A stretch of 64,000 bases of DNA from Aliiroseovarius halocynthiae (GTDB taxonomy: Bacteria; Pseudomonadota; Alphaproteobacteria; Rhodobacterales; Rhodobacteraceae): assembly GCF_007004645.1 (NCBI RefSeq), contig NZ_ML660023.1, forward strand, positions 62,001 to 126,000, in the 5' to 3' direction. Below are positions 1-64,000 of the stretch, in pieces (position 1 is the stretch's first letter; every line of letters starts with the position of its first letter). A program made the translations under genes and the position numbers. Below the pieces are notes generated by a model. That model did no database searches, was not told where the DNA came from, and saw nothing but the letters and a program-made list of their open reading frames with translations.

Positions 1-273
1 CGGCTTCGAGGCCAGCGCACCCAGATTGCCCAGACCCAGAACCGCCGTCCCGTTCGAAATCACAGCCACAAGGTTACCCTTGTTGGTATAGTCATACGCC
101 GTCTGTGGATTCTCAGCGATCGCCTCACAGGGAACCGCAACACCCGGAGAATAGGCCAAAGACAGGTCGCGCTGCGTGGTCATCGGGACCGACGGCGTGA
201 CCTCGAACTTGCCCGGCGTGGGGTCAATATGGAAGGCAAGTGCCTCTTCATTTGTGATCTTGGCTTTGGGCAT
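1..273 (-). CDS. maeB: NADP-dependent malic enzyme, N-terminal part (cut by window edge)
   Basis: Only the first 91 codons are in the window. The translation carries the malic enzyme N-terminal signature: TTQRDLSLAYSPGVAVPCE, then YDYTNKGNLVAVISNGTAVL with GLGNLGALASKP at the edge. The family decarboxylates malate to pyruvate with NADP reduction, in the cytoplasm. I chose the ATG preceded by AAAGG at 8-base spacing; an in-frame ATG six codons upstream (first base 291) has its purine-rich stretch directly against the start and is less likely. Bacterial MaeB-type enzymes often have a C-terminal phosphotransacetylase-like domain, which cannot be judged here. The gene is divergent from galE across about 230 bases in which I see no convincing promoter. 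Confidence 0.9.
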   Translation of the reverse strand, partial: MPKAKITNEEALAFHIDPTPGKFEVTPSVPMTTQRDLSLAYSPGVAVPCEAIAENPQTAYDYTNKGNLVAVISNGTAVLGLGNLGALASKP

Positions 274-504
274 GGTTCGGGCCTTTGTCATCTTCTGTCG
301 AAGTCAAACCCTTACAGGGGGAAAATCCGGGCCTCAACCGGTATTATGCTATTAATCTGTCTTCACTTGGGCTTTTTGGGTAATTCTTGGAAATTATGTT
401 TGATTGTTAGCGCAATAATCGGAACTTCATTCTGTCACCGCATTCACACGTGCCATTCCTTCGGATCCATCCTATATGTCGTTCATTAGAATTGGAGGCT
501 TCAC

Positions 505-1515
505 GTGGCACAAAAAGTCCTTTTGACCGGCGGCGCAGGATTCATTGGCTCGCATACTTTTGTCGAGCTGACCAAGGCGGGTTATCAAGTTGTGATCCTT
601 GATAACTTCTCGAACGCAGATCGTGGCGTTCTTGACCGACTCGAGGTCATCAGCGGTGAAAAAGTCACCTATGTGGATGGCGATGTGCTGGACCAGAACC
701 TGCTAACCCGCGTGTTTGCCGAACATAAGTTTGATGCCGTCATTCACTTTGCCGCGCTGAAAGCCGTGGGTGAAAGCACCGAAAAGCCACTGGATTATCT
801 GACCACCAATATCTCAGGTCTTTATACGCTTCTGAACGTCATGAAGGCGGCAGGCGTGTTCCGTCTGGTCTTCTCGTCTTCCGCCACCGTCTATGGCCAG
901 CCGGATCAACTGCCGGTTCCAGAAACCGCGCCCCGCAGCTTTAACAACCCCTATGGCTATACCAAGCTGGTGTGCGAGCAGTCGTTGGAGCAGGTCGCCA
1001 CTGCGGATGACCGCTGGGCCTTCGGGATCCTGCGCTATTTCAACCCGGCTGGTGCGCATGAAACGGGGCTGATTGGCGAAGATCCAAACGACATTCCAAA
1101 CAACCTGATGCCCTATATTGCCAAGGTCGCCACTGGCGAACTGGAAAAGCTCTCGGTCTTCGGCAGCGACTATGACACGCCCGACGGCACTGGCGTGCGC
1201 GACTATATCCATGTGATGGATCTGGCACGTGGGCATGTGCAATCGGTGGATGCGCTATTGAAAACCAACGAAGGTCACACCGTTAATCTTGGCACGGGCA
1301 CAGGATATTCGGTGATGGATATGCTCCGCGCCTATGAAAATGCCGCCGAGAAAGAGCTGCCATATCAAATGTCCCCGCGCCGTGCGGGTGATGTTGCCAG
1401 CGTTTATGGTGATCCGGCCAAAGCCCGCGATGTGCTGGGGTTCGAGGCCAAACGCGGTCTGGATGACATGTGCGAAAGCAGCTGGAATTGGGTCTCGCGC
1501 CGTAAAAACACCTGA
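505..1515 (+). CDS. galE: UDP-glucose 4-epimerase
   Basis: Interconverts UDP-glucose and UDP-galactose in the cytoplasm, feeding surface polysaccharide synthesis. The 336-residue length is normal for GalE. It is an extended short-chain dehydrogenase: the NAD-binding GGAGFIGS lies at residues 9-16, SSSATVYG near 124-131 supplies the catalytic serine, and the Y150-x3-K154 dyad sits in NPYGYTK. The start is GTG with GGAGG seven bases upstream. It stands alone on the plus strand, 65 bases before mutS. A link to galU at 58.2 kb through a shared sugar-nucleotide pool is likely but inferred. Confidence 0.95.
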   Translation: MAQKVLLTGGAGFIGSHTFVELTKAGYQVVILDNFSNADRGVLDRLEVISGEKVTYVDGDVLDQNLLTRVFAEHKFDAVIHFAALKAVGESTEKPLDYLTTNISGLYTLLNVMKAAGVFRLVFSSSATVYGQPDQLPVPETAPRSFNNPYGYTKLVCEQSLEQVATADDRWAFGILRYFNPAGAHETGLIGEDPNDIPNNLMPYIAKVATGELEKLSVFGSDYDTPDGTGVRDYIHVMDLARGHVQSVDALLKTNEGHTVNLGTGTGYSVMDMLRAYENAAEKELPYQMSPRRAGDVASVYGDPAKARDVLGFEAKRGLDDMCESSWNWVSRRKNT

Positions 1516-1580
1516 CCCCTCTTTCACCCCGGCGCGCGACACCCTAATCTGTCGCAAAGCAATACGCCGGGGGGCAGCAG

Positions 1581-4229
1581 GTGAGCGACAAACCAGCCAA
1601 GATCACGCCAATGATGGCGCAGTTTCTTGAGATCAAAGAGGGCTATCAGGACGCCCTGTTGTTCTATCGCATGGGCGATTTTTACGAGCTGTTCTTCGAT
1701 GACGCCATCGCGGCGGCAGAAGCCTTGGACATCGCGCTGACAAAGCGCGGCAAGCATCTTGGCGAAGATATTCCCATGTGTGGTGTCCCCTTCCATGCCG
1801 CCGAAGGTTACTTGCTAACCTTGATCCGCAAGGGCTTTCGCGTTGCCGTCTGCGAGCAAATGGAAAACCCGGCCGAGGCAAAGAAGCGTGGCTCGAAATC
1901 CGTTGTACGGCGCGATGTGGTGCGATTGGTGACGCCCGGAACGTTAACCGAAGAAAGCCTGCTGGACGCGCGACGCCACAACTTCCTTGCAGCCTATAAC
2001 GTGGTCCGCGATGAAGCTGCATTAGCGTGGGTCGACATTTCCACGGGCGCTTTTCGCGTGATGCCCTGCCCGCCTGTTCGCCTTGGCCCGGAATTGGCCC
2101 GCCTTGCCCCGCGCGAGGTTGTGTTGTCCGAAGCAGATTACCAAAATTGCGCTGGAATAGTGACTGAATCGGGGGCATCCCCAACAGAGTTGGGGCGCGC
2201 AGCCTTTGACAGTTCTGGCGCTGAGAAACGACTTCTGGATCTGTATAAGATCGGGTCTCTGGATGCGTTTGGAATCTTCTCGCGTGCTGAACTTGGGGCG
2301 ATGGGCGCTATTGTCGAATATCTGGACATCACCCAGAAGGGTAAGCTGCCCCTGTTGCGCCCACCCGTGAAGGAACTTGCGCAAGGTACGATGCAAATCG
2401 ACGCCGCGACGCGCCGAAATCTAGAGCTAACTCACAGCTTGTCCGGAGGGCGCGAAGGATCGCTTTTGTCCGTGATCGACCGCACGGTGACCGCGGGCGG
2501 TGGACGACTGCTGGAACGTCGGATCTCCAGCCCCTCGCGCAGTCTGTCAGAAATCAACGCGCGTCTAGATGCGGTCCGTTTTCTGGCTGAGCAGCGACAG
2601 ATCTGTGAAAACACCCGTGAATTCCTGCGCAACGTACCCGACATTGACCGCGCACTGTCGCGCCTTGGGCTGGAACGCGGCGGCCCGCGTGATCTGGGAT
2701 CCATTCGCAACGGCCTTGCCGCTGCAAATGATCTGGCCGACAGCCTGTCGCAATCCGACCTGCCTGCGAAACTGGCCGAAGCCTCGGCCAACTTGCGGGG
2801 ACACGGTGATCTGATCGAGCTGTTGGATCAAGCGTTGGTGGCCGAGCCTCCGCTTCTGTCGCGGGATGGCGGCTTCATCGCCCCCGGCTATGACGAGGAA
2901 CTGGATGAGGCCCGCCAGTTGCGTGACGAAGGGCGCGGCGTGATCGCAGCGATGCAGGCACAATATGCCGAGCACACGGGGATCGGATCGCTGAAGGTGA
3001 AGCACAACAATGTATTGGGATATTTCATCGAAACCACAGCGACCCATGCCGAAAAGATGCTGAACCCACCGCTGTCGGAAACCTATATCCACCGCCAAAC
3101 CACGGCGAACGCGGTGCGTTTCACCACCGTCGCGCTGAGCGATATGGAAACCAAGATCTTGAACGCAGGCAACCGAGCGCTTGAGATCGAAAAACGTCTC
3201 TATTCCAGCCTAACTACGGCAATTCTGGATCAGGTGGGTGCGGTATCTGACACCGCCCGCGCGCTGTCGGAGATTGACGTCGCCACGGGTTTTGCCGATC
3301 TAGCGCGGTCCGACAACTGGTCAGCCCCCACCGTCGATGACAGCCGCGTGTTTCACGTGGAAGGCGGGCGTCATCCGGTTGTCGAAGCGGCCCTTCGCAA
3401 GACGGGCGAAGCATTTGTTGCCAACAACTGTGACCTCGCGGACGGGGCAAAATCCGCCGATGTTTGGCTGCTGACCGGCCCCAACATGGCAGGTAAATCG
3501 ACTTTCCTGCGTCAGAACGCTCTGATCGCCCTGTTGGCGCAAACTGGCAGCTTTGTTCCGGCAAAGGCGGCGCATATTGGGCTGGTCTCGCAACTGTTCA
3601 GCCGCGTCGGCGCATCGGACGATCTGGCACGCGGACGCTCGACATTCATGGTCGAAATGGTCGAAACTGCCGCCATTCTGAACCAGGCCGACGACCGCGC
3701 GCTGGTTATTCTGGACGAGATCGGGCGCGGGACAGCGACCTATGACGGTCTGTCCATCGCGTGGGCCACGTTGGAGCATCTGCACGACGTCAACAAATCC
3801 CGCGCGCTCTTCGCAACGCACTATCACGAGATGACGCAGCTGTCCGACAAGCTGGACGGGGTCGAGAACGCCACCATTGCGGTGAAAGAGTGGGAAGGCG
3901 AGGTAATCTTCCTGCACGAGGTCCGCAAGGGCGCTGCGGATCGGTCCTATGGTGTTCAGGTTGCCAAGCTGGCCGGCCTTCCCGACAGCGTTGTCGCCCG
4001 CGCCAATGTCGTTCTGGAAGCGCTGGAAAAGGGCGAGCGCGAAGGATCCGGACAGAAAGCCGTGATTGATGATCTGCCGCTGTTCTCGGCCATTTCCGAA
4101 CCCGTTCAGACCGCGCCCGCTGGGCCAAGTGACCTGCATCTGGCGCTGAATGACATTCACCCCGACAACCTGAAGCCCATCGAGGCGCTGAACCTGCTGT
4201 ACGAGTTGAAAGAGCTTTCCGAGAAATAA
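1581..4229 (+). CDS. mutS: DNA mismatch repair ATPase MutS
   Basis: Recognises mismatches and small loops in newly replicated DNA and starts mismatch repair with MutL. The 882-residue length is typical. The mismatch-wedging F34-Y35-E36 motif is in MGDFYELFF, the Walker A GPNMAGKS is near residues 633-640, and Walker B LVILDEIGRG is near 708-717, followed by the ATPase helix-turn-helix region. The start is GTG with a G-rich Shine-Dalgarno stretch at a suitable distance. No mutL is in the window. The sequence appears intact. Confidence 0.97.
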   Translation: MSDKPAKITPMMAQFLEIKEGYQDALLFYRMGDFYELFFDDAIAAAEALDIALTKRGKHLGEDIPMCGVPFHAAEGYLLTLIRKGFRVAVCEQMENPAEAKKRGSKSVVRRDVVRLVTPGTLTEESLLDARRHNFLAAYNVVRDEAALAWVDISTGAFRVMPCPPVRLGPELARLAPREVVLSEADYQNCAGIVTESGASPTELGRAAFDSSGAEKRLLDLYKIGSLDAFGIFSRAELGAMGAIVEYLDITQKGKLPLLRPPVKELAQGTMQIDAATRRNLELTHSLSGGREGSLLSVIDRTVTAGGGRLLERRISSPSRSLSEINARLDAVRFLAEQRQICENTREFLRNVPDIDRALSRLGLERGGPRDLGSIRNGLAAANDLADSLSQSDLPAKLAEASANLRGHGDLIELLDQALVAEPPLLSRDGGFIAPGYDEELDEARQLRDEGRGVIAAMQAQYAEHTGIGSLKVKHNNVLGYFIETTATHAEKMLNPPLSETYIHRQTTANAVRFTTVALSDMETKILNAGNRALEIEKRLYSSLTTAILDQVGAVSDTARALSEIDVATGFADLARSDNWSAPTVDDSRVFHVEGGRHPVVEAALRKTGEAFVANNCDLADGAKSADVWLLTGPNMAGKSTFLRQNALIALLAQTGSFVPAKAAHIGLVSQLFSRVGASDDLARGRSTFMVEMVETAAILNQADDRALVILDEIGRGTATYDGLSIAWATLEHLHDVNKSRALFATHYHEMTQLSDKLDGVENATIAVKEWEGEVIFLHEVRKGAADRSYGVQVAKLAGLPDSVVARANVVLEALEKGEREGSGQKAVIDDLPLFSAISEPVQTAPAGPSDLHLALNDIHPDNLKPIEALNLLYELKELSEK

Positions 4230-4316
4230 CCCAGAACACTTTAAGGTTGATATCCATCACACGTGACGTATCATCGATAGTGTTTACATCGATTATTTTT
4301 CTGAGAAGGTCTTCAC

Positions 4317-5177
4317 ATGAATGTCTTCGGGGTCTCGAGATCGTTGCAACTATGCGCCCTGTTTTTGCTGTTGTTGGGCTGCGGGCATGACATACGGCTA
4401 GGGGGCGTAAGCAGGTACGAACCTGTCGGTCGAATACTGCATGTTCAAAGGATCTTGGGAAACTCTGGATCACAGTTTGGGTGTGGGGTTGACCACACGG
4501 GTTTGGGGCTTCCAAATTTCTATGATGATCTTGGTGAAGACGCAGTGGTCGTTGGCCACGAAACGACAGGCGCGGACGATAGATGCGTTCGCGATCAGCT
4601 GACCAGATTAAATGCAGCTGTCCGGTTTGATTTGTCCCGGTCAATCGGCGGATCAGCAACAATGCCGGACCCCTCGCACATTCGCGCCGCCTCGCTGACC
4701 GTTTCAATACGTGACGGCGACAACTTTAGTAGCATTGGGTGCAGAACTTCGGCCCAATTTGGTTCTGGTGTGCTTCACAATGTTCATTCAGGATCGTGGT
4801 TGGCGCCGACTGAATTCGGGATGTCCACACCCCCTCCGATCTCGTCAAAAAGGTTCCATCTTGGCCCCGCCTCCGACGGAAACGAAGTGTCACTTCGCGA
4901 ATTCATGGCGGCGGCAGGCCGCGCAAGCGTCCTTTCAGAGCACCGAGTATCTCGGATCCGTACGTCGCGGACCAGTGTTACGTTTGAGCTATCAGAAGCG
5001 CATGTTGATCAGCTTCGCGATGCGCTGATCGCTGCCGATGGTGCCCCTGCTTATGCCGATTACCTATTTGTGGGGACAAACCAAGGTACAACCACAGTGA
5101 ACGAGCAATGCTTGAGCTTTATTGAGGATATTCGCCTTAATATCCTCACCAGTCCCGCACCGCGTGCGGGTACTTGA
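4317..5177 (+). CDS. Predicted lipoprotein of unknown function
   Basis: I do not recognise this 286-residue protein. Its N-terminus has a short hydrophobic stretch ending in a lipobox, L19-L20-G21-C22, so it is probably secreted and lipid-anchored. The rest has no motif I can name; several cysteines (for example in QFGCGVDH, DDRCVRD, SSIGCRTS and NEQCLSF) could form disulfides. A GAGAAGG Shine-Dalgarno lies seven bases before the ATG, which supports real translation. The codon use is less GC-rich at third positions than in mutS next to it, so recent acquisition or relaxed selection is possible. It is followed by a strong bidirectional terminator shared with grpE. Confidence 0.7.
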   Translation: MNVFGVSRSLQLCALFLLLLGCGHDIRLGGVSRYEPVGRILHVQRILGNSGSQFGCGVDHTGLGLPNFYDDLGEDAVVVGHETTGADDRCVRDQLTRLNAAVRFDLSRSIGGSATMPDPSHIRAASLTVSIRDGDNFSSIGCRTSAQFGSGVLHNVHSGSWLAPTEFGMSTPPPISSKRFHLGPASDGNEVSLREFMAAAGRASVLSEHRVSRIRTSRTSVTFELSEAHVDQLRDALIAADGAPAYADYLFVGTNQGTTTVNEQCLSFIEDIRLNILTSPAPRAGT

Positions 5178-5216
5178 GTGCTTCTACGGCGTGATTTAGT
5201 TTTGGGTAGGAAGCGT

Positions 5217-5243
5217 AAAACGCCCCAATCAAAGGGGCGTTTT
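5217..5243. terminator. Bidirectional intrinsic terminator
   Basis: A perfect 10-bp inverted repeat (AAAACGCCCC / GGGGCGTTTT) with a 7-base loop. The stem ends in T on one strand and A on the other, so it can terminate the lipoprotein gene from the left and grpE from the right; the two genes converge here. Confidence 0.85.
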
Positions 5244-5260
5244 AAATAACAACTACGTGC

Positions 5261-5821
5261 TTATTTGGGGGTCGACGACACGCCAACTTGTGCCGGGCGC
5301 AATAGGCGATCATGCAGCATGAACCCTTCAGCCATCACCTGAATGATATCACCAGCTTTGGTGCCAGGCACTGGGGCTTCAAACATGGCTTCGTGCACTT
5401 CGGGGTCGAATTCATCACCGACTTCCGGCGCCAGCAAATGAATGCCGTGCTTGTCGAAAATGCCCAGCAAAGCCCGCATGGTCAGCTGTACGCCCTCCAA
5501 CAAAGCCTTATCTGCTTCGCCCGCTTCGCTTGATGCCTCGAGCGCACGTTTCATGTTGTCATAGACCGGCAGCATATCGCGCGCCAGTTTCGACCCGCCA
5601 TAGTTCTCGGCCTCGCGACGGTCACGCTCGCCGCGTTTGCGGGTATTTTCTGCATCCGCAAGCGCACGCATGAAACGGTCTTTCATCTCGTCCCGTTCAG
5701 CACGAACGGCGGTCAGCTCGTCTTCCAAGCTCACCTCGTCTTCAATGGTCACTTCTTCGGTCATCAGCTCATCGATGCCCGGTTCCAGATCATCTGTGCG
5801 TTGGGTTTTCGCGTCCGTCAT
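5261..5821 (-). CDS. grpE: Nucleotide exchange factor GrpE
   Basis: Co-chaperone that releases ADP from DnaK. The 186-residue protein has an acidic, glutamate-rich N-terminal half that predicts the long GrpE coiled coil, then the conserved core with LARDMLPVYDNMKRAL and the C-terminal beta domain including HEAMFEAPVPG and RPAQVGVS. It lies 24 bases downstream of hrcA on the same strand, an arrangement common in alphaproteobacteria. Its partners dnaK and dnaJ are 46 kb away in this window. Confidence 0.96.
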   Translation of the reverse strand: MTDAKTQRTDDLEPGIDELMTEEVTIEDEVSLEDELTAVRAERDEMKDRFMRALADAENTRKRGERDRREAENYGGSKLARDMLPVYDNMKRALEASSEAGEADKALLEGVQLTMRALLGIFDKHGIHLLAPEVGDEFDPEVHEAMFEAPVPGTKAGDIIQVMAEGFMLHDRLLRPAQVGVSSTPK

Positions 5822-5845
5822 GTTCTTTGCCTCTATCCTCGGCCT

Positions 5846-6907
5846 TTATCCTCGATCCGAAATCATCTTGCCGATCAGTTGCGCGGTGTAATCCACAATC
5901 GGAACAATCCGCCCATAGTTCAGCCGCGTCGGGCCAATCACGCCCACAGCACCGATGATCTTTCGATCAGCGTTCATATAAGGGGAAACCACCAAAGAGG
6001 AACCCGAAAGTGAGAAAAGTTTGTTCTCGGACCCAATAAAAATGCGCACGCCCTCGCCCTGATCGGCCAGATCAAGGAATTCGGCGATGTCCCGCTTACG
6101 TTCAAGGTCATCAAACAGGGTGCGAATGCGGTCTAAATCGACCTCAGGCCCATCCTCTGTCAACAGATTCGAGCGTCCACGCACGATCAGCCGCTCATAG
6201 GGCTGACCTTCGTTTTCCCAAATTGCTGCGCCCGTTTCGATCAACGCCTGTGCCAGCGTATCCAGCTCCTGCCGTCTGTTGGCAATCTCGGACGAAATAA
6301 TCCCCTGAAGCTCGGAAATCGTGCGCCCTTCAGCCAAAGCATTCAAGAAATTCGCCGCTTCCCGCATCGAGCTGGGGGTCTGACCCACCGGCGGTTCGAA
6401 CACCCGGTTTTCCACATGGCCATCGGCAAAAACCAACACAGCAAGTGCACGATCCGGGCCAAGCGAGACGAATTCAATATGTTTGATCGGCGCTTCGTGC
6501 TTGGGGGTCAGAACCAAAGACGCCCCCGCGGTGATCCCGGACAGCGCCGCACCCACCCGATCCATCATCGAGGTGATATTGGCTTCATTTCCAACAGTTG
6601 CGTCGATTTTCTGGCGGTCATCCGTCGTCAGGTCCGACACCTCAAGCAGCCCATCCACGAACATGCGCAGGCCAAGATCTGTCGGGATCCGTCCGGCCGA
6701 AACATGCGGGCTGTCGAGCAGCCCCATATACTCGAGATCCTGCATCACGTTGCGGATGGTTGCCGCGCTGACATTTTCTGCCAGACTGCGCGTCAGGCTG
6801 CGCGATCCAACGGGCGCGCCGGTCTCAAGATAGCTTTCGACGATGCAACGAAACACCTCGCGCGAGCGGGAATTCATGTCTTCCATCAATTCAGGAGCAT
6901 CTGCCAT
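5846..6907 (-). CDS. hrcA: Heat-inducible transcription repressor HrcA
   Basis: In this family, HrcA binds CIRCE elements and represses chaperone operons, mostly groESL. The 353-residue protein has an N-terminal winged helix ([21 protein letters not shown], then [17 protein letters not shown]) and the usual C-terminal domain with [22 protein letters not shown]. It is divergent from rph across 70 bases and upstream of grpE. AAGG precedes the ATG. I found no CIRCE (TTAGCACTC-N9-GAGTGCTAA) in front of hrcA, grpE or dnaK, so its targets are probably outside the window. Confidence 0.96.
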
Positions 6908-6977
6908 AAGCTTAGCCTTGCCTTTTTGCCGGACCCATGGCTATCACGCTTTTATAGCGGAAACAAAGGAAGAAGCC

Positions 6978-7688
6978 ATGCGTCCCTCAGGTCGAGATTT
7001 AGATCAAATGCGCCCGATTTCAATCGAAACCGGGGTCACAAAACACGCAGAAGGATCTTGCATGATCCGCGTGGGCGACACCCACGTACTGTGCACCGCG
7101 TCGCTTGAAGCACGCGTTCCCCCGTTTTTGCGCAACTCTGGTAAGGGCTGGGTGACCGCCGAATACGGTATGCTGCCGCGTTCGACCGGTTCGCGTATGC
7201 GCCGCGAGGCCGCATCGGGCAAACAAGGCGGTCGCACCGTGGAAATTCAGCGTCTGATTGGCCGGTCTTTGCGTGCGGGTATCGATCTGGTTGCCCTGGG
7301 CGAACGTCAGATCACCGTGGACTGCGATGTTATTCAGGCTGATGGCGGCACCCGCTGTGCCTCGATCACGGGCGGTTGGGTTGCGCTGCGACTGGCCGTG
7401 AACAAGCTGCTGAAAGCGGGCGACATCACCACCGATCCGCTGATGGATCCTGTCGCTGCGGTATCCTGTGGCATCTATGCGGGTCAGCCGGTGTTGGATC
7501 TGGATTACCCTGAAGATAGCGAAGCCGGCGTTGACGGAAATTTCGTTCTGTGCGGCCCAAAACTGATCGAAGTTCAGATGTCAGCTGAAGGTTCGACCTT
7601 CACGCGCGACCAGATGAACCAGCTGATGGATCTGGCCGATAAGGGTGTATCCGTACTGGTTGAAGCACAGCTTCAGGCGACAGCATAA
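6978..7688 (+). CDS. rph: Ribonuclease PH
   Basis: A phosphorolytic 3'-5' exoribonuclease that trims tRNA 3' ends. The protein is 236 residues, the normal size, beginning [14 protein letters not shown]. Visible family signatures are [32 protein letters not shown] and the active-site region [19 protein letters not shown]. The reading frame is open further upstream, but AAAGGA sits nine bases before this ATG and the homologous N-terminus begins here. Its stop overlaps the rdgB start by one base, so the two are probably translated together. Confidence 0.96.
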
Positions 7689-8296
7689 TGCGGAAATTTG
7701 ACGGCGATAAACTGGTGGTTGCCACCCACAATGCGGGCAAGTTACGCGAGATTTCCGCCTTGTTAGAGCCTTTTGGCATCGCCGTCACCTCCGCCGGCAC
7801 GCTGGGTCTGGAAGAACCGGAAGAGACCGAGGACACCTTCGTCGGCAACGCCCGGATCAAAGCCCATTTCGCCGCCAAAGAAAGCGGATTTCCCGCGCTG
7901 TCAGACGACAGCGGCATCATGGTCGACGCGTTGGACGGTGCGCCGGGTGTTTACACCGCTGATTGGGCTGAAACGCCAAACGGGCGCGATTTTCCGATGG
8001 CGATGCAAAAAACCTGGTCACTTCTGGAAGAAAAGAATGCGCCCCTTCCCCGCACCGCGCGGTTCTGCTGCACCCTTTGCCTTGCTTGGCCCGACGGTCA
8101 TGACGAGGTTTTCGAGGGCAAAGTCGAAGGGTCGCTGACTTGGCCCATGCGCGGTGATCAGGGCTTTGGTTATGATCCGATCTTTATCCCCGAAGGGTTC
8201 GACATCACTTTCGGCGAAATGGATCCTGACAAGAAACACCAGATGAGCCACCGCGCCGACGCGTTCGCCAAGCTGGTGAAGGGCGCCTTTGCTTGA
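7688..8296 (+). CDS. rdgB: dITP/XTP pyrophosphatase (HAM1 family)
   Basis: Hydrolyses non-canonical purine triphosphates (ITP, dITP, XTP) to monophosphates, keeping them out of DNA and RNA. The 202-residue length fits. Family motifs seen are [13 protein letters not shown] at the N-terminus, [19 protein letters not shown] in the middle, and GYDPIF with [18 protein letters not shown] near the C-terminus. The start ATG shares a base with the rph stop (TAATG), so it belongs to the rph-rdgB-hemW operon. Confidence 0.96.
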
Positions 8297-9446
8297 GAAT
8301 TGGCAAATTGGCGGCTTTGGGCTGTATGTCCACTGGCCCTTCTGCGCTGCCAAATGCCCCTATTGCGATTTCAACAGCCATGTCTCGGCATCGATTGATC
8401 AAGATGATTGGGCCGCGGCTTATCTGAAAGATTTGGATCGCTACGGTGCCGAAACGCAGGGCCGCACCCTGTCGTCAATCTATTTCGGTGGCGGCACGCC
8501 CAGCCTTATGAACCCGTCGACGGTGGCTGCCATCATCGATAAGGCGTCCGATCTTTGGACATTTGCCAACGACATCGAAATCACGCTCGAGGCCAACCCA
8601 ACATCCATCGAAGCCCAGAACTTCGCGGGATATCGCGACGCCGGGGTCAACCGTATCTCGATGGGATTTCAGGCGCTGAACGACGTTGATCTGCGGAAAC
8701 TCGGACGCATGCACTCGGTCGACGAAGGGCTTCGTGCGTTGGAAATCGCCCGCACACATTTTTCCCGTGTGAGCTTCGACTTGATCTATGCCCGCCAAGA
8801 TCAAAGCCTGCCCGACTGGAAGGTCGAACTTGATCGCGCGCTTAACTTTGAGCCCGATCACCTGTCGCTCTATCAACTGACCATCGAACCCGGCACCGCC
8901 TTCGGTGCGCGGTTCGATGCCGGAAAACTGTCGGGCCTTCCAGAAGAAGATCTAGCCGTCGACATGTTCTTCCATACGCAAGAGGCCACGGCCAAGGCCG
9001 GGCTTCCCGCCTATGAGGTTTCGAACCATGCACGTCCGGGTGAAGAAAGTCGGCACAATTTGATCTATTGGCGCAGCGGCGATTGGATCGGCGTTGGACC
9101 CGGAGCACACGGCCGGCTGACTTTTGGGCGGAACAGGTGGGGAACGGAAACCCCTCTCTCGCCGAGCAAATGGTTGGAAAACGCACTGGGGGACGTTGAC
9201 AAGCGCGAGAGAGCACCTCTGCCTTCGTCAGAGCAGGTAACAGAATACCTTTTAATGGGGCTTCGAACCCGCGAGGGCATCGACCTTGTACGACTTCAGG
9301 AACAGTTCGACAGCCTACTAGATGCTAGTAAAATCAATGGCTTAGAAGAAATGGGCTTGATTTCTTCGACTCCAGAAAAACTTAGGGCGACCGATGAAGG
9401 CCGCCCCGTTTTGAATGGTATTTTGCGAGAGCTTTTGCCGGGCTAA
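8289..9446 (+). CDS. hemW: Heme chaperone HemW (radical SAM)
   Basis: A radical SAM protein of the HemN/HemW family. The CX3CX2C cluster-binding motif is C19-C23-C26 in [10 protein letters not shown]. The residue after CPYCD is F, not the extra cysteine of true HemN, and the 385-residue length also favours HemW, which hands heme to target proteins, over coproporphyrinogen dehydrogenase. IYFGGGTPS and the C-terminal winged-helix-like region ([14 protein letters not shown]) are present. The only in-frame upstream start is TTG, overlapping the rdgB end by eight bases. The 3' end overlaps parB by four bases, tail to tail. Confidence 0.92.
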
Positions 9447-10330
9447 ACAGACAGTTTTCCGCAGATATCGTCCAGTTGATCGAGGTTTTGATAGCGAATT
9501 GTCACCACGCCCGCCTCGCCGCCTGCTTTGTGATCAATCTGAATTTTCATCCCCGTGGCCGCCGACAGATCCGCCTCAAGCGCTTTGGTGTCGGCATCTT
9601 TCTCGGTCTTCGGGCCAGCCGCGCGTGGCTTGCTGGGTCCGGGGCCTTTCGCCAGCTTCTCGGCCGCGCGCACTGACAGACCTTTGCTGATAATCTCTCG
9701 TGCCAAAGCCGAGGCATTGTCGGCGGTGACCAGTGTCCGGGCATGTCCGGCCGTCAGCTTCCCATCGCGCACAAAGCTTTGTACATCGTCTGGCAGGTTC
9801 AGAAGGCGCAGCAGGTTGGCGATATGCGAACGGCTTTTACCCAAAGCCTCGGACACTTTTTCCTGCGTATGGCCAAAACGATCCATAAGATCGCGATAGC
9901 CGGCAGCCTCTTCAATCGCGTTCAACTCGGCACGTTGAATGTTCTCGATAATCGCGACTTCCAAAGCTTCGGTGTCGCTATATTCCCGAACAATGACGGG
10001 CAGCTCGTGCAGCTTGGCCATCTGTGACGCGCGCCAACGGCGTTCGCCTGCAACAATTTCGTACTCGTCTTCACTTCCAGGGCGCGGACGAACGATCAAG
10101 GGCTGAATGACGCCCTTTTCCTTCACGGATGCAGCAAGATCATCCAACTGTTCCTGAGTGAAGGTCCGGCGCGGCTGCTCGGGATTCGGTTTAATTTTCT
10201 CGATCGGCACCATCAAATCCGCGCGGCGCGGCTCGGACGTCACGCCTTTCGGAGCCTCATCAACAGCGACATCTGCCATCAAAGCTGACAAGCCGCGGCC
10301 CAAACCGCGATTTTTTTGTGATTTGCTCAT
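9443..10330 (-). CDS. parB: Chromosome partitioning protein ParB
   Basis: The CTP-dependent clamp that loads at parS and spreads along the origin region. The 295-residue protein begins with the usual short basic tail (RGLGRGLSALM). It has the CTP-binding GERRWR box at 95-100 and ENIQR at 129-133, a helix-turn-helix near 154-175 (TQEKVSEALGKSRSHIANLL), and a C-terminal dimerisation domain ending DQLDDICGKL. It is 13 bases downstream of parA. Two perfect parS sites lie upstream in the same gene block. Confidence 0.97.
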   Translation of the reverse strand: MSKSQKNRGLGRGLSALMADVAVDEAPKGVTSEPRRADLMVPIEKIKPNPEQPRRTFTQEQLDDLAASVKEKGVIQPLIVRPRPGSEDEYEIVAGERRWRASQMAKLHELPVIVREYSDTEALEVAIIENIQRAELNAIEEAAGYRDLMDRFGHTQEKVSEALGKSRSHIANLLRLLNLPDDVQSFVRDGKLTAGHARTLVTADNASALAREIISKGLSVRAAEKLAKGPGPSKPRAAGPKTEKDADTKALEADLSAATGMKIQIDHKAGGEAGVVTIRYQNLDQLDDICGKLSV

Positions 10331-10343
10331 AACTCGCCTCCGA

Positions 10344-11135
10344 TTACCGTTTGATCAGCTCTGACGCCAAATCGCGATAGGCTTGGCTACCCTTGGAGGT
10401 CGGATCATACATCAACACCGGCAGGGCGAAAGAGGGTGCTTCGCTTACCCGCACATTGCGCGGAATTACGGTCTCAAACACCAGCTCACCCAAATTTTCC
10501 CGGGCATCCAGTTCAACCTGTCGCGATAGGTTGTTGCGAGCATCATACATGGTCAGAACCACGCCTTCGATTCGCAGATCCTGATTGGCCGCAGCCCGCA
10601 CTTCGCGCACCGTCAAAAGTAGTTGAGACAGCCCTTCCAACGCGAAAAATTCACTTTGCAGCGGGATCAGAACGCTGTCTGCCGCAACAAGCGCATTCAC
10701 AGTCAGAAGGTTCAATGACGGTGGGCAGTCAATCAAGATATAGTCGATGCGCAGATCCGCTAACGCTACATCTCGCAGAGCATCACGCAAAAGATGGCTG
10801 CGTCTTTCATTCGAGACCAGTTCAATATCGGCCGAAGACAGATCCGTTGTAGCGGGTGAAATCATTAGATCATCGATCTCGGTCTTCTTCAGAACCTCAA
10901 GGATCGACGCCTCTTCCAGCAAAAGATCATAGGTGCTCATCTCACGGTCATCTACTGCGATTCCAAGCCCTGTTGAAGCATTGCCCTGAGGGTCCAAGTC
11001 GATCAGCAGAACGCGTTTTCCGGCTTCTGCCAATGCCGCGCCAAGATTGATTGTTGTTGTTGTCTTCCCTACCCCGCCCTTCTGGTTGGTGATGGCAATA
11101 ATCTTCGGCCCGCGATCATGAAATGGGTCAGACAC
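10344..11135 (-). CDS. parA: Chromosome partitioning ATPase ParA
   Basis: The Walker-type ATPase that moves ParB-parS complexes apart. With the start chosen here it is 263 residues, with the deviant Walker A KGGVGKTT at 19-26 (signature lysine K19) and Walker B-like DYILIDCPPSLNLLT further on. I place the start at GTG (MSDPFHDRG) because GGAG lies nine bases upstream; the alternative TTG, five codons earlier, has no such site. The start overlaps the rsmG end by eight bases. Confidence 0.96.
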   Translation of the reverse strand: MSDPFHDRGPKIIAITNQKGGVGKTTTTINLGAALAEAGKRVLLIDLDPQGNASTGLGIAVDDREMSTYDLLLEEASILEVLKKTEIDDLMISPATTDLSSADIELVSNERRSHLLRDALRDVALADLRIDYILIDCPPSLNLLTVNALVAADSVLIPLQSEFFALEGLSQLLLTVREVRAAANQDLRIEGVVLTMYDARNNLSRQVELDARENLGELVFETVIPRNVRVSEAPSFALPVLMYDPTSKGSQAYRDLASELIKR

Positions 11136-11748
11136 GTGCGATTTCTCCAATCTTCAATACAAAGGCGTCAGGATGGGTCTTGCTGGGATATGTATCTAGC
11201 TGAAACGACCAGTTTTCAAGCGCTTCTTGAATTTCATGGCGATAGTTTTCCCCTTTTGGGAAGATCGCAACCCCGCCTGGCTTCAGATGCCGCTCGGCAA
11301 AGCCGCACAGCTTGTTTAACGGGGCCAAAGCGCGGGCGGACAGGACATCCGCACCTTGCGGATCAGCCTTTTCAATACGCTCAGATGAAACCGACAGCGT
11401 CAGATCAAGTTCGCGCGCGACGGTACGCAGAAACGTAGACTTCCTGACATCGCTTTCAATGCAGACCACACGTGCGTCGGGGTGCTGATCTTTCGCCATG
11501 ATGGCCACGACAACAGCAGGCAAACCGCCACCCGACCCCAGGTCACACCATATATTGTGGTCTTCGGGTACAAGGCCATATATCTGCGCGGAATCCAAGA
11601 TGTGCCGGGACCAGATCTGCGAAATCGTACTTGGTGCAACCAGATTGATTGCCGGGTTCCATTTTTTCATCAATGCAACATACGCCTCGAGTCGCTCGAA
11701 TGTTTCACGTGAAACATCGACTTGGCGCGAAAATCCGGCGTAGTTCAT
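11128..11748 (-). CDS. rsmG: 16S rRNA (guanine-N7) methyltransferase RsmG
   Basis: Methylates N7 of a guanine in the 530 loop of 16S rRNA (also called GidB). The 206-residue protein has the SAM-binding [15 protein letters not shown], followed by [17 protein letters not shown] and [14 protein letters not shown], all typical of RsmG. Its ATG overlaps the mnmG stop (ATGA), and its end overlaps parA, so mnmG-rsmG-parA-parB is one tight unit. A perfect parS palindrome lies inside its first 17 codons. Confidence 0.96.
11701..11716. promoter_or_regulatory. parS: parS centromere site (inside rsmG)
   Basis: A perfect 16-bp match to the universal chromosomal parS, TGTTTCACGTGAAACA. It is palindromic and lies within the rsmG coding sequence, about 570 bases upstream of the parA start and 5.1 kb from the putative oriC. 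ParB would bind here and spread. Confidence 0.95.
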
Positions 11749-13613
11749 GCAGAGCGCTTCCGTTCGAACTGTCGAATCTTTGACAACAAAAGCGTCAAAG
11801 CGGCCGGTGTCATGCCTTCAACGCGGCTGGCATGGGCCAATGTACGCGGACGAGCGGCTTGTAGTTTTGATGCCAGCTCGTTTGAGAGGCCGCTGAACCC
11901 AGAATAGTCAAAATCATCCGGGATTACATGCGCCTCATCCCGTTTCAAGGCCTCGACATCCTTCTGTTGGCGGTCGATATAATTCGCATAAAGCGCATCT
12001 CGGGCGACCTGAAGCTGAACTTCCCCGTCAATTTCAAAGAGCGCTGGATCTAGTTTTACTAGCTTATCAAAGCTCATATCTGGAAAGGCTAGAAGCTCAT
12101 AAGCTGTTCGGCGGGTACCATCCTTGCGTACATTGAGGTCCAAACCCACAAGATCTTGTGGAGTATAGGTCGTTTGCGTCAACTGGTCTTTGGCGCGTTC
12201 CAATGCGTCACGCTTGGCCTGAAACGTGGATTTTCGCGCTTCTTTCACCAAGCCAAGATCGATTCCCAACGGTGTCAGGCGCTGATCTGCATTATCTGCA
12301 CGCAGTGACAATCGATACTCGGCACGTGACGTGAACATCCGGTAAGGCTCGGTCACCCCGCGCGTGATCAAATCATCAACCATTACCCCAATATAGGAAG
12401 ACGCACGCGAAAAGATCACAGGATCCCTGCCCTGAACCGCAAGTGCGGCGTTGGTTCCGGCAACCAACCCTTGCGCCGCTGCTTCCTCATATCCTGTTGT
12501 GCCGTTAATCTGGCCAGCTAAGTACAGCCCCGGCACATCCCGCAATGCCAGTGTTTCTGTCAGTGACCGCGGATCGACATAGTCATATTCAATCGCATAT
12601 CCGGGCTGAAGAATTTCAACATTCTCAAGTCCACCGATCGAGCGCACGTAATCTTCCTGCACTTCCACCGGCAGCGACGTGCTGATCCCATTGGGATACA
12701 CTGTGTCATCATCCAGCCCCTCTGGCTCCAAGAAGACCTGGTGGCTGTCTTTGTCCGCGAAACGTACAATTTTATCTTCAATCGAGGGGCAATAGCGCGG
12801 GCCAACACCGTCAATATGACCGCCATACATGGCCGAGCGATCCAGATTTGCACGAATGATGTCGTGAGTTTGCGCATTCGTGTGTGTGATCCCACACGAA
12901 ATCTGCCGCGCGATTGGCGCCTTGTTCATAAAGGAAAACATCGCTGGATCGTCATCGCCTGGCTGCGACGCCAGAATATCCCAATTGATGGTCTTCCCGT
13001 TCAAACGCGGTGGCGTGCCGGTTTTTAGTCGGCCAAGCGGAAGTCCAAAGGAATCAATGCGCTCCGCCAGCTTGACCGAGGGACGATCCCCCATCCGACC
13101 GCCTTGGCTTTGCTTGTCGCCAATATGGATAATGCCGCGAAGGAACGTGCCTGTGGTCAGCACCACAGCGCCTGCGAGCAACTGCGACCCGTCCTGAAGC
13201 ACAACACCGCTAACGCGATTGCCGTCCATGATCAGGTCAGTCGTTTCGCCTTCGATCAGAGTCAGACCGTCGGTCGACAGAATCTCGGCAGACATGGCTT
13301 TGCGATAGATTGCGCGGTCTGCCTGCGCCCGTGGGCCTTGTACAGCGGGACCTTTACGGCGGTTAAGCAACCTGAACTGAATGCCTGCCTGATCAGCGAC
13401 GCGGCCCATCAGCCCGTCCAGCGCATCAATCTCGCGCACCAAATGGCCTTTGCCCAGCCCACCAATTGCGGGGTTACAGGACATCACGCCCAAGTCTTCT
13501 TTGCGCAGTGTGATCAGCGCGGTCTTCGCACCCATACGCGCACTTGCATGGGCAGCGTCGGCACCTGCATGCCCGCCCCCAACAACAATCACATCGAAAT
13601 CCAGATGTTTCAC
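11745..13613 (-). CDS. mnmG: tRNA uridine-5-carboxymethylaminomethyl modification enzyme MnmG
   Basis: With MnmE it modifies the wobble uridine (U34) of several tRNAs; also called GidA. About 622 residues. The FAD-binding GGGHAG is at residues 12-17, and [23 protein letters not shown] and [18 protein letters not shown] are diagnostic. The start is the GTG of [11 protein letters not shown], which has GGAG eight bases upstream; GTGs further upstream are badly spaced. That initiation codon lies inside a parS palindrome, so this stretch is start region and centromere site at once. It is followed by overlapping rsmG. Confidence 0.96.
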
Positions 13614-13621
13614 GTGAAACA
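13606..13621. promoter_or_regulatory. parS: parS centromere site (over the mnmG start codon)
   Basis: A second perfect 16-bp TGTTTCACGTGAAACA palindrome. It occupies the spacer between the GGAG Shine-Dalgarno and the GTG start of mnmG and the first two codons after it, about 3.3 kb from the putative oriC. Confidence 0.95.
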
Positions 13622-13640
13622 CTCCTTCGCTACGCACACG

Positions 13641-14930
13641 TTATTTTCCCAAACAGAAGCTGGAAAAGATTTCGTCCAGAAGATGCTCTACATCGACATG
13701 GCCGACCAGACTATCAAGGGCACGGATGGCGGTTCTGATTTCTTCTGCGGCAAATTCAGCGCGCTCAGGACCGTGTTGTACCTCGATTCGCGCATCTTCC
13801 AAAGAGAACAAGGCTCGCTCCATCGCGATGCGATGCCGTTCACGCGTGGCGATCCCTGCGCCTTGAACACGGGTTTCCAGAACAGACGAGATCTTATGCA
13901 CCAGATGATCCATGCCCTGCCCGGTCTTGCCCGAGACAACCAAGTCACCAGACGCACCCAGATCGGCCTTTCCATGCACCACAAGATCATCTTTCAGCGG
14001 GTTCATCGCGGGCTGATCATCCGCACCTTCCAACAAGAAGACCCGCAGGTCTGCCCCCTGCGCACGTTCCAATGCGCGGGCAACGCCGATGGCTTCGACC
14101 TGATCATCCGTATCGCGAACCCCTGCCGTGTCCAACACCGTCACAGGAAGCCCTGCAAGCTCCATATGCACCTCGATCACGTCGCGGGTGGTGCCCGCAA
14201 TGTCCGAGATGATCGCCGCCTCACGCCCCGCCAGCGCGTTCAGAAGCGTCGACTTCCCGGCATTGGGGCGGCCAACGATGGCGACCTCAAAACCCTCGCG
14301 GATACGCTCGGCAATTCGGGTGCCCGCGGTCTCGCGCTCGAGGCTGTCCAGCGTAGCATCCAGCAGCGTGTTCACCTCGGGCGAGACATCGACGGGTACG
14401 TCTTCGTCCGCAAAATCAATGGTGGCTTCCAGCAAAGCAGCGGCCCGGATCAGGTCGGTGCGCCACGCCCCTGCCAGATCCCCCAGAGCGCCAGAGAGCA
14501 CGCCTACGGCCTGCTTGCGCTGTGCCTCGGTCTCGGCGTCCAGAAGATCGGCCAGCCCTTCCACCTGCGCCAAGTCGAGGCATTCATTCTCAAGAGCGCG
14601 GCGGGTGAACTCTCCGGGTTCTGCGGGTCGCAATCCATCTTGCTTGGACAGCTCGGCCAACACCGCGCGGACGACAGCAGTTGACCCATGCAACTGCAGC
14701 TCGGCCACGTCTTCACCTGTGAAACTTGAACCTGCTTCGAACAGCAGCACCAAGGCCTCGTCCAGCAACGTCCCGTCCGCACTTAACAAACGACGCAATC
14801 CGGCGCGGCGCGGCGCAGGTAGGTCACCGGCCAAAACACGCGCAGCCGAAAATGCATGTGGCCCGGAAATCCGGACCACGGCAACGCCCGCTTTCCCGCG
14901 GGCACTGGCAAGAGCATAGATCGTGTCCAT
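13641..14930 (-). CDS. mnmE: tRNA modification GTPase MnmE
   Basis: Partner of MnmG in wobble-uridine modification (also called TrmE). The 429-residue protein has the N-terminal folate-binding domain ([22 protein letters not shown]), a G domain inserted in a helical domain (P-loop GRPNAGKST, then SDIAGTTRD and DTAG), and ends with the essential C-terminal CLGK. It is 28 bases downstream of rho and just upstream of mnmG, the usual alphaproteobacterial order near the origin. Confidence 0.97.
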
Positions 14931-14958
14931 TGGACTAACCTATTGTTTTAGTTACGTA

Positions 14959-16230
14959 TTAGGCATTCATGGAGTCGAAGAATTCCGAGTTCGACTTGGT
15001 CTGTTTCAGCTTGGAAATCAGGAATTCGATCGCGTCTGTGGTGCCCATCGGGTTCAGAATGCGGCGCAGGACATAGGTTTTCTGAAGGTCTTTTGCATTG
15101 ACCAGCAGATCCTCTTTCCGTGTGCCCGATTTCAGAATGTCGATAGCCGGGAACACGCGCTTGTCGGCGATCTTGCGATCCAGCACGATCTCGCTGTTAC
15201 CGGTGCCTTTGAATTCTTCAAAGATCACTTCGTCCATACGCGATCCGGTATCGATCAGCGCAGTCGCGATGATGGTCAGTGAGCCGCCCTCTTCGATGTT
15301 ACGTGCCGCACCAAAGAAACGTTTGGGGCGCTGCAGCGCGTTGGCATCCACACCACCGGTCAAAACCTTACCCGAGGACGGGACGGTCGTGTTGAACGCA
15401 CGGCCCAGACGGGTGATCGAGTCCAGCAGGATCACAACGTCGCGCTTGTGCTCGACAAGACGCTTGGCCTTCTCGATCACCATCTCGGACACAGCCACGT
15501 GACGGGTCGCGGGTTCGTCGAAGGTCGAGGATACAACCTCGCCCTTCACGGACCGCTGCATGTCTGTCACCTCTTCCGGGCGTTCGTCGATTAGCAGAAC
15601 GATCAGATAGCATTCCGGGTGGTTCTTTTCGATCGAGTGAGCGATGTTTTGCAGGATCACCGTCTTACCCGTACGCGGCGGTGCCACGATCAGCGAACGC
15701 TGGCCCTTACCGATCGGCGCAACCAGATCGATCACGCGGGCCGAACGGTCTTTGATGGTTGGATCTTCGATCTCCATCTTCAGGCGTTCATCGGGATACA
15801 GAGGCGTCAGGTTGTCGAACGCAACCTTGTGCTTTGCATCTTCAGGATCGGCGAAGTTAATCCGCTCGACCTTGGTGATGGCAAAGTAGTTTTCGTTCTC
15901 GCCGGGCGCTTGAATGACCGCTTCGACAGTGTCACCGGTGCGCAGCGAATACTGGCGGATCATGTCAGGCGAAACATAGATGTCATCGGGACCGGGCAGA
16001 TAGTTTGCTTCGGGCGACCGCAGGAAGCCAAAGCCATCTTGCAGCACTTCTAGAACCCCGTCCCCGCCGATGATCCATTCTTCATCCGCACGTTCACGCA
16101 GGATCGAGAACATCATCTCGCCCTTACGCATGGTCGAGGCGTTTTCGATCTCAAGCTCTTCAGCCATGCTTACCAGTTCTTTGGGGCTTTTGGCTTTCAG
16201 GTCGGCTAGGTTTAGACGGTTTTCAGACAT
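14959..16230 (-). CDS. rho: Transcription termination factor Rho
   Basis: A hexameric RNA helicase that ends transcription at Rho-dependent sites. The 423-residue length is normal. The N-terminal helical domain ([19 protein letters not shown]) is followed by the RNA-binding cold-shock-like domain ([15 protein letters not shown]), the Walker A region [21 protein letters not shown] and [14 protein letters not shown], and the Q/R-loop region. It leads the leftward row rho-mnmE-mnmG-rsmG-parA-parB. Confidence 0.97.
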
Positions 16231-16355
16231 GGATATGCTCGGAAATAGATCACGACGGCGCTTACACGCGGTCTATGTCAAGTTGGGAAAAACGCATGGC
16301 CGGACGGCCTGCTTAGCAGGTGACATAGGCGTTGGCCGCCCATGAGTCAACAAAT

Positions 16356-16805
16356 TCAGTATTTGAAGATGACCGAGAAGACGATGACGATCATCAATAT
16401 CGTCGGTAGTTCGTTCATCATACGATAGCGTCGGCCAGTCAAAACATTGGTGCCTGACATGAAATCTTTGCGCCGGGCAGCCAGCCACATGTGAAACCAT
16501 GTCATTCCCAAGATCGAAATCCCTTTGGTCCACGGCCAGATCAGCGTCCAATCGACCACACCCGGCGTTGCCACAAGACACAGGCCAAAAATCCACGAGC
16601 TGATCATCGCTGGGTTCATGATCGCTTTCAGAAGCCGGCGTTCCATGGTCTGGAACAAATCATCTGTTTCATTGCCAGATCCCACGACTTCGACATGATA
16701 GACAAACAGGCGCGGCAAATAGAACAGGCCTGCCATCCAAGCGATGACAGATACGATATGCAGCGATTTCGTCCAGAAATACGCGTCAGTCAGAAAGTCA
16801 CCCAT
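16356..16805 (-). CDS. hemJ: Protoporphyrinogen IX oxidase HemJ
   Basis: A small membrane protein that carries out the penultimate heme step in bacteria lacking HemG or HemY. The 149-residue sequence has about four hydrophobic segments and the family's conserved histidine in SLHIVSVIAWMAGLFYLPR, plus RRLLKAIMNP and the C-terminal YRMMNELPT. AAGGGG lies seven bases before the ATG. It is the last gene before the putative origin, reading away from it. hemH at 27.7 kb and hemW at 8.3 kb act in the same or a neighbouring pathway. The 125 bases between this gene and rho contain only a small CCTGC/GCAGG hairpin. Confidence 0.9.
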   Translation of the reverse strand: MGDFLTDAYFWTKSLHIVSVIAWMAGLFYLPRLFVYHVEVVGSGNETDDLFQTMERRLLKAIMNPAMISSWIFGLCLVATPGVVDWTLIWPWTKGISILGMTWFHMWLAARRKDFMSGTNVLTGRRYRMMNELPTILMIVIVFSVIFKY

Positions 16806-17198
16806 TCTAAGCCCCTTATGTGCGCTTACGCTTCGATCTTCATAAATAAAATAAAGAATAAGAAAAGATGATGTTGTTGTTAGGCCTGTGGATAATGGGG
16901 ATTAATGACTTCTCCCGCGATTTATTCACAAGTGGATAAACACAGATCTGGATTCTGGATTGAATCGTATGGCGTTTGTTTCATGGGCATTCGCAGACAC
17001 GGAGTTTGTGGATAAGTCGCTGGATGAAATTTGGCTAAAAAGATTCGCCCACGGGGTGGGATGCGCGAAAACCAACAGTGGAAGAACTGAGAGTTTCGTC
17101 TTAGTAACAGGGGGAGTTATCCCACCTCTTGGAAGAGGGCCAAGTTATGCGCCGATTCCAAAACAGGATTACACAGAGTTTTTCCACAGGGTTATCAC
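16806..17198. other. oriC: Putative chromosomal replication origin (oriC)
   Basis: A 393-base stretch without a credible gene, lying between two gene blocks that read away from it. It holds three perfect DnaA boxes of the form TTATNCACA: TGTGGATAA at 16887-16895 (reverse), TTATTCACA at 16922-16930 (forward) and TGTGGATAA at 17007-17015 (reverse). One-mismatch boxes are at 16931-16939 (directly next to the forward box) and 17180-17188 (TTTTCCACA). The 16840-16872 part is very A/T-rich, a candidate unwinding element. GANTC sites are at 16951, 16962, 17042 and 17154. The setting (parAB, rsmG, mnmG, mnmE, rho and hemJ on one side; maf, aroE, coaE and dnaQ on the other) is the known alphaproteobacterial origin neighbourhood. 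Confidence 0.85.
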
Positions 17199-17798
17199 AT
17201 GACCACATCCTTGATTTTGGCGTCCTCATCGCAAATCCGTGCGGATCTTTTGCGAAATGCAGGTATCGGTTTTGACATCATCCCAGCCCGTATTGATGAA
17301 GAGATGATCCGCGCCTCGTTGGAAGCTGAAGGTGCCAGCCCACGTGATCTGGCGGACGCACTGGCCGAGTTCAAAGCCCGTAAGATCAGCGAAAAGCATC
17401 CGGGATCCTTGGTTCTGGGCTGTGATCAGGTGGCCGAACTGGATCAGAACGTGTTGTCAAAGCCGAAAGACCCGGCAGACGCACGCGCGCAGCTTGCTGC
17501 CATGTCTGGCAAAGTGCATCGGTTGCTCTCTGCCGCTGTGCTTTATGAAGACGGCAAACCAATTTGGCGGCATGTAGGGTTGGTTCGCCTTAAAATGCGT
17601 GAATTATCAAGTGGTTACATAGAAGATTATGTTGAACGCAACTGGGACAGCATCTGCCATTCCGTCGGCGCGTATAAACTGGAAGAAGAAGGCGTGCGCC
17701 TGTTTGCCAAAGTGGACGGCGACTATTTCAACGTGCTGGGTTTGCCCCTGACCGAGCTTCTGTCATATCTCATCGTACGAGGAGACCTGAAGATATGA
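17199..17798 (+). CDS. maf: Maf-family nucleotide pyrophosphatase
   Basis: The Maf family hydrolyses modified or unusual nucleoside triphosphates (m7GTP, dTTP, UTP and similar). The 199-residue protein begins LILASSSQIRADLLRNAGI and has LVLGCDQV and the D(S/P)ICHSVGAYKLEEEG region that match the family; which nucleotide it prefers cannot be told. It starts the operon maf-aroE-coaE-dnaQ. Its ATG is ten bases after a DnaA-like box, so its 5' region lies inside the origin. It overlaps aroE by four bases (ATGA). Confidence 0.92.
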   Translation: MTTSLILASSSQIRADLLRNAGIGFDIIPARIDEEMIRASLEAEGASPRDLADALAEFKARKISEKHPGSLVLGCDQVAELDQNVLSKPKDPADARAQLAAMSGKVHRLLSAAVLYEDGKPIWRHVGLVRLKMRELSSGYIEDYVERNWDSICHSVGAYKLEEEGVRLFAKVDGDYFNVLGLPLTELLSYLIVRGDLKI

Positions 17799-18631
17799 GC
17801 GATACACGCATCCCCCTGGCGGGCGTCATTGGAAACCCAATCGAACATTCCTTGTCCCCACGGTTGCATGGGCATTGGCTGCGCAGCATGGGGATTGTCG
17901 GACACTATATTCCGATGCGGGTAGAAAACGATGATTTGGAAACGGTCATCCGCACTCTGCCGAAAGCCGGGTTTGTTGGTCTGAATGTCACCATCCCACA
18001 TAAAGAAGCCGTATTGGCTCTTGCAGATGTGGTCACAGATCGCGCCGCGTTGATCGGGGCGGCGAATACGCTGATTTTCCGCGATGACGGTAAAATCCAC
18101 GCTGACAATACGGATGGATATGGGTTTACGCAAAACTTGCGCCAATCCGCGCCTGACTGGGCGCCAGAAACTGGGCCTGCTGCTGTTTTCGGTGCTGGTG
18201 GAGCTGCGCGGGCCATTCTGGCGTCACTTATTGAACTGGGCGTGCCCGAAATCCGTCTGTCCAACCGCACCCGCGCCCGCGCGGACGCGCTGCGTGCCGA
18301 ATTCGGCGCGCGGATTGTGGTTTATGACTGGGTTCAGGCAGGAAATATGCTGGATGATGCAGTGACGGTGGTGAATACCTCGTCGCTGGGCATGACTGGA
18401 AAACCCGCATTCCGCGTGCCTCTGGACGGGTTGAAGCCCGGTGTGGTTGTGAATGATTTGGTCTATTCCCCGCTGAAAACAGACTTCTTGCAACAGGCCG
18501 AGGCCGCCGGTTGCCATGTGGTCGACGGGCTTGGAATGCTGTTGCACCAAGCTGTTCCGGGGTTCGAACGTTGGTTTGGCATGCGCCCGGTTGTGGATGA
18601 CAGCCTTCGCCAAGCGGTTTTGGGCGTATGA
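17795..18631 (+). CDS. aroE: Shikimate dehydrogenase
   Basis: Reduces 3-dehydroshikimate to shikimate with NADPH in aromatic amino acid synthesis. The 278-residue protein has the substrate site NPIEHSLSPRLHG and NVTIPHKE (catalytic lysine), TDGYGF, and the nucleotide-binding GAGGAARAIL. It is coupled by ATGA overlaps to maf before it and coaE after it. Confidence 0.96.
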   Translation: MSDTRIPLAGVIGNPIEHSLSPRLHGHWLRSMGIVGHYIPMRVENDDLETVIRTLPKAGFVGLNVTIPHKEAVLALADVVTDRAALIGAANTLIFRDDGKIHADNTDGYGFTQNLRQSAPDWAPETGPAAVFGAGGAARAILASLIELGVPEIRLSNRTRARADALRAEFGARIVVYDWVQAGNMLDDAVTVVNTSSLGMTGKPAFRVPLDGLKPGVVVNDLVYSPLKTDFLQQAEAAGCHVVDGLGMLLHQAVPGFERWFGMRPVVDDSLRQAVLGV

Positions 18632-19224
18632 GCGGGCCGTATATTATCGGGCTAACCGGCTCGATCGGGATGGGGAAATCCACTACGGCACAAATGTTTG
18701 CAGATGCGGGCGTTCCGATTTGGGATGCAGATGCGGCGGTGCATCGGATCTATGGCGTTGGCGGCGCGGCAGTCGAACCAATCCGCAACGTCTGTCCCGA
18801 TGCAATCATTGATGGGGCCGTCAGTCGGGATGCGCTGAAAGACTGGATGTCGAATGATGCCAGTGCGCTGAAAACACTGGAAGGCATCGTGCATCCTTTG
18901 GTCGCCCAAGATCGCGCCGCGTTCTTGGCAGACAGTACCGCGCCCATTGTTCTTCTGGATATGCCGCTTTTGTTTGAAATCGGCGCGCATGAACATGTGG
19001 ATCTGGTTGTTGTTGTCTCGGCGCCTGCAGAGATTCAACGTGCCCGCGTGCTGGAACGTGGCACGATGACGGAAGCACAATTCGAGACTATTCTGGCTAA
19101 ACAGGTCCCAGATGCCGACAAACGCGCCCGCGCGGATGTGATCATTCCGACCGAAACGATGGACGGCGCGCGCGCCGCAGTGGATGAAGTCATTGCCCAT
19201 GTGAAGGAACAGTTGGATGCGTGA
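18628..19224 (+). CDS. coaE: Dephospho-CoA kinase
   Basis: Performs the last step of coenzyme A synthesis, phosphorylating dephospho-CoA. The 198-residue protein has the P-loop GSIGMGKST near residues 11-19, WDADAAVH (substrate aspartate), and LLDMPLLFE in the middle. It overlaps aroE by four bases and dnaQ by eight. Confidence 0.96.
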
Positions 19225-19948
19225 GATTGTGCTCGATACAGAAACCACCGGCTTTGATCCTGAAAGCGGTGACCGGATTGTGGAAATCGGGTGTCTTGAG
19301 CTGATGAACCACATGCCGACCGGGCGGACCTATCACCAATATATCAACCCAGAACGCGGGATGCCGGACGAGGCGTTTGGCGTTCACGGCATCGGCCCCG
19401 ACCTTCTGGCCAGCCCCCGTCCCGCTGAACCGGGCGAGGTGATTTTGAAAGACAAACCCGTTTTCAAAGAGGTTGGGCAAGCTTTTCTGGATTTTATCGG
19501 CGACGCCAAACTGGTCATTCACAATGCCAGCTTTGACATGAAATTCCTGAATGCCGAGCTGAAATGGGTGGGTTTGCCGCAGATCCCTTGGGAACGCGCG
19601 TTGGACACATTGGCGATGGCGCGCAGTAAATTTCCGGGCGCGCCCGCGTCGCTGGATGCGCTCTGCCGTCGCTATGCAATCGACAACTCGTCGCGAACGC
19701 TGCACGGCGCGCTGTTGGACAGTGAAATTCTAGCCGAGGTGTATCTTGAGCTGATCGGGGGCCGTCAGCCGGACCTTGTTTTGGCAGGTGATCAGGCGTC
19801 GGCCGGATCAAGTGAAGCAGGTGAAAACTGGCGCCCGCGCCCACGTCCTGAAGCCCTGCCCGCGCGGATCCACGAAAAAGAAACCGCCGCCCATGACGCT
19901 TTTGTAGAAAAGCTGGGCGACGGTGCAATCTGGAAGAAGTTTCAGTAA
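19217..19948 (+). CDS. dnaQ: DNA polymerase III epsilon subunit (proofreading exonuclease)
   Basis: The 3'-5' exonuclease that proofreads for DNA polymerase III. The 243-residue protein has the DEDD-family Exo I motif DTETTGFD at residues 6-13, Exo II in [13 protein letters not shown], and Exo III in [15 protein letters not shown]. The C-terminal tail (about residues 175-243) is charged and would contact the alpha subunit. It is the last gene of the maf-aroE-coaE-dnaQ operon and converges on secB with only about 20 bases between. Confidence 0.95.
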
Positions 19949-19969
19949 GTTAGCTGAAACGATGTCTAT

Positions 19970-20461
19970 TTAGCTTACCGGAGCATCTGCCTTTTCAGCA
20001 GCTGCGCGGCGCTCGATTTCGTTGCGGTACAGGGCAAGGAAATCGACAGTGTCCAGGTTCAGCGGCGGGAAGCCACCGTCACGGGTCACGTCCGACACGA
20101 TGCGACGCACAAACGGGAACAGCATGCGCGGGCATTCGATCATCAGGAACGGGTGCAGCTGCTCTTCTGGCACGTTTTCCACGTGGAAAATACCCGAATA
20201 TTCCAGCTCCATCAGGAACAGCTGTTCGCCGTTGGCCTTGTTTTTCGAGCCGATGGTGTATTTCGTGATCACTTCAAACTGGTGATCTGCTGGGCGTTTC
20301 TTGGCATCCAGCGCAACTTCGACGTTGATGTCGGGCTGAACTTCGCCCTGAACGCCTTTTTGCGCCAGAATGTTTTCAAACGACATATCACGAATAAATT
20401 GACCCAGAACCTGCATTTTAGGCGGAACGGGGGGCGTCTGTGGGGTGGCTTCGTCGGCCAT
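19970..20461 (-). CDS. secB: Protein-export chaperone SecB
   Basis: Keeps precursor proteins unfolded and delivers them to SecA. The 163-residue protein carries the SecB core (YIRD-like FIRDMSFENI, VTKYTIGSKN-type strand, HPFLMIECPRMLFPFVRRIVSDVTRDGGFPPLNLDTVDF; read here in separate segments). Two in-frame ATGs are available; I use the second (MADEATPQ) because GGAG lies six bases before it, while it abuts the first. Its partner gene secA is at 43.9 kb. Confidence 0.95.
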   Translation of the reverse strand: MADEATPQTPPVPPKMQVLGQFIRDMSFENILAQKGVQGEVQPDINVEVALDAKKRPADHQFEVITKYTIGSKNKANGEQLFLMELEYSGIFHVENVPEEQLHPFLMIECPRMLFPFVRRIVSDVTRDGGFPPLNLDTVDFLALYRNEIERRAAAEKADAPVS

Positions 20462-20565
20462 AGTCATCTCCTTCGGGAAAAACTGTCGGGGATGTGCTTA
20501 TCAGGTTGCACGAAGACCCTCAACTAAGGGTTTTCCCAAGGCGGGATAATCGCTATCAGCGCTGC

Positions 20566-21087
20566 ATGAAAACGATGATCCCTACATGGGTGGACGGCAC
20601 CCTGACCCCGGTTGAAAAGCTTGAGGCACATGTGAAAGGCCTGCGCCACAAGGCTGTGTCGGTGTTTTTGATCTGCGACGGTCAGGTTTTGATCCAACAA
20701 CGCGCGGCGGGGAAATACCATACGCCAAACCTGTGGGCGAACACCTGCTGCACCCATCCGCATTGGTGCGAAGACCCGCGTGACTGTGCGATCCGCAGGT
20801 TGGATGAAGAGCTGGGCATTAAAGGCGTCGATCCGGTCTGGGTCGAGAACCTGGAGTATCGCGCCGATGTGGGCGGCGATCTGATCGAACACGAGGTTGT
20901 CGACCTGTTTGTCATTCACTGCGACACACGCCCAAATCTGGACCTGAACCCGGACGAGGTTCAGGCCGTCGATTGGCAGGATCGCGCTGCGTTAGAGACG
21001 AATATCGCGGAAAACCCGGATCAATTTACGCCGTGGCTTCAGATCTATATGCGCAAGCACTCGACCTCAGTGTTTGGTCCAGCCTGA
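20566..21087 (+). CDS. idi: Isopentenyl-diphosphate delta-isomerase
   Basis: Converts isopentenyl diphosphate to dimethylallyl diphosphate for isoprenoid synthesis. The 173-residue protein is of the type I Nudix-fold class: LWANTCCTHPHW holds the catalytic cysteine, a Nudix-like REL(D)EELGI-type segment (RRLDEELGI) follows, and EYRADVGGDLIEHEVVDLF matches the metal and substrate region. I chose the ATG of MKTMIPTW by family similarity; it has no clear Shine-Dalgarno and another ATG lies three codons on. The last 21 bases overlap fxsA tail to tail. Confidence 0.93.
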   Translation: MKTMIPTWVDGTLTPVEKLEAHVKGLRHKAVSVFLICDGQVLIQQRAAGKYHTPNLWANTCCTHPHWCEDPRDCAIRRLDEELGIKGVDPVWVENLEYRADVGGDLIEHEVVDLFVIHCDTRPNLDLNPDEVQAVDWQDRAALETNIAENPDQFTPWLQIYMRKHSTSVFGPA

Positions 21088-21573
21088 GGGACCTTCGACA
21101 CCCGGATGCGTTGGGCGCTTCTCGGGCGTCACATCGGTGAAATCGCCGTCAATCACTTCGTCATCTGCACGCGGTTGGCGGCGCGTATCTTGATGCATAT
21201 CCTGCCCGCCCATCGAGAAGCTTTGTACCTTCACCCGCGATCGCGCCCAGTTGAAAACCGCACGGCGCACCGCGGGGATCAGCAGGGCAAAGCCGACAAA
21301 ATCGGTGAAAAAGCCGGGTGTCAGCAGCAACGCACCCGAAAACAGGATCATTGCGCCATGGGCCAACGGCTCGGTCGGGTCATTCAGCTTGCCGAAACTG
21401 TCACGCAGTTGTGACATCGCCAATGCGCCTTGCGCACGCATCAATTGGGTGCCGACGACGGCAGTTAACACAACGATACCAAGGGTCCACCACAGCCCGA
21501 TTGCACCGCCAACTTGGATGAACAGGGCGATCTCAATCAGCGGAACGGCGATGAACAATGCAAAAAGCCACAT
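21067..21573 (-). CDS. fxsA: FxsA family membrane protein
   Basis: A small inner-membrane protein; in E. coli FxsA affects phage F exclusion, but the general role is unclear. The 168-residue sequence has about four hydrophobic segments, starting MWLFALFIAVPLIEIALF, with the family signature LLLTPGFFTDFVGFALLIP. The tail is hydrophilic and cytoplasmic. I begin at this ATG because GGAG lies ten bases before it and the membrane domain starts here, although the frame is open for 17 more codons. It is divergent from timA. Confidence 0.9.
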   Translation of the reverse strand: MWLFALFIAVPLIEIALFIQVGGAIGLWWTLGIVVLTAVVGTQLMRAQGALAMSQLRDSFGKLNDPTEPLAHGAMILFSGALLLTPGFFTDFVGFALLIPAVRRAVFNWARSRVKVQSFSMGGQDMHQDTRRQPRADDEVIDGDFTDVTPEKRPTHPGVEGPSGWTKH

Positions 21574-21678
21574 AGCAATGGGTCTCCTTTTCGTGTGACC
21601 GGTGGACTTGGCCGGGTACTGCACCTACATATGTCACCGATGAACGCGTTTCCAGTTGGCGCTTAAAATGAGGTATCC

Positions 21679-22338
21679 ATGAGCTCTTCCCTGATCCAGC
21701 TTCTTGTCCTTGGCGGCATTGCCCTGTTTTTGATTTTGCGCCTGCGCGATGTGCTGGGTACGCGCGAAGGGTTTGAAAAGCCCGTTGTCCCGCGTCAAGA
21801 GGATCGCCGCCTTGACCGCAATAGCCTTGAAGTGATCGAGGGTGGCCCGGATCGGGACATTCTGGATCATGCCGCAGAAGGCAGCCCCAGTGCGTTGGCG
21901 TTGGCCGCCATGAAGTCCAACGAACCGTCGTTTAATGTCGGCGAGTTTCTGGGCGGCGCCCGCGGTGCCTACGAAATGATCCTGATGGGGTTCGAAGCAG
22001 GCGACATGGCGCAGATCAAGCCGTTTCTGTCGGATGATGTGTATGAAACCTTCGCCAGCGTGGTCGAAGCCCGCGACGCGCAGGGTTTGACCGTTGAGGC
22101 GAAATTTGTCGGCGTGCGCGAGCTGAAGCTGGAAGAGGCTGCGTTTGACACAACCACGCGCGAAGGCGAAATCACCGTGAAATTCGTGGGCGAGCTGACG
22201 TCGGTCGTGCGCGACAAGGGCGGCGATATCATCGAGGGCAACCCGAACGAAGTGAAGCGCCAGAAGGACGTCTGGACCTTCGCCCGCGTCATGGGGTCGG
22301 ACAACCCGAACTGGCAACTTGTCGCCACGGGCGGCTGA
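21679..22338 (+). CDS. timA: Tim44/TimA family membrane-anchored protein
   Basis: 219 residues. A single N-terminal membrane helix (about residues 5-22) is followed by a short linker and a Tim44-like domain (FNVGEFLGGARGAYEMILMGFEAGD, then the beta-rich C-terminal part). Alphaproteobacterial TimA is the proposed ancestor of the mitochondrial import protein Tim44; its bacterial job is not settled. It is divergent from fxsA, and the stop overlaps the mltA start (TGATG), so timA, mltA and smr form an operon. Confidence 0.9.
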   Translation: MSSSLIQLLVLGGIALFLILRLRDVLGTREGFEKPVVPRQEDRRLDRNSLEVIEGGPDRDILDHAAEGSPSALALAAMKSNEPSFNVGEFLGGARGAYEMILMGFEAGDMAQIKPFLSDDVYETFASVVEARDAQGLTVEAKFVGVRELKLEEAAFDTTTREGEITVKFVGELTSVVRDKGGDIIEGNPNEVKRQKDVWTFARVMGSDNPNWQLVATGG

Positions 22339-23366
22339 TGCTTCGGGGGCTGGCATGTGCGCTGGCCCTTTTGGCCATGCCTGCCCATGCAGGCTTGGGC
22401 GAGGCGCGTATCACCCTAATTCCATTTGAAGAACTTGATGGTTGGGAAGATGACAACCATCAAGACGCGTTGCGCGTGTTTCTGGACACCTGCCGCGATC
22501 TGGATGAACCGCAGTGGCGGCCGATCTGCGCAGTGGCCCAGACACAAAGCGATGGCAAAGCGTTTTTCGAGATCTTTTTTCGACCGCTTCTGATCGAAGA
22601 CGGGGCTACCCCCCTTTTCACCGCCTATTACGAACCGGAACTTCAAGGCTCGCGGTTCGAGACTTCAGTCTATCGCTATCCTGTTTACGCCAAACCCCCC
22701 GAGGTTGCGGGTCAGCAATGGCTTCCCCGGCGAAACATCGAAGAGGGCGATACCATGAAGGGTCGCGGGCTAGAGATCGCGTGGGTCTCGGATCCTGTGG
22801 ATCTTCAATTCCTGCAAATTCAGGGCTCTGGCCGCATTCGTCTGTCTGACGGCAGCAGCATCCGTTTGGGCTATGGTGGGTCCAACGGGCATAGTTTCCG
22901 ATCGCTTGGGAAAGAGCTGGTCCGGCGGGGTGTGTATAACCAACACCAGGTGTCGCAGGCCGTGATCCGCAATTGGGTGCGCCGCAATCCGGAAGCGGGG
23001 CATGATTTGCTGATGTCGAACCCATCGTATGTGTTTTTCCGAAAAATTGGTGCGGTGTCTGCCGAAAAGGGTCCGCTTGGGGCGATGAACCGTTCGATCA
23101 CGGCGCATCGGTCATTGGCGGTCGACCCGAAATATACGCCCTTAGGGGCGCCGGTTTGGCTGGAAAAAGACGGCGCCGAGCCGTTTCGCCGCCTCATGGT
23201 TGCGCAAGACACCGGATCGCGGGTCAAGGGCGCACAGCGGGCGGATATTTTCTGGGGAACCGGTGATCAAGCGGGTAAGCTGGCAGGGCAGATCAAGGAT
23301 CAGGGCCGGATGCTGGTCCTTTTGCCCATCCAGCGTGCCTACGCTTTGCTGCCCGAGGAAGAGTGA
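22338..23366 (+). CDS. mltA: Membrane-bound lytic murein transglycosylase A
   Basis: Cleaves peptidoglycan glycan strands in the periplasm. The 342-residue protein begins with a signal peptide that probably ends after AMPAHA (residue 18); no lipobox cysteine is there, unlike E. coli MltA. The MltA domain follows (PLFTAYYEPEL, QIQGSGRIRL), then the C-terminal 3D domain with the catalytic aspartate in VAQDTGSRVKGAQRADIFWG. It lies one base from smr. Confidence 0.94.
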   Translation: MLRGLACALALLAMPAHAGLGEARITLIPFEELDGWEDDNHQDALRVFLDTCRDLDEPQWRPICAVAQTQSDGKAFFEIFFRPLLIEDGATPLFTAYYEPELQGSRFETSVYRYPVYAKPPEVAGQQWLPRRNIEEGDTMKGRGLEIAWVSDPVDLQFLQIQGSGRIRLSDGSSIRLGYGGSNGHSFRSLGKELVRRGVYNQHQVSQAVIRNWVRRNPEAGHDLLMSNPSYVFFRKIGAVSAEKGPLGAMNRSITAHRSLAVDPKYTPLGAPVWLEKDGAEPFRRLMVAQDTGSRVKGAQRADIFWGTGDQAGKLAGQIKDQGRMLVLLPIQRAYALLPEEE

Positions 23367-23367
23367 T

Positions 23368-23970
23368 ATGGCAAAGCGGCCAAAGACACTCAGCGCGGAT
23401 GACAAAGCGCTGTGGCAAAAGGTGACGGACAGCACGACGCGGTTGCGTCCGCCAAAGCCGTCAACCGCAAAAACCGAGACTATTCCAGCCGAACCTATCC
23501 CAAAACCACCGAAGCCGATCAAGGTCTCGCACCCGAAATTCCGTGTGGGCGAGCGGGCAAAGAAATCTGGAAACCTAAATGATCTGGCGCCTTCGTTGCG
23601 CGATCACATTGCAGCCGATCCGGTTGCGATGGACCGAAAGACATTCGGCAAGATGAAGAAAGGGCGGCTGTCGCCAGAGGCGCGGATTGATCTTCACGGG
23701 ATGACGATTGCGCAGGCGCACCCCATGCTGACGCGCTTTATTTTGAACGCCGTGGACGCCGACCGCCGACTTGTTTTGGTGATCACCGGCAAAGGCAAAC
23801 ACAAGGACGAGGGCGGCCCAATCCCTGTGCGGCACGGCGTCTTGCGCCATCAGGTGCCGCATTGGCTGAACACGGCCCCGCTTCGTCAACATGTGCTTCA
23901 AATCACCGAAGCGCATCTGAAACACGGCGGGCAAGGCGCCTATTACATCTATCTGCGCCGTCGGCGTTAG
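23368..23970 (+). CDS. Smr domain protein
   Basis: A 200-residue protein with a disordered, proline- and lysine-rich first half and a C-terminal Smr (MutS-related) domain. The domain shows IDLHGMT at residues 107-113, the conserved TGKGKH turn, and HGGQGAYYIYLRRRR at the end. Stand-alone Smr proteins are nicking or RNA-cleaving nucleases, and this one matches the YdaL/SmrA class; its target is unknown. The start is one base after the mltA stop. Its last four bases overlap the convergent hydrolase gene. Confidence 0.9.
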   Translation: MAKRPKTLSADDKALWQKVTDSTTRLRPPKPSTAKTETIPAEPIPKPPKPIKVSHPKFRVGERAKKSGNLNDLAPSLRDHIAADPVAMDRKTFGKMKKGRLSPEARIDLHGMTIAQAHPMLTRFILNAVDADRRLVLVITGKGKHKDEGGPIPVRHGVLRHQVPHWLNTAPLRQHVLQITEAHLKHGGQGAYYIYLRRRR

Positions 23971-25058
23971 GGTGATGTGTTGGGAATAACCAGACGTGTC
24001 GCGTTTTGAACTACCAAAACAGTTCCGGGCAACAGACCGGGGCGGACTGTTGGGCTGTCACTGATTGCGGTCGACAGGTTCGGAATGCTGTTGATCAGGC
24101 GCAGGAATGCGGGCGAGGCGAAGGCCACATTGTGATCCGCCTGCCCGTCGCTGAAGGCTGACAGATCCACAAGTGTTACGTCCAGCTCGGCCAATTCGGC
24201 GACGTCGGTATTGTTGCCAAGCCGCGCATTTTGCCCCGTCAGTCCGGCAGATAGTTTTAACGCCCGATCACGAGACGATGTGAAAATATAGAAAGGTTGT
24301 GGCAGCTTCCCGATGCGTTTGGCTTGCTGTCTGAACAGGTCCAAATCAATATCGGGCGAAATCAGAACGACCCCACCGATTTTGCTAAGCCCTTTTTGCC
24401 CGTCGGCGATTGCCATTTGGCGCAAGGCCTCCATCGACAAAAGCGCACCCATGGAATGCCCAACCAGCAGGATCTCATCCACGCCTGATTTCGAGACCGA
24501 GCGCAAGGTGGCCTCAAGCCCGTCCCGCGCAAACAGCATGGAATCGCGGTCATATCCGTATCCCAGCGGATGCCCGGCGCTGGGCCAGGAATAGTGGACG
24601 GGCAGGAAGGGCAGTTCCAGATCTGCGTTCAATTGAGCAAACCGGTAAAGGCCTTCGGAGAAACGGTTGTTGAACCCGTGGACAAAAACGGCTGCCGTTC
24701 GCTCCTCGCCCCGCCGTCCCCGCAATGCGCGCGACATCGCGGTTTCGAATGCGCGCTGCGAGGGGTAGCGTTCGTAACTATCCACAAGAAAGTGCTTCGC
24801 TGGGTCCGGGGTTTTTCGACCGGGCCAGTTAATCTCTCCGGGTTCGCGCTGTTTCGGGATCGAAACGCTTACCTCTCCAAACAGAAGATCGCCGCCGCGG
24901 TTGCTGGTCGGCGCACCGTTTTCGTCGGTTTCGCGGGTCGAGGTGACAAAGATGCTTTGCACATCACCAATTTGGCCCGCACCCGGCAAGAAGGTGATCG
25001 TGCCGCGCGGCGCGCAGGCGGAAAGGACCAGAACAACAAGAAAAACAAAACGGCGCAC
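23967..25058 (-). CDS. Alpha/beta hydrolase, DUF900-type lipoprotein
   Basis: 363 residues. The N-terminus is a lipoprotein signal ending in L-S-A-C15, so the enzyme is probably anchored outside the cytoplasm. The body is an alpha/beta hydrolase: AVFVHGFNNRFSEGLYRFAQL (oxyanion region typical of DUF900), the nucleophile elbow GHSMG, and a histidine in GQADHNVAF. Substrate unknown. It stands alone between smr and hslU. Confidence 0.85.
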   Translation of the reverse strand: MRRFVFLVVLVLSACAPRGTITFLPGAGQIGDVQSIFVTSTRETDENGAPTSNRGGDLLFGEVSVSIPKQREPGEINWPGRKTPDPAKHFLVDSYERYPSQRAFETAMSRALRGRRGEERTAAVFVHGFNNRFSEGLYRFAQLNADLELPFLPVHYSWPSAGHPLGYGYDRDSMLFARDGLEATLRSVSKSGVDEILLVGHSMGALLSMEALRQMAIADGQKGLSKIGGVVLISPDIDLDLFRQQAKRIGKLPQPFYIFTSSRDRALKLSAGLTGQNARLGNNTDVAELAELDVTLVDLSAFSDGQADHNVAFASPAFLRLINSIPNLSTAISDSPTVRPGLLPGTVLVVQNATRLVIPNTSP

Positions 25059-25115
25059 GGGGCAGTCTCCTGAAACACAGCTAATGGATAGCCGACGAGA
25101 CCGCCCCTGCCTAGA

Positions 25116-26423
25116 TCAAAGCACGTAGCGGCTGACGTCGGTCGAGGTCATAAGCGCGCCCAGATGCGTGTCGACAAAGGCTTTGTCGACCACAACAGTT
25201 TCGCCGCCCCGGTCCGGGGCCGAAAAGCTGAGTTCCTCGAACACGCGCTCCAACACGGTGTAAAGCCGCCGCGCACCGATGTTTTCCACGCTTTGGTTTA
25301 CGTCAGCGGCAATTGTTGCAAGGGCGGCGATGCCATCATCGGTGAAGCTGACCGTCACGTCCTCGGTCCCCATGAGGGCCGTGTACTGACGGGTCAGTGC
25401 GTTGTCGGTTTCGGTCAGGATGCGCACGAAATCCTCTTCCGTCAGGGCGCGCAGCTCGACGCGGATCGGCAGACGGCCCTGAAGTTCCGGCAACAGGTCC
25501 GAGGGCTTGGCCACGTGGAACGCGCCTGAGGCGATGAACAGGATATGATCCGTTTTCACCGCGCCGTGTTTGGTCGACACGGTGGTGCCCTCGATCAGCG
25601 GCAGCAGGTCGCGTTGAACGCCTTCGCGGCTGACATCGCCGCCCCGATTTTCGGTGCGTGCGCAGACCTTGTCGATTTCGTCCAAAAAGACGATGCCATT
25701 CTGTTCAACGGCTTCCAGTGCTGATTTAGTGACTGTTTCGTCATCCAGAAGCTTGTCGGCCTCGTCGGAAATCAGAACCTCATAGCTGTCGCGGACAGTC
25801 ATCTTTTTTGTCACGGTCCGCCCACCGAACGCTTTCCCAAACATGTCACCCAGATTCAGCATTCCCATGCCCTGCCCCGGTTGCCCCGGAATATCCATCA
25901 TTGGCATTGGGTTCGAGGTATCGGCGATTTCCAACTCGATCTCGTGGTCGTCCAGTTCACCGGTACGCAGCTTTTTGCGGAACATTTCGCGCGTGGCGTC
26001 GCGGGCATCAGATCCGGCGATGGCTTCGATCACGCGATCCTCGGCGGCTTCTTCGGCGCGGGCCTTCACGTCTTCGCGCATATGCTCGCGGGTTTGGATG
26101 ATGGCTGCGTCCACCAGATCACGCACGATCTGTTCGACGTCACGACCAACATAGCCGACCTCGGTGAACTTGGTGGCTTCAACCTTCAAAAACGGCGCAC
26201 GGGCGAGCTTTGCCAAGCGGCGGCTAATCTCGGTCTTGCCGACACCGGTGGGGCCAATCATCAGGATATTCTTCGGGTAAACTTCGTCGCGAAGGTCATC
26301 CGCCAGCTGTTTTCGACGCCAGCGATTGCGCAGGGCCACGGCAACGGCGCGTTTGGCGTCATTCTGGCCAATGATGAAACGGTCAAGTTCCGAGACAATC
26401 TCGCGCGGGGTCAGATCGGTCAT
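25116..26423 (-). CDS. hslU: ATP-dependent protease ATPase subunit HslU
   Basis: The AAA+ unfoldase that feeds the HslV peptidase. It is 435 residues from the ATG of [22 protein letters not shown] is eight bases upstream. Walker A GPTGVGKT, the [15 protein letters not shown] pore-region signature, Walker B FLDEIDKV, and the C-terminal [20 protein letters not shown] with a terminal YVL tail (the tail activates HslV in this family) are all present. It overlaps the preceding acetyltransferase gene by four bases (ATGA). Confidence 0.97.
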
Positions 26424-26956
26424 GTGGTGTTTCCTTTCTTTAGGCGCATCAGCAGGCAATCTGCCGTGCGGCCTTTAAATTCTGGGATCACGGCAAATCC
26501 GGCCTTTTCATAGGCGCGAACAGCGCGGATATTCGCAGGATCGGGGTCGATGATGATATCGTCATGCCCGATGCTGCGCAGGTAGGTGGTGAAATCCTTC
26601 AGGATGCGTGTTCCAAGGCCCTTCGACATCAGATCCGCTGGCCCGATCGACAAATCGACACCCACAGTTTCCGGCGACAGCCAGGTAAGCCATGGGTATT
26701 CCTTGCACAGCTCTTCGGTCTGGTGGTCGCCGATAACCCAATATTGGATATAGCCGATGGGTGTATCATTCAGCACAAACAGAAACGGATGCGATGGGTC
26801 GTGGCCTTCAAGCATATCGTTGATAAATCCAAGCTCTTCTTCGGGGTCGTCGCCCCACCATTCCCGCCAATGCGGCAGATACATCCACTTGCGCAGCAAG
26901 GGCATATCGTCAGGCGTCATTGGCCGGAATGTCAGATCAGCCTGCAATCGTCTCAA
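26420..26956 (-). CDS. GNAT acetyltransferase, AAC(6')-like, lying between hslV and hslU
   Basis: A 178-residue GNAT protein. [28 protein letters not shown] and the acetyl-CoA segment with [17 protein letters not shown] look like the aminoglycoside 6'-N-acetyltransferase/IucB-type branch. The true substrate cannot be inferred; resistance should not be assumed. It overlaps both neighbours, hslV by 20 bases and hslU by 4, so it is translated as part of the protease operon. The start is uncertain: TTG at 26956 or TTG three codons later; neither has a strong Shine-Dalgarno site. Confidence 0.82.
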
Positions 26957-27494
26957 CCGTTAGGTTTCCATTGGTATAGACACAAATATCGGCGGCAATC
27001 GCCATGGCTTTGCGGGCCACGCCTTCAGCGTCCAGATCGCTGTCCATCAGGCCACGCGCGGCGGCCAGTGCGAAGTTTCCGCCCGATCCGATGGCGGCCA
27101 CGTCATGTTCAGGCTCTAGCACGTCGCCAGCGCCGGTGATCACGAACAGATCCTTGCCGTCGGTGACGATCAGCATCGCCTCTAGCTTTTGCAGGTATTT
27201 GTCGGTGCGCCAGTCCTTTGCCAGCTCGACCGAGGCACGGGCCAGTTGGCCGGGCGTAGCTTCCAGCTTGGCCTCCAGACGCTCCAGCAATGTAAACGCA
27301 TCCGCAGTCGATCCGGCAAAGCCAGCGACAACATCAAACCCGCCGGGGGACAGACGCCGCACTTTGCGTGCGGTGCCTTTGATGACGGTTGGGCCCAAAC
27401 TGACCTGCCCGTCGCCTGCGACAACTACTTTACCATTTTTACGCACGCCGATGATCGTCGTGCCATGCCAGCCGGGAAATTCCGTATCCGCCAT
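26937..27494 (-). CDS. hslV: ATP-dependent protease peptidase subunit HslV
   Basis: The proteasome-like threonine peptidase of HslUV. The 185-residue precursor would be processed before T12 in [25 protein letters not shown], making T12 the nucleophile. [16 protein letters not shown] and [11 protein letters not shown] are further family markers. A GGAGG-type site precedes the ATG. A RpoH-like promoter lies just upstream. Confidence 0.97.
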
Positions 27495-27520
27495 ATCGCC
27501 TCCAAATTCGGTTTCACCCT

Positions 27521-27549
27521 ATATGGACACGCGATTTGCGACGCACAAG
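27521..27549 (-). promoter_or_regulatory. Probable RpoH (sigma-32) promoter of hslV-GNAT-hslU
   Basis: On the minus strand, CTTG is followed by an 18-base spacer and TCCATAT. This agrees with heat-shock promoters of alphaproteobacteria (CTTG, 17-18 bases, CYTATNT-like) and with the role of HslUV. It ends about 27 bases before the hslV ATG. Confidence 0.6.
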
Positions 27550-27590
27550 CACCTGCCTGCGCGAAGGGACGATTCCCGCCGAGATGGGGG

Positions 27591-27693
27591 TTAGCGTTTC
27601 AGGTTCTAATGAGGCCGCATTCGCTGCCTCTCGCCTTCGGCTCAAACACGATTGCGTCCCCACATGGTTCGGAAATTCCTGAAAACGCTTTAG
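27591..27693. repeat. Imperfect palindromic intergenic element, hemH 3' side
   Basis: The ends are TTAGCGTTTCAGG and, inverted, CTAAAGCGTTTTCAGG; they match except for two small indels. The CTAAAGCGTTT end is the same as that of the longer element at 40.7 kb. The interior shows no coding potential. The hemH stop codon TAA lies inside the right end. Confidence 0.5.
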
Positions 27694-28724
27694 CCCAGCC
27701 AGCCACCCAGATTGCGCTGGGCCACGCCGATCAGCGCGTCGATATGGGCGTCATCGTCGTTCAGGCAGGGAATATAGGTGAAGCTTTCGCCCCCGGCCTC
27801 GATAAAGGCCTCTTGGATCTCTTCCTGAATTTCCTCAAGCGTTTCAATGCAATCGGCTGAGAAAGCGGGCGCGATGACCGCGATGTTCTTCTTGCCGCCT
27901 TCTGCCAGACGGGCGACTTCTTCGACTGTGTAGGGCTTAAGCCATTCCTCGGGGCCAAAGACCGATTGGAAGGTCGTGGTGATGTCGGTGTCATCCCAAC
28001 CTAAACGTTCTTTCAGCAGACGTGTGCTTTTTTGACATTGGCAGTGATACGGGTCGCCCTGCATCAGATAGCGTTTCGGCATCCCGTGATAGGATACGAC
28101 AAGCAGATCCGGGCGCGTTTCCAGCGCGGCATAGCCCTTTTCCACTGACTGTGCCAAGGCGTCCACATAGGCGGGATCGTCGAAATAGGGCTCGATCGTG
28201 CGGGACGCGGGCTGCCATGTCTCTTCCATCAACGCGCGGAAGAATTGGTCGTTTGCAGTGCCCATCGTAGCCCCCGCATATTGCGGGTAAAGCGGGAAAA
28301 AGAGGATGCGATCACAGCCTGCCGCGACCATCTCGGACACTTTCGACTTAGTTGATGGGTTGCCATAGCGCATGCAGAAATCGACCATGACCTGATCGCC
28401 ATATTTGGCGTCAAATGCGTCTCTAAGCTTGCTGATTTGCGCCTTTGTGATCGTCATCAAAGGGCTTTCGTTCAGCTCTTCGTTCCAAATGGATTTATAC
28501 GCCTCGCCCGATGAAAACGGGCGTTTGGTCAGGATGATGGTTTGCAACAAGGGTTGCCATTTCCATGCGGGATAATCGATGACGCGCTTGTCTGACAGGA
28601 ATTCGCCCAGATAGCGGCGCATCGACCAATAGTCATATCCGTCGGGCGTGCCAAGGTTGGCGAACAGGATGCCGACTTTGCGGGCGGGAAGTTTCGGGTG
28701 GTCCGTGGGCATTTGCATAATCAT
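27690..28724 (-). CDS. hemH: Ferrochelatase
   Basis: Inserts ferrous iron into protoporphyrin IX, the last step of heme synthesis. The 344-residue protein has GILFANLGTPDGYDYWSMRRYL at the N-terminus, FPLYPQYAGATMGTANDQ in the middle, the catalytic-histidine region VVSYHGMPKRYLMQGDPYHCQC and the acidic ETLEEIQEE. AAGGA lies seven bases before the first ATG. hemJ (16.4 kb), which makes its substrate, is also in the window. Confidence 0.97.
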   Translation of the reverse strand: MIMQMPTDHPKLPARKVGILFANLGTPDGYDYWSMRRYLGEFLSDKRVIDYPAWKWQPLLQTIILTKRPFSSGEAYKSIWNEELNESPLMTITKAQISKLRDAFDAKYGDQVMVDFCMRYGNPSTKSKVSEMVAAGCDRILFFPLYPQYAGATMGTANDQFFRALMEETWQPASRTIEPYFDDPAYVDALAQSVEKGYAALETRPDLLVVSYHGMPKRYLMQGDPYHCQCQKSTRLLKERLGWDDTDITTTFQSVFGPEEWLKPYTVEEVARLAEGGKKNIAVIAPAFSADCIETLEEIQEEIQEAFIEAGGESFTYIPCLNDDDAHIDALIGVAQRNLGGWLG

Positions 28725-28775
28725 GGCTACGTCCTTGTTCGCGTCTCAGATCACTTAACCGGAATAAATTTCAGG

Positions 28776-29603
28776 TCAATCGGACAATTTGGTCTCGTCC
28801 GTACCCAGAACATCCGCCAGTCGGGCGGCGGCGGATCCGGGGCGCAGGGGTTTTTGCTGGCTTTCATCGGGCGCCCAGCCGGTCAGAAAGATCATCTCGA
28901 AGCTGGCGGTGATGCGGTTACCGCCGGCCGGGAAGTGTTGTGCATAGCGGGTTTTGATATCATCAAAGAATGCGCGATTCAGGGGAGCAATAAGTCTCTG
29001 TTCCAGCGCATTTCGCTCTCCCATCAGGCGCAGATCCCGCATCAGGGAATAGCTGTCTGCATAGGTCACCTGCCGTACAGCGCTGTCCGCGACGGGCAGC
29101 GCAAGGCCCGCACGTTGCAGAAGCGCACCAAGGTCTCGGATTTCGCCCATCGGGACGACGCGAGGGGACAGGCCGCCGGTGCGGGCGACCTCGACCTCGG
29201 ACAAAATGGCGCGGAGTTCGGACAGGGTTTGCCCACCAAACATTACCCCCATGAACATCCCGTCATTAATCAAAGCGCGTCGGGATTGGATGATTTGCCC
29301 CACCGGATCGTTGGCCCAGTGAAGGGATAGCCCGTGGATCACCAGATCATGTGCACCCGGTTCCAGCGATAGGACGTCGTCATCAGGCACAATCACAGCG
29401 TCTGGGAAGTTTTCGGCCCAAATCTGCGGAAAACCGGTGACAATCGCTGGCTTGGTAAACGTTCTGTTAACCTCTGTCAGGCGATCCTTCACCTCATCGG
29501 CGGCAAGTTCTTGCAAGAACATGCCGTCCTCCGTCGCGCGGCGGCGGTTTTGCGCAAGTTGGTTGCGGTTGGTCAGCTTGGGGGTGTCGTCAGGCAGTCT
29601 CAT
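28776..29603 (-). CDS. SAM-dependent methyltransferase (BioC/NDUFAF5-like)
   Basis: A 275-residue class I methyltransferase-like protein starting MRLPDDTPKLTNRNQLAQNRRRA. It resembles the NDUFAF5 (C20orf7) family and the related BioC-like proteins: SLEPGAHDLVIHGLSLHWANDPVGQIIQSRRAL is the conserved core. The glycine-rich SAM loop is degenerate, which also occurs in that family, so methyl transfer is not certain. The chosen ATG avoids overlap with the divergent comF; 30 bases separate the two starts. Confidence 0.8.
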   Translation of the reverse strand: MRLPDDTPKLTNRNQLAQNRRRATEDGMFLQELAADEVKDRLTEVNRTFTKPAIVTGFPQIWAENFPDAVIVPDDDVLSLEPGAHDLVIHGLSLHWANDPVGQIIQSRRALINDGMFMGVMFGGQTLSELRAILSEVEVARTGGLSPRVVPMGEIRDLGALLQRAGLALPVADSAVRQVTYADSYSLMRDLRLMGERNALEQRLIAPLNRAFFDDIKTRYAQHFPAGGNRITASFEMIFLTGWAPDESQQKPLRPGSAAARLADVLGTDETKLSD

Positions 29604-29633
29604 CGACGCGGACCATAGTTGGAAAGGGCGAAA

Positions 29634-30350
29634 ATGCAATCAGCGCTGCACCTGATATATCCTCCGCAATGCATCAGTTGTGACGCGCCGACGGATGCGG
29701 ATTTTGCACTGTGCCCCGAATGTTGGAGCGGAACGCCCTTCATTACAGGCCTATCCTGCGATCTGTGCGGTGAACCCCTGCCCGGCGAGGATGATGGAAA
29801 TACCGCGCATTGCGACGCCTGCATGACGCGGCAGCGTCCCTGGGTGCAAGGGCGGTCCGCACTGCTTTATCGCGGGAATGCGCGCCGAATGATCCTTGCC
29901 CTGAAACATGGTGACCGGCCTGAACTTGCCCGCAGTTTTGCCCCATGGCTGGCGCGTGCGGCCGAGGATATGTTGCACGACGACATGGTGATCCTTCCCA
30001 TTCCCATCCATTGGACCCGGCGATTGAAGCGGCGCTATAACCAATCGGCCGAGCTGTCGCGGGCGCTATCACGGGAAACCGGGTTAAAGCACGCGCCGCA
30101 GGCCCTGATCCGTCCCCGCCGTACTGCGGTTCACGATGGGATGAGCGTCGAGGATAGGTTCGCGAACATGGAGCATGCGATTGAACCACACCCGAAACAT
30201 GGTGCAATATTACAAGGGCGCGATGTGGTTTTGCTGGATGATGTGATGACATCGGGCGCGACATTTCATGCCTGCGCGCACGCAGCTGTGAGCGCCGGTG
30301 CGGCATCTGTGAAGGTCCTGTCCCTTGCGCGGGTGACCCGTGACGCCTAA
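29634..30350 (+). CDS. comF: ComF family phosphoribosyltransferase-like protein
   Basis: 238 residues. The N-terminal part holds CxxC pairs (C13/C16 and further ones in LCPEC, CDLCGEP and HCDACM) that should bind zinc. The C-terminal part is a type I phosphoribosyltransferase fold with VVLLDDVMTSGAT as the PRPP-binding loop and IPIHWTRRLKRRYNQSAEL. ComF-type proteins are linked to DNA uptake, but that role is unproved here. I chose the ATG of MQSALHLIYP, preceded by GGAAAGG at five bases. Confidence 0.9.
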   Translation: MQSALHLIYPPQCISCDAPTDADFALCPECWSGTPFITGLSCDLCGEPLPGEDDGNTAHCDACMTRQRPWVQGRSALLYRGNARRMILALKHGDRPELARSFAPWLARAAEDMLHDDMVILPIPIHWTRRLKRRYNQSAELSRALSRETGLKHAPQALIRPRRTAVHDGMSVEDRFANMEHAIEPHPKHGAILQGRDVVLLDDVMTSGATFHACAHAAVSAGAASVKVLSLARVTRDA

Positions 30351-30399
30351 TTGCCTTTGGTTCTGCAAACGTGCAGAACGGATATGAAGGAAGGGTGTC

Positions 30400-30657
30400 A
30401 TGCAACTGGTTACGATCTATACCTCGCCACTGTGCGGATTTTGCCATGCAGCAAAACGGCTTTTAAACAGCAAGAATGTTGAATTCGACGAAATCGACGT
30501 GCTGATGAAGCCTGCAAAGAAGCAAGAGATGATGTCGCGCGCCCATGGCCGCCACACAGTGCCGCAGATCTTTATCGGCGATGTACACGTGGGCGGGTGT
30601 GATGATCTGTATGACCTGGAACGCAGCGGAAAGCTTGATCCGCTGCTGGCGGGCTGA
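30400..30657 (+). CDS. grxC: Glutaredoxin 3 (GrxC)
   Basis: An 85-residue dithiol glutaredoxin, reduced by glutathione, that reduces disulfides in the cytoplasm. The active site is C12-G-F-C15 instead of the common CPYC. TVPQIFIGDVHVGGCDDLYDLERSG is the usual glutathione-binding segment. GGAAGG precedes the ATG. The stop is three bases before the nitrilase-family gene. A small 7-bp hairpin (TTCTGCA/TGCAGAA) is in the 49 bases after comF. Confidence 0.95.
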   Translation: MQLVTIYTSPLCGFCHAAKRLLNSKNVEFDEIDVLMKPAKKQEMMSRAHGRHTVPQIFIGDVHVGGCDDLYDLERSGKLDPLLAG

Positions 30658-30660
30658 CCC

Positions 30661-31479
30661 ATGCGCGTCGCGCTGATCCAGTTTACGGCCGGGGATGATC
30701 CGGCCGCAAATCTTGGACCATTGCGCGACATGATACGGCAAGCAGCACAGAATGGGGCCGAGTTCGTTTTGACGCCGGAAGTGTCGAACATCATCTCGAC
30801 CAGCCGCCGCCATCAGCAGAGCGTCCTGCATCACGAGCCCGAGGACCCGACGCTTGCCGCCTTGCGTTATGAAGCGCATGCGTTGGGCATATGGCTGTTG
30901 ATTGGGTCGCTGGCGCTAAAAACTGACGACCCTGACGGGCGCTTCGCCAATCGGTCGTTCATGATTTCTCCGCTGGGGGATATTGTCGCACGCTATGACA
31001 AGATCCACATGTTTGATGTGCAGATTGACGACGTTGAAAGCTATCGCGAAAGCGTGGGCTATCGTCCGGGTGATCGCGCCGTCGTCGCCCAGACCGAGTT
31101 TTGCCCGATTGGCATGAGCATCTGTTATGACATGCGCTTCCCGCATCTTTATCGCGCGCTTGCCAAGGCTGGTGCTGAAATAGTCACTGTTCCTGCGGCT
31201 TTCTCACCCGTGACGGGGGTTGCGCATTGGGAAAGCCTGCTGCGTGCCCGCGCGATTGAAAACGGCGTATTTATTCTGGCTCCGGCGATGTGCGGGCAGC
31301 ACGGGTCGAAGCGGTCTACATACGGGCATTCTTTGGTTGTGTCCCCGTGGGGCGAGGTTTTGGCCGATGGCGGAACGGACCCCGGCATCACAATGGTTGA
31401 TCTTGACCTTGCAGACGTGGGAAGGTCGCGCCGACGCGTCCCATCCCTGACGCATGATCGAGAATTCAAAGGCCCCTGA
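30661..31479 (+). CDS. Carbon-nitrogen hydrolase (nitrilase superfamily, Nit1-like)
   Basis: A 272-residue member of the nitrilase superfamily with the complete catalytic triad: E40 in LTPEVSN, K114 in YDKIHMFDV and C155 in MSICYDMRFP. The sequence fits the Nit branch, whose members hydrolyse deaminated glutathione and similar amides, but the substrate is inferred. The location directly after a glutaredoxin gene fits glutathione metabolism. It overlaps marR by one base (TGATG). Confidence 0.9.
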   Translation: MRVALIQFTAGDDPAANLGPLRDMIRQAAQNGAEFVLTPEVSNIISTSRRHQQSVLHHEPEDPTLAALRYEAHALGIWLLIGSLALKTDDPDGRFANRSFMISPLGDIVARYDKIHMFDVQIDDVESYRESVGYRPGDRAVVAQTEFCPIGMSICYDMRFPHLYRALAKAGAEIVTVPAAFSPVTGVAHWESLLRARAIENGVFILAPAMCGQHGSKRSTYGHSLVVSPWGEVLADGGTDPGITMVDLDLADVGRSRRRVPSLTHDREFKGP

Positions 31480-31925
31480 TGTCCGAAAGCTCTGCCGAAA
31501 CCCTGTCCGTCGCCCTGTTCAGCGAGATGTTCATGGCCGACCAGTTGGCGCGCAACCGTCTGTCGAAAGCGCTGCCCAAGGGGATGGAGCTAAGCCATTT
31601 TTCCGTGCTGAACCATCTGGCCCGCGTGGGCGAGGAAAAAAGCCCTGCGCAATTGGCCAAGTCATTTCACGTCACGCGCGGGGCGATGACCAACACGTTG
31701 AACAAGCTGGAATGGGCCGGGCATGTGCATATCCGGCCTGATTGGGATGACGCGCGGCGTAAATTCGTAACGATTTCCCCGTCCGGGCGCGCGGCGCGCG
31801 ATGCGGCGCTGGCTGCGATTACGCCGATTATCTCGAACATGGTGAAACAGATCGGTGCGGATAATGTGCGTAACGTTCTGCCTGTGTTGCGAGAGATGCG
31901 TCAAATCCTAAGCGAAATCGAATGA
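31479..31925 (+). CDS. MarR family transcriptional regulator
   Basis: 148 residues with a winged helix-turn-helix: LSHFSVLNHLARVGEEKSPAQLAKSFHVTRGAMTNTLNKLEW, followed by the wing DARRKFVTISPSGRAARD. Its target and ligand are unknown. It lies between the nitrilase-family gene and a GNAT gene with overlaps on both sides, so it may regulate this small operon. Confidence 0.9.
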   Translation: MSESSAETLSVALFSEMFMADQLARNRLSKALPKGMELSHFSVLNHLARVGEEKSPAQLAKSFHVTRGAMTNTLNKLEWAGHVHIRPDWDDARRKFVTISPSGRAARDAALAAITPIISNMVKQIGADNVRNVLPVLREMRQILSEIE

Positions 31926-32704
31926 AATCGCTGGAATTTGCGACGGACCTCATGGTTCAGGATGGCCAGACCGAGATTCAGAGGTTTGATGATCGGTTCG
32001 TTCAGCGCACGCCAGATGAACCTAACTATTGGTTTGGAAACCGCGTTGTTTTCAATGAACAACCGAAATCCGCAGATGATCTAATCGCACAGTTTCACAC
32101 TGATCTGCCCGAGGCTAAGCACATCTGCATAAGTTGGGATGTTCCAAATCTGAGCATTCAGTCTGTGAGGGACGTATTTGAATCCACCGGGCTGCGCGTG
32201 GAGCAAGGCGATGTTCTTGCTTTGCGACAGGATCTGATGCGCGTTGACGTGCCAGAAGGGATCACTGTCCGGCCCTTGGTGTCAGCATCTGACTGGCGTC
32301 AGAGCGAAGCCATCGGTCGTTTGGATTTATTGAATGACGGAGCACCTGAGGCAGGGTTAGACACCTTTTTGATGAATAAGACGATCGCGCGACAAGACCA
32401 AATCGCCAAAGGGTTGGGTCAGTGGTTTGGCGCTTTTGACGGCGACACACTTGCGGGTGACATGGGCATTTTTAATGACGACCGGCTCATCCGCTATCAG
32501 TCCGTTCAAACGCATGCGGCATATCGCCGGCGCGGCATCTGTTCTTCACTTCTGTGCATCTGTCTGGACTGGGCAAAATCCCGCGCGCCAGATGCGCTTC
32601 CGGTGATCGTGGCGAATGCGGATACGGATGCCGGGCGGCTGTATCGCCGTGCCGGGTTTACCTTGGCTGAAACAACGGTTGCTGCCTATCGGCCGCCGAA
32701 ATAG
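31922..32704 (+). CDS. GNAT family N-acetyltransferase
   Basis: 260 residues; the C-terminal half is a GNAT domain with the acetyl-CoA loop in HAAYRRRGICSSLLCICL and the C-terminal LYRRAGFTLAE. The N-terminal half (about 130 residues) is less conserved and may be a degenerate second GNAT domain. The start overlaps the marR stop (ATGA). Third positions look less GC-rich than in neighbours. The stop codon is inside a hairpin shared with convergent ubiG. Confidence 0.82.
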   Translation: MKSLEFATDLMVQDGQTEIQRFDDRFVQRTPDEPNYWFGNRVVFNEQPKSADDLIAQFHTDLPEAKHICISWDVPNLSIQSVRDVFESTGLRVEQGDVLALRQDLMRVDVPEGITVRPLVSASDWRQSEAIGRLDLLNDGAPEAGLDTFLMNKTIARQDQIAKGLGQWFGAFDGDTLAGDMGIFNDDRLIRYQSVQTHAAYRRRGICSSLLCICLDWAKSRAPDALPVIVANADTDAGRLYRRAGFTLAETTVAAYRPPK

Positions 32705-32717
32705 AGACTATTTCGGC
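32695..32717. terminator. Hairpin spanning both stop codons of a convergent gene pair
   Basis: A perfect 10-bp inverted repeat GCCGAAATAG / CTATTTCGGC with a 3-base loop. The TAG of the GNAT gene and the TAG of ubiG (minus strand) each form part of the stem. There is no T-run on either side, so it may protect mRNA 3' ends or act with Rho more than as a classic intrinsic terminator. Confidence 0.6.
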
Positions 32718-33457
32718 TTAACCGAGGTTATGGCGTAGTTCACCGAAAGGTCTTGGGATGACAAAGACCAGCTCCACCCCAGTGGATTGAACACCATGCC
32801 TATGCGATCCACCACGTTCAGACCGGCGGCGGCGATCAGGTCGGCCAACTCATCCGGTGTGATGAATTTCGACCATTCATGTGTCCCTTTGGGCAGCCAG
32901 CGCATCACATGCTCGGCCCCGATGATCGCGACCATATAGCTTTTCGGATTGCGGTTGATCGTGGATGCCACCATCAGCCCGCCCGGCTTCAACAGCTGCT
33001 GACAGGCGGTCAAATAGGCCAGAGGGTCGGCGACGTGTTCAATCACTTCCATGTTCAGAACCACGTCGAACTGCTCGCCTGCTTGGGCAAGGCTTTCGGC
33101 GGTGCAATTGCGGTAATCAATCTGCAACCCCATCTGTTCGGCATGGACCTGCGCGACCGGGATGTTGCCCGCCGCTGCATCCGCGCCAATCACGGTGGCT
33201 CCAAGACGCGCCATCGGTTCAGACAAAAGCCCACCGCCGCAGCCGATATCCAACAGGCGCAGCCCCTTGAATGGCTCGACATCATTCAGGTCCCGCCCGA
33301 ACTCGGCGGCGATCTGATTTGTGATATAGTCCAGACGCACCGGGTTCATCATGTGAAGCGGTTTGAACTTGCCCGTGGGATCCCACCATTCGGCGGCCAT
33401 TGCCTCGAACTTGGCGACTTCGGCGGGGTCGACGGTGGTCTGGTTTTCGACAGTCAT
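32708..33457 (-). CDS. ubiG: Ubiquinone biosynthesis O-methyltransferase UbiG
   Basis: Catalyses both O-methylations in ubiquinone synthesis. The 249-residue protein has the N-terminal signature [19 protein letters not shown] and [15 protein letters not shown], the SAM loop [14 protein letters not shown] at residues 68-81, and [12 protein letters not shown] start at the ATG of [10 protein letters not shown] (AGAAGG at suitable distance), not the upstream in-frame codon. It is divergent from the iminopeptidase gene. Confidence 0.96.
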
Positions 33458-33510
33458 CGGATACCTTCTTTCTGATGGCGGGCGCGTCGTGGTCATTATA
33501 TAGAGGTCTT

Positions 33511-34512
33511 ATGGATAAGGCCGCAGGAAAAAACAGCGCAGTCGCAAGGTTGTATCCCCCGATCGACCCGTTTGATCGGCATATGCTGGATGTGGGCGAT
33601 GGCCACAAGATCTATGTCGAACAATCCGGCAATCCCGACGGCATTCCCGTGGTGGTATTGCATGGCGGTCCGGGCGGCGGGTCGTCGCCCGCGATGCGCC
33701 GGTTTTTTAACCCGCGGCTTTACCACATCATCCTATTTGATCAGCGCGGCTGTGGGCGCTCGCGTCCGCATGCGAGCATCGACCATAACACCACGTGGCA
33801 TCTGGTGCGTGATATCGAACAAATCCGCACGACGCTGGGCATTGATCGCTGGATTGTGTTTGGCGGAAGTTGGGGGGCGACGCTGTCCCTGATTTATGCG
33901 CAGGCGCACCCGTCCCGCGTGGCGCATTTGGTTTTGCGCGGTGTGTTCCTTGCCACGAAATCTGAGTTGGATTGGTTCTATGGTGGTGGCGCTGGGCGGT
34001 TCTGGCCCGAGCTTTGGGATCGGTTTGAAAGCCTGATCCCTGAACCCGAGCGTCACGACATGATCAGCGCCTATCATCGGCGCCTGTTCTCTGGAAATTA
34101 CGCGGAAGAAGCACGCTATGCCCGCGCGTGGACCGGGTGGGAGAACGCGCTTGCCTCGATCCAGAATGCGGGCGCGGTGATCGAAAGCCCAGCCGAATAC
34201 GCGCGCGCCTTTGCGCGGTTGGAGAACCACTATTTCCGGCATGGCGCGTTTCTGGATGAAGACGGCAAAATCCTTCGCGACATGGATCGCATTGCGCATA
34301 TCCCTGGTACGATTGTGCAAGGGCGCCACGATATGATCTGCCCACCCAAGATGGCGTGGAAACTGCATCAACGCTGGCCGAAATCCGAACTGCGGATGAT
34401 CCACCTTGCCGGCCATGCCCTGTCCGAGCGCGGGATTGCGGACGAGCTGGTGACGGTAATGGAAAAACTCGCGGTGAACGCGAGCGATCGGGGTTTAAGA
34501 TCGCCCGTTTGA
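33511..34512 (+). CDS. pip: Prolyl iminopeptidase
   Basis: Releases N-terminal proline from peptides. The 333-residue alpha/beta hydrolase has HGGPGG at 51-56 (oxyanion hole), DQRGCGRS at 77-84, the nucleophile elbow GGSWG at 118-122 (S120), a catalytic aspartate in VQGRHDMICP and a histidine in LAGHALSE, all in the order of family S33. AGAGG precedes the ATG. It starts 53 bases from ubiG on the opposite strand. Confidence 0.94.
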   Translation: MDKAAGKNSAVARLYPPIDPFDRHMLDVGDGHKIYVEQSGNPDGIPVVVLHGGPGGGSSPAMRRFFNPRLYHIILFDQRGCGRSRPHASIDHNTTWHLVRDIEQIRTTLGIDRWIVFGGSWGATLSLIYAQAHPSRVAHLVLRGVFLATKSELDWFYGGGAGRFWPELWDRFESLIPEPERHDMISAYHRRLFSGNYAEEARYARAWTGWENALASIQNAGAVIESPAEYARAFARLENHYFRHGAFLDEDGKILRDMDRIAHIPGTIVQGRHDMICPPKMAWKLHQRWPKSELRMIHLAGHALSERGIADELVTVMEKLAVNASDRGLRSPV

Positions 34513-34554
34513 TCCTATATCGAAGCTATTGCAAGAAATGCGAGGCTTTGACCA

Positions 34555-35169
34555 ATGCAGACCGCGACATTCTGGAACAAGATTGCAGATAAATATGCCA
34601 AGGACCCGATTTCGGATGTGGCGTCTTATGAGCATAAGCTGAAGCTGACTCGGGATCGGTTCCGGCCGGACATGACTGTTTTGGAAATTGCATGCGGTAC
34701 GGGCAGCACCGCGATCTTGCATGCGCCACATGTGGCGAACTATCTGGCGGTCGATATCTCGGATCGGATGATCGAGATCGCACAGGCAAAAGATGTGCCA
34801 TCTAATCTGACATTTCAGGTCGCGAATGTGGAAGAGATGCCGCTGGATCCGGGCAGCTTCGATATGGTGCAGGCACATTCTGCGTTGCATCTTCTTGGTG
34901 ATCCCAAGGCCACGATTGAAAAGATCTATGGCACGCTGAATCCCGGCGGGCTGTTTGTCAGCTCGACCGCATGCGTCGGTGGGGTCTGGTGGTTGAAGCT
35001 GATCGCGCCAATCGGCAAGGCGCTGGGCAAGTTTCCACATCTCTCGTGGTTCACCGAGGATGAGCTGCGCAAGATGATGCGCGACGCTGGGTTCGAGATC
35101 GTCGAAGACTGGCGTCCCAAGGGTAAAATCAAGGCGCTTTTCCTGATCGTAAGGAAGCCTGAAGCGTAA
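34555..35169 (+). CDS. Class I SAM-dependent methyltransferase
   Basis: 204 residues with the SAM-binding [16 protein letters not shown], the acidic [12 protein letters not shown] and the [12 protein letters not shown] strand. The C-terminal region ([21 protein letters not shown]) is hydrophobic, so it may act at the membrane. The substrate is not known. It ends just before the promoter and leader of rimP. Confidence 0.85.
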
Positions 35170-35171
35170 GG

Positions 35172-35200
35172 CTTGCAGACTCAGGCGCTTTCCCCTATAT
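35172..35200 (+). promoter_or_regulatory. Promoter of the rimP-nusA-ylxR-infB operon
   Basis: TTGCAG, 17 bases, TATATG reads as a housekeeping promoter. The same bases read as CTTG, 18 bases, CCTATAT, a match to alphaproteobacterial RpoH promoters, with the layout of the dnaK promoter at 54.5 kb. Transcription would begin just before the leader hairpins. Confidence 0.55.
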
Positions 35201-35213
35201 GCCTTCTTAACAG

Positions 35214-35281
35214 CGGTGCTTCGGTCTCCACCCCCGAAGCTCCACCGGAAAAATCCGACGGGCCCGCTGGCCCGTTTTTTT
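35214..35281 (+). terminator. rimP leader: stem-loop plus intrinsic terminator (likely attenuator)
   Basis: The first stem pairs CTTCGG with CCGAAG and continues as CGGTG with CACCG across a 3-base bulge (35214-35247). The second is a perfect 7-bp hairpin ACGGGCC/GGCCCGT with loop CGCT followed by seven T (35258-35281). The terminator is 15 bases before the rimP start and downstream of the promoter, so it must be read through for the operon to be made. A structured rimP leader is known in alphaproteobacteria. Confidence 0.7.
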
Positions 35282-35296
35282 GTTTTGGAGATGCGA

Positions 35297-35881
35297 GTGA
35301 GCAACCTTGTTGCAAAATCCGCGATTGATCGTCGTCTGGCTGACATTGCCGGCCCCGTGATTGAAGACATGGGGTTCGAACTGGTGCGTCTGCGTCTGAT
35401 GGGGGGTAATACGCCCACGCTGCAGATCATGGCAGAACGTCCCGAAGGCGGGATCGAAGTGGATGACTGCGCCCAGATTTCGACTGCGTTAAGCGCGATT
35501 TTTGATGTCGAAGACCCGATCGAGGATAATTATACGCTTGAAGTCGGCTCGCCCGGCATCGACCGTCCGCTGACCCGTCTGAAAGATTTCAGCGCGTGGT
35601 CGGGCTATGTCGCCAAGATCGAGACATCGGAACTGATCGACGGACGCAAACGCTTCAAGGGGAACCTTGCGGGCGTTGAAGAAAACGAGGTTCTGATCGA
35701 GATCGAGAACCAGGGCGAAGAGGTCACGATTGGCCTTGATTTTGACTGGCTGGCAGATGCCAAGCTGGTTTTGACCGACGAATTGATCCGCGAAGCACTG
35801 CGTCAGCGCAAAGATGCCGGCCAGATCGACGAAGCCCAATTTGATGAAATTCAAGAAATCACCGGTTCCGAGGAGGACTGA
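35297..35881 (+). CDS. rimP: Ribosome maturation factor RimP
   Basis: Needed for 30S subunit maturation. The 194-residue protein has the N-terminal [50 protein letters not shown] and [14 protein letters not shown], all typical. I choose the GTG start ([10 protein letters not shown]) because GGAG lies six bases upstream; the in-frame ATG two codons earlier directly abuts GGAG. It is two bases from nusA. Confidence 0.95.
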
Positions 35882-35883
35882 GA

Positions 35884-37509
35884 ATGGCAATTACTTCTGC
35901 TAACCAGCTTGAGCTTTTGCAAACCGCCGAGGCCGTCGCCCGCGAAAAGATGATCGACCCCGGTCTGGTCATCGAAGCGATGGAAGAAAGCCTGGCCCGC
36001 GCAGCCAAGTCGCGCTACGGCGCCGAAATGGACATTCGCGTGACCATCGACCGCAAGACCGGCCGCGCCACCTTTACCCGCGTGCGCACCGTTGTTGCAG
36101 ATGAAGAGCTGGAAAACTATCAGGCCGAGTTCACCGTCGAACAGGCCAAGCAGTACATGGAAAACCCCGAAGTGGGCGACGTGTACAGCGAAGAAGTTCC
36201 CCCGGTCGAAATGGGTCGTATTGCTGCCCAGTCCGCCAAGCAGGTGATCTTGCAGAAGGTCCGCGAAGCAGAACGTGACCGTCAGTACGAAGAATTCAAA
36301 GATCGCGCCGGCACCATCATCAATGGTCAGGTTAAGCGCGAAGAATATGGCAACGTTATTGTGGACGTAGGTGCTGGCGAAGCCATCCTGCGCCGCAACG
36401 AAAAGATCGGCCGCGAAAGCTATCGTCCGAACGACCGTATCCGCTGCTACATCAAAGATGTCCGCCGCGAAGCCCGCGGTCCGCAGATCTTCCTGTCGCG
36501 CACCGCACCCGAGTTCATGGCTGAGCTGTTCAAAATGGAAGTGCCGGAAATCTATGACAACATCATCGAGATCAAAGCCGTGGCCCGTGATCCGGGCTCG
36601 CGCGCGAAGATCGCCGTGATTTCGTATGACACCTCGATTGACCCGGTTGGTGCTTGTGTTGGTATGCGTGGTTCGCGTGTGCAGGCCGTCGTGAACGAGC
36701 TTCAGGGCGAGAAAATCGACATTATCCCGTGGAACGAAGATCAGCCGACCTTCCTTGTGAACGCGCTTCAGCCTGCTGAGGTGTCTAAAGTTGTGCTGGA
36801 TGAAGAAGCCGGCAAGATCGAAGTTGTTGTGCCTGACGAACAGCTGTCGCTGGCCATTGGCCGTCGCGGTCAGAACGTCCGTCTGGCAAGCCAGCTGACG
36901 AACCTTGATATCGACATCATGACCGAGGCCGAAGAAAGCGAGCGTCGTCAGAAAGAATTCGCGCTCCGCACTGCCCTGTTCATGGACACCCTTGATCTGG
37001 ACGAATTCTTTGCCCAGCTTCTGGTGTCCGAAGGCTTCACCAACCTGGAAGAAGTCGCCTATGTCGAAGTCGATGAATTGCTGGTGATCGACGGTGTTGA
37101 CGAAGGCACTGCACAGGAACTTCAAACCCGTGCCCGCGAATATCTGGAAGCTCAGGCCGCCAAGGCGCTGGAAAACGCCCGCGCAATGGGTGTCGAAGAC
37201 AGCCTGATCGCCTTCGAAGGTCTGACCGCGCAGATGGTCGAGGCATTGGCCGAAGACGGTGTGAAATCGCTGGAAGACTTTGCGACCTGTGCGGACTGGG
37301 AGCTGGCTGGCGGCTGGACCACCGTGGATGGCGAGCGCATCAAGGACGATGGTTCGCTTGAGAAATTCGGCATCTCGCTCGAAGAGGCTCAGGACATGGT
37401 CATGACCGCCCGTATTCTTTTGGGTTGGGTCGATCCGGCTGAACTGGAAGCGGAAGCTGCAGAAGGTGAAGAAGACGCCGAAACCGCAGAAGAAGGGGCC
37501 GAGGCCTGA
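35884..37509 (+). CDS. nusA: Transcription termination/antitermination protein NusA
   Basis: Binds RNA polymerase and controls pausing, termination and antitermination. The 541-residue protein has the N-terminal polymerase-binding domain, an S1 domain ([21 protein letters not shown]), KH domains ([23 protein letters not shown] and [16 protein letters not shown]), and two C-terminal helical repeats before an acidic tail ([20 protein letters not shown]). A 25-base gap separates it from ylxR. Confidence 0.97.
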
Positions 37510-37533
37510 TCCTCGGGCCTCAGAGGGCAACGC

Positions 37534-38172
37534 ATGACGCGTGGTGGACATAAAAAGCGGCCGGAAGATCCGGAACGGCGCTGCATCGCAACCGGTGAAA
37601 CACAGCCAAAGGCTGGGTTGATCCGCTTTGTGGTGGGGCCGGATGACATGGTGGTGCCTGACCTGTTGGGCAAGCTTCCGGGTCGTGGGATCTATGTCGC
37701 TGCCAACCGTGCGGCGATTGCCACGGCGATTAAGAAAGGCCTGTTTTCACGCGCTGCGCGCAAGCAGGTCACCGTACCTGACGGACTGCTTGAGATGCTT
37801 GAACGCAGCTATGCAGATCGGGTGACACATCTGATCGCAATGGCACGCAAAGCGGGTCAGGCGGTCGCTGGGTATGAGAAAGTTAAAGACTGGCTGATGA
37901 AAGATCAGGCCAAAGTTTTGATCCAAGCCTCGGATGGGTCCGAGCGCGGAAAATCGAAGCTTAGACCGCCCCGCGAAGAGGGACGGTTTATCGAATGTCT
38001 GACCGGTGACGAACTGGGTTTGGCGTTTGGACGTGAAAATGTGATACATGGCGCGCTTGCGTCTGGCGGTTTGGCCTCTCGTGTTGTAGAGGAAGCCCAG
38101 AAACTGACAGCGATGCGCGTGCAAGATAGCGACGGCGGGAAGGCTCGCCGGAAAGGTACGAAGACCAGATGA
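37534..38172 (+). CDS. YlxR-L7Ae fusion, RNA-binding nucleoid/translation protein
   Basis: 212 residues. The first 90 are a YlxR (DUF448) domain: [24 protein letters not shown] and KLPGRGIYV. The following part looks like an L7Ae-type RNA-binding domain ([25 protein letters not shown], then VLIQASDGS), with a basic tail. In other bacteria these two are neighbouring genes between nusA and infB; alphaproteobacteria commonly carry the fusion. Its role is probably linked to ribosomes or RNA but is not settled. It overlaps infB by four bases. Confidence 0.9.
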
Positions 38173-40670
38173 GCGATAATGACGGCAAAAAGACCCTTGG
38201 CCTACGCGGAAGCCGCCCCGGCCAGGTGAAGCAAAGCTTCAGCCACGGGCGCACCAAGAACGTCGTGGTCGAAACGAAACGCAAACGCGTTGTCGTGCCC
38301 AAGCAAGGTGCGGCAGCTGGCGGTTCCGGCAAGGCACCCGCAGGTGGGGATCCGCGCAAGCGTCCCGCCGGGATTTCGGATGCCGAAATGGAACGCCGCA
38401 TGAAGGCGCTTCAGGCTGCAAAGTCACGCGAAGTCGAAGAAGCTGCCAAGCGCGAAGCCGAAGAAAAAGCCCGCGAGGAAGAGCGTAAGCGTCGTCGTGA
38501 AGAAGCCGAAGCCAAGGAACGCGCCGAGCGCGAGCGTGAAGAAGCGCTGAAAGCCAAGGCCGAAGAAGAAGCCCGCAAGAAGCGTGAAGCTGAAGAAGCG
38601 AAAGCGGCGCGTGCGAAGCCCACTCCGGCAGCAGCGGCAGACCCCGCAGCTGCGCAAGCGGCAGAGCAACGCGGCACAGGTAAACCGTCATCCGCTCCGC
38701 GCAAGAAAGACGATCGTGGCGGTGCAAATGACCGTCAGAACCGTGGCAACAAAGGTGGCCGCGATGACGGTCGCCGTTCGGGTAAGCTGACCGTGAACCA
38801 AGCGATGCGTGGTGGCGATGGCCGTCAGCGTTCGGTTGCCTCGATGCGCCGTAAGCAAGAGCGTGCACGCCAGAAAGCCATGGGTGAATCGGTCGAGCGG
38901 GAAAAGGTTATCCGCGACGTTCAGGTTCCAGAAGCCATTGTTGTGTCCGAGCTGGCCAACCGTATGGCGGAACGCGTTGCTGACGTCGTTAAGTCTCTCA
39001 TGAAAATGGGCATGATGGTCACGCAGAACCAGGCGATTGACGCCGATACTGCGGAACTGATCATTGAAGAGTTCGGCCACAAGATCGTCCGCGTGTCGGA
39101 TGCTGACGTGGAAGATGTCATCGACTCCGTTGAAGACAACGAGGACGATCTGGAAGACCGCGCCCCGATCATCACGATCATGGGCCACGTTGACCACGGT
39201 AAAACCTCGCTTCTGGATGCGATCCGCGATGCAAAAGTCACGGCTGGCGAAGCTGGCGGCATCACGCAGCACATTGGTGCTTATCAGGTGACAACCGACA
39301 GCGGCACAACGCTGAGCTTCCTGGATACGCCCGGCCACGCCGCGTTTACCTCGATGCGTGCACGTGGTGCGCAGGTGACGGACATTGTTGTTCTGGTTGT
39401 GGCTGCTGATGACAGCGTCATGCCGCAGACCATCGAAGCCATCAACCACGCCAAGGCGGCCGAGGTTCCGATGATCGTTGCGATCAACAAATGCGACAAG
39501 CCGACGGCGAACCCCGATCAGGTCCGCGCCGAGCTGCTGCAGCATGAAGTGATCGTCGAGAAAATGTCAGGTGACGTGCAGGACGTGGAAGTGTCCGCCA
39601 TCACCGGTGCCGGTCTGGATGAACTGCTGGAAGCCATCGCGCTGCAGTCTGAAATCCTTGAACTGAAAGCCAACCCGAAGCGTGCCGCTTCTGGCGCTGT
39701 GATCGAAGCCCAGCTTGATGTGGGCCGTGGTCCTGTTGCCACCGTTCTGGTTCAGAACGGTACGCTGAAACAGGGTGACATCTTCGTCGTGGGCGAGCAG
39801 TGGGGTAAAGTCCGCGCGTTGGTCAACGATCATGGGGATCGCGTGAAAGAAGCAGGCCCGTCCGTTCCGGTCGAGGTTCTGGGTCTGAACGGTACACCTG
39901 AAGCTGGCGACGTTCTGAACGTTGTGGACACTGAAGCACAAGCGCGCGAGATCGCAGAATATCGCGAGCAAGCCGCCAAGGACAAACGCGCCGCTGCCGG
40001 TGCTGCGACCACGCTGGAACAGATGATGGCCAAGGCGAAGGCCGACAAGGATGTGGCCGAGCTGCCCATTCTGGTCAAAGCCGACGTGCAGGGTTCTGCT
40101 GAAGCCATCGTTCAGGCGATGGAAAAGATCGGCAACGACGAAGTCCGCGTGCGCGTGCTGCACTATGGTGTGGGCGCGATCACCGAAACCGATGTGGGTC
40201 TGGCGGAAGCCTCGGGCGCGCCGGTTATCGGGTTCAACGTGCGTGCAAACGCGTCGGCCCGTAACTCGGCCAACCAGAAGGGCGTCGAGATCCGGTACTA
40301 CTCGGTCATCTATGACCTTGTGGATGACGTGAAAGCGGCGGCTTCCGGCCTGCTGTCGGCAGAAGTTCGCGAGAATTTCATCGGATACGCGGAAATCCGC
40401 GAAGTCTTCAAAGTGTCGGGCGTTGGCAAGGTTGCTGGCTGTCTGGTCACCGAGGGTGTTGCCCGCCGTTCGGCTGGCGTGCGCTTGCTGCGCGACAACG
40501 TGGTGATCCACGAAGGTACGCTGAAGACCCTGAAGCGCTTCAAAGACGAAGTGAAAGAGGTTCTGTCTGGTCAGGAATGCGGTATGGCATTTGAAAACTA
40601 TGACGACATCCGTCCGAATGACGTGATCGAGATCTTCGAACGCGAAGAGGTCGAGCGCTCGCTGGACTAA
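38169..40670 (+). CDS. infB: Translation initiation factor IF-2
   Basis: The GTPase that places initiator tRNA on the ribosome. The 833-residue protein has a long charged N-terminal part, rich in E/A/K/R (about residues 75-230), predicted to be coiled coil or disordered. The G domain starts with GHVDHGKT at residues 339-346, followed by DTPGH and NKCD, then domains II to IV ending [11 protein letters not shown]. It follows ylxR with an ATGA overlap and ends the operon. Confidence 0.97.
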
Positions 40671-40696
40671 TCGTCGCGTCGACTGATGGAAAAGAC

Positions 40697-40723
40697 AAAG
40701 GGGACGGTTTTCCGTCCCCTTTT
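40697..40723 (+). terminator. Intrinsic terminator of the rimP-infB operon
   Basis: A perfect 11-bp stem, AAAGGGGACGG / CCGTCCCCTTT, with a TTTT loop, ending in a T-run. It starts 26 bases after the infB stop. Confidence 0.9.
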
Positions 40724-40728
40724 CATAT

Positions 40729-40845
40729 CTAAAGCGTTTCGGTTTTAACCTGACATAGGGGAAAACCGAAACGCAGTGCAAGATTGCTGGGTTGCGGGCG
40801 TTTCGCGACAAACTTGTGTCTCAAGTTTATCCCGAAACGCTTTAG
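40729..40845. repeat. 117-bp palindromic intergenic repeat (MITE/REP-like)
   Basis: The termini are perfect 14-bp inverted repeats, CTAAAGCGTTTCGG and CCGAAACGCTTTAG. Inside are two further hairpins: GCGTTTCGGTTTT (40734) with AAAACCGAAACGC (40762), and GCGTTTCG (40798) with CGAAACGC (40833), the latter enclosing AAACTTG/CAAGTTT. No coding potential and no clear target duplication. A related element is at 27.6 kb. Confidence 0.75.
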
Positions 40846-40852
40846 TGGTGTC

Positions 40853-40993
40853 TTATGCCGCCATGTCGCGTTTCACAGGCCAACCAACATGCAGCCGGTC
40901 GCCCACGCGCACCACGAGGCGGCCATCGGACAGAGTTTTCACAAACTGACCCTGCACCATACTGTATGTGCCAATCATGATCGTTTTAAGCAT
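40853..40993 (-). CDS. Small basic conserved-looking protein, 46 residues
   Basis: Reads MLKTIMIGTYSMVQGQF, then LSDGRLVVRVGDRLHVG and ends VKRDMAA. GGGGAAG lies five bases before the ATG, a good Shine-Dalgarno. The composition (alternating hydrophobic and polar residues with two Gly-turns) suggests a small beta-strand domain. I recall similar unnamed small proteins in Rhodobacterales, but cannot check. It is alone between the palindromic repeat and mutT; 95 bases without a feature separate it from mutT. Confidence 0.6.
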   Translation of the reverse strand: MLKTIMIGTYSMVQGQFVKTLSDGRLVVRVGDRLHVGWPVKRDMAA

Positions 40994-41088
40994 GTGACTT
41001 CCCCTGACACGGAAATTGAACAGGGTCAGAATACCATGCGGTTGGTAAACCCGCGGTAAACCTTTTGCGCGCTGCCTTTGTTACGGGG

Positions 41089-41487
41089 TCAAAGCAGGTC
41101 GCGCAGGATCGGGATTAGGGGAATATCTGCAGGCGGCATTGGATAGTCGCGCAGCTGGTTCACCCGTGCCCATTTCAGTACCTGCCCCTCGCGCGGGCTG
41201 GGTGTGCCGTTCCATTTGCGGCAGGCAAATAGCGGCATCAGCAGATGGAAGTCGTCATACGTGTGACTGGCGAAGGACAGCGGGGCCAGACAGGAATCCC
41301 ACGTCTCGATGCCAAGTTCCTCATGCAATTCACGGACCAAAGCTGCCTCGGGCGTTTCGCCGGGCTCAACCTTCCCTCCCGGAAATTCCCACAGCCCAGC
41401 CATGGATTTACCTTGGGGCCGCTGGGCCAGCAGGATACGCCCATCGGGATCAATCAGGGCGACGGCAGACACAAGTACAGTTTTCAC
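41089..41487 (-). CDS. mutT: MutT-family Nudix hydrolase, 8-oxo-dGTP diphosphatase
   Basis: Removes oxidised guanine nucleotides from the pool. The 132-residue protein has a full Nudix box, GGKVEPGETPEAALVREL followed by HEELGIE, and the N-terminal LLAQRPQGKSMAGLWEFPGG typical of MutT. Its ATG overlaps the argJ stop (ATGA). Confidence 0.92.
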   Translation of the reverse strand: MKTVLVSAVALIDPDGRILLAQRPQGKSMAGLWEFPGGKVEPGETPEAALVRELHEELGIETWDSCLAPLSFASHTYDDFHLLMPLFACRKWNGTPSPREGQVLKWARVNQLRDYPMPPADIPLIPILRDLL

Positions 41488-42785
41488 GAGCGATAATCCG
41501 CGTTGATTTGGATATAGGCGTGGGTCAGATCGCAGGTCCAGACGGTGGCGGTGCCATCGCCGACACCAAGATCAACATCAATCAGCAGTTCGTCCTGCTG
41601 CATGTAATCTGCGCCGGCCTCTTCGTGATAACCGGGTGAGACCCAGCCCTTCTCGGCGACCAGAATATCCCCGAACTTGATCGACAGAAGATCACGGTCG
41701 GCATAGGCGCCGGATTTCCCAATGGCCATGACCACGCGGCCCCAGTTGGGATCCTCGCCAGCAACGGCGGTTTTCACCAAGGGTGAGTTGGCAATGGACA
41801 GCGCGTGGATTTTTGCATCTGCGTTGGATTTCGCGCCGGTCACGCGGACCTCAACGAATTTCGTGGCCCCCTCGCCGTCGCGCACAACTTGGTGCGCCAG
41901 ATCCAACATGACGTCGTTCAGCGCGGTGCGGAACGCGGTGTTGGATTGGTCGACTTCAACGTCAGATGCGCCCGTTGCCGCCAGCAGTAATGTGTCCGAG
42001 GTCGAGGTATCGCTGTCCACGGTAATGGCGTTGAAGCTGTCTTCGTTAAGGTCCGACAGCATTGCTTGAAGATCCGCCTGCGCGATCTTTGCATCCGTAA
42101 AGATGAAGACCAACATCGTCGCCATATCCGGCGCGATCATGCCTGATCCCTTGGCGAAGCCCGCGATGTTCACCGTCTGGTCGCCCACCTGTATCTCGGC
42201 CTTGGCCCCTTTGGGGAAGGTGTCTGTGGTGCGGATGGCTTGGGCTGCGTCCTGCATCGCGTCGGGAGACAGGTTGGCCTTCAACGCGTCGATCTTGGCG
42301 GTGATACGATCATGGGGCAGTGGTTCGCCAATCACGCCAGTTGAGGCGGAATAGACACGGTTTTCAGGCACATTCAGCGCCTTTGCGACGGTCGCTGTGA
42401 TGGCCTGAACCGATCCATCCCCGGCAGCACCCGTAAAGGCGTTCGAGTTGCCCGCATTGACCAAAATCGCGGCACCCTGATCCGAGGTAGAACCCAGTTT
42501 TGCCTGACAATCCAGAACCGGTGCCGAGCGCGTGGCGGATCTGGTGAAAACCCCCGCCACGGTCGTGCCCGGTTGAAGTTCGGCCAGCATAACGTCCAGC
42601 CGATCTTGATACTTTACACCCGCCGCAACAGCCGAGAACCGCGCCCCGGCTATTACAGGCAGATCGGGAAAACGTGCAGGGGCAAGCGGCGAAACCTCAT
42701 GTGTGTGGGTCTTCGCTGCGACCAGCTGGGCCTTCAGCTTGGACACCTTCTTTTTCAGCTTTTTGATTTTCGCCGTCTTACCCAT
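41484..42785 (-). CDS. argJ: Bifunctional glutamate N-acetyltransferase / amino-acid acetyltransferase ArgJ
   Basis: Recycles the acetyl group in arginine synthesis. The 433-residue precursor self-cleaves; the site is in STGVIGEPLP, before the threonine that becomes the nucleophile. NAGNSNAFTGAAG and EDPNWGRVVMAIGKSGA are diagnostic. The N-terminus carries about 28 extra residues, nine of them lysine in the first 25, before VSPLAPARFPDLP, where most ArgJ proteins begin; another start, further in, is possible. It is followed by overlapping mutT and preceded by the parvulin gene, 15 bases away. Confidence 0.95.
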   Translation of the reverse strand: MGKTAKIKKLKKKVSKLKAQLVAAKTHTHEVSPLAPARFPDLPVIAGARFSAVAAGVKYQDRLDVMLAELQPGTTVAGVFTRSATRSAPVLDCQAKLGSTSDQGAAILVNAGNSNAFTGAAGDGSVQAITATVAKALNVPENRVYSASTGVIGEPLPHDRITAKIDALKANLSPDAMQDAAQAIRTTDTFPKGAKAEIQVGDQTVNIAGFAKGSGMIAPDMATMLVFIFTDAKIAQADLQAMLSDLNEDSFNAITVDSDTSTSDTLLLAATGASDVEVDQSNTAFRTALNDVMLDLAHQVVRDGEGATKFVEVRVTGAKSNADAKIHALSIANSPLVKTAVAGEDPNWGRVVMAIGKSGAYADRDLLSIKFGDILVAEKGWVSPGYHEEAGADYMQQDELLIDVDLGVGDGTATVWTCDLTHAYIQINADYRS

Positions 42786-42800
42786 CTTCGCCCCCTAAGA

Positions 42801-43679
42801 TTAGTTTTCCAGAAGTGTCATATCACGCGAGACGGCGGGGTCGATCCCTTCCAGCTCGATGCGCTCGATCGTTGCATCTTCTAGAAGCACCTGAACGGCA
42901 GCCTCGACCGCATCGTTTTCGATCTGCGCGGCCAGATCAGCGCGCACATCGTCCAATGCAGGTGCGCCAACCATGCGCTCATCATTCAGCTTGACCACGT
43001 GCCAGCCGAACTGAGTTTGAACGGGGCTGGAAACAGCACCTTTGTCCAACCCGATAACGGCGTCTTCAAACGGTTTTACCATCATGCCGGGGCCAAACCA
43101 GCCAAGCTCGCCTCCACTGGGGCCGGATGGTCCGGTTGAAAACTCTTTCGCCAGTTCGGAGAAATCAGCACCGCCGTCGAGCTTGGTAATCAGTTCCATT
43201 GCTTCGTCTTCGGTGGCGACCAGAATGTGCGAGGCGTTGAATTCCTGCGACGGTTCGGCATCTGCATAGGCCGCGTCATAGGCAGCTTTCAGCGCCTCGT
43301 CGGTGACGGCATCTGCAATGATGTCATCCACTTTCTCGGCGGCTGCAAGTTCACGACGATGGTTTTCCAAAATGACTTTGCCACGGCTGCTAATCTCGTC
43401 CGAGGCTTGACCCAGAACGGCCTGCTGAATCAGCTGCTCGACCAGCCCCGGAAACAGAACGTCGTCGGGCAGTTGCTGAAACTGCGGAGCCAGTGCCTGA
43501 CGGGCAGCAATGACGTGGGCAAGGGTGATCTTTTCGCCGTTGACTGTTGCCAGGACCGTGTCAGCCTGAACCTCGACCTTAGGCGCGGATTCCACTGTTG
43601 CGGTCTCTTGCGCGACGGCCGAACCGCCCAAAGTCAGTGAAAGCGCAAAGCCAAATGCGGCTGCGTGGCGATTAAGCAT
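42801..43679 (-). CDS. Periplasmic peptidyl-prolyl isomerase (parvulin, PrsA/SurA-like)
   Basis: 292 residues from MLNRHAAAFGF. A signal peptide (cleavage probably after GGSAVA) is followed by a helical chaperone-like part and a parvulin domain: FNASHILVATEDEAMELITKL, FSTGPSGPSGGELGWFGPGMMVKPFEDAV and VQTQFGWHVVKL. It assists folding of exported proteins, which fits the divergent secA gene. An upstream in-frame start would add 18 residues ahead of the signal sequence and is rejected. Confidence 0.93.
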   Translation of the reverse strand: MLNRHAAAFGFALSLTLGGSAVAQETATVESAPKVEVQADTVLATVNGEKITLAHVIAARQALAPQFQQLPDDVLFPGLVEQLIQQAVLGQASDEISSRGKVILENHRRELAAAEKVDDIIADAVTDEALKAAYDAAYADAEPSQEFNASHILVATEDEAMELITKLDGGADFSELAKEFSTGPSGPSGGELGWFGPGMMVKPFEDAVIGLDKGAVSSPVQTQFGWHVVKLNDERMVGAPALDDVRADLAAQIENDAVEAAVQVLLEDATIERIELEGIDPAVSRDMTLLEN

Positions 43680-43718
43680 GAAAATATCCTTTAAAACAGG
43701 CCGGATCCCCCGGCAACA

Positions 43719-43747
43719 TTGACAGTTTTCCACCCGACGCTTACATC
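43719..43747 (+). promoter_or_regulatory. Candidate secA promoter
   Basis: A perfect -35 TTGACA is followed, after 17 bases, by TACATC. It lies in the 178-base gap between the divergent parvulin gene and secA, about 110 bases before the secA start. The weak -10 makes this tentative. Confidence 0.4.
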
Positions 43748-43857
43748 GCTAAGGGCTTGAGAGCGTGGGTTCTTGAGCACCTAGATAGGTGGCTGGATCG
43801 GGACGGGCAAGTTTCCTCTGGTCAAACCAGCGTTAAACCGCATTGAGGCACAAAAAC

Positions 43858-46548
43858 ATGCTTGGAAAAATCGCGCGCAAAGTCTTTGGCACACCGAATG
43901 ATCGCAAGATCAAGGTCACGCGACCCATTGTCGAAAAGATCAACGCGCTTGAGGACGAATTTGCCACCCTGTCGGACGATGGCATCGTCGCCAAGACCGA
44001 AGAGTTGAAGCGACGCGTGGCCGATGGCGAGAAGCTGGATGCGATCCTGCCGGAAGCCTTTGCCAACTGTCGCGAAGCCGCCAAACGTGCGCTTGGTCTT
44101 AGGGCCTTTGATACACAGCTGATGGGCGGGATCTTTCTGCATCAAGGTAACATCGCAGAAATGAAAACCGGCGAGGGCAAAACCCTTGTGGCGACCTTCC
44201 CCGCCTATCTACATGCGCTGACTGGAAAGGGCGTGCATATCGTTACCGTGAACGACTATCTGGCCAAACGCGATTCCGAGTGGATGAGCAAAGTTTATGG
44301 TGCTTTGGGCATGACAACCGGTGTTGTCTATCCACATCAGGCGGATGACGAAAAGCGCGCTGCCTATGCCTGTGACGTCACCTATTCCACCAATAACGAA
44401 CTTGGCTTTGATTACCTACGCGACAATATGAAATCCGAGCTTAAGGATATGTTCCAACGTGGCCAAAACTTCGCGATTGTGGACGAGGTGGACTCGATCC
44501 TGATTGATGAAGCAAGGACACCATTGGTCATCTCGGGACCGTCGGACGATCGTACTGAACTGTATACGACTATCGACGCGCTGATCCCCGAACTGACGGA
44601 AGAACACTATAATATCAACGAAAAGGACAAGAACGCCACCTTCACAGAGGAAGGCAACGAGTTCTTGGAAGAGATCCTGCATGCCCGCGGCCTGTTGCCA
44701 GAAGGCCAGTCGCTCTATGACCCGGAAAGCACGACGATTGTTCACCATGTGAACCAGGGTCTACGCGCCCACAAGCTGTTCGCCCGTGACAAAGATTATC
44801 TGGTTCGCGACGGTGAAGTGATCCTGATCGACGAATTCACGGGTCGTATGATGACGGGCCGACGCTTGTCGGACGGTCTGCATCAGGCGATTGAAGCCAA
44901 GGAAGGCTGCAAGACTCAGCCAGAAAACGTCACGCTGGCCTCAGTCACGTTCCAGAACTATTTCCGCCTCTATGGCACTCTTGGTGGCATGACCGGCACT
45001 GCACTGACCGAAGCCGAAGAGTTTGCCGAGATTTACGGCCTTGGCGTGGTCGAAGTGCCCACCAACCGCCCGATCGCACGGATTGACGAACATGATGCTG
45101 TCTATCGCACCGAGCGTGAGAAATTCGACGCCATCGTCAAAGAAATCCGTGGGGCGAATGAAAAGGGGCAACCTGTTCTGGTCGGCACCACCTCGATCGA
45201 GAAATCGGAAGAGCTGTCGCAACTTCTGACAAATGCGGGGATCAAGCATGATGTTCTGAACGCGCGTCAGCACGAGCGTGAAGCGCAGATTGTCGCAGAC
45301 GCGGGCAAGCTGGGTGCAGTGACCATTGCGACCAACATGGCTGGTCGTGGGACAGATATTAAGCTGGGTGGTAACGTTGAATTCAAGGTGATGGAAGCCA
45401 TTGCGGCCAATCCTGATGGCGACCACGAGGCACTACGTGCCCAGATTGAAGAAGCTCACAAGGCCGATGAACAAGCGGTGAAAGATGCCGGTGGCCTGTT
45501 CGTTCTGGCAACTGAACGTCACGAAAGCCGCCGGATCGACAACCAGCTACGCGGTCGCTCGGGCCGTCAGGGTGACCCGGGTCGCTCGGCCTTCTTCCTG
45601 TCACTGGATGACGATCTTATGCGTATTTTTGGCTCGGAACGGCTGGAAAAAGTGCTGTCGACATTGGGAATGGAAGAGGGCGAAGCCATCGTTCACCCGT
45701 GGGTGAACAAGTCGCTGGAACGCGCTCAGGCCAAGGTCGAAGGCCGCAACTTCGATATGCGTAAGCAGCTTCTGAAATTCGATGACGTGATGAACGATCA
45801 GCGTAAAGCGATCTTTGCTCAGCGTCTGGAAATCATGGAAGCCGAAGACCTCTCCGAGATTGCGGGTGACATGCGCCATCAAGTGATCGACGATCTGGTC
45901 GATCAGTATATGCCGCCGAAATCCTATGCTGATCAATGGGATACCCATGGGCTTCAGGCTGCCGTGATCGAGCATCTTGGCTTTGAAGAACCAGTTGTTG
46001 ACTGGGCTGCCGAAGAAGGTGTGGATGACGATTCCATCCGCGAGCGTCTGTATGATGCGTCAGATGCGTTCATGGCCAAAAAGGCGGCTGATTTCGGACC
46101 CGAGACCATGCGCTCGATTGAGAAGCAGCTGATTTTGCAGACAATCGACGCCAAATGGCGCGAACATCTGCTAACGCTGGACCATCTGCGTTCGGTCGTG
46201 GGCTTCCGTGGCTATGCGCAGCGTGACCCGCTGAACGAATACAAAACCGAGGCATTCCAGCTGTTTGAAAGTCTTCTGGATGGGTTGCGGTCCGATGTGA
46301 CACAGAAGCTGTCTCAGATCCGTCCGATGACCGAGGAAGAGCAACAAGCCATGATGGAGCAGATGGTCCGGCAGCAACAGGCCGTAGCACAAGCAGCAAC
46401 AGAATCAGGCACTTCAGAAGCTAGTGAAAACGCAATCGAGGGATTTGATGAAAACGATCCCAGTACATGGGGTAACCCGTCGCGCAACGATCCCTGCCCT
46501 TGTGGTTCTGGTAAGAAATTCAAGCACTGCCACGGCAAGCTGGCCTAA
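43858..46548 (+). CDS. secA: Preprotein translocase ATPase SecA
   Basis: The motor of the Sec export system. The 896-residue protein begins [21 protein letters not shown] lies nine bases before this ATG. Walker A MKTGEGKT is at residues 102-109, [13 protein letters not shown] follows in the first nucleotide-binding domain, and [11 protein letters not shown] and [14 protein letters not shown] lie in the second. The C-terminal zinc finger C880-x-C882-x8-C891-H892 binds SecB and phospholipid. Its stop codon TAA is the first unit of a TAAAC repeat. Confidence 0.97.
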
Positions 46549-46575
46549 ACTAAACTAAACTAAACTACACTAAAC
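46546..46575. repeat. TAAAC pentanucleotide tandem repeat
   Basis: Six units of TAAAC, the fifth being TACAC. The first unit supplies the secA stop codon. This is a short microsatellite, not a CRISPR. Confidence 0.9.
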
Positions 46576-46577
46576 TA

Positions 46578-46601
46578 ATCGCGTCGCTTCGGCGGCGCGA
46601 T
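46578..46601 (+). terminator. Stable hairpin after secA (UUCG loop)
   Basis: ATCGCGTCGC and GCGGCGCGAT pair over ten base pairs (one T-G wobble) around a TTCG tetraloop. No T-run follows, so it is more likely to protect the secA mRNA end or to aid Rho than to be a full intrinsic terminator. Confidence 0.55.
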
Positions 46602-46681
46602 ACCGTGTGACAACAATCTCTTGCAGGACTGCCGATAGCTGGCCTATCGTTAAGTGGTATTTGGCAGGACTTTGTTTGTTT

Positions 46682-48673
46682 ATGGTTTATCGGCCCGAGA
46701 TCGATGGATTGCGCGCGATCGCAGTTCTTCCGGTAATCTTCTTTCATGCCGGGTTTGGCCTGTTTGAAGGCGGCTTTGTCGGTGTCGACGTTTTTTTTGT
46801 CATTAGCGGATATCTGATCACCTCGATCCTGATCGACGACATCGAACTGGGACGCTTTAGCCTTCTGAAATTCTATGAACGCCGCGCACGCCGCATCCTG
46901 CCCGCGCTGTTCTTTGTGGTGATTTGTACAGTTCCCTTCGCCATCTTATGGATGCTTCCCGCGCAATTACGCGATTATTCTCAAAGCCTTGTGGCAGTCA
47001 GCCTGTTCTCGTCAAACTTTCTATTCTGGCTGGAAAGCGGGTATTTCGAGGCCGGTGCCGACCTGAAGCCTCTGCTTCATACATGGAGCCTTGCGATTGA
47101 AGAGCAGTTCTATGTTGTCTTCCCGGTGCTGCTGCTCGTGTTGGGGAAATTGGGCCGTCGTACGGTGATTTGGATCCTGACACTGATCGCGCTGATCAGC
47201 CTTGGGCTCGCTGAATGGGGGTGGCGCGGCCACCCAGCCGCGAATTTCTTTCTGGCGCCTGCCCGCGTGTGGGAGTTGTTGGCCGGATCACTTTGCAGCT
47301 TCGCCCTGCATCGACGCCTCCTATCTGGCAATGATGTTGCAGCCACATTGGGTCTGATTGCTATTGCGTTGGCGATCTTCCTGTTTGACAGTACTACGCC
47401 ATTTCCCAGTCTCTATACATTGCTGCCCGTGGTCGGAGTGGTGCTTATCATCCTGTTTGGCGGTCAGGGCACGCAGGTGGCTGCGTTGCTGTCCGCCAAG
47501 CCGCTGGTTGCGGTCGGGTTGATCAGCTACAGCGCCTACCTGTGGCATCAACCCCTGTTCGCCTTCGCCCGCATTCGCAGCCTGACCGAGCCAAGTTTGG
47601 CCCTGATGTTGGGATTGGCTGCGCTGTCGCTGATCTTGGCCGCATTTAGCTGGCGCTTTGTCGAAAAACCCTTCCGCGCCGGGCTACAAACACGTTTGAC
47701 ATCGCAGACTGGTGTCTTTGCAGCCAGCATCTTTGGGCTGGTTTTGACTGCTGGGATTGGTGTGTGGGGGCATCTAAACAAGGGGTTTCCTGACCGGTTT
47801 TCACCCCAAGCCCTTGCGGTATTGAAGTTGAACACAGATCAGATTGATCGAAGCTGCCATTTCGACGAGGCAACGTCTCTGTTGGTCCCAAAACCAGGCT
47901 GCCTTTTCACAACACCGGGTGCGAACAGCACCGTTATGCTTCTGGGTGACAGCCATGTCGCGGCGATTGCGGGAGCGACCGTTTCCGCTCTGAAGGCCAG
48001 CGGGCGGAATGTCTATGTTGGCTCCTACGGTGGTTGCATCCCCCTGCCCACGACCCGCCGCGTGCACAAACCAACCACGCATAAATGTGCCGAATTTGTT
48101 GATGCGATGCTGGCCTATGCTGGCGAGTCGGGCATCGACACTTTGATACTGGCTGGCCGCTTCCCGGCTTATCTGCAGGGCACTCGGTTCGATAATGGCG
48201 AGGGCGGAGTAGAACACGGGATCCGCATGGATATTCGTGATCTGAATACTGATCCGGACAATCCATGGCGTCGGAATGTTGATATGATTAGGGTAAAAAT
48301 CGAGGCCCTTTCGGCGCAATTCAACCTTGTTCTGCTCGCTCCGATTCCCGAAGCGGGCTGGAATGTGCCTGAGCTGATCGCGAAAAGGATGTACTATCAT
48401 GGCGGTGAAGAACAGACACTAACCACGCCCTATTCCGCCTATGTCGAGCGGACGAAAGTGCTGATGGCAGAGTTTTCGATGCTTGCGGCGTGGTCGGACA
48501 ACATCACGGTTGCACCAATTCACCGGCGGTTTTGTGACAGCGAGATAGCGCGATGTTTGCATGCGGATGGTGATCAGATATTCTATTTGGATGACGACCA
48601 CCTCAGCCCTGCGGGCGCAGAACTGATTGCGCCAGACATTGTCGAAGCAGTGGGTTCTTTGCCCACGCGATAG
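46682..48673 (+). CDS. Membrane acyltransferase with SGNH domain (OafA-like)
   Basis: 663 residues. The N-terminal part is an acyltransferase-3 domain with about ten membrane segments: YRPEIDGLRAIAVLPVIFFH (catalytic histidine region), VGVDVFFVISGYLI, RRARRILPA and HTWSLAIEEQFY. The C-terminal part is a periplasmic SGNH hydrolase-type domain with the nucleophile in LLGDSHVAAI and the D-x-H pair in LDDDHLSPAG. Proteins of this design O-acetylate surface polysaccharides or lipid A. The start is set by the family N-terminus; there is no good Shine-Dalgarno, and the frame is open for 25 more codons upstream. Confidence 0.88.
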   Translation: MVYRPEIDGLRAIAVLPVIFFHAGFGLFEGGFVGVDVFFVISGYLITSILIDDIELGRFSLLKFYERRARRILPALFFVVICTVPFAILWMLPAQLRDYSQSLVAVSLFSSNFLFWLESGYFEAGADLKPLLHTWSLAIEEQFYVVFPVLLLVLGKLGRRTVIWILTLIALISLGLAEWGWRGHPAANFFLAPARVWELLAGSLCSFALHRRLLSGNDVAATLGLIAIALAIFLFDSTTPFPSLYTLLPVVGVVLIILFGGQGTQVAALLSAKPLVAVGLISYSAYLWHQPLFAFARIRSLTEPSLALMLGLAALSLILAAFSWRFVEKPFRAGLQTRLTSQTGVFAASIFGLVLTAGIGVWGHLNKGFPDRFSPQALAVLKLNTDQIDRSCHFDEATSLLVPKPGCLFTTPGANSTVMLLGDSHVAAIAGATVSALKASGRNVYVGSYGGCIPLPTTRRVHKPTTHKCAEFVDAMLAYAGESGIDTLILAGRFPAYLQGTRFDNGEGGVEHGIRMDIRDLNTDPDNPWRRNVDMIRVKIEALSAQFNLVLLAPIPEAGWNVPELIAKRMYYHGGEEQTLTTPYSAYVERTKVLMAEFSMLAAWSDNITVAPIHRRFCDSEIARCLHADGDQIFYLDDDHLSPAGAELIAPDIVEAVGSLPTR

Positions 48674-48768
48674 GGTCGACGCTGACGGAATAACCACGCC
48701 AGCTGTGAAATATCCGGACGGCAACCGCAAGCTCTGGCGCTGGACGTAGAAAGCCCTATGGTCATCTT

Positions 48769-50346
48769 GTGACTCGTACTGTTTCGAATACCCTATTGCG
48801 CCTGTTTCGTGTGGCGATTGCTTCGGTCCTGATTGCAGGTTCTGCGGCCCAAGCACAGGACGTTACCTTAACGTCGCGCGACGGAACGATCGAGCTGACA
48901 GGCTATCTTCTGACCTTTGATGGCGAGTTCTACCGTGTGGATACCGAGTTCGGCATTTTGACCATCGACAGCTCGGGTGTAAGTTGTGATGGTCCGGGTT
49001 GCCCCAGTCTTGGGCCCTTTGTCGCAGAGCTGACAATCTCGGGTGCACATAATATGGGGGCGGTTCTGTTTCCTGCTTTGGTAGAAGGTTTCGCGCTGCG
49101 CAAAGGGTATGCGTTAAAACGCGAGGAAATTCAGGGCGTTGGAACGCTCTATTCGCTTTTGGAAGGCGGAACTGGGCAAGAGGTCGCGCGGTTTACCATC
49201 AAGCTGACCACCAGTTCCGAAGGGTTTGCAGATCTTCTTAGCCAGCAGGCCGATATGGTTCTGTCGATGCGGCAGGCAACCACGCGCGAACGCAGTTTGG
49301 CCCGTGATGCGGGCTTGGGCGATCTTCGGATCGCGCGTCAAAGCCGGGTTGCCGCTTTGGATGCGCTGGTGCCGATTGTGTCGCCGGGCAATCCTGTTAC
49401 CAAGATTTCGATTTCTCAGTTGGCCGCGATTTATGCGGGGAAAATCCAGAATTGGTCCGAACTTGGGGGCGAAGACGCTCCGATTACGCCCTATATGATG
49501 GATATCGAAGAAGGGTTCGGTCCGGTTTTCATGCAGGATGTGATCGCGGCGCAGGGTGCCACGCTGTCTGACCGCGTGGTGATCCACCCCACCAGCCGCA
49601 CGCTTGCGGACGCCATCGCCCGCGACCCATTTGGCATCGCGATGACCACCTATACGCAGCGCGGCAGCGGTGAAGTGGTCGAGCTTTCGGGAGGTTGCGG
49701 ATTTTCGGTTCATGCGTCGCGCGCGTCTATTAAGTCGGAAGATTATCCACTGACCATGCCGATGTTCCTGTATCTGCCCGAGCGCCGACTGCCGCAGGTT
49801 GGGCGCGAATTTCTGTCCTATCTGCGCACTGACAGCGCACAGTTCGTGACGCGCCGTGCGGGGTTTGTGGATCAAGCTCTGACCCGCCAATCAATACGCG
49901 CACAAGGGGATCGGATGGCCAACGCCGTTTCCACCGCTGGTGAAGAGGTCACACTGGAAGAATTGCAGCGGATGGTTCGTACCTTGAACGGGCACGAGCG
50001 GCTGTCGATCAGCTTTCGATTTGAAGGGGGTTCAACCCTTTTGGATGCACCGTCGCGGTCGAACGTCGCCCTGCTGGCTGAAGCATTGGAAAGCGGTCGC
50101 TTTGACGGTAAGCAACTGTCATTCATTGGTTTTTCCGACGGGCAAGGCGCAGCCGAGCAAAACAGAAATCTGTCAGAACGCCGCGCACGCGCCGTGCGTG
50201 ACCAGGTTCTGGCGCAGCTGGAAGCGTTCGATCCTGCGCGTGTTCAGATGCTGATTGACGCCTTTGGCGAAGCCATGCCGATGGCGTGTGATGACAGCGC
50301 TTGGGGTCGCAGTGTGAACCGCCGGGTCGAAATTTGGGTTAACTGA
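48769..50346 (+). CDS. Phosphate-binding-like (PstS-type) protein fused to OmpA domain
   Basis: 525 residues with a signal peptide (about 1-29, ending SAAQAQ). The middle, about residues 75-350, is a substrate-binding-protein fold like PstS (LTISGAHNMGAVLFPALVEGF; PGNPVTKISISQLAAIYAGKIQNWSELGG). The C-terminal part is an OmpA/MotB peptidoglycan-binding domain: LSFIGFSDGQGAAEQNRNLSERRARAVRDQ and NRRVEIWVN. It would hold a ligand-binding domain against the cell wall. Ligand unknown; no pst genes are nearby. The start is GTG. Confidence 0.85.
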   Translation: MTRTVSNTLLRLFRVAIASVLIAGSAAQAQDVTLTSRDGTIELTGYLLTFDGEFYRVDTEFGILTIDSSGVSCDGPGCPSLGPFVAELTISGAHNMGAVLFPALVEGFALRKGYALKREEIQGVGTLYSLLEGGTGQEVARFTIKLTTSSEGFADLLSQQADMVLSMRQATTRERSLARDAGLGDLRIARQSRVAALDALVPIVSPGNPVTKISISQLAAIYAGKIQNWSELGGEDAPITPYMMDIEEGFGPVFMQDVIAAQGATLSDRVVIHPTSRTLADAIARDPFGIAMTTYTQRGSGEVVELSGGCGFSVHASRASIKSEDYPLTMPMFLYLPERRLPQVGREFLSYLRTDSAQFVTRRAGFVDQALTRQSIRAQGDRMANAVSTAGEEVTLEELQRMVRTLNGHERLSISFRFEGGSTLLDAPSRSNVALLAEALESGRFDGKQLSFIGFSDGQGAAEQNRNLSERRARAVRDQVLAQLEAFDPARVQMLIDAFGEAMPMACDDSAWGRSVNRRVEIWVN

Positions 50347-50352
50347 AGGTTT

Positions 50353-51126
50353 CTAGAGATACCCTTCGGACCGAAAGCTCAGTTCCGTCGATTTTCCGAT
50401 AATTAGATGATCGTGCAGCGCAATTCCCAGCGCCTTTGCTGCGTCATGTACTTGTGCCGTCATCTGTATGTCGCTCTCAGACGGGGTTGGATCGCCAGAC
50501 GGGTGATTATGCACCAAAATCAATGCCGAGGCATTCAGCTCCAACGCACGCTTTACCACTTCACGCGGGTAAACCGGCACGTGATCCACGGTGCCTTTCG
50601 CCTGTTCCTCGTCCGCGATCAGCACGTTTTTACGGTCCAGAAACAGCACGCGGAACTGTTCCGTATCGCGATGCGCCATTGTGGTGTGGCAATAGTCCAG
50701 AACCGCGTCCCAGCTGGAAATCACATGCCGTTGGATTACCTTGGACCGTGCCATGCGGTGGGCTGCAGCTTCGATAATCTTTAGGTCGGTGATGACGGTA
50801 TCGCCAATTCCAGACACTGAACGCAGCCGATCTGCGGGCGCGGTGACCACGCGGTTAAAGTCGCCAAACGTGTCCAGCAATTCGCGTGCGATGGGTTTCA
50901 CATCGCGTCGCGGGATGGATCGGAACAGCAAAAGCTCCAACAGTTCGTAATCCGGCATGGCTTGCGCCCCACCCTCATTGAACCGCGCGCGCAGCCGTTG
51001 CCGATGATCCTTGATATACGAGGGAAGCTTGCCCGGTGTCACTTCAATCGGAACCGCAGGCGCTTCGTCCGTATCGAACAGGCTTTGCGGCATTTCGGCG
51101 AATTGGAATTCACTGTGTTCGGTCAT
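50353..51126 (-). CDS. radC: RadC family protein (JAB/MPN domain)
   Basis: 257 residues: an N-terminal helix-hairpin-helix part (LLELLLFRSIPRRDVKPIARELL; VSGIGDTVITDLKIIEAA) and a C-terminal MPN domain with the metal site HNHPSGDPTPSESD. The old DNA repair role was withdrawn; the true function is not known. Its 3' end is six bases from the OmpA-fusion gene, convergent. Confidence 0.94.
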   Translation of the reverse strand: MTEHSEFQFAEMPQSLFDTDEAPAVPIEVTPGKLPSYIKDHRQRLRARFNEGGAQAMPDYELLELLLFRSIPRRDVKPIARELLDTFGDFNRVVTAPADRLRSVSGIGDTVITDLKIIEAAAHRMARSKVIQRHVISSWDAVLDYCHTTMAHRDTEQFRVLFLDRKNVLIADEEQAKGTVDHVPVYPREVVKRALELNASALILVHNHPSGDPTPSESDIQMTAQVHDAAKALGIALHDHLIIGKSTELSFRSEGYL

Positions 51127-51175
51127 GGGCTCAGACTGCCCCAGAACTGGTGAATGAAAGGTTAACGCCTGCCTG

Positions 51176-51214
51176 AAAAAGAAAACGCCCCGGCGTCTTC
51201 ACAACACCGGGGCG
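51176..51214 (-). terminator. Intrinsic terminator of dnaK-dnaJ
   Basis: On the minus strand, CGCCCCGG and CCGGGGCG form an 8-bp stem with a 13-base loop, followed by TTTTCTTTTT. It begins 21 bases after the dnaJ stop. Confidence 0.85.
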
Positions 51215-51235
51215 CAAGGCTTGCTGAAAGGCAGT

Positions 51236-52378
51236 TTAGCCTTTCATGCTGTCCCAAAAGCTTCTGACTTTGGTAAAGAAATTCGAGCTTTCGGGGTTAT
51301 TTTCTTCCGACAGTTTCTCGAACTCGCGCAGCAGATCTTTCTGTTGCGAGGTCAGGTTGACCGGCGTTTCAACTGCCAGCTCGATGTACATGTCGCCGTT
51401 GGGTCCACCACGCAGACCGGGCATACCCTTCGAGCGCAGACGCATCTGACGGCCAGATTGGCTGCCTGCCGGGATCTTCACGCGCGAACGGCCACCATCG
51501 ATGGTCGGTACCTCGATATCGCCACCAAGGGCAGCGGCGCTCATCGATACCGGAACGCGGCAATGCAAATGCGTGCCTTCACGGTCGAAGATGGCGTGAT
51601 CTGTCACTTCGATGAAGATGTACAGATCGCCCGACGGTCCGCCGCGCATGCCTGCTTCGCCTTCGCCGGCTAGACGAATCCGCGTGCCGGTTTCAACACC
51701 AGCAGGGATGTTCACAGCCAGCGACCGTTCCTTTTCCGTGCGTCCTGCACCGTGGCAGGATTTACAGGGGTTCTGGATCATCTGACCCGTGCCCTGACAG
51801 GTCGGACAGGCGCGTTCGACAGTAAAGAAACCTTGCTGCGCACGCACTTTACCCATGCCTTGACAGGTTGGGCACACAGTGGGTTCCGCACCGCTTTCCG
51901 AGCCCGTGCCGTGGCATTCTTCACAAGCGACCGAGGTCGGTACGTTGATGGTCTTTTGCAGGCCCGAGAATGCCTCTTCCAGCGTGACGCGCAAGTTATA
52001 ACGCAGATCAGATCCGCGTTGGGCACGTGCGCGGCCACCGCCACGTCCGCCGCCCATAAAGTCGCCGAACAGATCGTCAAACACGTCCGAGAACGCGCTG
52101 GCGAAATCACCTTGGCCCGGATGTCCGCCACCGGGGCGTCCACCCATACCACCCTCAAAGGCGGCATGGCCAAAGCGGTCATAGGCCGCTTTCTTTTCGG
52201 CGTCCTTCAAGACGTCATAGGCTTCGTTCACTTCTTTGAACTGTGCCTCGGCGTTTGGGTTGTCCGAATTGCGGTCTGGGTGCAGCTCTTTGGCTTTCTT
52301 GCGATAGGCTTTCTTCAGCTCGTCTGCCGAAGCGCCCTTATCAGCGCCAAGAACGTCGTAATAGTCACGTTTTGCCAT
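51236..52378 (-). CDS. dnaJ: Chaperone DnaJ
   Basis: Hsp40 partner of DnaK. The 380-residue protein has a J domain with HPD ([10 protein letters not shown]) near residue 33, a glycine-rich stretch ([15 protein letters not shown] and GGGRGGGRA), four CxxCxGxG zinc repeats ([32 protein letters not shown]) and the C-terminal substrate domain. It is 65 bases downstream of dnaK on the same strand. Confidence 0.97.
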
Positions 52379-52443
52379 GGGGTCGTCTCCACTTGGGAGG
52401 GAGGCAGGGCCGCATTGCAGCCCCGCCCTTTAACCTAAGCGAC

Positions 52444-54360
52444 TTAGCGTTTGCTGTCGTCGAGGTCTTCGAAATCGGCATCGACGATGTCATCGTCTAC
52501 GGCCGAGGGGCCGTCTGCCTCTTCCGGGGCTTCGCCGGCAGCTTCTTCCTGCTGCGACTTATAGATCGCTTCGCCCAGCTTCATGGCCGCTTCGGTCACG
52601 TTTTGAACGCCGCCCTTGATCTTGTCAGCCGAGGCGTCCTCTTTCTCGAGGTCGTCTTTCAGAGCAGCAATTGCCAGCTCGATGGCTTCGATCGTGGTCG
52701 GGTCGACCTTGTCAGCATGCTCTTCCATCGACTTCTCGGTCGAGTGGATCAGGCTTTCCGCCTGGTTGCGGGCTTCGACAAGTTCCTTGCGGTCCTTATC
52801 GGCCTCGGCATTGGCTTCAGCGTCTTTCACCATTGCTTCGATGTCGTCATCCGACAGACCGCCCGAAGCTTGGATGGTGATTTTCTGCTCTTTGCCGGTG
52901 CCTTTGTCCTTGGCGCCCACTTCAACGATGCCGTTGGCGTCGATGTCGAAGGTCACCTCGATCTGAGGCAGGCCGCGCGGTGCGGGCGGGATGTCTTCCA
53001 GGTTAAACTGGCCCAGAATCTTGTTGTCCGCAGCCATTTCACGCTCACCTTGGAACACGCGCAGGGTCACGGCGTTCTGGTTGTCTTCCGCGGTCGAGAA
53101 AATCTGCGATTTCTTAGTCGGGATCGTCGTGTTGCGGTCGATCAGGCGGGTGAAAACACCGCCCAGCGTTTCGATACCCAGCGACAGCGGGGTCACGTCC
53201 AGAAGAACAACGTCTTTCACGTCGCCCTGCAGAACGCCGGCCTGAATGGCAGCACCCATGGCAACCACTTCGTCCGGGTTCACACCCTTGTGGGGTTCCT
53301 TGCCGAAGAACTTGGTGACCTCTTCGATCACTTTCGGCATGCGGGTCATACCGCCAACCAGAACCACTTCGTCAATGTCGCCAGTCGACAGACCAGCGTC
53401 TTTTAACGCAGCTTGGCACGGCTTGATCGAACGTTTGATCAGGTCCGACACAAGGCTTTCCAGCTTGGCGCGAGTCAGCTTCATGACCATGTGCAGCGGT
53501 GCACCATCAGCACCCATCGAGATGAAGGGCTGGTTGATTTCGGTCTGCGATGCGCTCGACAGTTCGATCTTGGCTTTCTCAGCGGCTTCTTTCAGACGCT
53601 GCAAGGCCATCTTGTCTTTCGACAGATCGACCTGGTTTTCTTTTTTGAATGTGTCGACCAGATACTGGACGATGCGCATGTCGAAGTCTTCACCACCAAG
53701 GAACGTGTCGCCGTTGGTCGATTTCACTTCGAATAGGCCGTCGTCGATTTCCAGGATGGTTACGTCGAAGGTACCACCACCAAGGTCATAAACCGCGATG
53801 GTTTGGGTTTCTTCTTTGTCCAGACCATAGGCCAAAGCAGCTGCAGTCGGTTCGTTGATGATACGCAGCACTTCCAGACCAGCGATCTTGCCGGCGTCTT
53901 TGGTGGCCTGACGCTGAGCGTCGTTGAAATATGCAGGCACGGTGATCACGGCCTGAGTGACGTCTTCACCCAGATAGCTTTCTGCCGTTTCTTTCATCTT
54001 GCCCAGAATGAAGGCCGAGATTTGCGAGGGCGAATACTTTTCGCCAGCAGCTTCAACCCATGCGTCGCCATTGCCGCCATCTACGATAGCGTACGGAACC
54101 AGCTTCTTGTCTTTTTCGACAGCCGGATCGTTCATGTTACGTCCGATCAGACGCTTCACGGCGAAGACGGTGTTGTCGGGGTTGGTGACAGCCTGACGTT
54201 TGGCGGGCTGGCCTACCAGACGCTCTTCATCTTTGAAGGCGACGATCGAAGGCGTGGTACGTGCACCTTCTGCGTTTTCAATAACTCGCGGCTGCGAGCC
54301 GTCCATGATGGCAACACACGAGTTCGTGGTGCCGAGGTCGATACCGATGACTTTGGCCAT
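52444..54360 (-). CDS. dnaK: Chaperone DnaK (Hsp70)
   Basis: The main Hsp70 chaperone. The 638-residue protein has [16 protein letters not shown] at the N-terminus, [31 protein letters not shown] and [10 protein letters not shown] in the ATPase domain, and ends with an acidic tail ([20 protein letters not shown]). I use the ATG of MAKVIG (GAGAGG nine bases upstream), not the TTG two codons earlier. Confidence 0.98.
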
Positions 54361-54699
54361 GCTCAAAATCCTCTCTTAAGGCGATGTTGCGGGAGCCGAC
54401 CTTGCAAAGCATCGGCCCCAGATCCCAGATTTTTACCGGTTCAGGGTTAATCCATCTCCGGCGTCTCGGCGTATATAAGTAGGCAAAATGGGGCCTGCAA
54501 GCGGTCGCGTGCCCCTATTGACGCAAAATTCAGAGATAACTTGAGGTTTTGCTGGACTGAAGCGGGTTTGCCACGCACGGATGCCCGAATTTCGGCGCTA
54601 GTTTGCCTAGCGGTAGACGGGTCCAAGCAACTTTCGGGATGCCTCGGAAATGCTGCGCGTATGGCTGACTTCGTAATGCGGGAATGCTAGGGCTTGAGG
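54361..54699. other. Intergenic region, dnaK to hydrolase gene
   Basis: A 339-base divergent gap. The left half holds the dnaK leader and promoter. In the right half, from about 54510 to 54690, I see no gene, hairpin or strong promoter; the minus-strand frame there has no family resemblance. Confidence 0.6.
54473..54501 (-). promoter_or_regulatory. Probable dnaK promoter (RpoH type)
   Basis: On the minus strand, CTTG is followed by 18 bases and CTTATAT, an exact match to the alphaproteobacterial RpoH form CTTG-N17/18-CYTATNT. The same bases contain TTGCAG-N17-TATATA, so the housekeeping sigma factor could also read it. It lies 113 bases before the dnaK start. Confidence 0.6.
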
Positions 54700-55404
54700 A
54701 TGAATATTGTTCTTCTTCCGGGGCTGGATGGCACAGGCAGTTTGCTGGTTGAAATACGTGATCTTCTTGCATCACATTATCCGGTCACGGCTTTGTCCTA
54801 TCCAACGGATATGGCCACATATGACGAGCTGCAGCAGTGGGTCATGCGGTCACTGCCAGACGGCAATTTCGTCCTCGTGGCTGAGTCGTTCTCGGGCCCC
54901 CTAGCGGCAATGATCCGCGCGAAAAACCTGCCCAATCATCTTGGAACTGTCTTCGTCGCGACTTTCGCGCGCAGTCCACGTCGTGTCCCTTCCTGTTTGA
55001 CCTATCTGTTGCGAATTGTGCCGGTAAGGTCTCTGTTTCTGGCACGCCTTGTGCAACCAGCCCTCATGGGGAAGTGGTCTGATGTCGAGTTTGCCAAACG
55101 CTTCGCGCAGGCGATGGCTATTATTCCAGCCAAGACGCTTTCCCGGCGCTTGGCAGAAGTTCTCAATGTTGATGTGACTTCGGAACTGCGCATGTCTTCT
55201 GCGCCAATGTCGTATCTGCGCGCCACGCATGATCGACTAATCCCTGCAAAGATGTCTGGCGATTTTGCCGCAAATGGCAGCCAACTTAGCGATGTGGATG
55301 GCCCCCACTTCCTTTTGCAAGCGAATGCGTCTGACGCAGGTGCGCAGATCGTTGCATTCTGCGGTTCCGTCGAGCGCTGTTCAAATTCAAACGCATCCAA
55401 CTGA
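54700..55404 (+). CDS. Alpha/beta hydrolase fold protein
   Basis: 234 residues; a compact alpha/beta hydrolase. IVLLPGLDGTGSLL is the oxyanion region, VLVAESFSG is the nucleophile elbow (E-S-F-S-G, where G-x-S-x-G is usual), ATHDRLIP holds the acid and GPHFLLQ the histidine. Substrate unknown. The ATG has AGGG seven bases upstream; the TTG two codons before it is less likely. It converges on the ABC permease gene. Confidence 0.75.
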   Translation: MNIVLLPGLDGTGSLLVEIRDLLASHYPVTALSYPTDMATYDELQQWVMRSLPDGNFVLVAESFSGPLAAMIRAKNLPNHLGTVFVATFARSPRRVPSCLTYLLRIVPVRSLFLARLVQPALMGKWSDVEFAKRFAQAMAIIPAKTLSRRLAEVLNVDVTSELRMSSAPMSYLRATHDRLIPAKMSGDFAANGSQLSDVDGPHFLLQANASDAGAQIVAFCGSVERCSNSNASN

Positions 55405-55431
55405 GAGGCGTTCCGACGGTGACCTTAGGTG

Positions 55432-56253
55432 TCACTGGCGAGCGGCCCAGCTGGCGGATACGTGCTTGCGCGAGTAGTTTTCGCCCATGAAGCCGATCAG
55501 CATGATTACGAACGAAAAGACCAGCGGATACATCCAGTTTGTATAGTGTGGATTGTAGTTGATGAAAGTGAACCCTCGTGTCTGATCAACAATGTGGAAC
55601 AAGGGGTTCCAGCTGACCATCGCGATAAGATAAAAAGGGGCCGAGTTGGCGACGAACATCTTGCCCGACGCAAACATATTTACGCGCATATAAATCGTTT
55701 GCGAGATGCCTGTGAGCTGCGGAAACCACGGCTTTAGTGCCAGAAAAACCAGGCCAATGGCCGCACCGTTGAACCAAGCCAGAAGGATCATCATAAACGC
55801 CTGAATGGGCCTGTAAATCTCAATCGGTGTGAAGGCAGTGTGATAGATGATTAGGATAAGCATGATGCAAAGAACTTGAATGTATAGCGATCCCAATGCG
55901 GCTGAAACCATTGCAACAAAAGTGTTCATAGGTGCGTGCTGCATCATTGGATGGGATGGCCCTGATGATCCCGCAACTGAGCCCATCGCTTTGACATTCG
56001 TGATGAAGATGAAAATCCCGGACATGATATACAGCAAAAAATCACCCCGCAATGCTGCCCCGCGCAATCCAAGCAGTTCGAACATTACAAAGAACACGGC
56101 AACCATCATCACGACCTGAATCATGTTTATCGCGATGGCTGCAAATGCATTTGTGTGCTTGCTGCGAATGCTGTGTGCAGTCATGTGGAAGATGACCGCG
56201 AACATCGACAATGTTACAGACAGCTGCGTTTGTTTCTTTTTTGCCTCGAACAT
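55432..56253 (-). CDS. ABC-2 type polysaccharide export permease (KpsM/Wzm-like)
   Basis: 273 residues, six or so membrane helices, N-terminal cytoplasmic stretch FEAKKKQTQLSVTLSMFAVIFH. It resembles permeases that export capsule or O-antigen chains through the inner membrane. No ATPase partner (KpsT/Wzt) adjoins it; the neighbours are a convergent hydrolase and divergent cysQ. The codons are less GC-rich than in neighbours, with many AT-ending codons and methionines, which suggests transfer. Confidence 0.8.
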   Translation of the reverse strand: MFEAKKKQTQLSVTLSMFAVIFHMTAHSIRSKHTNAFAAIAINMIQVVMMVAVFFVMFELLGLRGAALRGDFLLYIMSGIFIFITNVKAMGSVAGSSGPSHPMMQHAPMNTFVAMVSAALGSLYIQVLCIMLILIIYHTAFTPIEIYRPIQAFMMILLAWFNGAAIGLVFLALKPWFPQLTGISQTIYMRVNMFASGKMFVANSAPFYLIAMVSWNPLFHIVDQTRGFTFINYNPHYTNWMYPLVFSFVIMLIGFMGENYSRKHVSASWAARQ

Positions 56254-56384
56254 TGCGTACCCTTAAGCGGCGATACTGTGGGTTTTAACAGGGAATTCTT
56301 GCTGATCCTTTACCGGTTGATCATAAGGGGCGGGCAAAATGTTATCAACAAGGCCGGATTGGGCCATATTTAAGGAGCACTGTC

Positions 56385-57182
56385 TTGGATTTTGATCGTC
56401 TGGAAACCGTCATGCGCACTCTGGCACTTGAAGCTGGGGACGTGATTATGGAGATCTACAACTCGGACGATTTCGATGTGCGTGCCAAGTCGGATGACAG
56501 CCCTGTCACCGCAGCAGACGAAGCAGCGGATGCGCTGATTTCTGCCGGTCTGCGTGCTGCCTTCCCGGATGTGCTTTTGGTCACGGAAGAACAAGCCGAC
56601 AGCCACAGTGAACAGGCCAGAGAATTCCTGATTGTCGACCCTCTGGACGGTACGAAAGAGTTCATTCACCGTCGCGGCGACTTCACTGTGAACATCGCCT
56701 ATGTCAAAGACGGCACCCCAGTACGCGGCGTGGTTTATGCCCCTGCCAAGGGCCGTATGTTCTTTACCCGTGCGGATGGCGAAAGCGTGGAAGAGCAAAG
56801 CCCATTTGCAAAAGACACCGTGGGGACTTTGTCGCCAATCAATGTGTCGACGCCTGACAATGATGCATTGTTCATCGTGGCCTCGAAATCGCACCGCGAC
56901 CAAGCGACCGAGGATTACATCAATAAATACAACGTCAAAGACAGCAAATCGGCGGGCAGCTCGTTGAAGTTCTGTCTGGTCGCCACGGGCGAAGCAGATC
57001 TCTATCCCCGCGTTGGCCGCACGATGGAATGGGATACCGCTGCGGGTCATGCCGTTCTGAAAGGTGCAGGCGGTGACGTGGTACGTTTCGACGATCACAC
57101 CCCACTGACCTATGGCAAGCCGATCTATGAGAACCCGTTCTTCATCGCCTATGCGCCGGGTGTCGGACTGAAAGAGGCCTGA
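56385..57182 (+). CDS. cysQ: 3'(2'),5'-bisphosphate nucleotidase CysQ
   Basis: Converts PAP (3'-phosphoadenosine 5'-phosphate) to AMP, clearing the by-product of PAPS-using sulfotransferases. The 265-residue protein has DPLDGTKEFIHRRGDFTVNIAY (metal-binding core) and the C-terminal EWDTAAGHAVLKGAGGDV. The start is TTG: AAGGAG is seven bases upstream and no ATG is suitable. It is seven bases from kdsB and may share its transcript. Confidence 0.94.
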   Translation: MDFDRLETVMRTLALEAGDVIMEIYNSDDFDVRAKSDDSPVTAADEAADALISAGLRAAFPDVLLVTEEQADSHSEQAREFLIVDPLDGTKEFIHRRGDFTVNIAYVKDGTPVRGVVYAPAKGRMFFTRADGESVEEQSPFAKDTVGTLSPINVSTPDNDALFIVASKSHRDQATEDYINKYNVKDSKSAGSSLKFCLVATGEADLYPRVGRTMEWDTAAGHAVLKGAGGDVVRFDDHTPLTYGKPIYENPFFIAYAPGVGLKEA

Positions 57183-57188
57183 CCCGGC

Positions 57189-57992
57189 ATGGCGACGCTG
57201 ATTGTCATCCCGGCGCGTTATGCCTCGACCCGGTATCCGGGTAAGGCGCTTGCGCCGCTCAAGGGGGCGACGGGTCAAAATAAGACCCTAATCCACCGCA
57301 GTTGGGAGGCCGCGCAGGCTGTGCGTGGTGTTGAGCGTGTGGTTGTCGCGACGGATGATGATCGCATCCGCGTCGAGGCTGAAGGCTTCGGAGCCGAGGT
57401 TGTGATGACCTCAGACAGCTGTGAAAACGGGACCGAGCGCTGCGCTGAAGTCCTGACCGCGTTGGGCAGTGACTTTGACATCATTATTAACCTGCAAGGT
57501 GATGCGCCCCTTACGCCACCCTGGTTCGTGGAAGAGCTTGTGTCCGCCCTGAAGGTCCACCCGACTGCTGAGGTGGCGACCCCTGTCTTGCGCTGTGACG
57601 GGCGGGCGTTGAACGGCTTCCTTGAAGACCGCAAAGCCGGGCGTGTCGGGGCAACTACGGCGGTGTTTGGGGCCGAAGGAAAGGCGCTCTATTTTTCGAA
57701 AGAGGTGATCCCCTATACGCAAGGAAACGGTTGGTCGGACCAAGATCAGACACCGGTCTTTCACCACGTAGGTGTCTATGCTTATCGTCCGTCGGCTTTG
57801 GCGGCCTATCCACTATGGCCTGCCGGTCCACTTGAGCAACTGGAAGGGCTTGAGCAGCTTCGGTTCTTGGAACGTGACAAGCCTGTCCTTTGTGTTGAAG
57901 TGGAGGCCCGATCTCGCCAATTCTGGGAAGTGAATAATCCCGAAGACACTCCGAAGATCGAAGCGATCTTGCAAGAGCTTGAGATCGAATAG
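57189..57992 (+). CDS. kdsB: 3-deoxy-manno-octulosonate cytidylyltransferase
   Basis: Makes CMP-Kdo, the donor for the lipopolysaccharide core and for Kdo linkers of group 2 capsules. The 267-residue protein has IPARYASTRYPGKALAPLKG at the N-terminus, VVATDDDRI, NLQGDAPL and HHVGVYAYR. Besides core lipopolysaccharide, a second copy for capsule use is common; which one this is cannot be told. Confidence 0.95.
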   Translation: MATLIVIPARYASTRYPGKALAPLKGATGQNKTLIHRSWEAAQAVRGVERVVVATDDDRIRVEAEGFGAEVVMTSDSCENGTERCAEVLTALGSDFDIIINLQGDAPLTPPWFVEELVSALKVHPTAEVATPVLRCDGRALNGFLEDRKAGRVGATTAVFGAEGKALYFSKEVIPYTQGNGWSDQDQTPVFHHVGVYAYRPSALAAYPLWPAGPLEQLEGLEQLRFLERDKPVLCVEVEARSRQFWEVNNPEDTPKIEAILQELEIE

Positions 57993-58063
57993 CCTTGGTT
58001 ACGTCTCGGAGCGCCTAATACACGTGCTGAAAAAAGTCGTGAAATCTTGCCGATTGCTCTAGT

Positions 58064-58168
58064 ATGACTAAAAAAGACCATGATGTTTTAGAATTTATAA
58101 ATTACAGATTGAATGAAATCAGCGCAGCCCTAGTGCGATGCACGCCTGTATTAAGCAGACGACAATGA
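58064..58168 (+). CDS. Possible short ORF, LexA-like N-terminal remnant (doubtful)
   Basis: A 34-codon frame, MTKKDHDVLEFINYRLNE then ISAALVRCTPVLSRRQ, in the 215-base, AT-rich gap before galU. The start faintly resembles the first helix of LexA-type winged helices. There is no Shine-Dalgarno. It may be a chance frame or a relic. Confidence 0.15.
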   Translation: MTKKDHDVLEFINYRLNEISAALVRCTPVLSRRQ

Positions 58169-58207
58169 TATGAGGGTACTGCGGCGATATGTACAAAGGT
58201 GAATTTA

Positions 58208-59101
58208 ATGAATCGTAAAGTTACCAAGGCGATCTTCCCTGTGGCTGGGCTTGGAACGCGTTTTCTTCCCGCAACGAAATCAATCCCTAAAGAGATCATG
58301 ACGTTGGTCGACCGACCGCTGATCCAATACGCGATTGACGAAGCACGTGCTGCCGGGATCAAGGAATTCATCTTCGTCACCTCGCGCGGAAAAGGCGCGC
58401 TTGAGGACTATTTCGACAACTCGCCCGTGCTTGAACAAGAGCTGCGCAAGAAGGGCAAAGACGAGCTTCTTGAGGTTTTGCAAGATACCAATATGGAATC
58501 TGGTGCGATTGCCTATATGCGTCAGCATAAAGCGTTGGGTTTGGGGCATGCAGTCTGGTGCGCCCGCCGTTTGATCGCGGATGAACCCTTTGCCGTCATC
58601 CTGCCCGATGACGTCATTGCAGCCGATAAGCCGTGTTTGCAGCAGATGGTGGAAGCCTATGAAGACACTGGCGGCTGCATGGTCGCCGCGATGGAAGTTC
58701 CGCCCGAGAAAGCAAGCTCTTACGGGGTGCTGGATGTGAAAAAGGATATGGGTGATCTGGTGTTGACCTCAGGGATGGTTGAAAAGCCAGCGGTGGACAA
58801 AGCGCCATCTAATCTTGCGGTAATTGGTCGCTACATCCTGACCCCGGACGTTTTGAGCACCCTGAACCAGACGAAAACCGGTGCTGGCGGTGAGATTCAA
58901 CTGACTGATGCGATCGCGGAAGAGCTGGCGCAGGGACGTGACGTGTTTGGTTATCGCTTCCGTGGTCAGCGCTTTGATTGCGGGTCAAAGGCGGGCTTTT
59001 TGCAAGCCACTGTGGCGTTCGGCATGGCCCGAGAAGAGCTGCGCGACGAATTTACCGGCTATCTGCACGATTTGATCGCCCAGAACAAAGCGGCTGAGTA
59101 G
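58208..59101 (+). CDS. galU: UTP-glucose-1-phosphate uridylyltransferase
   Basis: Makes UDP-glucose. The 297-residue protein has AIFPVAGLGTRFLPATKSIPKEI at the N-terminus (nucleotide-binding), VDRPLIQYAIDEA, FAVILPDDVI and FDCGSKAGFLQA. AAAGGTGA precedes the ATG; the GTG three codons earlier overlaps that site and is rejected. It begins a row that continues six bases on with the first glycosyltransferase. Confidence 0.96.
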   Translation: MNRKVTKAIFPVAGLGTRFLPATKSIPKEIMTLVDRPLIQYAIDEARAAGIKEFIFVTSRGKGALEDYFDNSPVLEQELRKKGKDELLEVLQDTNMESGAIAYMRQHKALGLGHAVWCARRLIADEPFAVILPDDVIAADKPCLQQMVEAYEDTGGCMVAAMEVPPEKASSYGVLDVKKDMGDLVLTSGMVEKPAVDKAPSNLAVIGRYILTPDVLSTLNQTKTGAGGEIQLTDAIAEELAQGRDVFGYRFRGQRFDCGSKAGFLQATVAFGMAREELRDEFTGYLHDLIAQNKAAE

Positions 59102-59107
59102 TCCTGA

Positions 59108-60136
59108 ATGGCGGGCGTATCCGGTCTGTGGGCCGTCTATCGGATGCGCCTGAAACGCCGTCGTCTGTTGTTTCGGTCCATACGATCCCGCCATCAGTTG
59201 ACGTCCGTCATCAATCGGACAGGTGATATTCAGCCGGGACAAGTCTTGGCCTTCGTGGTGTTGCGCAACGAGATGCAGCGCCTGCCCCATTTCCTATCTC
59301 ACTATCGCGCGCTGGGCGTCGATCATTTCCTGATGGTCGCCAATGCCTGCACGGATGACGGCGCCGCGTTTCTGGCGGATCAGCCTGATGTCTCGCTTTG
59401 GAGCACCGATGCCAGCTATAAAGCGTCGCGCTTTGGCGTTGATTGGCTGACATGGCTGCAGTTTCGTTATGGCCATGGGCATTGGTGTCTGACCGTGGAT
59501 GTGGACGAAATTCTGATATATCCGTGTCATGACAAACGCGATATTAAGTCTCTAACAAGGCAGTTAGAGACTATTGGTGCGCAGGCACTGGGCGCGTTGA
59601 TGCTGGATCTCTATCCCAAAGGTCCGCTGGATACCGGGCAGGCTGAAGCGAACCCAATCGATGCGCTTCCTTGGTTCGACGAAGGTCCGTTTCGGGCGGT
59701 CAGGCAAGCGCCAATGCAGAACTTGTGGCTGCAAGGCGGTGCGCGTGAACGTGTGTTCTTCCCAGATAATCCGACACGCGGACCGACTTTGAACAAATTG
59801 CCTTTGGTCAAATGGTCGCGACGCTATGCTTACACGAACTCGACCCATTCTATTTTGCCGCCACGTCTAAACCTCGAATGGGGCGGACCTCCTGTTGTCT
59901 CGGGCACCGATCAACTGTCCGGCGTGTTGCTGCACACCAAGTTTCTGCCTGACGTGATCGAACGTTCGGAAGAGGAAAAGCACAGACAGCAGCATTTCGG
60001 TCAATCAGATCAGTTTGACGCATACTATGATGCGATTGGCGATGCACCGGACCTGTGGCACCCGCATGCAGTACGTTTCGAGGGGTGGCAACAACTGGTG
60101 GCTCTTGGGTTGCTCTCAGCCGGGGGGTGGAGCTGA
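59108..60136 (+). CDS. Glycosyltransferase family 2-like protein, first of a tandem pair
   Basis: 342 residues. The short N-terminal basic segment (YRMRLKRRRLLFRSIRSRH) is followed by a GT-A fold of the Glyco_tranf_2_4 type: LRNE at residues 52-55, HYRALGVDHFLMVAN, and the metal-binding D131-V-D-E. QGGARERVFF and LLHTKFLP are shared with the next gene. The acceptor and donor are unknown. It is seven bases after galU, so UDP-glucose or a derivative is a reasonable donor guess. Confidence 0.85.
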   Translation: MAGVSGLWAVYRMRLKRRRLLFRSIRSRHQLTSVINRTGDIQPGQVLAFVVLRNEMQRLPHFLSHYRALGVDHFLMVANACTDDGAAFLADQPDVSLWSTDASYKASRFGVDWLTWLQFRYGHGHWCLTVDVDEILIYPCHDKRDIKSLTRQLETIGAQALGALMLDLYPKGPLDTGQAEANPIDALPWFDEGPFRAVRQAPMQNLWLQGGARERVFFPDNPTRGPTLNKLPLVKWSRRYAYTNSTHSILPPRLNLEWGGPPVVSGTDQLSGVLLHTKFLPDVIERSEEEKHRQQHFGQSDQFDAYYDAIGDAPDLWHPHAVRFEGWQQLVALGLLSAGGWS

Positions 60137-60290
60137 GGTCCGTCGCCCACAATGAAGTGATCTACGCTGTGTCTGGTGGAAGTTTAAGATACTGTATATA
60201 CAAACAATAACAGGGTGCGATCAACTTTAGCTTGAAGTGGGCAGGTGATGCGCGCACTTTCTGTTGCAAGGGACACATACAGGAGGTGAC

Positions 60291-61301
60291 TTGGGCGCTT
60301 GGACTTCATATCGCCTAAGGCTTAAGCGTAAGCGCCATCATGTCCGCGCGTTTCGAAAACGGCGCGAGCTGACCTGTGTTCAAAATCGGACCGCGCTGAT
60401 CGACCCATCAGATATCCTGATCTTCTCGACATTGCGTAACGAGCTGGTTCGATTGCCCTTTTTCTTGAAGTATTATCGTGATCTGGGCGTGAACCACTTT
60501 GTTATTGTGGATAACGGATCGGATGACGGCTCGCGCGAGTATCTCGAACAGCAAGAGGATGTATCGCTCTGGACTACGCAAGCCAGCTATAAACGTGCGA
60601 AATATGGCGTGGACTGGCTGAACTGGTTACAGCGCAAATACGGCCACGGGCATTGGTGTCTGGCGGTCGATACGGACGAGCTGTTCATTTACCCGTTCTG
60701 TGATGCGCGCCCCTTGCGCGCACTGACCGACTGGCTGGATGCCAGCCAGATACGCAGTTTTGGGGCGATGCTTCTGGACATGTATCCATCGGGTCAGATC
60801 GGGGAAGAGACCTATCAGTCTGGCCAAAACCCGCTAGAGATCGCACGTTGGTTCGACAGCGGAAACTATATGATCCGCAAAAATACACGGTTTCGAAACC
60901 TGTGGATTCAGGGTGGAGCAAGGGCGCGGGTGTTTTTTGATGACAGCCCCAAAAGTGCGCCTGCACTAAACAAGATCCCGCTGGTCAAATGGCATCGCTC
61001 TTACGCCTATATCAGCTCGACCCACATGCTTTTGCCGCGTGGTCTGAACCTTGTGTATGACGAAAGCGGAGGCGAAAAGGCCTCGGGTTGTTTGTTGCAC
61101 ACCAAGTTTCTGGACACGTTTCAGGAAAAATCCCGTGAAGAACTCGAGCGCCGTCAGCACTATGCCAATAGCCACGAATACCGTGCCTATAGCGCGCGTT
61201 TGGCGGATGACCCGGTACTTTGGAGCAAGTGGAGTGAAGAATATAACGGTTGGCGCCAGATCGAGCACCTAGGCCTCATGTCCAAGGGAAATTGGGCATG
61301 A
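60291..61301 (+). CDS. Glycosyltransferase family 2-like protein, second of a tandem pair
   Basis: 336 residues with the TTG start chosen here (MGAWTSYRLRLKRKR); AGGAGG is four bases before it, and the result aligns with the start of the preceding paralogue. The frame is open nine codons further upstream. LRNE is at 48-51 and the metal motif D127-T-D-E at 127-130. Identical blocks with its neighbour (YGHGHWCL, LQGGAR-like IQGGAR, LLHTKFL) show a tandem duplication. It overlaps the GT14-like gene by four bases. The 154-base gap before it shows no gene. Confidence 0.85.
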   Translation: MGAWTSYRLRLKRKRHHVRAFRKRRELTCVQNRTALIDPSDILIFSTLRNELVRLPFFLKYYRDLGVNHFVIVDNGSDDGSREYLEQQEDVSLWTTQASYKRAKYGVDWLNWLQRKYGHGHWCLAVDTDELFIYPFCDARPLRALTDWLDASQIRSFGAMLLDMYPSGQIGEETYQSGQNPLEIARWFDSGNYMIRKNTRFRNLWIQGGARARVFFDDSPKSAPALNKIPLVKWHRSYAYISSTHMLLPRGLNLVYDESGGEKASGCLLHTKFLDTFQEKSREELERRQHYANSHEYRAYSARLADDPVLWSKWSEEYNGWRQIEHLGLMSKGNWA

Positions 61302-62983
61302 GTCTAGGTGTTGTCATGATTGTCCACGAGGCGCTGCACCGTGCGACGCAGCTGGCGCGGCATTGGGCGGACCACGGCTGCCCCGTGGTGCTTCATGTCG
61401 ATCAGAATGTCGATCAGGACAGCTACTCCCGGTTTGTAGACAGCGTTTCCGATTACAAAAACATTCTGTTTTGCGACCGCAGGCACTGCGAATGGGGGAC
61501 GTGGTCACTGGTCGAGGCTAGTCAAGCCGCCTCGGAAATGATGCTCGACTGCTTTCCAGAAGTACAGCACGTGCTTCTCGCCTCGGGCAGCTGTTTGCCA
61601 TTGCGCCCGATTGCAGAAATGACTGCCTATCTCAGTGATCGACCCACGACGGATTTTATCGAAAGCGTTACCACCGAAGATGTGCCTTGGGCGATCGGTG
61701 GGCTGAATGAGGAACGGTTCACCTTGCGGTTCCCATTTTCGTGGAGACGTCACCGCCGGCTGTTTGACTGGGCAGTAGGTTTACAGCGACGTCTTGGCTA
61801 TCGCAGGCGTATTCCATTGGGCGTGACGCCCCATCTGGGCAGTCAGTGGTGGTGCCTGACACGGCACACACTGTCGGCTATTCTGACCGATCCACGGCGC
61901 GTGGTGAATGACGCCTATTTCAGTAAGGTTTGGATCCCTGACGAAAGCTATTATCAGACCCTATCCCGTCAGCATTCGCAAAAAATCGAAAGTCGCTCGC
62001 TGACCCTGTCAAAGTTTGATTTTCAGGGCAAGCCACATGTGTTCTATGATGATCACATGCAGCTTTTGCGCCGATCCGACTGCTTTGTGGCCCGCAAGAT
62101 TTGGCCGCAAGCTGATCGGCTCTTTAATAGCTTTCTATCCGCAAGCCCCAGCCTTAGCGCGGAGGCTGAGCCAAACCCGGGCAAGATTGATCGCATCTTC
62201 TCGAAGGCCACTCTTCGCCGCACTAAAGGGCGTTCTGGGTTGCTGATGCAAAGCCGCTTTCCACATCAACGATGGGGCAGCCGCGTTACGGCTGAACCCT
62301 ATGTGGTTCTTGAGGGCTATACCGAGTTGTTTCGGAATTTTGAGCCTTGGCTGGCCGATTTCAGTAGGACGCGGGTACATGGGCATCTGTTTGCCACTGA
62401 TCGCGCCCATTTCGAAGGCGGCGAGACCGAGTATTTTGGTGCGCTGCCTTCGTCAGCGGCGCTGCGCGATTATGACACCAGTGCGTTCTTGACCAATTTG
62501 ATTTGGAACACGCAGGGCGAACGTCAGTGTTTTCAGTTTGGCCCGGCTGACACGCAGGACATCACCTGGAACATTGCCCGGGATGACAATGCGCGGATCC
62601 ATGTGATTACCGGTGCCTGGGCAGTGCCTTTGTTTCTGTCTAAGGGCGCGTTCGCAGAAATTCGTCGCGAAGCCGCACGCCTTCAAAAGATCGAATGCGA
62701 ACACTTGCGTGTGCTGCGATCCGATCATGCCCGCGCACGTATCAGGATCCAAACCTTGTCCGAGTTCGTTCTGAACCCTTTGCAGCCTCTGCAAGAAGTT
62801 GTGGACCAGCTTGCCCCTCGTGATCGCCCCCAGCTGACCAGCCCACCCGAGATGGTACATCTTGGTGGGTTCGGAGATTTCTTGCAAAACCTGAAAAATC
62901 AGGGGATGCATCCACATCTCGTTGGTGATTTCCCAACCGATTTCTCGCCTCAGCGCGCGACGCCCTATTTGGTACCAAAGTGA
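61298..62983 (+). CDS. Beta-1,6-N-acetylglucosaminyltransferase-like protein (GT14 type) with C-terminal extension
   Basis: 561 residues. The first part (to about 300) looks like the core-2/I-branching GT14 family: MIVHEALHRATQLARHW, VLHVDQNVD, RHCEWGTWSLVEA, LLASGSCLPLRPI and PDESYYQTL. The second part (about 300-561) is a separate domain I cannot name beyond the DUF5928-like region that accompanies such proteins in Rhodobacterales. AAGGG precedes the ATG. It overlaps the preceding glycosyltransferase and is one base from the sulfotransferase. Confidence 0.8.
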   Translation: MSLGVVMIVHEALHRATQLARHWADHGCPVVLHVDQNVDQDSYSRFVDSVSDYKNILFCDRRHCEWGTWSLVEASQAASEMMLDCFPEVQHVLLASGSCLPLRPIAEMTAYLSDRPTTDFIESVTTEDVPWAIGGLNEERFTLRFPFSWRRHRRLFDWAVGLQRRLGYRRRIPLGVTPHLGSQWWCLTRHTLSAILTDPRRVVNDAYFSKVWIPDESYYQTLSRQHSQKIESRSLTLSKFDFQGKPHVFYDDHMQLLRRSDCFVARKIWPQADRLFNSFLSASPSLSAEAEPNPGKIDRIFSKATLRRTKGRSGLLMQSRFPHQRWGSRVTAEPYVVLEGYTELFRNFEPWLADFSRTRVHGHLFATDRAHFEGGETEYFGALPSSAALRDYDTSAFLTNLIWNTQGERQCFQFGPADTQDITWNIARDDNARIHVITGAWAVPLFLSKGAFAEIRREAARLQKIECEHLRVLRSDHARARIRIQTLSEFVLNPLQPLQEVVDQLAPRDRPQLTSPPEMVHLGGFGDFLQNLKNQGMHPHLVGDFPTDFSPQRATPYLVPK

Positions 62984-62984
62984 C

Positions 62985-64000
62985 ATGAACAACCGATTTG
63001 ACAGCTTTATCATCTTTGCCGAGATGCGCACGGGATCCAACTTTCTGGAAAGCAATCTGGATCAGTTTGATGGCCTTAAATGCTATGGCGAAGCGTTCAA
63101 TCCGTATTTCATGGTCAAACCCGAGCTGAAAGATCTGTTCGGCGTGACGGTTCAGCAGCGCGACGAAGATCCAGTGCAGCTGCTTGAACGTATGAAGGAA
63201 AACACGGATGGAACTCCCGGGTTTCGCTTCTTTCACGACCACGATATGCGCATCTATGAGCATGTGATTGATGATCCACGCTGTGCCAAAGTGGTTCTGA
63301 CCCGCAATCAGGTCGAAAGCTATGTCAGCCGCCGTATCGCTTGGGCCACGCAGCAATGGGCGCTGACAAGCGACAAAGACGCCAAAAAATTTCGCGTCCG
63401 CTTTGACCCGCATGAATTCACCGAGTTCTTCTATGCCTACAAAGCGTTTCAGTTGAAGATCAAAAACCGGCTTCAGAGAACCGGCCAGACGGCATTCTAT
63501 ATCGATTATGAAGACACGCAGGACATCGCGTGTGTGAATGGGTTGGGCAAGTTTTTGGGTGCTGAGCACGAGATTACTAGTTTCTCAGGCAAGTTTAAAA
63601 AGCAGAATCCAGAGACCATCGCCGACAAGGTGCGTAATATGGACGAGTTGGTCGAAACCGTTCAAACCATTGATCTTTTCGATCTTGGCAAGGTGCCGAA
63701 TTTCGAACCGGCGCGCCCGCCTGCGGTGCCGACCTATGTGACGGCTGAAAATGCTCCCTTAATTTTTCTACCTATTAAAGGTGGGCCGACTGAGCGCGTT
63801 CAGGGTTGGTTGCAAGGCTTCGGAGAGCTGACCTCGGATTTTACACAAAAGACGTTGCGACAGTGGAAGAACCGCAATAAAGGGCATCGGACCTTTACCG
63901 TGGTGCGTCACCCGGTTGCGCGCCTGCATTCCGTGTTCTGCACGCACTTCTTGCAAGGTGGGCCAGAAACATATTGGAACATCGCAGCAGCGTTGCGCGA
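62985..64000 (+). CDS. Sulfotransferase with two sulfotransferase-like regions (cut by window end)
   Basis: The frame runs off the window with 338 codons read and no stop. The 5'-PAPS loop RTGSNFLES is at residues 15-23 and the 3'-phosphate site VVLTRNQVESYVS at 103-115, as in NodH/Stf0-type carbohydrate sulfotransferases. A second region starts near residue 256 (APLIFLPIKGGPTERVQGW) and shows another 3'-phosphate-like motif, VVRHPVARLHSVF, at 306-318. It is two bases after the GT14-like gene. CysQ, 5.8 kb upstream, would clear the PAP it makes. Confidence 0.82.
   Translation, partial: MNNRFDSFIIFAEMRTGSNFLESNLDQFDGLKCYGEAFNPYFMVKPELKDLFGVTVQQRDEDPVQLLERMKENTDGTPGFRFFHDHDMRIYEHVIDDPRCAKVVLTRNQVESYVSRRIAWATQQWALTSDKDAKKFRVRFDPHEFTEFFYAYKAFQLKIKNRLQRTGQTAFYIDYEDTQDIACVNGLGKFLGAEHEITSFSGKFKKQNPETIADKVRNMDELVETVQTIDLFDLGKVPNFEPARPPAVPTYVTAENAPLIFLPIKGGPTERVQGWLQGFGELTSDFTQKTLRQWKNRNKGHRTFTVVRHPVARLHSVFCTHFLQGGPETYWNIAAALR

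Follow-up and report, generated by a model that had tools for sequence, protein, structure and literature searches.

A putative chromosomal origin with a conserved candidate unwinding element between hemJ and maf of Aliiroseovarius halocynthiae

The 393-bp gap between the divergent genes hemJ and maf of Aliiroseovarius halocynthiae is very probably the replication origin (oriC) of the main chromosome, with opening by a DnaA oligomer as the proposed mechanism. It lies in a window of 64,000 nucleotides (contig NZ_ML660023.1, positions 62,001 to 126,000), to which coordinates refer unless another contig is named. Within the limits of sequence evidence, it is near certain that the gap is an origin, and it is an origin of the ordinary kind. 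The sequence of its opening element seems to depart from the textbook form, matching a change in the DnaA that reads it. The data establish the DnaA boxes, an A/T tract, the skew minimum, the position opposite dif-like sites in congeners, the conservation of a 59-bp element and the single match of that element in each matched genome of the family. The preliminary description of the window had read the gap as oriC, and the box cluster, which is unique in the genome, the A/T tract, the skew minimum, the conserved element and the dif positions in congeners all support that reading.

The hemJ/maf gap and its position on the chromosome

The gap is bounded exactly by the start of hemJ (16805, minus) and the start of maf (17199, plus). 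The three perfect TTATNCACA boxes and the two near-perfect ones attributed to it are present (Table 1); the latter have one mismatch each, and one of them stands head-to-head with the perfect box at 16922. Three perfect boxes were reached in none of 5000 dinucleotide shuffles of the gap, and five boxes with at most one mismatch in one of 5000. Perfect boxes number 31 genome-wide, fewer than the 36 sites of a reversed-pattern control, and the gap is the only site in the genome with three of them close together, and none of 20000 random placements of 31 sites brought three within 129 bp. The segment 16840-16872, which had been called A/T-rich, is 85% A+T. Eight 33-mers in the 64-kb window have this composition and none is higher; six of them start at 16836-16843 and two at 58086-58087. 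GATC occurs twice in the gap against 1.8 expected, that is, without enrichment. A structured-RNA reading of the gap was dropped, with no Rfam match found in 14000-20000 and no tRNA in the 64-kb window.

Table 1. Features of the putative origin and its surroundings (window coordinates; gap counts refer to 22 gaps of the genus and 36 of other Rhodobacteraceae genera).
Feature	Position	Strand	Remarks
parB (chromosome partition)	9443-10330	-	
parA	10344-11150	-	
Perfect parS TGTTTCACGTGAAACA	11701-11716		Presumed; palindrome matching the parS consensus
Perfect parS TGTTTCACGTGAAACA	13606-13621		Presumed; palindrome matching the parS consensus
hemJ, left flank	16356-16805	-	
Putative chromosomal origin oriC, intergenic gap hemJ/maf	16806-17198		393 bp; boxes, shuffles, skew
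A/T-rich stretch, candidate DNA-unwinding element	16836-16872		Contains the cumulative GC-skew minimum of the contig (16841)
Triplet block ATG ATG TTG TTG TTA, in phase with box 1	16868-16882	+	Variant DnaA-trio candidate
GGCC spacer, triplets to box 1	16883-16886		Same four bases as in Bacillus subtilis (accessible text of PMC8235120)
Perfect DnaA box 1 (TTATCCACA)	16887-16895	-	At most 1 mismatch in 22/22 genus gaps, 12/36 of other genera
Second box slot, abuts box 1	16896-16904	-	TAATCCCCA in the window gap, 2 mismatches
Perfect DnaA box 2 (TTATTCACA)	16922-16930	+	At most 1 mismatch in 19/22 genus gaps, 16/36 of other genera
One-mismatch DnaA box, head-to-head with box 2	16931-16939	-	At most 1 mismatch in 11/22 genus gaps, 1/36 of other genera
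Perfect DnaA box 3 (TTATCCACA)	17007-17015	-	At most 1 mismatch in 20/22 genus gaps, 21/36 of other genera
One-mismatch DnaA box (TTTTCCACA), beside the maf start	17180-17188	+	At most 1 mismatch in 22/22 genus gaps, 14/36 of other genera
maf, right flank	17199-17798	+	

The genes read outward from the gap on both sides, as the preliminary description had it: ParB, ParA, RsmG, MnmG, MnmE, Rho and HemJ to the left, and Maf, AroE and CoaE to the right. The gene names it gave are also borne out, the dnaQ position being held by an exonuclease-domain protein after CoaE. HemJ passed the Pfam threshold and scored 131.5 bits, just below the NCBIfam cut-off of 138.05; the closest named relatives of Maf are from Aliiroseovarius species, at 91-95% identity. 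Two perfect palindromes near parAB, which we take to be parS sites by their match to the consensus, lie inside rsmG and mnmG; the nearness of these sites and of parAB to the gap speaks for an origin. The dnaA gene is on a different contig from the gap. Since hemE is found elsewhere (C1:82644-83654, on contig C1 of the same genome) and PF03618 (COG1806) had no match in this genome, the borders here are hemJ and maf. The description of this region as the known alphaproteobacterial origin setting therefore holds for the neighbourhood but not for the immediate flanks, which are hemJ/maf here and hemE/COG1806 in Caulobacter.

We then read the GC skew of the genome, a 3.39-Mb draft in 29 contigs, on contig C5, which carries the window (164,000 of its 166,853 bases), and on 20 samples of C1. 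Cumulative skew had been named as a check that could refute the origin. As far as the data reach, it did not: on the scale of C5 its G-C minimum falls at 16841, inside the gap. Mean skew is -0.035 to the left (38 bins) and +0.033 to the right (43 bins), although divergent genes by themselves give some local skew change. In 120-kb stretches of three near-closed congeners, which were selected around and centred on the orthologous gap, the cumulative minimum lies inside that gap in all three cases (70091, 2800768 and 291013). Even sampling round the main contigs of two of these (G011 and G006) revealed a two-arm skew pattern. At this coarse spacing the best origin interval was one step beside the gap (126-195 kb against a gap at 70 kb in G011, and 2836-2901 kb against 2801 kb in G006), and the interval holding the gap was second best. 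The terminus interval was about half a turn from the gap in the two sampled congeners, near 1.65-1.72 Mb and 1.29-1.35 Mb.

The position of dif-like sites was sought with a dif core pattern, allowing up to two mismatches. The main contig of each of the three congeners has a one-mismatch site, whose distance to the gap is 49.5%, 48.1% and 49.3% of the contig when the contig is taken as the whole chromosome. The pattern also matches elsewhere, with two mismatches in G011 (C1:293142) and with one mismatch or none on other contigs. The exact sites on second contigs (G006:C3:84158, G008:C2:91762 and G011:C2:96022) possibly mark chromids or large plasmids with Xer sites of their own. In A. halocynthiae we found three two-mismatch matches; C1:1326713, picked among the three for its nearness to the skew turn, lies near the plus-to-minus turn of the sampled C1 skew.

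A conserved 59-bp element in the family and the class

To compare orthologous gaps, we examined 79 Maf loci and left out five with neither hemJ nor rho (by title, one from Deltaproteobacteria and four from Bacillota). The remaining 74 gaps included 16 identical copies, leaving 58 distinct gaps, 22 from the genus Aliiroseovarius and 36 from other genera of the Rhodobacteraceae. They are 374-429 bp long where hemJ is the neighbour and 498-555 bp long in the six with rho as neighbour. Together they contain 231 boxes with at most one mismatch, compared with 24.0 in shuffles, and 49 of the 58 have at least three. The best-conserved block is more than a box: it comprises the A/T tract, triplets of the GATGATG type, GTAGG/GGCC, box 1 and the second slot. 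GATGATG itself is present in 43 of the 58 blocks. The second slot reads TAATCCACA in 16 of the 58 gaps; it has at most one mismatch in 17 of the 36 gaps from other genera, usually as TAATCCACA. At 17072-17082 the window gap has CCAACAGTGGA, where CAGTGGA recurs in 25 of the 58 family gaps, and seven contain TCCACAGTGGA, a palindrome in which two half DnaA boxes face each other.

We searched genomes with a sequence-only model of this element, 59 positions long and trained on DNA of one family, the Rhodobacteraceae. In A. halocynthiae it gave one match, in the gap (E = 1.8e-14). Of 198 family genomes, 132, A. halocynthiae included, gave exactly one match each and 66 gave none. At 33 family loci with a match, taken from the best-scoring ones, rho or hemJ was within 1.5 kb in all 33 and maf in 32. 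Among 289 genomes of Alphaproteobacteria the model matched 52, four of which are Rhodobacteraceae, and had no match in 237. The 26 matches examined outside the family, from best-scoring genomes, adjoin hemE, COG1806, maf or rho in 22 cases and none of these genes in four; at one of these loci COG1806 and hemE were confirmed by Pfam. Outside the family on which it was trained, the model thus hits the classical origin site in most cases. At some loci of other families (L248 and L253) the element lies between rho and maf, hemE and hemJ not being found in the stretch fetched.

The six gaps with rho as neighbour, where hemJ was not found, keep the A/T tract and a recognisable block, with GATGATG in three of them, and the element is therefore not tied to hemJ. 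For the same reason a hemJ leader was rejected as an explanation of the block. The 59-bp element, composed of the A/T tract, the triplets, GGCC, box 1 and the second slot, may be new: in the passages of open-access literature searched, we found no text on this element or on T-centred trios in Alphaproteobacteria.

DnaA boxes are also found in promoters, and both hemJ and maf start at the gap, as would suit a regulatory cluster, be it a promoter of either gene or a DnaA titration site, in place of an origin. We consider this highly improbable. Against it stand the skew minimum at the gap in four genomes (A. halocynthiae and the three congeners), the position of the gap opposite dif-like sites in the three congeners, and the presence of the element next to rho or hemE at loci with a neighbour other than hemJ. 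At an origin in this gap, DnaA would bind the boxes, with box 1 and the abutting slot anchoring a DnaA oligomer. The oligomer would extend over GGCC and reach the triplets and the A/T-rich tract, grip the plus strand there and open the duplex, presumably within 16836-16886. Helicases would then load, and forks would be expected to depart both ways.

An origin at this place is expected and was implicit in earlier predictions across the family. What is of value is the conserved element, with which origins could be located in many alphaproteobacterial draft genomes independently of skew or gene order.

The triplet block and the DnaA that would read it

The unwinding system of B. subtilis, as set out in the accessible text of PMC8287927 and PMC8235120, consists of a DnaA box, a GGCC spacer and repeated 3'-GAT-5' triplets. 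In the window, GGCC comes after box 1 (TTATCCACA, minus), and the opposite strand then reads ATG ATG TTG TTG TTA in step with the box. A DnaA box beside the unwinding stretch and a short GC-rich spacer, both features of the basal system, are thus present in the form of box 1 and GGCC. In several other alphaproteobacterial origins the block is made of TTG/TAG repeats. We rejected reading the window as strict 3'-GAT-5' triplets, as the registers tested at spacers 0-16 contained at most one GAT and no GAT run; with no 3'-GAT-5' array, the gap falls outside the basal unwinding system as strictly defined. The published search rule requires a central A, although its authors said that trios without one may exist (PMC8287927, accessible text). 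This rule (at least three 3'-NAN-5' trios no more than 16 nt from a box) finds a match solely at spacer 14, TAG TAG AAA, of a kind that an A-rich strand easily yields. Judged from the sequence, the element likely works like the Bacillus unwinding system.

For a set of gaps independent of the element model in its selection, we took hemE loci of the class from the best-scoring genomes, by hemE alone. A divergent COG1806 adjoins hemE at 27 of these 29 loci, the other two having no divergent neighbour; the element model also matched some genomes of this set. In 8 of the 27 hemE/COG1806 gaps there are T(A/T)G runs of at least three triplets, compared with 0.29 in shuffles (maximum 3 in 300), the highest value of 16 classes. 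GWT follows at 6, some of its runs being these repeats read in a shifted register. When the centre may be any base, TNG is the class with the most triplets in runs (51 in 13 runs, a raw count), with T at the centre of 23, A of 19, G of 8 and C of 1, so that T is about as frequent as A in these runs. A box-like site with at most two mismatches lies within 25 nt of 10 of the 13 TNG runs, compared with 26% of background positions.

We also asked which residues of DnaA would face the triplets, numbering them as in the B. subtilis chain of solved structure, to which they were aligned. In B. subtilis DnaA the central adenine is held by Asn187 together with Glu183, the guanine by Arg202 and Glu228, and the third base by Asn196 (accessible text of PMC10721633). 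The DnaA of A. halocynthiae has Tyr at the position of Asn187. We sampled 32 further alphaproteobacterial DnaAs and 23 from other classes of the phylum (a further three of the 26 loci yielded no reading frame), in both cases from best-scoring genomes. Residue 187 is Tyr in 30 and Phe in 2 of the former, and A in 10, Q in 8, S in 2, N in 2 and T in 1 of the latter, which represent 17 distinct segments. All 32 alphaproteobacterial proteins of this best-scoring sample have Glu at 183, Lys at 202 and Glu at 228, and Lys202 is also found in 21 of the 23 from outside. Residue 196 is K in 26, Q in 3 and R in 3 within the class, as against Asn in 18 of the 23 outside it, again among best-scoring genomes. 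By alignment, these residues fit a DnaA that would keep the guanine contact and have an altered contact to the middle base and perhaps to the third. We infer from this a link between the triplet variant and the change of DnaA residues.

The block may accordingly be spelled as a variant DnaA-trio array, in which an alphaproteobacterial DnaA with Tyr or Phe in place of Asn187 would read 3'-G(A/T)T-5', with T or A at the centre. This refines the oriC explanation and does not replace it, and we give it about an even chance. It is favoured by the order of box, GGCC, triplets and A/T tract and by the spacer, all as in the Bacillus system, by the T(A/T)G and TNG runs and their nearness to boxes, and by residue 187, which among best-scoring genomes is aromatic in 32 of 32 alphaproteobacterial DnaAs and in none of the 23 from the rest of the phylum. 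On the other hand, a clean T(A/T)G run was present in just 8 of the 27 unselected gaps, CNG (36) and GNC (31) runs rank next after TNG by raw count, and the Rhodobacteraceae block mostly begins ATG ATG rather than TTG/TAG. Residue 196, changed too, is a candidate alongside residue 187, and the 23 comparison proteins from best-scoring genomes amount to 17 distinct segments round the residue. The triplets and the DnaA residues are both class-wide characters, and their correlation therefore counts as one evolutionary event rather than repeated covariation. In B. subtilis itself, changing the trio centre to T reduces strand separation and slows opening and growth (PMC10721633, accessible text).

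The A/T tract and the T-rich triplets could instead form a single-stranded unwinding element of the E. coli type, with no trio register. For this, the plus strand has TTGTTGTTAGG beside an R1-like box oriented as R1 is in E. coli. The E. coli motifs are TTGT and TTATT; the remainder of the tract here is A-rich on the plus strand, and the conserved GATGATG of the family blocks is no such motif, so that we regard this alternative as unlikely. Returning to variant trios, the Alphaproteobacteria as a whole might share an opening code of their own. It would consist of 3'-G(A/T)T-5' triplets (ATG/TTG-rich in Rhodobacteraceae) kept in step with a DnaA box through a GC spacer and read by a DnaA with Tyr or Phe for Asn187, mostly Lys for Asn196 and its guanine contacts kept, and would be the trio lacking a central adenine for which the Bacillus work allowed. 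We put this wider proposal forward tentatively, at somewhat below an even chance. How different DnaA proteins read different origins would then be reduced to one or two residues (187 and 196) and the base at the trio centre, which can be swapped in a published assay.

Comparison with known origins

Origins of 101 Rhodobacteraceae have been predicted from DnaA boxes, the GC-disparity minimum and proximity to parAB (Kopejtka et al, 2019; PMC6699656, accessible text), and the location of the gap is thus expected. Those predictions concern the same family and use the same criteria; in the accessible text they give location only, with no conserved unwinding element described, and Aliiroseovarius is absent from the main text.

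The origin of Caulobacter crescentus was mapped experimentally between hemE and COG1806 (PMC1914354, accessible text). Caulobacter Cori belongs to the same class and, in the same text, likewise has several DnaA boxes and an A/T-rich region of ~ 40 bp, and the Caulobacter order hemE/COG1806-maf is found beside the element at loci of the class. The window gap differs in bordering hemJ/maf instead of hemE/COG1806. We rejected a Caulobacter-style control of this gap: it contains no TTAA-N7-TTAA for CtrA and no IHF consensus in either form, the two loose CtrA sites are reached by 224 of 2000 shuffles, and GANTC, at 4 against 1.7 expected, is not outstanding (171 of 2000 shuffles reach 4; 85 against 105 over the 58 gaps). 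The gap thus represents the orthologous origin neighbourhood, but differs in its borders and lacks the control sites known from Caulobacter. Over the 58 family gaps, loose CtrA sites number 96 against 41 in shuffles and strict ones 8 against 2.1, the latter in four gaps; one IHF form occurs 8 times against 2.8 and the other 12 times against 10.2. The CtrA excess may be attributable to the A/T tract, and some genera may have CtrA or IHF sites at the origin.

The gap resembles the left half of E. coli oriC, which has its unwinding element next to a likewise oriented R1-type box, and differs in the motifs of that element, in the flanks and in having no enrichment of GATC. In layout it also resembles the basal unwinding system of B. 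subtilis, with box, GGCC, triplets and A/T tract in the same order and a tandem box slot (accessible text of PMC8287927, PMC10721633 and PMC8235120). Unlike B. subtilis, there is no 3'-GAT-5' array here, T is as common as A at the triplet centre across the class, and the DnaA residue aligned with the contact to the central base is Tyr. The candidate unwinding element resembles the Bacillus system, yet the triplets of the class tend to 3'-G(A/T)T-5' over 3'-GAT-5'.
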